Below, in pieces: positions 1-35,100 of a DNA stretch of 35,100 nucleotides (position 1 is its first letter; each line of letters starts with the position of its first letter). The notes under the pieces are model-generated. The model was not told the origin of the DNA. It was given only the letters and a program-made list of their open reading frames with translations, and made no database searches. Made by a program: the position numbers and the translations under genes. Location of the stretch: positions 1 to 35,100 of the forward strand of contig NZ_JAMXFD010000041.1 of assembly GCF_025370875.1 (NCBI RefSeq), written 5' to 3'. Source of the DNA: Laspinema palackyanum D2c. Lineage in GTDB: Bacteria; Cyanobacteriota; Cyanobacteriia; Cyanobacteriales; Laspinemataceae.

Positions 1-90
1 CGACTGAAGTCGTTACTACGAACTAAGAGAACGACTGAAGTCGTTACTACGAACTAAGAGAACGACTGAAGTCGTTACTACGAACTAAGA
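1..90. repeat. 31-bp tandem repeat, three copies, running off the left edge
   Basis: Three head-to-tail copies begin at 1, 32 and 63 (the third is 28 bp). Each opens with cgactgaagtcg, whose outer halves cgact/agtcg are inverted, followed by ttactacgaactaagagaa. The copies are identical over the shared length. The array abuts the stop codon of the minus-strand gene that ends at 92 and may continue outside the window. The small inverted core fits the dispersed short palindromic repeats common in filamentous cyanobacteria. There are no unique spacers, so this is not a CRISPR array. Confidence 0.9.
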
Positions 91-91
91 T

Positions 92-997
92 TTAGAGGCC
101 CAATTTTTCTAAGACGGATCGCGTGGAGACTACATGACGATCTAACCCGAGGGCTTTGGGGGGGATGCCTAACGCTAAGGCGACCAATTGGGGGAGATGG
201 AGGACCGGCAGATCTAACTTGTGACCCATGAATTTAGCGACTTCCGGTTGCCGGGAGTCTAAATTGAGATGACAGAGGGGACAGGGGGTGACTAAACAAT
301 CGGCACCGGCAGCGATCGCCTCATCCAGATGGTTTCCCGCCATTTGAAACGCTTGGTCTGTAGCATAGCTGGATAGGGGCCAGCCACAGCATTGAGTGCG
401 TCCCGGATAATAGACTGGAGTGGCTCCTACGGTCCGAAATACATTTTCCATTGATTCCGGTTGGTAGGGGTCATCGTAAGGGATTGTTTTTTGAGCGCGC
501 AGGAGATAGCAGCCATAGAATGCGGCGCATTTGAGTCCACTGAGCTTGCGGGTGACTCGTTTTTGGAGTTCATCGAGTCCATAGTCTGTGACTAAGGCCC
601 ATAATAGATGTTTGACTTCCGTGGTGCCTTGGTAGGGAGCACAATTTTGTTTTTGGAGTAATCCATTAATCTGGTTGAGATAGGCGGGGTCCGAGGTTTG
701 GAACTCTTTGAGACGCTCATCCACATGACCGATAACCCCTTGACAAGTGCTGCAATGGGTGAGTAAGGGGAGATTGAGTTGTTCCGCGAGGGCAATATTG
801 CGGGCGTTGACCGTATCTTCTAGGAGGCGAGAATCTTCTTTGAAGGTGCCGGAACCGCAGCAGGAGGCTTTTTTGAGTTCCAACAGTTCGATGCCGAGGG
901 CTTTAGTTAATGCGGCAGTGGATTGATAGAGTTCGCCGCAAGCGCCTTGAGCAACACAGCCGGGAAAGTAAGCGTATTTGAGGGTAACTGATGGCAT
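92..997 (-). CDS. HdrB-like CCG-domain iron-sulfur protein
   Basis: A 301-residue protein of the heterodisulfide reductase subunit B (CCG domain) family. Two complete cysteine-rich motifs are visible. The first is C14, C46-C47, C82-x-x-C85. The second is C163, C203-C204, C239-x-x-C242. In archaeal HdrB such motifs bind non-cubane [4Fe-4S] clusters, and related domains occur in GlpC, LutA and the SdhE/SdhC-type subunit of some succinate dehydrogenases. Both motifs are intact, so the protein is probably an active redox subunit. No partner subunit is adjacent, and methanogenic heterodisulfide chemistry is not expected in a cyanobacterium. The name is therefore structural. A role with succinate dehydrogenase or another quinone-linked oxidoreductase is inference. 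No signal peptide or membrane helix is seen. The ATG at 997 has no clear Shine-Dalgarno sequence. Confidence 0.85.
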   Translation of the reverse strand: MPSVTLKYAYFPGCVAQGACGELYQSTAALTKALGIELLELKKASCCGSGTFKEDSRLLEDTVNARNIALAEQLNLPLLTHCSTCQGVIGHVDERLKEFQTSDPAYLNQINGLLQKQNCAPYQGTTEVKHLLWALVTDYGLDELQKRVTRKLSGLKCAAFYGCYLLRAQKTIPYDDPYQPESMENVFRTVGATPVYYPGRTQCCGWPLSSYATDQAFQMAGNHLDEAIAAGADCLVTPCPLCHLNLDSRQPEVAKFMGHKLDLPVLHLPQLVALALGIPPKALGLDRHVVSTRSVLEKLGL

Positions 998-1471
998 GGC
1001 AGTGGCACAGTTGAGAGGACGTTGGGGGCGATCGCCGCAAGTAAGCTCAAGGCGATCGCTTCTTCTATTATTATGATGTGGCCTGGGGTGCTACACTGCC
1101 CTTTCTTAATTGCTGCTTAATTTTAGAAGGGTCATTGGTCCTTGGTCCTCGGTCCTCCGTCGGTGAGTATTGCACAATCCAAATGACAAATGACAAAGGA
1201 CAAATGACAAAGGACCCTAGGTCAGGAATCAATTATCAGTTGAAAAAAAATAGGCATTCTGCGAAGCAAAGAAAACATTAAGAAATCCCGTGTGGGTGAT
1301 GCATCTTTCAGATAAGATGGGAAAACGGCCTTGAGCCAGTCATCGGGCATAGGAGTTTTAGAAACGACTAAGGGCCGGAACCGACAAACCAGGGTAGGGA
1401 CAATTGCAGGTTAGAACCGCCCCGCCCCACCCCCATTGTTATGATTTGCTGCATTCAAAGAGGACATCCCC
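998..1471. other. Divergent intergenic region
   Basis: This lies between the HdrB-like gene (-) and acpP (+). It holds two HIP1 octamers (1029-1036 and 1052-1059) and short iterated motifs of the type ggtcctcggtcc and tgacaaatgacaaagg at 1131-1217. It also holds the acpP leader. A taagat at 1313-1318 is a possible -10 element without a convincing -35. A reading frame at 1078-1281 is built from the repeats and looks spurious. Confidence 0.6.
1131..1217. repeat. Degenerate short-motif repeats of ggtcc/ggacc type
   Basis: The left block (1131-1160) iterates the motif gtcattggtccttggtcc with variants. The right block (1181-1217) iterates tgacaaatgacaaagg and ggacaaatgacaaagga. The right block is roughly the inverse complement of the left, so the pair could fold into an imperfect stem. 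Such low-complexity heptamer runs are frequent between cyanobacterial genes. No function is evident. Confidence 0.6.
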
Positions 1472-1720
1472 ATGAGTCAAGACATTTTTTCCCAAGTCAA
1501 GAAAATCGTTACGGAACAACTGGAAGTTGAAGGGGATAAAGTCACCCCATCCGCCAGCTTTGCCGAAGACCTCGGCGCTGATTCCCTGGATACCGTGGAA
1601 TTGGTGATGGCATTAGAAGAAAACTTTGATATTGAAATTCCTGACGAAGCAGCAGAAAAAATTACCACTGTCCAAGAGGCAGTGAACTACATCGAGAGCC
1701 AAGTTGCAGCAAAAGCATAA
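1472..1720 (+). CDS. acpP: Acyl carrier protein
   Basis: An 82-residue acidic protein carrying the phosphopantetheine site [15 protein letters not shown], with the modified serine at S38. It carries growing acyl chains between the enzymes of type II fatty acid synthesis in the cytoplasm. Length and helix pattern are typical of AcpP. The ATG at 1472 is preceded by aaagagga (1457-1464), a good ribosome binding site. fabF follows 60 bp downstream on the same strand, the usual cyanobacterial arrangement, so the two probably share a transcript. Confidence 0.98.
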
Positions 1721-1780
1721 AGCAGACTGCTTTCACCTGGATTCTGCGTGTTTGGTGTGGCAGCAAGAGATACAGCAATC

Positions 1781-3031
1781 ATGACCAGCTTAGAACGAAA
1801 ACGAGTTGTTGTTACGGGTCTCGGTGCGGTTACGCCCATCGGCAATACCTTACAGGAATATTGGGAAGGGTTGTTGAGTGGACGTAATGGCATTGGTCCC
1901 ATTACCCTGTTCGATCCGTCGAGTCATTCCTGCCGGATTGCCGGTGAGGTGAAAGGATTTGACCCCCATGATTACTTGGAAAAAAAAGAAGCCAAGCGCA
2001 TGGATCGATTTGCTCAGTTTGCGATCGCCGCGAGTAAGCAAGCGATCGCCGATGCAAGTTTCGAGATTAATAACTTGAACGCAGAGCAAGTGGGTATCGT
2101 CATCGGCAATGGCATCGGTGGCATGAAGGTGATGGAAGATCAGCAAACGATCTACCTCGATCGCGGACCGGACCGATGCAGTCCATTCATGGTTCCGATG
2201 ATGATCGCCAATATGGCAGCAGGTTTGACTGCCATTCATACCGGAGCCAAGGGACCCAATTCTTGTGTCGTCACGGCTTGTGCAGCCGGTTCCAATGCCG
2301 TAGGAGATGCCTTTCGCCTCATTCAAGGCGGATACGCTCAAGCGATGCTTTGTGGCGGAACGGAAGCGGCAGTGACACCGCTATCGGTTGCCGGGTTTGC
2401 AGCAGCGCGGGCGGTTTCTACCCGGAATGATGATCCGCTTCATGCCTGCCGTCCGTTTGATCGCGATCGCGATGGATTTGTGATGGGCGAAGGAGCGGGC
2501 ATTTTACTCCTCGAAGAACTGGAGCACGCTCTGGCACGAGGGGCAAAAATCTATGCGGAAATGGTAGGCTATGCCATGACCTGTGATGCCTATCACATGA
2601 CCTCCCCCGTCCCCGGTGGTGAAGGGGCCACACGAGCGATGTTACTCGCCCTGAAAGATGCCGGAATCACACCGGAACAGGTGAGCTACATCAATGCTCA
2701 CGGCACCAGCACCGCTGCCAACGATAAGACCGAAACCAACGCGATTAAAAACGCTTTGGGAGAACACGCTTACAAGGTAGCAGTTAGCTCTACAAAGTCA
2801 ATGACCGGGCATTTGCTAGGGGGTTCTGGTGGCATTGAAGCGGTGGCAACCGTCCTGGCAGTGGCCCATGATAAAGTGCCCCCGACGATTAACCTAGAGA
2901 ATCCAGATCCAGAGTGCGATCTCGATTATGTGCCGCATCACAGCCGGGATTGCCCGGTGAATGTAGCCCTCTCCAATTCCTTTGGGTTTGGGGGACATAA
3001 CGTCACCCTAGCCTTTGCCAAATACCAGTAA
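1781..3031 (+). CDS. fabF: 3-oxoacyl-[acyl-carrier-protein] synthase II
   Basis: A 416-residue condensing enzyme that elongates acyl-ACP with malonyl-ACP. The catalytic triad is C167 (in VTACAAGSN), H307 (in NAHGTST) and H344 (in STKSMTGHLLGG). The C-terminal NSFGFGGHN motif is present. An upstream in-frame start at 1748 would add 11 residues. The ATG at 1781 gives the family's normal N-terminus (MTSLERKRVVVTG) and length, so I chose it. The ribosome binding site is weak. It follows acpP by 60 bp and is likely co-transcribed with it. tkt lies 260 bp downstream on the same strand. Confidence 0.97.
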   Translation: MTSLERKRVVVTGLGAVTPIGNTLQEYWEGLLSGRNGIGPITLFDPSSHSCRIAGEVKGFDPHDYLEKKEAKRMDRFAQFAIAASKQAIADASFEINNLNAEQVGIVIGNGIGGMKVMEDQQTIYLDRGPDRCSPFMVPMMIANMAAGLTAIHTGAKGPNSCVVTACAAGSNAVGDAFRLIQGGYAQAMLCGGTEAAVTPLSVAGFAAARAVSTRNDDPLHACRPFDRDRDGFVMGEGAGILLLEELEHALARGAKIYAEMVGYAMTCDAYHMTSPVPGGEGATRAMLLALKDAGITPEQVSYINAHGTSTAANDKTETNAIKNALGEHAYKVAVSSTKSMTGHLLGGSGGIEAVATVLAVAHDKVPPTINLENPDPECDLDYVPHHSRDCPVNVALSNSFGFGGHNVTLAFAKYQ

Positions 3032-3150
3032 AGGGTTAAGGTGACAAGGTTGCCTGCCGGATGAAGTTTATTTTTGAGTTTCACCTGAACGGTTAAGCCC
3101 ACAGATAGCGGGTTTCATTCTATAGATTAACTCCTTGTCACTTTACCCTT
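3031..3150. repeat. Long-range inverted repeat after fabF
   Basis: The left arm aagggttaaggtgacaagg (3031-3049) is the near-perfect inverse of ccttgtcactttaccctt (3133-3150), with small gaps. About 83 bp lie between the arms, including a minor cccacagatagcggg hairpin. The left arm begins at the last base of the fabF stop codon. It may be a miniature inverted-repeat element of about 120 bp or a complex fabF terminator. There is no T-run, so I cannot decide. Confidence 0.6.
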
Positions 3151-3291
3151 GCCCATCGATCCGGGTAATGGGATCATGGGATAACCTGTTTGAGGCGATC
3201 GCCAGGAGTTGACAACAGCTCATCACCCCAAATCGCCCTGCATTACCAGACTAACCTTAGACAATCGACCCTCATTTACACAAAAGAAACT

Positions 3292-5322
3292 ATGGCCGTA
3301 TCTGCTCCAACCAAACAATCTCTCGAAGAACTCTGCATCAACAGCATCCGCTTCCTGGCGATCGATGCGGTAGAAAAAGCCAACTCCGGTCACCCCGGTT
3401 TACCAATGGGTGCAGCGCCAATGGCGTTCGTCCTGTGGGATAAATTCATGCGGTTCAACCCCAAAAACCCCAAGTGGTTTAACCGCGATCGCTTCGTCCT
3501 CTCTGCTGGACATGGCTGTATGCTCCAGTACGCCCTACTTTACCTCACGGGCTACAGAGGCTTAGAGTTAGAAGACCTCAAACAATTCCGTCAGTGGGAA
3601 TCCAAAACCCCGGGTCACCCCGAAAACTTCCAAACTGAAGGGGTCGAAGTCACCACCGGACCCCTCGGCCAAGGAATTGCCAATGCTGTCGGTTTGGCTG
3701 TGGCTGAAGCCCACCTCGCCGCCAAATTTAACAAACCCGACCTCACCATCGTTGACCATTACACCTACGTCATTTTGGGCGATGGTTGCAACATGGAAGG
3801 GATTTCCGGCGAAGCCTGCTCTTTGGCGGGTCACTGGGGACTCGGTAAACTGATCGCCTTCTACGACGACAACCACATCTCCATTGATGGTTCCACGGAC
3901 ATCTCCTTTACCGAAGATGTCAGCAAGCGCTTTGAATCCTACAATTGGCACGTCCTCCACGTCGAAAACGGTAACACCGACCTGGATGCCATTGCCAAGG
4001 CGATCGAAGAAGCCAAAGCAGTCACCGACAAGCCCACCTTAATCAAAGTCACCACCACCATCGGCTTCGGTTCTCCCAACAAAGCCAACAGCCATGATGT
4101 CCACGGTGCAGCCCTCGGTGCTTCCGAAGTCCAAGCCACTCGCGACCATCTCGGCTGGAACTATGGCCCGTTTGAAGTCCCCGAAGATGCTCTCGGTCAC
4201 TTCCGCAAAGCCGTCGATCGCGGTGCCAAATATGAAGAAGAATGGAACAGCCTCTGGACTCGCTACAAAGCCGAGTATTCCGAAGAAGCTGCTGACTTAG
4301 AACGGATGATGAGTGGCAAACTCCCCGATGGCTGGCACAAATCCCTCCCCACCTTCCAACCCGGTGAGAAAGCCGATGCCACCCGGAACCAATCCGGTGT
4401 CTGCTTGAATGCGATCGCCGGAGTCCTCCCCGACTTGATCGGCGGTTCCGCTGACTTAGCCCCCTCCAACAAAACCTTACTGAAATCTTCCAAAGATTTC
4501 CAAAAAGGTGCCTACGAAAACCGTAACATCCGCTTCGGCGTCCGCGAACATGGCATGGGTGCCATCTGCAACGGTATCGCCCTGCATGGTTCCGGTTTAA
4601 TCTCCTACGGTGCCACCTTCCTGGTGTTTACCGACTATATGCGCGGTGCCATTCGTCTGTCCGCCCTCTCTCAAGCTGGGGTAATCTGGGTGATGACCCA
4701 CGACTCCATCGCCTTGGGTGAAGATGGCCCGACTCACCAACCCATTGAGCATATCCCCTCGCTGCGCGCCATTCCTGACCTGATCGTGCTGCGTCCGGCA
4801 GATGGCAACGAAACCTCCGGTGCCTACAAAGTCGCCGTGGAAAAAGCCAAAGGCATTGGTGCGGATCATCCCTATCCCTCCCTCTTGGCCCTGTCTCGCC
4901 AAAACCTGCCGAACCTGGAAGGAACCTCCATCGAAGGCGTTGCTAAAGGTGGCTACATTCTTTCCGATAGCGAAGGCACTCCGGATGTCATCTTGATCGG
5001 AACGGGTGGCGAACTCTATCTCTGCGCCGAAGCCGCTGAAAAGCTCCGTGCACAAGGGAAGAAAGTCCGCGTTATCTCCATGCCAAGCTGTGAACTGTTC
5101 GACGAGCAAGACGAAGCCTATCGTGAATCTGTCCTACCTCAAGCAGTTAAGAAACGCCTGGTGGTAGAAGCCGGTTCCAGCTATGGCTGGCATCGTTACT
5201 TCGGCGATCAAGGTTCCTCGATCAGTGTCGATCGCTTCGGTGCTTCCTCTCCGGGTGAGGTGGCGTTGGAACGGTTTGGATATACAGTGGATAATATTGT
5301 GTCCAAAGCCTCGGCGCTCTAA
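3292..5322 (+). CDS. tkt: Transketolase
   Basis: A 676-residue thiamine-diphosphate enzyme that transfers two-carbon ketol units in the Calvin cycle and the pentose phosphate pathway. Visible motifs are SGHPGLPMG with H34, H74 in SAGHGC, TGPLGQG, the TPP/metal motif GDGCNMEG (D164) followed by N194, the H268/H271 region, GGSADLA, the catalytic glutamate E419 in FGVREHGMG and H482 in GPTHQP. The open frame extends upstream to 3190, but the ATG at 3292 gives the normal transketolase N-terminus and length. An a-rich aaaagaaac stands in for a ribosome binding site. It lies downstream of acpP-fabF and ends in a strong terminator at 5384-5420. Confidence 0.97.
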
Positions 5323-5383
5323 GTATAACCTACAAGAAGCGTAGGGGATTGTTTCCTGGAACAACCCCCTGGTGCTATACAAT

Positions 5384-5420
5384 AAAAAGGCTCTCTAATC
5401 TTAGGGAGCCTTTTTATTGA
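5384..5420 (+). terminator. Rho-independent terminator of tkt
   Basis: The stem aaaaaggctctct (5384-5396) pairs with agggagccttttt (5403-5415) with one G-U pair and a 6-nt loop, and the right arm ends in a run of T. The A-run on the left arm means it could also work on the opposite strand. Confidence 0.92.
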
Positions 5421-5543
5421 TTATGTCTTTCCCAGCCCCGATGCAGGATCACGAATGTTCTTCAAAAACCTGCCATTTTTGGACCTTTGAAAACCGGATT
5501 GATTCAATTCGGGTTGGTGAACAATCCGGTCAGTTAAACTCTA

Positions 5544-5665
5544 ATACTCCATACGGTATTTAAAGGTCTATAAAAACGGATTGTAGGGGCTTCGATGTGC
5601 AGGCCCCTACAAATATAGCTTGACGCCGCTGGTTTTTATAGACTTATCAGTACCGTATGGAGTAT
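5544..5665. mobile_element. Miniature inverted-repeat element, 122 bp
   Basis: The terminal arms of about 36 bp are inverted copies. The left runs from atactccatacggtatt (5544) to tctataaaaac (about 5577). The right runs from gtttttatagact (5632) to taccgtatggagtat (5665). The arms match except for a short central patch. Inside is a second inverted pair, ttgtaggggc (5581-5590) and gcccctacaa (5603-5612). There is no coding capacity. The nested, nearly full-length palindrome is typical of a MITE mobilised by a transposase elsewhere. No target duplication is convincing. Confidence 0.8.
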
Positions 5666-5815
5666 AAGGTGGAAATCAGAAAGCCGGTATTTTGATTCAG
5701 ATGCAACCCTCTGGACCAGTCCCCTCAGAAACAAAATGCAGTAACATCAGACAAGATGCTACCGCATTTATAACTTGATTAAAGCTTAGGCCAAAATTCC
5801 CAGATTTTTGTAGGT

Positions 5816-6151
5816 TTAGCGATAAGTTGTAGAGGAGCGACCTGCTACTTCTTCCCGATCGCGAGCGGGATCGGCATAATAAGTAGGGGATTCCTGGCGA
5901 TTACGACCGGCTAAACCAGCCAGACCCAGTAAGCCTAACAAGCCTAGTAAGCCCCAATCTCCATTATCATTCTCTTCTTCGACGCTTCGAGTCCCTTCTC
6001 GGGTCTCATAAACCTCTTGGGTGTCAGTTCCCGGGTTTGTTTGAGTTCCGGGGTTCATTTGAGCGGAGGCGGGTAAAATGGAAGGGGCGATAGCTAAACC
6101 TGCACTGAGAACAGTGGCGCTTAAAATTGTGGACAATTTAGAACTCTTCAT
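5816..6151 (-). CDS. Exported WGxxGxxG-type small protein
   Basis: A 111-residue protein with a Sec signal peptide: K2-K5 region, hydrophobic core about 8-27, likely cleavage after LPASA at residue 30. A polar, acidic segment follows (31-64). Then comes DWGLLG (residues 65-70), continuing as a leucine-glycine run LLGLLGLAGLAG to about residue 82, and then RNRQ and a polar tail. This signal-peptide-plus-WGxxGxxG layout defines a small family of unknown function in cyanobacteria and other bacteria. The Leu/Gly run is a likely membrane-inserting segment near the C-terminus, reminiscent of sorting tails. The start at 6151 is supported by aaggag 10 nt upstream, and that site lies inside a perfect palindrome. 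Confidence 0.85.
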   Translation of the reverse strand: MKSSKLSTILSATVLSAGLAIAPSILPASAQMNPGTQTNPGTDTQEVYETREGTRSVEEENDNGDWGLLGLLGLLGLAGLAGRNRQESPTYYADPARDREEVAGRSSTTYR

Positions 6152-6154
6152 AAA

Positions 6155-6167
6155 AAGGAGTCTCCTT
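6155..6167 (-). promoter_or_regulatory. Palindromic Shine-Dalgarno site of the WGxxGxxG gene
   Basis: On the minus strand the ribosome binding site aaggag (6167-6162) is followed, after one base, by its exact inverse ctcctt (6160-6155), 3 to 10 nt before the ATG. In mRNA it could form a short hairpin (aagg/cctt with a 5-nt loop) that hides the site. It may be regulatory or accidental. Confidence 0.45.
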
Positions 6168-7020
6168 AAACATTGCTTGCTTGCTTGTAACCAATCTATC
6201 TACAATCACAGGAAGCCGCATCAATCTTTAGATGTAAACTCTGTTGGAACCCAGTTATTCCTGAAGAAATAGACAAGGGGGAAAACACAGTATATAGCTT
6301 AGGAAAATACCCTCAAACTTAAAGCGGGAGACAGAAGGAGGCTCTGGCTATAGGTCTGGCGATCGCCCAGTAAAATCGGGATTCTAGGGTTTACACAGCA
6401 GTCCCGGCAAGGGTTTCTCCTCGTTGCATTAAAAGGCTAGAAACGAGCGCGATCGCCACCAAAGAGGACCTGTTGATTTCGGTGAAATTTTCCCAGGGAT
6501 TTAAACCCCTCAAGAAATTCCTTCCATTCACATCCGAGGTCATCCCAAGATTAAACCCCACGAGGGTTGATATCACTACAAAAACGGGAATCCGATAAAA
6601 ATTAGGGGTTGAAAACGGAGAATCACCCCAAGATGGCCTGTAGTCTCAGATAACAGCGGGGGTTGCTATGTCATCAAATATAGATAAAAAAAATCTAAAA
6701 GGGTAATCAAGTAGGCTGGGCCACCACAACCCAGGTTTTAGGCCCGTTGCTTATCAATGTAGAAAGAGCAGGCATTAATATAAGTGGCCGGAATTTTCCC
6801 GGACAACTTGGGGGAAACATAACAGTCATCCGATCCGGGGAAGCAGACAACGGGTGCAGTCAGTTATGGGAAAATCCCCTTCTATCCGCCAAGATAGGCC
6901 CATTAGGAACCGGATTTCCTGAAGCTCAACTCGACTTAGCCTCCTCCAAACGCGATCGCCAAGCGGCACTTAAGGGGACCCCATCACCTCAGTAACCGAG
7001 ACCCCTTGTCCGCGATCGGG

Positions 7021-7026
7021 TATAAT
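7021..7026 (+). promoter_or_regulatory. Candidate -10 box for sucrose synthase
   Basis: A perfect tataat lies about 147 bp before the susA ATG. A matching -35 is not visible at 16-18 bp spacing. An activator-dependent promoter or chance would both explain this. Confidence 0.3.
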
Positions 7027-7172
7027 AAACAAACAGTTGATCGTGCTTCATCCACACTATCCGGTCTTGATCGGGAGATATCTTCCTCTACAGATAGAGG
7101 CGATCGAGATAGTTGTGACCTTTAATTTGAGTGAAAGCACATTCACTTGTCGAACTTAGTAAGGAGTATTGG

Positions 7173-9593
7173 ATGTCAGACTTGATACAATCCGTCCTAA
7201 AATGTGACGAAAAAATCGATCTGCGTCAGTTTGCCAGCGAATTACGCACCACAGGGCAGCAGTATTTTTTGAGAAATGATATCGTCCGAGCTTTCTCAGA
7301 TTACTGCACAAACCATAAAAAGCCCTCAGATTTTTATCAATCTTCCTATCTAGGAAAACTGATTTTATATACCCAGGAAATCATTCTGGAAAACGAAAGC
7401 CTCTGCATGATTATCCGGCCTAAGATTGCCTCTCAGGAAATCTTTCGGATCTTAGAGGACCTCACCGTAGAACCCATGACCGTGCAGGAATTGCTCGATT
7501 TGCGCGATCGCCTGGTCAATCAGCACCACCCCAACGACGGCGATGTCCTCGAACTCGACTTCGCCCCCTTTTACGACTACTCCCCCACCATTCGCGACCC
7601 CAAAAACATCGGTAAAGGAGTTCAGTTCCTCAATCGCTACCTGTCGAGCAAGTTGTTTCAAGATCCACAGCAGACCCTGGAACTGCTGTATGAATTTTTG
7701 AACCTGCATCAATATAACGGGCTACAATTACTGATCAACCAACGGATTAAAAACCGGAGGGAATTGTCTCAGAAAGTCAAAGAAGCCCTCTCCTTTGTGG
7801 GCGATCGGCCCCCCGAGGAACCGTTTGAAAACTTCCGGTTCGACCTGCAAGTCCTAGGATTTGAACCCGGATGGGGAAATACTGCCCGTCGTGTCCGCGA
7901 CACCCTAGAAATCCTCGACGAACTGATCGACTCCCCCAACGATGCCGTCCTCGAATCCTTCATCTCCCGGATTCCCATGATCTTTCGCATCGTCCTCGTG
8001 TCCGTGCATGGGTGGTTTGGTCAAGAAGGCGTGCTCGGACGACCGGACACCGGCGGTCAAGTCGTCTATGTCCTAGATCAAGCCCGCAGCTTAGAAAAAC
8101 AACTGCAAGAAGAATTTAAACTCGGCGGATTGGATACATTAGGCGTTCATCCGAAAGTGATCGTCCTGTCCCGTTTAATCCCCAATGCCGATGGCACTCG
8201 CTGTAACGAACGCCTCGAAAAAATTCACGGCACAGATAATGGCTGGATTCTGCGAGTTCCCTTCCGTGAACAGAATCCTAACATGACCCAAAACTGGATT
8301 TCTCGATTTGAAATCTGGCCTTATTTAGAAACCTACGCCATTGATGCCGAAAAAGAACTCCTGGCTGAATTTCAAGGCAAACCCGATTTAATCGTCGGCA
8401 ACTATTCTGACGGAAACTTAGTGGCATTCCTGTTAGCACGTCGCCTAAAAGTCACCCAGTGCAACATCGCTCATGCCTTAGAAAAATCTAAGTATCTGTT
8501 TAGTAACCTCTACTGGCAAGACCTTGATCCTCAATATCACTTTTCTCTCCAGTTTACCGCCGACTTGATCGCCATGAATGCTGCTAATTTTATTGTTAGC
8601 AGCACCTATCAAGAGATTGTGGGAACCCCGGATAGTGTGGGTCAGTATGAATCCTACGCCTGTTTTACCATGCCGGATCTCTATCATGTGGTCAACGGCA
8701 TCGAGTTATTTTCTCCTAAATTTAACGTTGTTCCCCCAGGGGTGAATGAAGCGGTCTATTTTCCCTACACCCGCACCGAAGACCGCATCCCATCCAATCG
8801 GGAACGACTGGAAGAATTGCTCTTTACTGTGGATGACCCCGCTCAAGTTTTTGGAAAACTGGAAGACCCGAACAAACAAATTCTGTTTTCCGTCGCTCGA
8901 TTGGACCGGATTAAAAATCTGACGGGTTTAGCGGAATGTTTTGGCCGGAGTCCTGAATTGCAAGAACGCTGTAATCTGATTCTGGTTGCCGGTAAATTGC
9001 GAACGGAGGAGTCTACGGACACCGAAGAAATCAGCGAAATGCAAAAATTGTATGGCATCATTGAGCAGTACAATTTGTATAATAAGATTCGCTGGTTGGG
9101 AGTTCGACTTTCTAAGAGCGATTCTGGGGAACTGTATCGGGTGATTGGTGACCATAAGGGAATCTTTGTGCAACCGGCTTTATTTGAAGCTTTTGGTCTG
9201 ACGATTTTAGAGGCGATGGTTTCTGGGTTGCCGACCTTTGCCACCCAGTTCGGGGGTCCGTTAGAAATCATTCAGGATAAAGTGAATGGATTCTACATCA
9301 ACCCGACGAATTTAGAAGAAACCGCAGAAAAGCTGCTGGACTTTGTGACCAAACATGAGCAAAATCCCCACTATTGGGATGAAATTTCCCAACGGGCGAT
9401 CGAGCGGGTTTACACCACCTATACTTGGAAAATTCATACCACCCGCTTGTTGTCCCTTTCTAAAATTTACGGGTTCTGGAATTATACTTCCAAGGAAAAC
9501 CGTGAGGATATGTTGCGCTACTTAGAGGCGTTATTTTATCTGGTTTACAAGCCCCGTGCTCAGGCGTTATTGGCGGAACACCGGAACCGATAG
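7173..9593 (+). CDS. susA: Sucrose synthase
   Basis: An 806-residue GT4 glycosyltransferase that reversibly converts sucrose and a nucleoside diphosphate to fructose and NDP-glucose. The N-terminal regulatory part is about 1-265 and the GT-B catalytic part about 270-750. The substrate loop GRPDTGGQVVYVLDQ starts near residue 289. The sugar-nucleotide motif has E672 and E680 in LFEAFGLTILE (E-x7-E). Length equals that of known sucrose synthases. The frame extends to a GTG at 7131, but the ATG at 7173 has a perfect aaggag (7161-7166) six bases upstream, and its protein begins MSDLIQSVLK like cyanobacterial relatives. The gene stands alone. A GH100 invertase 16 kb away gives a second sucrose-cleaving route. 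Confidence 0.96.
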   Translation: MSDLIQSVLKCDEKIDLRQFASELRTTGQQYFLRNDIVRAFSDYCTNHKKPSDFYQSSYLGKLILYTQEIILENESLCMIIRPKIASQEIFRILEDLTVEPMTVQELLDLRDRLVNQHHPNDGDVLELDFAPFYDYSPTIRDPKNIGKGVQFLNRYLSSKLFQDPQQTLELLYEFLNLHQYNGLQLLINQRIKNRRELSQKVKEALSFVGDRPPEEPFENFRFDLQVLGFEPGWGNTARRVRDTLEILDELIDSPNDAVLESFISRIPMIFRIVLVSVHGWFGQEGVLGRPDTGGQVVYVLDQARSLEKQLQEEFKLGGLDTLGVHPKVIVLSRLIPNADGTRCNERLEKIHGTDNGWILRVPFREQNPNMTQNWISRFEIWPYLETYAIDAEKELLAEFQGKPDLIVGNYSDGNLVAFLLARRLKVTQCNIAHALEKSKYLFSNLYWQDLDPQYHFSLQFTADLIAMNAANFIVSSTYQEIVGTPDSVGQYESYACFTMPDLYHVVNGIELFSPKFNVVPPGVNEAVYFPYTRTEDRIPSNRERLEELLFTVDDPAQVFGKLEDPNKQILFSVARLDRIKNLTGLAECFGRSPELQERCNLILVAGKLRTEESTDTEEISEMQKLYGIIEQYNLYNKIRWLGVRLSKSDSGELYRVIGDHKGIFVQPALFEAFGLTILEAMVSGLPTFATQFGGPLEIIQDKVNGFYINPTNLEETAEKLLDFVTKHEQNPHYWDEISQRAIERVYTTYTWKIHTTRLLSLSKIYGFWNYTSKENREDMLRYLEALFYLVYKPRAQALLAEHRNR

Positions 9594-10513
9594 AGCAGGC
9601 ATTGAACTTTTCCTAAGATAACCATTCAAGTTCTTTTGAAGGGGTGAGTCTTAAAGCTTGAGAATTAAGAATTAAACTCTAATCAGATTGATTAGATTAA
9701 TTCTTAATTCTCAAGTTTAATCCCCTCTTCCGTTACCCCCGGATGTATCCCGGTCCCCTACCACGATGCTCTTACCGCCTCTCCCCTCATCACCCCTTCA
9801 GGTTCGAGCAGATCCATCATCGATTAACCCCCCCTCCCCATTCCGACTTGGCTTGAAATTCGAGAGTCTCGTTCTCACTAAAGTATTTTGAAATTTCCAT
9901 AAAAGCCTGACCGCCAAAAAATCGAGTCTTGCCTCAGTTTTTGAGCGGCCAGTGATAGCAATTTGGGTAAATTTGGGTATAATCCAAAACAACTGGCTCT
10001 GCTCCGAATCCAGAAGGATCCAGAAAAATCACTTGTGCCTTCTTGTGACTGGGTATTTAAAAGCGGACGGGAGGGGGTCGTTTGAGATCCCGTGACTCAA
10101 CATAAATAAAAGAGAGTAACCCAGGGGTATCCTATCAGATCCCCAAAATTAGCCAAGGACTACTATTTACATTGAGTAAATCTTGGTCTATGGTGCTAAG
10201 GGTATATTTCCATCAAAAATGGGGCCAGCCCATGATTCTCGGGTTCCTCATCGTCGGTTCAATAAGGCACTGCTATTGTCCAATTAGACGGAATGCGTGC
10301 ATTGTAAAAACACAATTGCAAAAACAGGAGGGGGTGCAAGTTTTATTAAAAATATCTTTTTTAGTGCATCTGAATAGTAGTGAGCGATCGCCAATGTAGA
10401 TAATCCATGACAACCGCTACTTTTTGATGATTAAGCCGAGCGATCGGTCTTGAAAAACTCCGAGTGATGAGTTTAGTATTTACCCAAACTATTCTGTAGA
10501 TAGAATTCCCAAA
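9594..10513. other. Intergenic region between susA and the RTX gene
   Basis: It holds the long hairpin at 9657-9715. It also holds a repeated aatttgggta motif (9970 and 9980) ending in tataat at 9978-9983, a possible -10 without a clear -35. Short frames at 9798-9992 (-), 10172-10399 (+) and 10361-10555 (-) have no ribosome binding site or recognisable family. No RNA gene is seen. Confidence 0.5.
9657..9715 (+). terminator. Long AT-rich hairpin after susA
   Basis: Arms cttgagaattaagaattaa (9657-9675) and ttaattcttaattctcaag (9697-9715) are perfect inverses. The stem continues inward as tctaatca (9678-9685) and tgattaga (9689-9696) after a 2-nt bulge, leaving a 3-nt loop. That makes 27 base pairs in 59 nt, followed by tttaat. 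It may terminate susA transcription, but its size and AT-richness also fit a dispersed palindromic element. Confidence 0.6.
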
Positions 10514-13500
10514 ATGGCAGAAATTAGCGACCCGAACAATCCCCAGGCGAACCATCTTCCAGGATCCTCTATTCCCGGATTAGATGAAAGCGATCCCCTA
10601 GAATCCTCTCGAACTTTAGAGGAAGAGGGGATTTTTTTAGATTTATCCTTACTGCAAATCATCCAAGGCCAAGCTGGAGATGATACGATTATTGGTTCCC
10701 TCGCCGACGATACCATCGTTGGCAATGCCGGGAACGATACCCTTTATGGAAATGTAGGCAACGATAGCCTCCTGGGAAACCAAGACAACGACACGATCGC
10801 CGGTGGTCCCGGTAACGACATCATTCGCGGGGTCTCTGGCAACAACGTCCTCTACGGAGACCTCACCCGAGAGGGACTCTCCCTTGAAGAAGAATTTGGC
10901 AACGACATCATCTTTGGCGGCATCGGCGATGACCTAATTTTCGGCAACCAAGGCGATGATACCCTCGATGGAGAAGGGGGGACCGACACCATTTATGGCG
11001 GCCAAGGCAACGACCTCATCATCGGTCATGAGGGGAATGACCTCCTCTCCGGTGACGGTGGCAACGACCTCATCTATGGTGGTCTCAGCAACGATAACAT
11101 TGCGGGCGGTCTCGGCAGCGATACCCTCTACGGGGAAGAAGGGGATGAGATCCTCAATGGCAACGAAGGCAGCGACTTATTAGTAGGCGGTGCCGGGAAC
11201 GACATCCTCTACGGTGACGACCTCACTGCCGAAGTTTTGGCGGGCGGGAACGATGTCCTCTACGCCGGGGAAGGCAATGATACCGCCTACGGTGGCGTCG
11301 GCAACGACATCATTTTTGGCAATGAAGGCAATGACGTCATTTTTGGCAACAAAGGCGCTGACATCCTCTATGGCGGTCAAGGCGATGATACCGCCTACGG
11401 GGGTCAAGATAACGACCAACTGTTTGGGGACAAAGGAAATGATGTCCTCTTTGGCAATCTCGGCGATGACTTCGTAAATGGGGGTGAAGGCAATGACCTA
11501 CTCCTAGGCAACGAAGGGAACGATCTCCTCGACGGCGGTTCGGGAGACGATCTCATTTACGGCGGTCAAGATAACGATACCATTCGAGGCAGCGATGGAA
11601 ATGACCAGCTTTTTGGTGATAAAGGCAATGATGTCATTTTCGGTGGAGTCGGCAACAATACCCTCACCGGCGGCCAAGGGTCGGACCAATTTGTAATTTC
11701 CCCTGGATTAGGATTTCTGCAACAAACGCGAAACTTAATTACCGACTTCAACGATGGGCAAGATTTCCTCCTCTTAGCCGATCGCATCACCTTTGAAGAC
11801 CTCGACATCCGCGAGGAATTTGATGCCACCGGCACTCTCAATACCCTCATTCTCGATCGCCTCACCGGCACCGTTACCATTTTACAAAATGTCAGTGCCA
11901 GCGCCATTACCCGGGATGATTTCCTACCCCCACTCGCACCGCCACCGCCACCGCCACCGCCGGAGGCCGTGCCACTCCCAGCCATCCCCACCCCTCCGAT
12001 TGTCAATGTTCCCGTAATCCCGGGACCCCCAGCGCCACCCGAACCCGAACCCGAGGAGAGTGTCATTCAATTTAGCAATGCCACCTACCGAATTAATGAA
12101 AATGGTACTCCCGAAGCGATGCTAGTCACGGTGACTCGCGGCAATAGTAGCGAAGGGTTGATTACGGTCGATGTGGTTCTTCAAGGCAATCCGGGAACTG
12201 CAACAGCGGTAGATGATTATGGCAATATTTTCCCCGTTCCTATCCAGTTTGCAGAGGGAGATACCACCGCCAAACAGGTTACTATTCCCATTGTTAACGA
12301 TACCCTCGCCGAAGCTACGGAAACGATTAGCTTACAACTGGCCAATCTCACAGGTACGGCAATTTTAGGCAGCCAATCTACCGCGACGGTCGAAATTATC
12401 GATGATGATAATCCAGGAGAGTTAGAGTTTGTCATTCCAGCGGAAGGGAGTTTCCGAGTTAAAGAAGATGGAACCCTGGTCCGACAAGTCCAGGTCCGTC
12501 GAGTCAATGGCAGCAGCGGTGCCGTAGGCGCGGATATCACTCTGGCAGCGGGTTCAGCAAGTACAAATCCACCCGCCCAACCGGGAATTTTGGGAGAGGA
12601 TTTTGCGGCAGTTCCGGTTCGCGTCTCCTTTGCGGATGGGGAAACGGCAACTAAAACCATTACACTCCCACCTACGGCCATTTTACGCGGGACACCGCAA
12701 CTGGATGGTCTCAAAATCGTCAACTTATCCTTGACCAATCCCACAGGTGGGGTACAAGTCAGTACCACTCCAGCACCCCTGCAAATTGAAGATATTGATC
12801 AACTGGTTGTCAGTATTGAGGTGACTCCCCCGGGAAATGAGGCGTTTGAATCGGCCCAGGGGGACCTGCAAGCCCCGGCCACCCGAGAAGGGGCGTTTAC
12901 GATCGCCCTGCGAGATGCCAATGGTGCTCCAGTCAATGCTCCTGCCGGGGGTTTAACGGTTTCCTATCGGGTGGATACCACCCCACCGGCACAACCCACC
13001 GATCCACAAGCAGCAGTCGAGGGTCAAGACTACAATGCCTTCTTAAATAATGCCGCCTTCACCTTGGGGAGCAATACCGTCTTCATTCCCGAAGGAACTT
13101 CCACCGCTACCATTAACATCAATCCGACTGACGACAATTTGCCCGAAGGGAATGAATTCATTAAGGTCATCCTGAATGAAACGGCTGATTACAACATCGC
13201 CAGTGACAAAAAAGAAGGGCAAGTTCTCCTAATCGATAATGACTCACCGATTGTCCGCATCAGTCCAGCCACTGGACGGATTAAGGAAGGAGAAACCCCT
13301 CAGACTGTCTTGACCATCTCGCGAGAAGATAGTGCGGGTAATCCGATCACCTCGGGAGCTTTGACCGTCAATTATGGAAGTGGCGGGACCGCCACCAATG
13401 GTGTAGATTATGACCAGTTGACTGGGCAAGCCGTGATTCCAGATGGTCAATCCTCGGTCAACGTTACGGTTCGGGCTTTGGATGATAACAATGCAGAACC

Positions 13501-13936
13501 CGATGAAAGCGTCCGCCTAACCCTCCAAGGGTCCACGGATACGACCCAGGTTTATCAACTGAAAGAGGGACAAGACCAGAGTGTTGTTACTCTTGAAGAT
13601 AATGAGACTCCCCAAATCAGTGTAGTGGGACGGGCTGCCGATGTCTTGGCTGACCCTCCTACAGGTAACCAGTTCCAATTTATCCGGTTTGGCGATAAAG
13701 CTATCCCCTTGGCGGTGACTTATACTGTCGCCGGGACGGCTGTACCTGGTACGGACTATACGGCATTACCCCTCACCCTTAACTTTACGGCAGGACAAAG
13801 TTCGGTGTTGGTTCCGTTCACTCCTATTGACAATCCGAATGATGCCCTTGCCAAGGTGGTTGAGATTCAGTTAGTAGATGGAGCAGCTTACGATCTAGGG
13901 TTTGCTCCTCGGGGCAATTTGCTGTTCTTAAACTAA
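10514..13936 (+). CDS. RTX calcium-binding / Calx-beta repeat surface protein
   Basis: A 1140-residue acidic, repetitive protein with no recognised name. Residues 1-50 are a short acidic head without a signal peptide. Residues about 52-395 hold some 35 RTX nonapeptide units of the GGxGxDxxx type, which fold as a calcium-binding beta-roll. Then comes an RTX-end-like segment (about 396-470) with QFVI, LITDFNDGQDFLLLADR. A proline-rich linker (about 472-515) includes eight consecutive prolines. Four Calx-beta domains follow, starting near 516, 627, 760 and 915, each ending in an acidic DDDNP, DIDQ, DNDSP or DNETP motif. A fifth, shorter one runs to the end. Such proteins are usually exported by type I secretion and act in adhesion, gliding or the cell surface layer. 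No HlyB/HlyD-type transporter is nearby. Role inferred. Confidence 0.9.
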   Translation: MAEISDPNNPQANHLPGSSIPGLDESDPLESSRTLEEEGIFLDLSLLQIIQGQAGDDTIIGSLADDTIVGNAGNDTLYGNVGNDSLLGNQDNDTIAGGPGNDIIRGVSGNNVLYGDLTREGLSLEEEFGNDIIFGGIGDDLIFGNQGDDTLDGEGGTDTIYGGQGNDLIIGHEGNDLLSGDGGNDLIYGGLSNDNIAGGLGSDTLYGEEGDEILNGNEGSDLLVGGAGNDILYGDDLTAEVLAGGNDVLYAGEGNDTAYGGVGNDIIFGNEGNDVIFGNKGADILYGGQGDDTAYGGQDNDQLFGDKGNDVLFGNLGDDFVNGGEGNDLLLGNEGNDLLDGGSGDDLIYGGQDNDTIRGSDGNDQLFGDKGNDVIFGGVGNNTLTGGQGSDQFVISPGLGFLQQTRNLITDFNDGQDFLLLADRITFEDLDIREEFDATGTLNTLILDRLTGTVTILQNVSASAITRDDFLPPLAPPPPPPPPEAVPLPAIPTPPIVNVPVIPGPPAPPEPEPEESVIQFSNATYRINENGTPEAMLVTVTRGNSSEGLITVDVVLQGNPGTATAVDDYGNIFPVPIQFAEGDTTAKQVTIPIVNDTLAEATETISLQLANLTGTAILGSQSTATVEIIDDDNPGELEFVIPAEGSFRVKEDGTLVRQVQVRRVNGSSGAVGADITLAAGSASTNPPAQPGILGEDFAAVPVRVSFADGETATKTITLPPTAILRGTPQLDGLKIVNLSLTNPTGGVQVSTTPAPLQIEDIDQLVVSIEVTPPGNEAFESAQGDLQAPATREGAFTIALRDANGAPVNAPAGGLTVSYRVDTTPPAQPTDPQAAVEGQDYNAFLNNAAFTLGSNTVFIPEGTSTATININPTDDNLPEGNEFIKVILNETADYNIASDKKEGQVLLIDNDSPIVRISPATGRIKEGETPQTVLTISREDSAGNPITSGALTVNYGSGGTATNGVDYDQLTGQAVIPDGQSSVNVTVRALDDNNAEPDESVRLTLQGSTDTTQVYQLKEGQDQSVVTLEDNETPQISVVGRAADVLADPPTGNQFQFIRFGDKAIPLAVTYTVAGTAVPGTDYTALPLTLNFTAGQSSVLVPFTPIDNPNDALAKVVEIQLVDGAAYDLGFAPRGNLLFLN
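10670..11690. repeat. Coding repeats of the RTX region
   Basis: About 27-bp degenerate coding units of the pattern ggcaacgacatcctctacgg repeat through this stretch and encode the RTX nonapeptides. The codons vary between units, so the array is old rather than freshly expanded. It generates many long antisense and shifted frames with no meaning. Confidence 0.85.
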
Positions 13937-13951
13937 GAACAGGGTCGATTG

Positions 13952-14016
13952 GGGTTAACGCCCGTTAACCCTGCCCCATTTAGCCCCAGTCTCCCCAACC
14001 TTGAGAAGGGGAGACT
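13952..14016 (+). terminator. Two consecutive hairpins after the RTX gene
   Basis: Hairpin 1 is gggttaac (13952-13959) with gttaaccc (13964-13971), with loop gccc. Hairpin 2 is agtctcccc (13988-13996) with ggggagact (14008-14016), followed by ctgcggctttt. Both lie within 80 bp of the stop codon at 13936. Hairpin 2 plus the weak T-run is the better terminator candidate. Confidence 0.55.
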
Positions 14017-14098
14017 CTGCGGCTTTTGTATCAATAGGTTAAGATCGAAATAACAAGCCTAGATTAAAACCTAGCCGGAAACCGCACCCCCTAAGTTC

Positions 14099-14662
14099 AT
14101 GACTTCTCCAGTTCTTGTCGAAAAGAAAAAGTTAGAGCATCCACCTCGGGATATTCGTTATCTCGGCGATCGCGATCTGCGTCAGTCTGCCAAGCGCGTG
14201 GCTCAAGTGGATGCCGATATCCGCCAACTGGTGCGGGAAATGCTCCAAAGTATGTACACGGCGGATGGGATTGGATTGGCGGCACCCCAAGTCGGGGTCC
14301 AAAAACAAGTGATTGTTGTTGACTGTGATTTGGAAAACGCTGCAACTCCCCCCCTTGTCCTGATTAATCCCGTGATCAAGAAATTTGGCGGCGATGAATG
14401 CACCTATCAAGAAGGCTGCCTCAGTATTCCCGGGGTTTATTTGGATGTTAAACGCCCCGAAATTATCGAAGTGGCTTATAAAGATGAACGGGGACGTCCT
14501 CAAAAAATGACGGCGAAAGGGATTGTCTCGCGCTGCATTCAGCATGAGATGGATCACCTCAATGGTGTACTCTTTGTCGATCGCGTGGAAAATCAGTTGG
14601 CGCTCACTGAAGAACTGACCAAACAAGGATTCTCGACGAAAGACGTTAAATCCATGCTGTAG
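14099..14662 (+). CDS. def: Peptide deformylase
   Basis: A 187-residue metalloenzyme that removes the N-formyl group from nascent proteins at the ribosome. All three motifs are present: GIGLAAPQVG (57-66), EGCLSIP with metal ligand C107, and QHEMDH with ligands H149 and H153 and catalytic E150. The length is usual for type 1B enzymes. The ATG at 14099 gives the expected N-terminus, although no strong ribosome binding site precedes it. The gene is alone on its transcript and is closed by a strong terminator at 14672. Confidence 0.97.
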   Translation: MTSPVLVEKKKLEHPPRDIRYLGDRDLRQSAKRVAQVDADIRQLVREMLQSMYTADGIGLAAPQVGVQKQVIVVDCDLENAATPPLVLINPVIKKFGGDECTYQEGCLSIPGVYLDVKRPEIIEVAYKDERGRPQKMTAKGIVSRCIQHEMDHLNGVLFVDRVENQLALTEELTKQGFSTKDVKSML

Positions 14663-14671
14663 GGAAGAGCC

Positions 14672-14703
14672 AACGGTTAACTATTAAGGGTTAACCGTTT
14701 TTT
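14672..14703 (+). terminator. Rho-independent terminator of def
   Basis: The stem aacggttaac (14672-14681) pairs with gttaaccgtt (14690-14699), with an 8-nt loop, and is followed by a T-run to 14703. It starts 10 bp after the def stop codon. Confidence 0.92.
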
Positions 14704-14762
14704 CACCGCTTCAATTGTCACCTAGTAATACTGTAGTCATCCTTTATTGGTCAGGGTTTCTC

Positions 14763-14963
14763 ATGTTCATGTCTCCCAAAACTTCCCTCTTTCTTGGCGC
14801 TTCCTGTGTTGCAGCGATCGCCTCGGTGGGTTCAATTTTTGAACTCTCCTCCGGACAACCTGAACTCGGTGCAGTCGCCACTACTATCATTTTGGCCGTT
14901 AGCGTTCCTAGTGTGGTTTTATTCTTCTTAGCTGCAGTGCGTGACGCGAGGTCTTCTAGCTGA
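14763..14963 (+). CDS. Small two-helix membrane protein
   Basis: A 66-residue protein beginning MFMSPKTSLFLGAS, with two hydrophobic segments (about 7-25 and 35-58) joined by a short polar loop (ELSSGQPELG) and a basic tail ending RDARSSS. I do not recognise the family. The open frame reaches back to a TTG at 14715, but that stretch follows the def terminator directly and is less plausible. ATG at 14763 or 14769 are the better starts. The ribosome binding site (cagggt) is weak. It lies between the def terminator and a convergent gene. Confidence 0.55.
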   Translation: MFMSPKTSLFLGASCVAAIASVGSIFELSSGQPELGAVATTIILAVSVPSVVLFFLAAVRDARSSS

Positions 14964-15026
14964 TTTGCCCCTCTCTCGTCGGGTTTAGGGAGTCTACTTT
15001 TTAAGGTAGGGTAGGTCCTCTCTACC

Positions 15027-16313
15027 CTACTCCTTTAAAACTCCTAAATCTGTCACCAGGGGTAGATGATCTGAGCCAATATTAGGTCCTTTTCGAGTGT
15101 TTAAAACTTGAATCTCTCGATTTACGAAACAATGATCGATGGGGATAGAAAGCAGGGGGTTAAGGCTAGGCCAAGTGGGCATAATTCCAAACCCTGAACG
15201 GGCATTTTTAAGGTTGGAATTTTTGACAAATTTTTTATAAATAGGAGACCATAGGCTAATATTAAAATCTCCTACAACTAGGGTTGGATTGTTTAAAGGG
15301 GCTACATAGTCAGCAATCGCTTCTAACTGCTGATTTCGCTTTTTAAATAGGTTTTTTGAGAGGGGAATATTAGTATGCGCAACCACAATAGATAAGACTT
15401 TTTCCGGAAACGATATTTGGGCGATAACTCCTCGTTTTTGGGAGTCTAAACTGTTCTCATAAACTCGTGTTAAGGGGAGGGAACTATATAAAGCTATATC
15501 TCCTTTTAATACGGCATAAGGCAGAATATCCCGTAAGGTTTCTAACTGTTCCTTCCATTCTGTTTTAACCTCCATAAATGCAGCAATATCGGGAGTTTCT
15601 TGGCGGACAAAACTTAGGAGTTTTTCGTACTGTTTATTTTGAAATAAAAGGTTAGACTGTAAAACTTTGAGGGGAATTGAAGATTGAACCGGGGTGGCGA
15701 TCGCGGGATTGGGCCAGTACCAAGGCGCAATTTCTGCTAAATTTAGCACAATACAAATTAAACTAACAATAATCCAAGATTTACGCCGTTTAAAAGCAAA
15801 ATAAAAAAATCCAATTATTCCCCCTATCAAATATTGTAACTTAAAATGAGAAGTCAAATCTAGGAGATAGAAAAACTGGCCCAAATATCCCAATATAGAA
15901 AGCAAAATTAATCCACAAACCCCTACTTTAACCCCATGTCTTCCTAAAAATTGAAGTTCTGTCAACTTTTGAGTTTCATTGTGTAAAACAACCCACTTGA
16001 GTTGAATTTTTAAAGGGTATGAAAGAGGTAATCGGTCAATTTCTGTTAAAAGTTTATCGGCGGTTTCTAATTGTCTGCGTTTCTGATAAATTTTTATCGC
16101 AACTGTATCAAGGCAGTAATTAATTACCCAATTAACCACTAAACCCACTCCCACTAACACAAACAAACCTCCCACTAATTTAAACGGCCCTCCTAAGTTC
16201 TGTAATCCCGACAAAATTGCTGAATTTCCCGTTTTTCCAGTAGCCTGAATACTGAGAAAAAGAAGTAACGCAGGAATAGTAACAGTCATGCCGGTAATTA
16301 TAAATCTATCCAT
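15027..16313 (-). CDS. Membrane-anchored endonuclease/exonuclease/phosphatase family protein
   Basis: A 428-residue protein. The N-terminal half has about five membrane segments (about 7-24, 45-67, 129-151, 160-174, 180-196) separated by a basic cytoplasmic region. The C-terminal half (from about 213) is an EEP domain with a complete active site: N221 in QSNLLF, E248 in FMEVK, H313 in AHTN, D349 and N351 in VVGDFNIS, D393 in IDHCFV, and D415-H416 in SDHLPLV. The EEP fold covers nucleases and phosphodiesterases, including lipid and sphingomyelin hydrolases. The topology places the domain at a membrane, probably facing outward. Substrate unknown. The gene is visibly richer in A+T than its neighbours, which may mean later acquisition. 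Confidence 0.85.
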   Translation of the reverse strand: MDRFIITGMTVTIPALLLFLSIQATGKTGNSAILSGLQNLGGPFKLVGGLFVLVGVGLVVNWVINYCLDTVAIKIYQKRRQLETADKLLTEIDRLPLSYPLKIQLKWVVLHNETQKLTELQFLGRHGVKVGVCGLILLSILGYLGQFFYLLDLTSHFKLQYLIGGIIGFFYFAFKRRKSWIIVSLICIVLNLAEIAPWYWPNPAIATPVQSSIPLKVLQSNLLFQNKQYEKLLSFVRQETPDIAAFMEVKTEWKEQLETLRDILPYAVLKGDIALYSSLPLTRVYENSLDSQKRGVIAQISFPEKVLSIVVAHTNIPLSKNLFKKRNQQLEAIADYVAPLNNPTLVVGDFNISLWSPIYKKFVKNSNLKNARSGFGIMPTWPSLNPLLSIPIDHCFVNREIQVLNTRKGPNIGSDHLPLVTDLGVLKE

Positions 16314-16481
16314 ATTTTTTAGGGCTTAAACCTCGGAGTAAGTTGCTAAATACTTTACAAGAAGAATTAATGAGAACTGCCTTTAATTTGGGGTAATCTA
16401 TGAAAAAATTCACAAAAAAATCTGAAAATTAGCTATACATTCCTCTAGTAAAAAAATTCATTTGATAATTTAATAATAGCC

Positions 16482-16509
16482 CAAAGTAATGGCGACTGCC
16501 ATTACTTTG
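16482..16509 (-). terminator. Hairpin downstream of crtH
   Basis: The perfect 12-bp arms caaagtaatggc (16482-16493) and gccattactttg (16498-16509) enclose the loop gact. It lies 40 bp beyond the crtH stop codon on the minus strand. No T-run follows on that strand, so it could be an mRNA 3'-end stabiliser or a weak terminator. Confidence 0.5.
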
Positions 16510-16548
16510 TTATCCCCAAAATCTAATCGTTTTGGTTACTTTTCTACT

Positions 16549-18075
16549 TTACAATCCCAAATCGACTCCAATTCTGTGGGCGCAGGCAAACCCAGAAAAA
16601 GCCACCGCATTTAATCCTTGTCCGGGAAAGGTACTATCTCCCACACAGTACAATCCCGGAATTGAGGTGCGGTTAAATGGCATTCTCAACAATCCCAATA
16701 ACTTCCGTCGGGGAATCGGTCCATAAGTCCCATCCACCCGATTTAAAAACCTGCGGTGCGATCGCGGGGTTCCCACCTCCATATAATCCAATCCCGCATC
16801 TAAACCGGGAAAAATCTCTTCTAAACGCTCAATAATTCGTCCTGCCGCTTCTTCCTTCTTCTCTTCATACTCTTCCGAAGACATTCCCTCCCAATCCTTA
16901 ATCCAACTGGGGGTAAACGTATGAATAATATGATATCCCTCCGGAGCTAAACTCGGATCCAAGAGGGTGGGAATCGACACAAAAATCGTCCCCTCGGGTT
17001 CTTCCATCTTCTTCCACTGGTCTAAGAGAATATGATGACAAGCGGTATCCGGTGGCAATACCCCCGCTTCTACCCCTAAATGCAAACTAATAAAACTGGG
17101 GGATTTGCGATAGCGACTGCGCCAACTTTCTTCTTGCCGAGGTAGTTCGCGATCGCCCAATAACTTGTCAAACGTATCCCATCGCGTCGCATTCGACACA
17201 ATCCGTTGGGCCCGATATTCCGCTCCCGTGGTCAATTTTACCCCCACGGCCCGTCCGTTTTCGGTGATAATTTTATCAACCCGGGATTGATAGCGAATGG
17301 TACTTCCGGCATTGACTAATCCTTCGGCTAATTTCTTAGCAATTTGTCCAACGCCGCCTTTAGGATAATTAATCCCTCCATAGTGGCGATCGGAAAACAC
17401 CATCCCGGCATTAATCATCGGGGTCATTTCTGCTGGAACCACGGACCAGCAATAGCATTCGATATCGATAAATTTCAGCAGGGCCGGATCTTTGATATAC
17501 TTGCGGGCAATATCTCCGGCATTCAAGGGCAGATATTTGACTAACCCCAAACAGGCGAGGGGATGCTGGAAAAATACCTGCATCAAATAGCGCGGTTCTT
17601 CCAAGGACAGTAACGGCATGGCATTGAGACAGTTGAATACTTTCCAGCATTCATCGTAAAATTGGCGAATCCCCTCCCGTTCATGAGGGAACCGACTGCC
17701 TAGTTCTTGCAAAAATTTCTCATAATTCCGATGAACTTCTAGGTCCAATCCGTCCGGGAGGTGATAGTGGATCTGAACCGGATCCGGGACGGTTTCGAGG
17801 TGGACCTTGACTGCATCCAGAGCGCGAGTTAGCAGGTTCGTGGTGCCTTGGTCCCCAAATCCGAAGATCATTGAGGCTCCTTGGTCAAAACAATAGCCGT
17901 TGCGCTCAAAGGAACCCGAACTGCCTCCGGGAATGGTGTAGCTTTCCAGGACGAGGACCTTGGCTCCTTTGGCGGCGAGTTGGGTGGCGGTAACGAGTCC
18001 GCCAATGCCGGAACCGATAACGATAACATCAAAATTCTCAGTTTGGGGTGAGGTTGGGGTGGAAGCAACTGCCAT
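16549..18075 (-). CDS. crtH: Carotenoid isomerase (prolycopene isomerase)
   Basis: A 508-residue flavoprotein of the phytoene desaturase-like family that converts poly-cis lycopene to all-trans lycopene during carotenoid synthesis in cyanobacteria. The N-terminal dinucleotide-binding motif [14 protein letters not shown] (GSGIGG at 21-26) binds [24 protein letters not shown] and the C-terminal [20 protein letters not shown] are characteristic of CRTISO/CrtH rather than of CrtP or CrtQ. Length is normal. The ATG at 18075 gives the expected N-terminus. A perfect TTGACA-17-TATATT promoter sits about 300 bp upstream on the minus strand, overlapped by two dyads, so a long 5' leader is likely. Confidence 0.95.
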
Positions 18076-18371
18076 GAGTCGAAGTCTTGCGATCGCCTAA
18101 AGGGTTATGAATTGGAGAGCTGACCACATTGCACTGCACCCACATTTGGACCCCAATTCGATGTTCGGGACAACCGGATGCAGGTTTTACAGACAATGCC
18201 ACAAGCTATGGGGTTATTGTAAGGGAAATTTTAGGTCAGGGGCGCAGGGATTTGAGTTATTCTTGACCCCAAGCTTTGCGCCCACCCCCCCAAAAGAAAT
18301 ACGGGACTAGCCGCTATTGCTGACCAATCCCGCCTGCCGATCCTTTTTGAGAGGAGAACACTTTAGTAATC

Positions 18372-18412
18372 TCAATATAGACTTATTGAAAATCTTTGTC
18401 AATACTTATTGA
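18372..18412. promoter_or_regulatory. Tandem tcaata/tattga dyads over the crtH promoter
   Basis: Dyad 1 is tcaata (18372-18377), six bases, tattga (18384-18389). Dyad 2 is tcaata (18399-18404), two bases, tattga (18407-18412). Together they cover the -10, spacer and -35 of the promoter, as a repressor operator would. The motif is not one I can assign to Fur, NtcA or LexA. Confidence 0.4.
18374..18402 (-). promoter_or_regulatory. Sigma-70 type promoter directed toward crtH
   Basis: Read on the minus strand, TTGACA (18402-18397), a 17-base spacer and TATATT (18379-18374) form a near-ideal promoter. Transcription would start near 18367 and run into crtH, giving a leader of about 290 nt. Confidence 0.7.
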
Positions 18413-18578
18413 GAAGTTTTTTCAGAAAAATTTTGAGCTCATCTGCGAGTTAACAACAGGTAACGGAATCTGGGGCAGAAAACGATCGCCCCCAGATGAA
18501 CGAAGCAGACCCGGAAGGCAGTACAATCGGTCTGGTCTCCAACCTAGAATTTAAGACAAGCGATCGCCCAAAAAGTCC

Positions 18579-19229
18579 ATGACCATACAAATGCGAGTTT
18601 ATGTGCCGCCGCATCCGTTGATCAAGCATTGGCTTGGGGTGGCGCGGGATGCCGGAACCCCACCAGCCCTGTTTCGGAGTGCCATCACCGAATTAGGACG
18701 CTGGCTGACTTATGAAGCCTGTCGGGACTGGTTGCCGGTGGTAGAAACCACCATCGAAACCCCCCTGGCTCCTTGTCCCGCCACCTTTGTCAATCCGGAA
18801 GTGCCGGTGGTGGTGGTGCCGATCCTGCGGGCAGGATTAGCCCTGATGGAAGGGGTGCAACCCGTGCTCCCCTTGGCAGCGGTGTATCATTTGGGCATGG
18901 TCCGGGATGAAGAAACCCTGGAAGCGCGATGTTATTTAAACAAACTGCCGGATCAAATTGACCCCCAAACCCGAGTGCTGATTTGTGAACCGATGTTAGC
19001 GACTGGGGGGACAATTATGGCAACAATGGCGATGCTCACAGAACGCGGTGTGGATCCGGGGCTGATTCGGATTTTGTCTGTGGTGGTGGCATCCCCAGCC
19101 TTGCAAAAATTGAGTCAAGTCTATCCGAGTTTGAATATCTATACCGCTTGCATTGATGAAAGTCTCAATGAGAACGGTTATATTGTGCCTGGATTGGGAG
19201 ATGCAGGCGATCGCGCCTTTGCAACTTGA
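18579..19229 (+). CDS. upp: Uracil phosphoribosyltransferase
   Basis: A 216-residue pyrimidine salvage enzyme that makes UMP from uracil and PRPP. It has the PRPP-binding loop EPMLATGGT (137-145), the upstream VPILRAGLALMEG motif and the uracil-binding C-terminal GLGDAGDRAF. The first residue of the PRPP loop is Glu where many enzymes have Asp, a conservative change. It starts at the ATG at 18579, just after a HIP1 site, with no strong ribosome binding site. The gene is alone on its strand segment and is followed by competing hairpins at 19231-19288. Confidence 0.95.
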   Translation: MTIQMRVYVPPHPLIKHWLGVARDAGTPPALFRSAITELGRWLTYEACRDWLPVVETTIETPLAPCPATFVNPEVPVVVVPILRAGLALMEGVQPVLPLAAVYHLGMVRDEETLEARCYLNKLPDQIDPQTRVLICEPMLATGGTIMATMAMLTERGVDPGLIRILSVVVASPALQKLSQVYPSLNIYTACIDESLNENGYIVPGLGDAGDRAFAT

Positions 19230-19230
19230 G

Positions 19231-19288
19231 TCAAGGCGACACACTAGCACCGCCTTTACAAAGCCTTGACAAGCTGCCGGTGTGTCGC
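19231..19288 (+). terminator. Overlapping hairpins after upp
   Basis: Arm pair A is tcaaggc (19231-19237) with gccttga (19263-19269). Arm pair B is gcgacacac (19236-19244) with gtgtgtcgc (19280-19288). The left arms share two bases, so both cannot form fully at once. There is no T-run. It may be a 3'-end structure or a small palindromic repeat. Confidence 0.4.
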
Positions 19289-19424
19289 GCTAAAGATGAA
19301 GAGAGTACCCAGCCCAATATGTTATGATATCCAGCATTAGAGGGGTTCCGGGACCCTATATTCCCAGGGTAGAAATTAAAAAGCCACAACTGAAAGCAGC
19401 AGAAACTCAACACAGGGGAAGGCA

Positions 19425-19760
19425 ATGAGTAATCGAGATAATTTTGCAGGCGGATTTTTACTGGGAACGATTTTAGGTGGCATCGTGGGTGGAGCGATCG
19501 GGGCGATCGTCGGTGCAAAACTAGCCGAAGATAATAATAAGCCAGCGGAAAACGGGAACCGTCCTGAACCTAGACCCCGAAAGCTGAAAAAACGGCAGTT
19601 TGCCGAACAAGCAGGCATGGAAACGGCACGGCGTTCTTTGGAAAACAAAATCGCTCAACTCAATGATGCGATCGATGACGTGCGGCAACAACTGAGCCAT
19701 GTCAACGGGACTACAGTTGAGGAAACCGAGAGCGTTTCAGCCCTGATGGAAGAATCCTAA
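19425..19760 (+). CDS. Glycine-rich membrane-anchored small protein
   Basis: A 111-residue protein. Residues 8-34 form one hydrophobic, glycine-zipper helix (GGFLLGTILGGIVGGAIGAI and on). A polar, basic, proline-containing linker follows (35-58), then a predicted helical or coiled-coil segment (about 64-95, LENKIAQLNDAIDDVRQQL). The layout recalls YtxH/gas-vesicle-associated-type proteins of cyanobacteria, but I cannot assign a function. The ATG at 19425 is well supported by aggggaagg (19414-19422). It probably sits in the plasma or thylakoid membrane with the coiled coil in the cytoplasm. A tatgat at 19324-19329 is a possible -10. Confidence 0.8.
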   Translation: MSNRDNFAGGFLLGTILGGIVGGAIGAIVGAKLAEDNNKPAENGNRPEPRPRKLKKRQFAEQAGMETARRSLENKIAQLNDAIDDVRQQLSHVNGTTVEETESVSALMEES

Positions 19761-19973
19761 CCCTATCCCGATGTTGCCACAACTAGGATGGCAAGTGCAG
19801 GATCGATGAGGAACCGGGTTTTGGACAAAATCTCTGGTGATTCCCGATAAATCTGGGTAAAAAGCCGGTTTCGGGTCCCCTACGGCTAAATTCTGGGAGC
19901 GATCGCCCGGTTCGTTTGTGATTCGGAAACCCGACTGCATAAAAATTCGGCGATCGACTACACTAAAAACAAG

Positions 19974-19985
19974 GCTCAATTGAGC
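19974..19985. promoter_or_regulatory. Perfect 12-bp palindrome upstream of yggT
   Basis: gctcaattgagc is self-complementary and lies 34 bp before the yggT ATG. It could be an operator. It occurs only once here. Confidence 0.3.
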
Positions 19986-20019
19986 TTAGAATTCAGATAG
20001 TCCAAGCCAATCAACCATA

Positions 20020-20304
20020 ATGAATCCTGCACTAGACTTAATTTTCAGCACCCTAGCTGCATTTTTTCAAATTTATTTCGTTCTGTTGATCATTCGGATT
20101 CTCTTAAGCTGGTTTCCCAATGTCAACTGGTACGATCCTCCGTTTTCCATTGTCAGTCAGCTCACGGATCCTTACCTGAATATTTTCCGTTCTTTTATTC
20201 CGCCTTTAGGGGGATTAGACTTATCCCCCATCTTGGCAATTTTTCTGTTGCAATTCATCGGGCAGTTCTTCAACAGCTTATCGGGCCCGGCATTAGGGTT
20301 TTAA
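20020..20304 (+). CDS. YggT / Ycf19 family membrane protein
   Basis: A 94-residue integral membrane protein with two hydrophobic segments (about 5-30 and 66-88) and the family signature IRILLSWFPNVNW, then DPYLNIFRSFIPPLGGLDLSPILA. The YggT/Ycf19 family is conserved from cyanobacteria to plastids, where plastid relatives are linked to thylakoid organisation and cytochrome b6f haem attachment (CCB3). The molecular role in bacteria is not settled. It starts at the ATG at 20020. The gene ends in a strong terminator at 20350 and converges with the exported protein at 20416. Confidence 0.92.
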   Translation: MNPALDLIFSTLAAFFQIYFVLLIIRILLSWFPNVNWYDPPFSIVSQLTDPYLNIFRSFIPPLGGLDLSPILAIFLLQFIGQFFNSLSGPALGF

Positions 20305-20349
20305 TGCCCGGTATGCCGGAAATCTCAATTCCGGGTTACTCCCAAGAAC

Positions 20350-20380
20350 AAAAGCGGCGAAATTAGACTCGCCGCTTTTT
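20350..20380 (+). terminator. Terminator between yggT and the convergent gene
   Basis: aaaagcggcga (20350-20360) pairs with tcgccgctttt (20369-20379), with loop aattagac, and ends in T residues. The A-run on the left lets it act on both strands, serving both convergent genes. Confidence 0.9.
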
Positions 20381-20415
20381 GTTGAAGGATCGAGGGGAGT
20401 CGGAAGAGATTCAGC

Positions 20416-20916
20416 CTAATCGAGACTATCCAGACTATTCTCATAGAGTAACGGTTTGACCTGCCCGCTAAATCCCCTCGCCTTGAATTTGTCTAATTTG
20501 AACGGCGTGGGGAGATTCGCGGGAACGGAGATTCTGAACTCAAAATCGCTATTTCCGGGAGGGACAGACTGAATATTGCCCAAGCGGGTGCGATTGGGCA
20601 TGATATTGTTGCCATTAGCATCATAAATCACGCCAAATACATCAGCATCGTAAACGGGTTTACCCGAGGTATTTTTAGCGGTTCCGCTAATGATAAAACA
20701 GTTGGCAGCGCTCATATCGCCACTGGCTACAATGCCCTCGGAGAGTTCTTCACCACAGTCTTTGTAGGCGATATTGGAAACTTGGATATCGGTCAAGGCT
20801 AAAGCAGGAGGAGTAAACCAAAATAAGCCGATCGCAATGGCGATGGGAAGAATTATCTTCCTCAACTGGAAGAAACGCCCGGTTTTAGTCAGGGAAAGTT
20901 GCACAGATTTCATCAT
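20416..20916 (-). CDS. Exported protein of unknown function
   Basis: A 166-residue protein with a signal peptide: basic MMKSVQLSLTKTGRFFQLRK, a hydrophobic core, then likely cleavage after the ALA of TPPALALTD. The mature part starts DIQVSNIAYKDCGEEL, contains two cysteines in the first 40 residues that may form a disulfide, and reads as a beta-sandwich: SGTAKNTSGKPVYDADVFGVIYDANGN and then VPPGNSDFEFRISVP. That pattern resembles FxLYD-type domains of secreted proteins. The frame extends to 20955, but gaggtg lies just before the tandem ATGs at 20916 and 20913, so I use 20916. Located in the periplasm or outside the cell. Confidence 0.75.
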   Translation of the reverse strand: MMKSVQLSLTKTGRFFQLRKIILPIAIAIGLFWFTPPALALTDIQVSNIAYKDCGEELSEGIVASGDMSAANCFIISGTAKNTSGKPVYDADVFGVIYDANGNNIMPNRTRLGNIQSVPPGNSDFEFRISVPANLPTPFKLDKFKARGFSGQVKPLLYENSLDSLD

Positions 20917-21079
20917 CAGAACACCTCGGAATAGGGGATGGTTGGAAGTGAACAAAATTCAAGAAAGATAGGCGGGATTGTCAAAAACCAAGCTAAAACC
21001 TAGCTTACCGCGAGGGTGAGGGAAAAAGCTCTCCGGTGACGGCCTTAAACCGGGGTTTGAGGGGATTAATCCAGAGGGA

Positions 21080-21946
21080 TTATCCGCGTAAATGCTGACG
21101 CAGTGCTTGGCCCATGATATCAACGGGGACCGGGCGATCGAGCCAAATTTGCAAGGCGGCAGCCCCTTGTTGGACTAACATTTCTGACCCATCGATCGCC
21201 AACAAGCCCAGTGCCTGGGCCTGTCGCAAAAATTCCGTCGGACTGGGGGTGTAGATCAAATCATAGGCGATCGCCCCTTGGGGAAGGGTGGCCAAAAGCT
21301 CGGGGGCCACCGGCGAGTGACCCACATCGGGCGACATTCCCACCGGGGTGGAGTTGACCAGTAATCCCGCTTGGGGTATTAGTTGTGGGAGTTCTGACCA
21401 GTCATGGACCGAGAGATTCACCGGCCAAGGAGAATCCTGCCAACTGGTTTGAAATGCCTGTAATTTGTCCAAATTGCGGCCCACCACACAGATTTTTGCA
21501 CAGCCTAACTGGGCTAAACCGGCCACCACAGCCCGCGCTGCACCCCCGCACCCTAAAATAACGGCGAGGGTTTGATGCCAGGGGCGATCGCAACCTTTTA
21601 GGGGGGCGAGAAATCCTTCCACATCGGTATTGGTGCCTGCCCAGCCCGTGGGAGTCCGCCAGACGGTATTCACTGCGCCGACTGCCTGAGCAACGGGAGA
21701 AATCTCCGATAATAGAGGCATAATGGCTTGTTTGTGAGGGATGGTAATGCTAAATCCGCGCACCCCGATGGCAGCGAAACCGGCAATGGCGGTGGGTAAA
21801 TCCGAGGGGGCGATAGGCCAAGGCAGATAGACAAAATCTAGGCCCATTTCAGCGATCGCGGCATTGTGCATCACCGGGGAAAGGGAATGCTTCACTGGAT
21901 AGCCAATGACACCGAGTAATTGAGTTGTTCCTGTAATAGTTGGCAT
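21080..21946 (-). CDS. aroE: Shikimate dehydrogenase (NADP+)
   Basis: A 288-residue enzyme reducing 3-dehydroshikimate to shikimate in aromatic amino acid synthesis. The shikimate-binding motif GYPVKHSLSPVMHN (15-28), catalytic K72 in ITIPHK, N93, D108 in TNTDVEGF, the NADP-binding GCGGAARAV (132-140), NSTPVGM and the C-terminal DGSEMLVQQGAAALQ are all present. Length is normal. It starts at the ATG at 21946. The gene lies upstream of the exported protein on the same strand with about 160 bp between them, so co-transcription is possible but not shown. Confidence 0.97.
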   Translation of the reverse strand: MPTITGTTQLLGVIGYPVKHSLSPVMHNAAIAEMGLDFVYLPWPIAPSDLPTAIAGFAAIGVRGFSITIPHKQAIMPLLSEISPVAQAVGAVNTVWRTPTGWAGTNTDVEGFLAPLKGCDRPWHQTLAVILGCGGAARAVVAGLAQLGCAKICVVGRNLDKLQAFQTSWQDSPWPVNLSVHDWSELPQLIPQAGLLVNSTPVGMSPDVGHSPVAPELLATLPQGAIAYDLIYTPSPTEFLRQAQALGLLAIDGSEMLVQQGAAALQIWLDRPVPVDIMGQALRQHLRG

Positions 21947-22262
21947 GGGCTAAAAAAGCGGATGCTGACATCTGTTCGTGAATACGGTTAGAGTAGGGTT
22001 GTAACTACTGTCCCGCCCCTTGATTTTATGTCACAATTTTGAATAAGAACCGTACAGAAAGGGCGATCGGGTCAGAGTTCTCAAGGGCTGGCTATTTGTA
22101 AAACACGCAACATCAGGGGATTTTACCGAAACATTAGGGTTGTTGAGGTTAATCGGTGATTTGTACATAGACAACCCTCTGCTGTCATACCCGCTTCCAG
22201 CCCCAGGCATTGATGGTTGAGGTTGGCGGCGCTATTTTGCATTAGTGGACTAGAATTTTATC
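21947..22262. other. Divergent region between aroE and the BLUF cyclase
   Basis: 316 bp with one gcgatcgg HIP1-like site. I see no clear promoter, CRP-type or NtcA-type site, or RNA element. Confidence 0.5.
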
Positions 22263-23363
22263 ATGAAAAGACTCACCTATATTAGTAAATTTTCCCGCAC
22301 CCTCTGCGCTGAGGAAATTGAGGCGATCGGTCGCGTATCCGGTCAAAAAAATCAACAAGCCAATGTGACCGGAGTATTGCTCTGTCTGGACGGGATATTT
22401 TTTCAAATCCTAGAAGGCGAAGCGGAGAAAATTGACCGAATTTATGAACGAATTCTGGCGGATGATCGTCATACGGATATTCTTTGCTTAAAATCTGAAG
22501 GGGAAGTGGGAGAAAGAATGTTTCCGGATTGGTCCATGCAAACGATTAATTTGGATGAAAATACCGATTTGTTAATTGGACCCATTAAGGTATTATTGCA
22601 GACTCTCACTGAATCCCATCGGGTGTTAGAGAAATATACCCAACCCAGTATTTTTAAAATTATTAGTCAAGGCACTAATCCCCTCACAATTCGGCCCAAA
22701 GCGGTAGAAAAAATTGTATTTTTCAGCGATATTGTTTCTTTTTCTACCTTTGCGGAGAAACTACCCGTAGAAGAAGTGGTTTCCGTCGTGAATAGTTATT
22801 TTTCAATTTGTACGGCAGTGATTACTCAGCACCGAGGAGAGGTCACTAAATTTATTGGGGATTGCGTGATGGCTTATTTTGATGGGGATTGCGCTGATGA
22901 CGCCATCCAAGCGAGTTTAGATATCTTGACTGAACTAGAAATTTTACGAAATACTTCCCCTGAAGGGAGTCCGTTGCGGGTGCTCTACAGTGGGATTGGT
23001 TTAGCCAAGGGGAAAGTGATTGAGGGAAATATTGGTTCGGAAGTGAAAAAGGATTATACTATATTAGGGGATGCAGTGAATGTAGCGGCTCGCTTGGAAG
23101 CCTTAACCCGCAAGTTATCCCAAGCCTTAGTTTTTTCCGGTGAAGTCAAAAAGAGTACGGCGAAATCGTGGGATTTTATCTGGCTAGCAGATTCCGCATT
23201 GAAAGGGAAATCGGAATCGATTGAGATTTATTCAATTGATAATGAAATGACGCGCAAATCCAGCGGTGGATTGGAAATTGCTCGGAATATTGGGCATTAT
23301 TTGGAACGAGTGGGCGATCGCCAACCCAGTCAGATTTTTGGGGTGACCAGTTTGCCCCTCTAA
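22263..23363 (+). CDS. Blue-light-activated adenylate cyclase (BLUF + class III cyclase), OaPAC type
   Basis: A 366-residue flavin photoreceptor enzyme that makes cAMP from ATP under blue light. The BLUF domain (about 1-95) has the flavin residues Y6, N30, Q48, W90 and M92. A linker helix follows with Y125. The class III cyclase domain (about 145-330) has metal-binding D156 and D200, purine-selecting K196 (in EVTKFIGD) and T266 (in DYTILGD), and the transition-state pair N273/R277. Length, domain order and nearly all of the sequence agree with my memory of OaPAC from Oscillatoria acuminata. Cyanobacterial cAMP controls motility and respiration, so blue light could feed into this. It starts at the ATG at 22263 with a weak ribosome binding site and stands alone. 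Confidence 0.95.
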   Translation: MKRLTYISKFSRTLCAEEIEAIGRVSGQKNQQANVTGVLLCLDGIFFQILEGEAEKIDRIYERILADDRHTDILCLKSEGEVGERMFPDWSMQTINLDENTDLLIGPIKVLLQTLTESHRVLEKYTQPSIFKIISQGTNPLTIRPKAVEKIVFFSDIVSFSTFAEKLPVEEVVSVVNSYFSICTAVITQHRGEVTKFIGDCVMAYFDGDCADDAIQASLDILTELEILRNTSPEGSPLRVLYSGIGLAKGKVIEGNIGSEVKKDYTILGDAVNVAARLEALTRKLSQALVFSGEVKKSTAKSWDFIWLADSALKGKSESIEIYSIDNEMTRKSSGGLEIARNIGHYLERVGDRQPSQIFGVTSLPL

Positions 23364-24355
23364 AGAAATCCGTGGATGGGGTGCATCTTGACCCAACCTC
23401 CCCCGAACATCGGTTCTTCGGGGAATATCGGCCCCTGGCAACCGGGAGATGCCGGAGGAGTTGCCTTCCTCAGTTGGATTCCCAGGATGAGGGAACTCTT
23501 GTATCCGGGGACGGGAATCTCTCCGTGGCGATCGCCGCGAATAAACATTCAGATCTATAAAATTTTGATAAACCCCCTCCGGATTTTTCTAAAAACTTTA
23601 TAATATCTTTAAGTGCTGAAGGGAACCCGCTTTTCAAGGGTCCTCACATCCATCAGTGACCTAAATTTTTGATCAGACTCAGCGAACTCTCTATCTCCTC
23701 AACATCCCCTAAATTTTTACTCCATCTACCGCTTGACATGGGTCAAAATTTATGTGTCACTTGACCCGGAATTTCATATAAACGGGGTCTTCTGCCCGAA
23801 TTTTTCAGATTCTTCCTGTTCCGGGAAATAACGCTTTAAAGCGAGTATATCAACAAAAACAGTGAATCGTTCGCTCAAAATACAGGTTTTCCCACCTCTT
23901 CTTTTCTGGAGGCTACCTAAGTTTGCAAGGCACATTAAGACTCTTGAGCAAAGTCAGCACAAAGATAGAGTGACTGAATTAGAACATAGCGCAAACTAAT
24001 AAGCAAAGGATACCCCAAGGAAACCTCAGCCCTATGCAGGAGGGTGGGGTTACAGGTACAGATTTTCTGAAATATATCCTGTTTCCTCGGGCTTCCGAGT
24101 CGGCAAAAAAATAGAACAAGAAATCAGGTTGCTCACTCTATTTTGTTGCAAAATCGGGGGGATTTTTGGAAAACCGCTAGTTTCTAACGGAGACTGTCCT
24201 GCTATCCTTCCTGGGGTGAAACATCCCCCTAAGTTTCACCTGGGTGATTCGACCCGACACTCTTTCAATCTCACCGTTGTAGTTGAGAAGTTTAGCAAAA
24301 AGCCTCTCTCTCTTCTATTCACTTATTTCGACGATTTTACCCGAGGTATTACAAC
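23364..24355. other. Long non-coding stretch before the PEP-CTERM hydrolase
   Basis: Nearly 1 kb with no supported gene. It holds a dyad gggtcaa/ttgaccc (23740-23746, 23761-23767) next to a TTGACA at 23733. A paired block is at 24009-24051, with short hairpins at 24086-24100 (ctcgg/ccgag) and 24215-24240 (ggtgaaac/gtttcacc). Frames at 23376-23603 and 24129-24359 are unsupported. Much of it may be a long structured leader of the downstream gene. Confidence 0.5.
23733..23767 (+). promoter_or_regulatory. Candidate promoter/operator dyad
   Basis: TTGACA (23733-23738) is followed by gggtcaa (23740-23746) and its inverse ttgaccc (23761-23767), 14 bp apart. There is no good -10 at 17 bp. A tataaa lies at 23777-23782. 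It lies about 590 bp before the PEP-CTERM gene, so any link is uncertain. Confidence 0.3.
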
Positions 24356-25273
24356 ATGAAAAAAATGAGTTTAACCCTGACTTGTGCCGGTTTTGCGACC
24401 CTGGTGCTTTTGGGTGCAACCCCCTCCAGGGTACAAGCCTTTTCTTTAACCCAATCTAATCCCCTCAAAATTATGCCATTAGGGGATTCAAATACCCGAG
24501 GCAAAGGGGAGGACCTTGCGGGGTATCGAGATGACCTCTGGATGCTGCTGAATGACAGTGGATTCAATGTTGATTTTGTCGGAAGTGCTACCACAAATGC
24601 CCCCACGAGTTGGAATCAACCCTATCCCTTCGATCTCAATCATCAGGGTCATGGTGGATACGCCGTTAGCGGGGACACCTACCCCGAGGGCGGTGATTTG
24701 ATGTCTAATATCGATAACTGGCTCAATGCCGCCACTCCCGATGTTATCCTGTTGATGGCAGGAACTAACGACTTTATCTTTCAAAATACAACAACTGCCC
24801 AGGAAACGATTGATGAACTTGGCACATTAATTGATAAAATCTTCGCCTGGTCTTCCGATGTTCATTTATTGATTAGCACGATCGCCCCGTTAGCCCCCAA
24901 TGAAGGATTAGCACAAGAGGCCGCTTTATACAATAATATGATTCCGGGTCTGTTAGGCAGCGATCGCTATCAACAAAAGAACCTCTCCTTTGTAGATACC
25001 CGCAATTTGTTCACCCTCAATGATCTCTATGATGGGGTTCACTTTACACCCCAGGGTTACTCCACTTTAGCCAATGCCTGGTTTGATGGGATTGTTTCCG
25101 CCTCTAATCTCAATCAACCTCCTAGCGGTCCGATCGTCGTTGAAACTCCCGGATCAGACGACTCAGTTTCTATCCCTGAACCGACTTCTGTATTGGGAGT
25201 CTTAGCAGTCGGTTTAGTCGGTGCAGGATCGTTACGCAAACGCCGTCATGTTTCTCCCCTTTCTAGTCGTTAA
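24356..25273 (+). CDS. PEP-CTERM-sorted SGNH/GDSL hydrolase
   Basis: A 305-residue exported esterase- or lipase-like protein. The signal peptide (core about 5-22) has likely cleavage after VQA at residue 28. The SGNH catalytic blocks are intact: block I GDSN with S45, the block III-type GTND (136-139), and block V DGVHF with D226 and H229. The tail is a PEP-CTERM sorting signal: PEP at 274-276, a hydrophobic helix, then RKRR. PEP-CTERM proteins are processed by exosortase/EpsH and often accompany exopolysaccharide, so the substrate may be acylated surface glycan, but that is inference. The ATG at 24356 follows ccgagg (24341-24346). Confidence 0.92.
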   Translation: MKKMSLTLTCAGFATLVLLGATPSRVQAFSLTQSNPLKIMPLGDSNTRGKGEDLAGYRDDLWMLLNDSGFNVDFVGSATTNAPTSWNQPYPFDLNHQGHGGYAVSGDTYPEGGDLMSNIDNWLNAATPDVILLMAGTNDFIFQNTTTAQETIDELGTLIDKIFAWSSDVHLLISTIAPLAPNEGLAQEAALYNNMIPGLLGSDRYQQKNLSFVDTRNLFTLNDLYDGVHFTPQGYSTLANAWFDGIVSASNLNQPPSGPIVVETPGSDDSVSIPEPTSVLGVLAVGLVGAGSLRKRRHVSPLSSR

Positions 25274-25298
25274 TCTTTTTTCGAGGCGGGAGATTGAG

Positions 25299-25459
25299 GG
25301 TGATTACAGCCTTACCAGAGTAGTTTTGTTACCTTCAGAGGGATTTCCCTCAGATTATAAGCTCACTTCCGGTCCCCTCCCTAAGACACAGGGAAGGGGA
25401 CCGGAAGTAAGGCAGATCACCATAAGCGTAAAAACCTTACTCTTGTAAGGTGATTACAG
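25299..25459. repeat. Hairpin cluster framed by an 11-bp direct repeat
   Basis: ggtgattacag occurs at 25299-25309 and 25449-25459. Between them are three hairpins: gaggga/tccctc near 25338-25351; a near-perfect 18-bp stem of acttccggtcccctccct (25365-25382) with agggaaggggaccggaagt (25390-25408); and accttac/gtaaggt (25434-25451). It lies between convergent genes, so the large stem may end transcription from both sides. The framing repeats look like a target duplication around a small inserted element. Confidence 0.6.
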
Positions 25460-25525
25460 TTCCCCTTGGGTCAGGAGGGGGTTAGGGAGTATCTGCCGGG
25501 AATTTGAGTGACCCAACAGTCTAAA

Positions 25526-26920
25526 TTAAACGGGACAACCTTGAATCTCTGGATCTTCGTCAAAACTCATCAAAGAAAGAGACTCTGGGTTTTCTTGGAG
25601 CATTTTTCCGAGTAAATATCCGGAAATTGTCCAAGTTTGATACCGCCTTGCCTCTTTGCCAATTAAGCGACCATTTTTGCCATCATAATATTCCGGCCAT
25701 TCATCTGCAATGAGGCGATCGCCAGCCAAATCTAGGGCTTTCTGCCCTAATTCCGGGCGTCCCATTTTCTGAAATGCGGCCACCAGAGGCCAAATTAAAA
25801 CCGGCCAACTTCCCCCATTATGATAAGACCAAGGATAATTTTTGGGGTCAGATCCAGTCACAATCTCCCATTCCAGATTTTCAACCGCTGGAAAAACAAT
25901 CTGGATCGGCATTCGTCCTACCAAATCTGACCAGCGTTCTTCAATCAGTTGAATAATCCCTTGAGATTCTTCTTCCGATGACAACGACCCTAAAACTGCC
26001 AATAAATTGCCCAAACTGAAAAAGCGAAAATCGATCCGACCCGGACCCAAATTTCCCGCTAAATATCCTCCTCGGTCCGGCATCCATAAGGTCACCCAGT
26101 GAGGAATTGACCGGGGATAAATATTAAACTTATTTGCCACATTTTCTCCAAATTGATTGCTTTCAAATCGATGGATTTCGTTTAATTGCTTTAAGTCGAG
26201 CCAATAATATTCTCGAATGTGGTATCGTAAAGAGCCTAAGCGGCTATTAATCGCTTGGAGATAGGAACTGTCCTCTTCATTGTCGGACCGCAGTAACTCC
26301 CGGGCCGATCGCAAGGCCATATAAAACAGGGATTGGATTTCCAAAGGATGACCATATACCCCCATCCGGCGGTCAATCATAAATGAACCATCGGGAACTA
26401 ACAGAGTCGGAAACATCTCGAACCGAGACCGTAAACACAACTCTAAAATGAGTTTAATACCTTCTTGAAATTCCGGTTGATGGGCGAAGGACATATCCCC
26501 AGTTTTCTTAACATAAGCGCGGAGTAAAAACAACCACCAAAAGCCCGAATCAACCGGGGGAACTCGACCGATCGCATGGTTGCCAAAATCCCCCAACAAT
26601 TCTTCTTTTCCATCTTCATAGATGACTTTATAGCTGGCAGGCATTAAGCCTGGACCCGGTTCAAAGCAGTCCATTCTTTTCTCATGTTTCTGCAAGGCTA
26701 AGGTATGAATGAGGAAATTTTTGACAATCTCTGTTTTTCCTTTAATTAAAAATATCAAAGCCCCAGAAATAAAATCTCGGATAAAGCACTGATCGTAGTT
26801 GAGTGCATCTAAGGCTGGATCATGGGCAGCTACGGTCCCCGATGGTTCCCCCTGATAACAGAAAATAGCATTCTCTAAGAGGGCATAAGCATCGGCTGGA
26901 TTAATTTCTTTTCTTTTCAT
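25526..26920 (-). CDS. GH100 alkaline/neutral invertase
   Basis: A 464-residue cytoplasmic enzyme that hydrolyses sucrose to glucose and fructose. The family pattern is plain: [10 protein letters not shown] near the start, [51 protein letters not shown] and [18 protein letters not shown]. By comparison with Anabaena InvA, D183 (in MIDRR) and E410 (in WPEYYD) are the likely acid/base and nucleophile. The frame extends to a TTG at 26947. The ATG at 26920 ([10 protein letters not shown]) gives the family's usual start and length. It complements sucrose synthase in sucrose turnover, important under salt stress. It converges with the SGNH gene. Confidence 0.93.
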
Positions 26921-27409
26921 TGATTTAATTGATTCAACAGCAAACAAGTCGCCGGGACAGGTGGATTGTCAACCTTGAAGATAATCAATCCGCTGATTAC
27001 CCGTCGATTGTCCATAGACTTGGTATTCAAAAATAGAAGTGGGGACAGTTAGGCAAGTGCTGGCCTAACGCGCTACTATTCCCCGAGGATTTATTGGGTT
27101 TATCTTATCATAATTTTGTCCGATTGTGTTAGAGATTCGGCGTTAAATCTGAAGTGTGAATGTTGAGATGCGCTCTCCAAATCCTGATTTCAACCGAATC
27201 TCTCCCTAGGGTATCTTGTCAAAAGGGGCGATCGCCTGTTTGATGTAGGGCTGGGTACTCTCCCAGAAGTGCAATAGGTGCAATCTACAATTTTTGATGA
27301 AATCTCCCGCCCAAAAACCTTCTGTCACCCATCCCAACTGACGCGGTATGCTAAAACGAAATCTAAACAATCACCCATCATTACAGAAAACTTCATTTAT
27401 CGTGTCGTC
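26921..27409. other. Divergent region between the invertase and antiporter genes
   Basis: About 490 bp. It holds one HIP1 site (near 27229) and no RNA gene or strong hairpin that I can support. An in-frame GTG at 27278 would extend the antiporter by 44 polar residues, which is unlike the family and is not accepted. Confidence 0.5.
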
Positions 27410-28972
27410 ATGTCAATAGAACCAACCACAGGTGAAACGCTTATCCAGCAGAGCTTAGAGCGCTTTCTCCTTGTCCTCACCGTTTCCCTAAGCGTGGCCA
27501 CACTGCCGCAAATTTTCAGTTGGGTGCGACAAATTCCCTACACCCTGTTGTTAGTGATCGTCGGATTAGGTTTAGCCTTCGTCGATGTGCGCCTCGTCAA
27601 CCTCTCCCCGGCCCTGATCCTGTCGATATTTTTGCCACCGTTGTTATTTGAAGCCGCTTGGAATCTGCGGTGGAAAGACTTAAAACGAGAGTTAGTCCCG
27701 GTGAGCTTGTATGCGATTCTCGGGGTTCTGATTTCCGTCCTAGGGATTGCGATCGCCCTCAATCAGTTTGCCGCCATTCCCGTTGCTACTGCCTTGTTAA
27801 TCGGCGCGAGTCTCTCCGCCACGGACCCGATTTCCGTGATTGCCCTATTTCGAGAACTCGGGGTCGAAAAACGCCTCTCCACCCTAATGGAAGGGGAAAG
27901 TTTATTCAATGACGGGGTAGCGGTGGTTGCCTTTAGCTTACTCGTGGGACTGGCATTAGGAACCAATCAATTAGAACTACGCGGGACGATCGCCCAATTT
28001 GGTGCGTTTGTCGGCATTGGTATTGGCATCGGCAGCTTAATCGGATTTGGGATTTCCTACCTCACCCAACGCTTTGATTTACCCCTGGTGGAACAATCCT
28101 TAACCCTTGTCTCCGCCTACGGCACTTATCTCGTCGTCGAAGAACTGGGGGGATCCGGGGTGATTGGCGTCGTCACCGTGGGGTTAATCTTGGGTAACTT
28201 TGGCTCACGAATTGGCATGAATCCGCGCACCAGGCTGATTGTGACTGAGTTTTGGGAGTTTTTAGCCTTTTTTGTCAACTCCATTGTCTTTTTGCTGATT
28301 GGCGACCAAATCCAGTTTGCTTCCCTTGCTCGAAATTTAGATACCATTGCCATTACCTTAGTCGCGATGTTAGTCACCCGGGCGATCGCCATTTATGCCC
28401 TAGGTGCCTTGAGCAATATCATGGTAAAATCGGACATCAATCTGCGGCAGCAAACCGTCTTGTGGTGGGGGGGATTGCGCGGTTCCGTTTCCATCGCCCT
28501 CGCCTTGTCTGTCCCGATGGTTTTAGAAGCCCGAGAGGAAATTATTGCCACCGTATTTGGGGTGGTTTTATTTACCTTACTGGTTCAGGGTTTAACCACC
28601 AAACCCCTGCTGAAAGTTCTGAATTTGTTGGGAGATCAAACAGTCCAGCAGAACTATTTAGAGGCGATCGCCCGTCGCGCCGCACTCCAGCGAGTCCTCA
28701 CCCACTTAAAAGAAGAACAAGAGGGACCCGATATTGACTGGGAGTTTCGTCGCTATCAGACTGCCTTAGTCGAAGGACAAGTCAAGGAAATTCAACATAA
28801 CATTAACCAAATGCGAACTCAAGAACCGGAACTCCAGGATTTTGCCCGGGAACAATTCAAAGAAGAACTCTTGGCGATCGAAGCGGATACTTATGCTGAA
28901 TTCGTGCGATCGGGTCGGCTGAATCGAGATTTAGCCCCCTTCTTACAAGATGTGCTCACAGGAGGGGATTGA
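27410..28972 (+). CDS. CPA1-family Na+/H+ antiporter (NhaP/NhaS type)
   Basis: A 520-residue integral membrane exchanger that expels Na+ in return for protons, for salt and pH balance. The N-terminal 400 residues form about 12 hydrophobic segments. Ion-site motifs are SATDPISV with D139 and LFNDGVAVV with N167-D168. WWGGLRGSVSIALAL, a conserved arginine-containing CPA1 helix, follows near 400. The last 110 residues are hydrophilic, helical and charged, a cytoplasmic regulatory tail as in cyanobacterial NhaP proteins. I chose the ATG at 27410 because the upstream GTG frame adds a non-membrane leader. The gene stands alone and is followed by an inverted-repeat element. Confidence 0.93.
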   Translation: MSIEPTTGETLIQQSLERFLLVLTVSLSVATLPQIFSWVRQIPYTLLLVIVGLGLAFVDVRLVNLSPALILSIFLPPLLFEAAWNLRWKDLKRELVPVSLYAILGVLISVLGIAIALNQFAAIPVATALLIGASLSATDPISVIALFRELGVEKRLSTLMEGESLFNDGVAVVAFSLLVGLALGTNQLELRGTIAQFGAFVGIGIGIGSLIGFGISYLTQRFDLPLVEQSLTLVSAYGTYLVVEELGGSGVIGVVTVGLILGNFGSRIGMNPRTRLIVTEFWEFLAFFVNSIVFLLIGDQIQFASLARNLDTIAITLVAMLVTRAIAIYALGALSNIMVKSDINLRQQTVLWWGGLRGSVSIALALSVPMVLEAREEIIATVFGVVLFTLLVQGLTTKPLLKVLNLLGDQTVQQNYLEAIARRAALQRVLTHLKEEQEGPDIDWEFRRYQTALVEGQVKEIQHNINQMRTQEPELQDFAREQFKEELLAIEADTYAEFVRSGRLNRDLAPFLQDVLTGGD

Positions 28973-28982
28973 AGACTACCAC

Positions 28983-29055
28983 AGACCTCTTGCAAAATTC
29001 TCTCTAGCCCCCTATAACAACGCCAATCGGCTTTTTAGAATTTTGCAAGAAGTCT
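28983..29055. mobile_element. 73-bp miniature inverted-repeat element
   Basis: The left arm agacctcttgcaaaattct (28983-29001) and right arm agaattttgcaagaagtct (29037-29055) are inverses with one mismatch in 19, around a 35-bp core without coding capacity. It sits between the convergent antiporter and sasA genes. The arm sequence looks like the terminal repeat of an insertion sequence. A role as a bidirectional terminator is also possible. Confidence 0.7.
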
Positions 29056-29073
29056 AATTTAATCCAGTCATTT

Positions 29074-30255
29074 CTACTGTCGATACACCGGGAGGGTAAA
29101 GTGAAAAGCACTCCCTTTATTGCAAGAAGAATCCACCCAAATTTCCCCACAATTTGCTCTAATTAAGCGCTTACATAAACTTAAACCGATTCCATAACCA
29201 TCTTTTTGTTCATCGCGCTTGAGCCGAAACTTATCCTCAAAAATATGATCCTGATTTTCTTCGGGAATCCCTGGACCCGTGTCAATGACGCTAACTTGAA
29301 CCTTTTGTGTCGTGCGGTGCAAGATACAAACTTCAATTTGTCCGCCTTGGGGAGTGTACTTAATGGCATTATCCAAAAGATTTACAATCACCTGGCGGAC
29401 CCGTTCTCCATCAGCATAAACCGAGGGTAAATCATTGGGAATGTCAGTTTTGAGGGTATGGGATTTCGCTAATAAGCGGTCTTTAAAATTGTCCAGAATG
29501 TTCAACGTCAGGGTTTTGAGGTTGAGTTTCTTGGGATGAATGTGAAACTCGGCACTATTTGTGCTATGAGCAGCAACGAGGATATCTGAGATCATGCGAT
29601 CGATCAGGCGGGTTTGAGTCCGCGCATGGTAAATTAATCGCGATCGCAGCGCGGATACCGCCTCGGGATTGAGAGATTTTTCCGGTTTGTAAGTGATTTC
29701 TAGGGTTTCTAAAGCCAGAGAAGCTGCTGTCAGAGGATTTCGCAACTCATGGGCTAACATGGCAATCAGGCGGTCCTTAAAATGGACTTGGTCCAGCAGT
29801 TCTTCTTTTTCCTGCTTCAGGCGAAAAATTTCATCGGAGAGTTCCATCAGTTCAGCCGAATGTGCCAGTTCAGAAGAGATGGGTTTCCTGGGATAATGCC
29901 CGATCGCCTCGGATGATGCCTGCTTGCTGAGATACTCTTCCACGGACTTTTGCCAGCGATCCCACCACTTATCCAGTTCTCCGACTAAATTACTACCGGC
30001 AAGAACTTGTCGGGGGCCCGGGTGGAGTTTAATCAAAGCCGGAGTCGCTACGAGTTTAAACTGTTCAGCCAGATAAGGCTGTTCGCTAACATCGATAATC
30101 TCCAAGTCAAAGGGGATACCTGTCCGCCGTTTCTGAAAATAACTGCGGATTTTCCGAATTTGTTCACTGGATCTGGGACGCCTATCAACAAATAGGACAA
30201 GCTGTAAAGGTGCTTCATCGTTCTGATGCATGGTTTTTTCCGGAACTGCCCTCAT
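29074..30255 (-). CDS. sasA: Adaptive-response sensory histidine kinase SasA
   Basis: A 393-residue clock output kinase. The N-terminal KaiB-like thioredoxin domain (about 15-110) includes LQLVLFVDRRPRSSEQIRKIRSYF and EQPYLAEQFKLVATPALIKLHPGPR, and docks on KaiC. A linker follows, then the dimerisation helix with phosphorylated H169 in MLAHELRNPLT, and the HATPase domain with N, G1 (DTGPGIPEE) and G2 (GYGIGLSL) boxes. SasA phosphorylates RpaA to time gene expression. The frame starts at 30297, but aagggg before the internal ATG at 30255 and the family's usual N-terminus favour 30255. It has no membrane segment. kai genes are not in this window. Confidence 0.94.
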   Translation of the reverse strand: MRAVPEKTMHQNDEAPLQLVLFVDRRPRSSEQIRKIRSYFQKRRTGIPFDLEIIDVSEQPYLAEQFKLVATPALIKLHPGPRQVLAGSNLVGELDKWWDRWQKSVEEYLSKQASSEAIGHYPRKPISSELAHSAELMELSDEIFRLKQEKEELLDQVHFKDRLIAMLAHELRNPLTAASLALETLEITYKPEKSLNPEAVSALRSRLIYHARTQTRLIDRMISDILVAAHSTNSAEFHIHPKKLNLKTLTLNILDNFKDRLLAKSHTLKTDIPNDLPSVYADGERVRQVIVNLLDNAIKYTPQGGQIEVCILHRTTQKVQVSVIDTGPGIPEENQDHIFEDKFRLKRDEQKDGYGIGLSLCKRLIRANCGEIWVDSSCNKGSAFHFTLPVYRQ

Positions 30256-30557
30256 GCAATCCCCTTGCGGCAATGCGGCTAAAAAAGTAACACTCATTTT
30301 GAGCTTGAGACAAGTGACTCGATCGCCCTAGTGGTTCTTTTGTTTTTCTTTATATTTATAAATTATCCTGTTTATTGTCGATTCGTGAAAGAGTAAAAAG
30401 GATTCCACTCTCATCCCGACTTGACTGCCCAGAAGGAAAAAAGCTAGGGCCTCTGGACTGGTCTAAACCCACCCAATGGAACCTCAACTTTCAACCTGTT
30501 GAGGCAGCAGAACGGTAGTTGTCAAACCTTAACATTTTCTTAAGACTTAAGCGAGGA
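30256..30557. other. Divergent region between sasA and the DUF2079 gene
   Basis: About 300 bp with an AT-rich core (30349-30370, tatatttataaattatcc). Read on the minus strand, a tcgaca followed 15 nt later by tataaa is a weak sasA promoter candidate. No RNA gene is seen. Confidence 0.4.
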
Positions 30558-32405
30558 ATGTTGTCAAATTTGCCGAAAAATTCAGGGGGTCGGTTGGTGG
30601 TCACAGTTGCGATCGCCTTCTTTGTGGTGACCCTAGTCTTCACCCTCCACCGCTACTACACCTTTTACGCCTCTTTTGACCAGGGAATTTTTAACCAAGT
30701 CTTTTGGAATAGCACCCAGGGACGGTTGTTCCAAAGTTCTCTGTCTTCGGGTCTTTCCACCAATGTTGTCCATAGTGGAGAAGTCCCAGACGTTTCCTAT
30801 CACCGTCTCGGACAACATTTTACCCCGGCCTTATTACTCTGGCTACCCATTTACAGTCTGTTTCCCTCTCCGGTAACCTTGAGCGTGCTCCATGTGACGA
30901 TGGTCACCGCTGCGGGAGGGGTACTCTATGCTCTGGCCCGAGTCTATCTGCAACCGGCGATCGCCAGTTGGATCGCCGTCAGCTATTATGCCGCCAATGC
31001 GATCGCCGGTCCCACCCTCTCCAACTTCCATGACAACTTCCAGATGCCCCTGTTTGTCTTCAGTCTGTTGTTGGCAATGGAAAAACGCTGGTGGTGGCTC
31101 TTTTGGCCCCTGGCCCTCTGCATCCTCGCCGTCCGCGCCGATGGCGGCATCTCCCTCTTTGGCGTCGGAATGTACATGATCCTCAGCAAACGCTATCCCA
31201 AAATGGGATTAGCCATTTGTACCCTCAGCTTCACCTATATTGCCCTGTTGACCAACTTGGTGATGCCCCTGTTTTCCGACGATATTTCTCGACGGTTTAC
31301 CATTGAACGGTTCGGGCAGTATATAGACAAAGAAGAAGCGACCACCTTGGAGATTCTTTGGGCCTTTATCAGTCAACCGGGATTGGTGATTTGGGAGATT
31401 ATTACCCCAATTGGGGGAAAAATTAAGTATCTCCTGGGACAATGGTTGCCCTTGGCCTTTATTCCCGCCTTCTCTCCCAGTGCCTGGGCGATCGCCGGAT
31501 TTCCCCTGCTGGCGATTTTCTTACAGCAAGGTCAAACGGCCTTATCCATTAATATTCGCTATGCTATGACCGTCGTCCCGGGTCTATGTTATGGGGCAAT
31601 CCTCTGGTGGTCCTACCGGCAACAGTCCCTGGAAACCCCAGTCCGGGACGTGATTCGCCAGGGACTCTGGAATAAACCGACCCCACCGCCCGTCCCCATC
31701 AATGAACCGAAGCAAACCCCCCAGACCAATTTATTAACCGGCAAGATGACCACCTGGGGCGATCGCCTCAGTACCCTCCTCGAACCCCTCCGCAAAAAAG
31801 CCGACTACTGGTGGGAAACCCATCCCAAACTGCTCAAAATTTCCATGCAGCGCTTTTGGGCCATTTGCATCGGGCTCTCCCTATTGTTTACCTTTACCTC
31901 CAACCCCAATCGTACCTTTTATTTTATTATCCCCGACTCCATCGACCCGTGGGTCTACGTTTCCCTGCCGCAGCAGTGGCAACATAGTGGCCACATCCGC
32001 AACTTAATGTCCCAGATTCCCCCGGATGCCAGTGTTTCCGCCACCACCTATTTAGTGCCTTCCCTCTCCGGACGCCGAGAGATTCTGCGCTTTCCGTTTT
32101 TGCGGTTTCGCAATGATGCCGCAGAAGAGGTCAACGTCGAATATGCGATCGCCGACTTATGGCAACTCCAGCAATATCTCCCCGCCTTCAAACATGACCG
32201 CGCCCTCTTTCGCGATTTAGTCCCCTTCATCGAACAACTCCATGCCACAGACCAATATGGCATCATTGGATTTGAACAGGGCGTCATTTTAATGCGCCAA
32301 CAAACTCCATCAGATTCAGCAGCATTAGCGGCATGGCAACGGTATCGTGAAGAGATTGAGCCATTATTGCAACCGGATGAGCAAGCAACAACCGGCGGGG
32401 GGTAA
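30558..32405 (+). CDS. DUF2079 polytopic membrane protein
   Basis: A 615-residue protein with about ten membrane segments in the first 380 residues, a cytoplasmic or periplasmic proline-rich stretch, a further helix and a soluble C-terminal part. Family marks are the FDQGIFNQVFWNSTQG and YHRLGQHFTPALLLWLP blocks in the first loop and FHDNFQMPLFVFSLLLA. DUF2079 proteins resemble GT-C glycosyltransferases and mannosyltransferases, so a lipid-linked sugar transfer role is plausible but unproven. The adjacent GT4 gene supports envelope glycan work. The start is uncertain: ATG at 30558 (my choice) has gagg too close, and a TTG at 30519 would add 13 residues. The last residues (TTGGG) and the stop are encoded inside a tandem repeat. 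Confidence 0.85.
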   Translation: MLSNLPKNSGGRLVVTVAIAFFVVTLVFTLHRYYTFYASFDQGIFNQVFWNSTQGRLFQSSLSSGLSTNVVHSGEVPDVSYHRLGQHFTPALLLWLPIYSLFPSPVTLSVLHVTMVTAAGGVLYALARVYLQPAIASWIAVSYYAANAIAGPTLSNFHDNFQMPLFVFSLLLAMEKRWWWLFWPLALCILAVRADGGISLFGVGMYMILSKRYPKMGLAICTLSFTYIALLTNLVMPLFSDDISRRFTIERFGQYIDKEEATTLEILWAFISQPGLVIWEIITPIGGKIKYLLGQWLPLAFIPAFSPSAWAIAGFPLLAIFLQQGQTALSINIRYAMTVVPGLCYGAILWWSYRQQSLETPVRDVIRQGLWNKPTPPPVPINEPKQTPQTNLLTGKMTTWGDRLSTLLEPLRKKADYWWETHPKLLKISMQRFWAICIGLSLLFTFTSNPNRTFYFIIPDSIDPWVYVSLPQQWQHSGHIRNLMSQIPPDASVSATTYLVPSLSGRREILRFPFLRFRNDAAEEVNVEYAIADLWQLQQYLPAFKHDRALFRDLVPFIEQLHATDQYGIIGFEQGVILMRQQTPSDSAALAAWQRYREEIEPLLQPDEQATTGGG

Positions 32406-32614
32406 CCCACAATCGGCGGGGGTAACCCACAATCGGCGGGGGTTAAAACCCCCGCCTAACAGCTCAAGTCGGTTGAAAACCGACTAAAAACACCACTGTA
32501 TCAGGCTTGCAGTCGTCTTTAGACGACTTTAGCTATTAGGCGGGGGTTTTAACCCCCGCCGGTTGTTGCCACTGTTGCCACCCCGCCGGTTGTTGCCACC
32601 CCGCCGGTTGTTGC
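32385..32614. repeat. Nested inverted and tandem repeat block
   Basis: On the left are two and a half copies of a 20-21-bp unit (acaatcggcgggggtaaccc) at 32388, 32409 and 32429. On the right are copies of ccccgccggttgttgc at 32554, 32581 and 32599. The left unit's gcaacaaccggcgggg (32385-32400) is the exact inverse of the right unit. Between them lies the 126-bp inverted-repeat element at 32435-32560. The block fills almost the whole gap between the DUF2079 and GT4 genes. Confidence 0.85.
32435..32560. mobile_element. 126-bp palindromic miniature element
   Basis: Terminal arms of 30 bp (32435-32464 and 32531-32560) are inverses with one mismatch. Each contains its own palindrome, ggcggggg-ttaaaa-cccccgcc. 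Just inside are two further hairpins, agtcggtt/aaccgact (32467-32485) and agtcgtct/agacgact (32511-32528). There is no coding capacity. This is the architecture of a MITE or of a REP-like element moved by an external transposase. Confidence 0.8.
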
Positions 32615-32668
32615 CACGGGTGCAAAATGTCAGTTCTATGCAAACCTAAATTTGTCTAATCTGCGTCC

Positions 32669-33856
32669 ATGAAAATTCTGGTACTCACTTGGGAGTTTCC
32701 TCCCCGGATTGTCGGGGGTATTGCACGTCACGTTGCCGAATTATATCCGGAGTTGGTGAAATTGGGCCATTCCGTCCATTTAATCACGGTGGAATTTGGT
32801 CATGCCCCGATGTATGAACAACTGGAAGGAATTGACGTGCATCGGGTCCCCGTCGAACATGGACATGACTTCTTCCACTGGGTTGCCAACATGAACGAGA
32901 GCATGGGACGTCATGGGGGCAAATTGATTTTAGAAGAAGGACCCTTCGACCTAATTCACGCCCATGATTGGTTAGTCGCCGATGCGGCGATCGCCCTCAA
33001 ACACCACTTTAAAATTCCCCTAATTGCCACCATCCACGCCACCGAACATGGCCGCAACAACGGCATTCATAACGAGATCCAGGGGTATATCGCCCAGAAA
33101 GAAAGAGACTTGGTGTACAACTCCTGGCGAACCATCGTCTGTAGCGACTATATGCGGCGAGAAGTGGAACAAGCATTAGGCTGTCCCTGGGATAAAATCG
33201 ACGTCATTTTTAATGGTATCCGGGCCGAAAAAAAACCCCGGTGGCAGGATTTTGATGCCCAAACCTTTCGCCGTCAGTTTGCGGGCGATCATGAAAAAAT
33301 CGTCTACTATGTCGGTCGAATGACCTATGAAAAAGGCGTGGAAGTGTTATTAAGATCGGCCCCAAAAATCCTCTGGGAAATGGGAGGATTGGTCAAATTT
33401 GCCATTGTCGGCGGTGGCAATACCGACCACCTTAAACAATTAGCCTCAGCCTTAAATATTTGGGATAAGTGCTATTTTACCGGCTTCATGTTTGAGGATG
33501 ACCTGCACAAATTCCAAGCAGTAGCCGATTGTGCCGTCTTCCCCAGTCTCTATGAACCCTTTGGCATTGTCGCCTTAGAAAGTTTTGCCGCCCGGGTGCC
33601 TGTGGTAGTGTCCGATACTGGAGGATTACCCGAGGTGGTCCAACATACCAAAACCGGCGTCGTCACCTGGACCAATAATCCCGACTCCCTCGCTTGGGGA
33701 ATCCTCGATGTGTTGAAAAATCCAGAGTATGTTCAGTGGTTGATTGATAATGCTTATGCGGATTTAAACCGACGATTTAGCTGGCCGAAATTGGCGCAAC
33801 AAACCGAAGTGGTTTATCATCGCGTGGTGAATGAGCGATCGCAAATTGTTTGGTAA
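32669..33856 (+). CDS. GT4-family glycosyltransferase
   Basis: A 395-residue GT-B enzyme. The N-terminal domain opens with LTWEFPPRIVGGIARHV, the loop typical of glycogen-synthase-like GT4 enzymes. HAHDWL and ATIHATEHGRNNGI follow. The C-terminal domain has YYVGRMTYEKGVEVLL and the nucleotide-sugar motif E-x7-E with E296 and E304 in EPFGIVALE. It transfers a sugar from an NDP-sugar, but donor and acceptor cannot be read from sequence. Cell surface glycan, glycolipid or storage glucan are all possible. No membrane helix is seen. The ATG at 32669 is 54 bp beyond the repeat block, with no strong ribosome binding site. The upstream DUF2079 gene on the same strand may be functionally linked. Confidence 0.92.
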   Translation: MKILVLTWEFPPRIVGGIARHVAELYPELVKLGHSVHLITVEFGHAPMYEQLEGIDVHRVPVEHGHDFFHWVANMNESMGRHGGKLILEEGPFDLIHAHDWLVADAAIALKHHFKIPLIATIHATEHGRNNGIHNEIQGYIAQKERDLVYNSWRTIVCSDYMRREVEQALGCPWDKIDVIFNGIRAEKKPRWQDFDAQTFRRQFAGDHEKIVYYVGRMTYEKGVEVLLRSAPKILWEMGGLVKFAIVGGGNTDHLKQLASALNIWDKCYFTGFMFEDDLHKFQAVADCAVFPSLYEPFGIVALESFAARVPVVVSDTGGLPEVVQHTKTGVVTWTNNPDSLAWGILDVLKNPEYVQWLIDNAYADLNRRFSWPKLAQQTEVVYHRVVNERSQIVW

Positions 33857-34075
33857 TGCGAGTGGGAATACGGGCTAGGGTAAAACATCGAGTTAATCGG
33901 TGTTAAGGAATTAAATCAGGCAGATTGATTCTATCTTGATTTAGCCGAAACTGGATAACCCACCCACTCGGGTTCGGGAAACAGATACAACCTGAGAGAT
34001 TCTATACCCGACTATTTCAAGACCAACCCGAGGGACAAAGACGGGTCCGCAATTCTTCCCGCTAAGGGGTCAACT

Positions 34076-35062
34076 ATGAGCGTGACACGCAATTTCATCT
34101 TGAATCCCAAACGTCTGTTTCAGACCTGGAAATTCCCGATCCGTCTGGTGCTCGTCGTGCCATTTGTTCTGCAAATTTCCGTGGCGGTGGGATTGACGGG
34201 TTGGTTATCCTTGAAAAATGGACAACAAGCGGTTAATGACTTGGCGGCGCAGTTACGCGCTGAAATTGTTGCACGGATTGAAGCTCAATTGCGGGATTAT
34301 TTACAAGCGCCTCGGGTGATTAATCAAATTAATGCCAATGCGATCGAGTTAGGTCACCTGAATTCCCAAGATACAGGCAGTCTAACTCGGCAATTTTGGC
34401 GGCAGCGCAATTTAGTCGATCGCATTACAGTTTCCGCGATTTATTTAGGAGGTGCTGATGGGGAATTTATCGGATTAGGCTTTCAAAATAATAACCGCTG
34501 GGAAATTGGTCGTGCAGGTCGTTCTACTGGGGGAAATTTTCATAGTTATGCTGTGGACAATTTTGGCAATCCAGGAGAATTGTTAGAGTCCGGTAATCCT
34601 TATGATCCGCGAATTCGTCCCTGGTATGAGAAAGCTGTGCAGGCTAATCAACCGATTTGGAGTGATATTTATGTGGATTTTAAAGACCCTAGGCTAAAAA
34701 TTACCCTCGCACAACCGCTTTATGAAGAGGGGGAAATTTTGCGCGGGGTCTTAGGAGTAGATTTTGTTTTATCCCATATTCGGGAATTTTTAGAAAATAT
34801 TAAAATTGGCAAATCGGGACAGACCTTTATTATGGAGCGATCGGGACTGTTGGTGGCGACTTCAGTCCCGCAACTTCCCTATCAAATTGAAGGCGATCGG
34901 GTGAATCGGATTGCCGCAGTAGATGTCGAGGATTTGTTAATCCGGGAAAGCGCAAAATATTTAAAAACTTATTTTGGAGACCTCAGTCAGATTAAGACGC
35001 CCCAACAACTGGCATTTCAGATTAAACCCACATTCCGCAGGTTGAATCAAGTCAGTAAATAA
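34076..35062 (+). CDS. Cache-domain membrane sensor, apparently truncated
   Basis: A 328-residue protein with one membrane helix near the N-terminus (about 21-45) followed by an extracytoplasmic dCache domain (about 55-300). The domain holds the small-molecule-binding pattern YDPRIRPWY (176-184), then IWSDIYVDF, and LGVDFVLSHIREFLENIKIGKSGQTFIMERSG. Relatives continue through a second membrane helix into HAMP, PAS, GGDEF or histidine kinase domains, and are far longer. Here the frame stops at 35062, before the second helix, with the tail KPTFRRLNQVSK. Neither other forward frame continues the domain in the remaining 38 bases. It may be a pseudogene cut by a rearrangement or insertion at the right edge. 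The start is the ATG at 34076. Confidence 0.75.
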   Translation: MSVTRNFILNPKRLFQTWKFPIRLVLVVPFVLQISVAVGLTGWLSLKNGQQAVNDLAAQLRAEIVARIEAQLRDYLQAPRVINQINANAIELGHLNSQDTGSLTRQFWRQRNLVDRITVSAIYLGGADGEFIGLGFQNNNRWEIGRAGRSTGGNFHSYAVDNFGNPGELLESGNPYDPRIRPWYEKAVQANQPIWSDIYVDFKDPRLKITLAQPLYEEGEILRGVLGVDFVLSHIREFLENIKIGKSGQTFIMERSGLLVATSVPQLPYQIEGDRVNRIAAVDVEDLLIRESAKYLKTYFGDLSQIKTPQQLAFQIKPTFRRLNQVSK

Positions 35063-35100
35063 TATTTCTGGCAGGAGGCCCCTAGGAACTGAAGGATCCA

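Follow-up and report, generated by a model that had tools for sequence, protein, structure and literature searches.

The question raised by this locus is whether the gene at positions 22263 to 23363 (+) encodes a true counterpart of OaPAC, the photoactivated adenylate cyclase (PAC) of Oscillatoria acuminata, and whether its natural substitutions touch the light switch. The window, that is, the whole stretch of 35,100 nucleotides from Laspinema palackyanum D2c that was analyzed, holds the gene as an uninterrupted frame of 366 codons and a stop, and the single antisense frame translated over the same positions contained many stops. In Pfam searches, the BLUF domain (PF04940), a flavin-binding blue-light sensor, covered residues 1 to 93 (22263 to 22541, +) with 93.1 bits against a cut-off of 25 (E 1.2e-26), and the Guanylate_cyc domain (PF00211) covered residues 152 to 325 (22716 to 23237, +) with 59.7 bits against a cut-off of 21.9 (E 3.7e-16). 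The score above cut-off and the flavin-site residues Y6, N30, and Q48, together with D67, W90, and M92, identify the protein as a BLUF photoreceptor. The cyclase part contained the metal Asp residues D156 and D200, the Asn/Arg pair N273/R277, and the Lys/Thr pair K196/T266, in addition to D270 and E279, which places it among the class III cyclases. The Asn/Arg pair has a recognized role in class III cyclases, and the Lys/Thr pair of class III adenylate cyclases takes part in substrate choice. The equivalents of K196 and T266 in bPAC, K197 and T267, have been mutated (PMC8522238). The initial annotation had described a 366-residue BLUF-adenylate cyclase with all flavin and catalytic residues in place; the translation and the Pfam domains confirmed the former, and the comparison with OaPAC and the alignment of 33 PACs confirmed the latter.

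A phmmer search of PDB sequences returned OaPAC entries as the top matches (5x4u, E 5.2e-219, residues 1 to 366 on 1 to 366), with bPAC next. Low identity to OaPAC had been named in the initial annotation as grounds for abandoning its assignment; the two proteins aligned over the full length without a gap, and 332 of 366 residues were the same (90.7% identity, counted directly on the phmmer row). The 34 residues that differ agree with the few dozen differences it had given. Up to residue 142, the substitutions from OaPAC to the window protein were P13T, S15C, G16A, D17E, I25V, S27G, E68D, V80G, Q83G, F103L, R106G, I121V, and N142T. From residue 182 on, they were V182I, I186V, R189Q, Q190H, G191R, Q213D, M223T, S231T, A232S, L261V, R263K, and Q284K, followed by S293G, N297K, A299T, T300A, N304D, T309A, E312A, D321E, and K362T. 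Changes had been placed at residues 13 to 17, 80 to 83, and 187 to 191, which was nearly exact: residues 13, 15, 16, and 17, residues 80 and 83, and residues 189, 190, and 191 differed, as did residue 186. The sites at 13 to 17, 80 to 83, and 189 to 191 are variable among related cyclases, with residue 191 a partial exception, and F103L and R106G, located in the coupling helix between sensor and enzyme, were missing from that list. Of 23 listed sites (flavin, coupling, catalytic, and others), D321 was the sole one changed from OaPAC; it belongs to a surface site at which calcium was modelled in OaPAC crystals (PMC11533990). Overall, the window protein resembled OaPAC (PDB 4yus, 5x4u, 9f1w) in its domains, flavin and catalytic residues, tail, and gene neighbors but differed from it in F103L and R106G (helix alpha3), G191R (cyclase), D321E (modelled-calcium surface site), and K362T (inhibitory tail). 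Six of its residues (C15, A16, E17, G27, V186, and T299) were unique among the eight genus members, and the other 28 of the 34 were common to at least one other member. At nine of the 34 sites (16, 103, 121, 142, 182, 213, 231, 293, and 309), it was OaPAC itself that departed from the rest of the genus.

A genome of the same genus (G005) encoded a protein that matched OaPAC at every one of its 366 residues, and this gene sat at the syntenic locus (L059). In the tree, the eight genus proteins formed one clade (support 100/100), within which the window protein clustered with those of L. palackyanum D2a and L. olomoucense D3b (100/98) and OaPAC with three other genus members (84/93). A shikimate dehydrogenase gene, divergent from the cyclase gene (21080 to 21946, -; Pfam), lay beside it in all seven other genus members (L002 to L007 and L059). 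The GDSL hydrolase gene was found downstream in all six genus species whose fetched stretch reached that far, L005 ending before it. Further downstream, the sodium/proton exchanger gene was present in L002, L003, L004, and L059, and L007 gave only a 48-residue match to the exchanger. The BLUF search matched once in the whole genome of the window and once in each of the 14 family genomes searched, its own included. Because a same-genus genome encodes exactly OaPAC, the neighborhood is shared, and the gene is the sole BLUF gene of its genome, it is the vertically inherited OaPAC orthologue in another Laspinema-group cyanobacterium. The same locus, the same clade, and the full-length match place it in the OaPAC orthologue group, and the orthology proposed at the outset is supported by sequence, tree, and synteny. 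No paper in the searched library joined "Laspinema" with "cyclase." An alkaline/neutral invertase gene (GH100, Pfam; 25526 to 26947, -) lay between the GDSL hydrolase and exchanger genes, as it did in L002, L004, and L059; an invertase match was not found at that place in L003 and L007.

Outside the genus, 12 loci were compared, and a shikimate dehydrogenase gene stood divergently upstream, within about 1.7 kb, in nine of them, including Planktothricoides and Argonema; L008 and L065, both counted among the nine, represent a single region of Oscillatoria sp. SIO1A7. The gene was not found at the two Pseudanabaena loci (L010 and L012) or the Thiomargarita locus (L024) among these 12. In an even draw across the phylum, 5 of 386 genomes gave a match with an E value of 1e-60 or lower, among them the window's own and one family member; thus, the gene is characteristic of a small number of lineages and is not widespread in cyanobacteria. 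The PACs of Planktothricoides, Argonema, Oscillatoria sp. SIO1A7, and Pseudanabaena had the same layout with 54 to 67% identity (tblastn) but were without the OaPAC-type tail and carried Q, K, or S at residue 106. Similarly, bPAC of Beggiatoa (PDB 5m27, 5mbj) shared the layout of BLUF, alpha3, and class III cyclase, with 202 of 347 aligned residues identical, but had Gln at 106 and Gly at 191. A distant PAC in a Candidatus Omnitrophota MAG (L027:1808-2866) carried Tyr at OaPAC F197 and Ser at R277, the counterparts of bPAC F198 and R278. The dark activity of bPAC was lowered by engineered F198Y and R278A (PMC8522238), and the L027 protein may be naturally low in dark activity or else inactive. 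Separately, a genome of the window's class contained two PAC genes in the same orientation, separated by about 350 bases (L087 and L089; G380:C1:2838495-2839544 and 2839894-2840952), a natural tandem pair, possibly with differing sensitivities.

The alignment of 33 PACs comprised 32 genome proteins from loci L001 to L043 and bPAC. It left out L044 to L058, where the cyclase part alone matched, the cut-short L025, and the later-found L086 to L089, and identical copies were entered once. Residues Y6, N30, Q48, D67, W90, M92, Y125, D156, K196, D200, N256, T266, D270, N273, and E279 were invariant in all 33 sequences. Other named sites were less constant (L111, F197, and R277 in 32 sequences each, L115 in 25, E348 in 21, R63 in 14, and K29 in 8), and the window protein had the OaPAC residue at every one of them. 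The roles in OaPAC of Y6, K29, N30, Q48, R63, D67, M92, D156, D200, D270, N273, and E279 are described in PMC11533990, and those of the coupling residues L111, L115, Y125, and N256, all present in the window protein, in PMC10634658. The window protein is one of seven natural variants at 5 to 11% sequence distance from the much-studied optogenetic enzyme OaPAC, and this set sorts the general features of OaPAC (flavin site, Y125, and N256) from those found in OaPAC alone (F103) or in part of the genus (R106).

The pairwise dN/dS (Nei-Gojobori, own script) was 0.12 against OaPAC and 0.09 to 0.15 against the six other genus members, values that indicate purifying selection on the gene. Two apparent blocks near its 3' end were considered and dropped. 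In codons 341 to 360, 3 of 20 degenerate codons varied synonymously versus 170 of 358 overall. A hidden overlapping signal was nevertheless rejected on a shuffle comparison of run length: the longest unvaried run in the gene was just 8 and was reached in 63% of shuffles. Residues 322 to 350, 29 residues without an amino-acid change in the eight species, were likewise within chance, since a run of 28 was reached in 13% of shuffles and one of 30 in 8%.

Taken with the identity to OaPAC, we regard it as highly probable that the gene is a vertically inherited OaPAC orthologue encoding a homodimeric, blue-light-activated adenylate cyclase. The dimer, the light activation, and the signal path are drawn by analogy with OaPAC, and for light activation the analogy is strong at this identity. 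Blue light would be absorbed by the BLUF flavin, with Y6 donating an electron and a proton, as in OaPAC (PMC11533990). The hydrogen-bond network of Q48, W90, and M92 would then rearrange, and helix alpha3 would turn within milliseconds, as described for OaPAC in PMC10634658. The cyclase domains of the dimer would thereby shift into the active arrangement and convert ATP to cAMP. The signal-path residues named for OaPAC were present in the window protein, with the exception of Arg106.

R106G is the single change among the 34 on the proposed signal path, and of all the substitutions it has the strongest prior case for an effect, ahead of the sites named in the initial annotation. Codon 106 (22578 to 22580, +), in the coupling helix alpha3, reads GGA for Gly and is one base apart from the CGA for Arg in OaPAC. 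PMC10634658 relays from an earlier paper the suggestion that movement of Trp90 alters hydrogen bonding with neighbors such as Arg-106 of the partner's alpha3, together with the reported loss of activity when Trp90 is changed to Ala. The searched library held no paper joining "OaPAC" with "R106"; the spelling "Arg-106" does occur in PMC10634658. These points raise the possibility of a functionally shifted variant, in which the OaPAC switch exists naturally in two forms within the genus, one with R106 and one with G106. The latter form, represented by the window gene and three others, would relay the motion of Trp90 to alpha3 with no arginine contact across the dimer, and its dark rate or dynamic range would be measurably different. 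We put this forward tentatively, and a departure of more than about twofold from OaPAC in dark activity, lit-state lifetime, or dynamic range seems rather unlikely. Gly106 occurred in 4 of the 33 PACs, namely, the window protein and three of the seven other genus members, and these four alone were seen without a side chain at the position; the adjoining P107 was present in all 33, and F103L is a near neighbor on this helix. All of this favors a shifted switch. However, other residues are more common at this site: column 106 contained R in 4 sequences, G in 4, Q in 19, K in 4, S in 1, and H in 1, and Gln was the residue of most nongenus PACs, including bPAC. Arg106 was restricted to OaPAC and three genus relatives and was found in none of the 25 sequences from outside the genus; because other genus members also have Gly106, Arg106 does not define the OaPAC orthologue group. 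Since bPAC, with Gln at 106, is strongly light-activated (PMC8522238), a general requirement for Arg106 is unlikely. The loss of Arg106 would be expected to have at most a quantitative effect. In addition, selection on helix alpha3 was not relaxed (pN/pS 0.083 for residues 97 to 126 across the eight genus members). Codon 103 (22569 to 22571, +) reads TTG for Leu, and Phe103 was found in OaPAC and in none of the other 32 sequences; Leu103 is therefore the common genus state, a further point against a shifted variant. If the two forms do differ, the R106 and G106 genes would provide a naturally available test of the Trp90-Arg106 step proposed for BLUF signaling.

The other change of note is G191R, and with it comes the reading that the gene is a decayed or inactive copy that has lost its light switch. 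Codon 191 (22833 to 22835, +) reads CGA for Arg, and this replaces a glycine that was invariant in the 24 aligned nongenus genome PACs and bPAC and was present in five of the eight genus members, OaPAC among them. However, Arg191 is common to three species, the frame has no stops, the flavin and catalytic residues are present, and dN/dS is near 0.1. At the matching place in further class III cyclases encoded by this genome, we read D, D, H, K, G, G, Q, H, K, N, S, N, and N (13 of 20 loci, the other 7 being off the motif pattern; the 20 stretches represent 21 of 30 Guanylate_cyc matches), and so the fold tolerates change there. Decay is thus very improbable. Either Arg106 to Gly or Gly191 to Arg could alter coupling or activity, and the gene is best described as an ordinary orthologue of a known kind plus one neat natural test. 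The gain is modest and consists of natural variants that isolate Arg106, Phe103, and the tail.

As an OaPAC orthologue, the window protein also kept the C-terminal tail. According to PMC6937261, the last nine residues of OaPAC lower its photoactivity, mutants lacking nine or more gave 30 to 60 times the wild-type signal at one light level, and bPAC has three residues after the last shared Glu versus 18 in OaPAC. The counterpart in the window protein (23334 to 23360, +) was identical to OaPAC in eight of nine residues, with K362T as the exception. The tail was present in all eight genus members, in which changes from residue 351 on occurred only at 351, 353, 354, 361, and 362, and an OaPAC-type tail in matching form was found in none of the compared sequences from outside the genus. 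The tail is therefore native to the genus, and the inhibitory element is a genus-wide feature of the eight members compared and not an oddity of one strain. Special conservation of the tail was considered and was unsupported: the last nine residues had a pN of 0.058 and a pN/pS of 0.205, compared with 0.042 and 0.117 for the cyclase domain, so that the tail has been retained, but with more change than the cyclase domain shows. Since this brake on OaPAC persists in the window protein, low cyclase activity of the OaPAC kind is expected there by analogy.

The AlphaFold model was used for the fold search only. Foldseek with this model listed OaPAC entries first and bPAC next. The model had a pTM of 0.60, pLDDT under 50 at residues 104 to 125 (alpha3), and an rmsd of about 15 A when superposed full-chain on OaPAC; given this weakness at alpha3 and in the domain orientation, it gives no evidence for or against the positions assigned to the substituted residues.

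The shared upstream region of the cyclase and shikimate dehydrogenase genes contained a 25-bp block (22020 to 22044, +) that was identical in all eight genus members, and a 64-base query holding it gave no comparable match in the seven nongenus genomes searched. The block may serve either gene. The promoter and terminator scan was uninformative, with 8 and 4 sites versus 3.9 and 2.9 expected in shuffles, and neither RNA families above the gathering score nor tRNA genes were detected in the window. The neighbors of the cyclase gene gave no hint of the output served by cAMP. The genome had 30 Guanylate_cyc matches and 13 cNMP-binding matches, 11 of the latter above the cut-off, so that cAMP produced under blue light probably feeds into a crowded signaling network. 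Elsewhere in the window, positions 10514 to 13936 encoded a 1140-residue protein with 14 RTX calcium-binding repeat and 2 Calx-beta stretches (Pfam). Positions 29074 to 30297 (-) encoded a histidine kinase with an N-terminal KaiB domain (Pfam), the domain arrangement known from the clock output kinase SasA.
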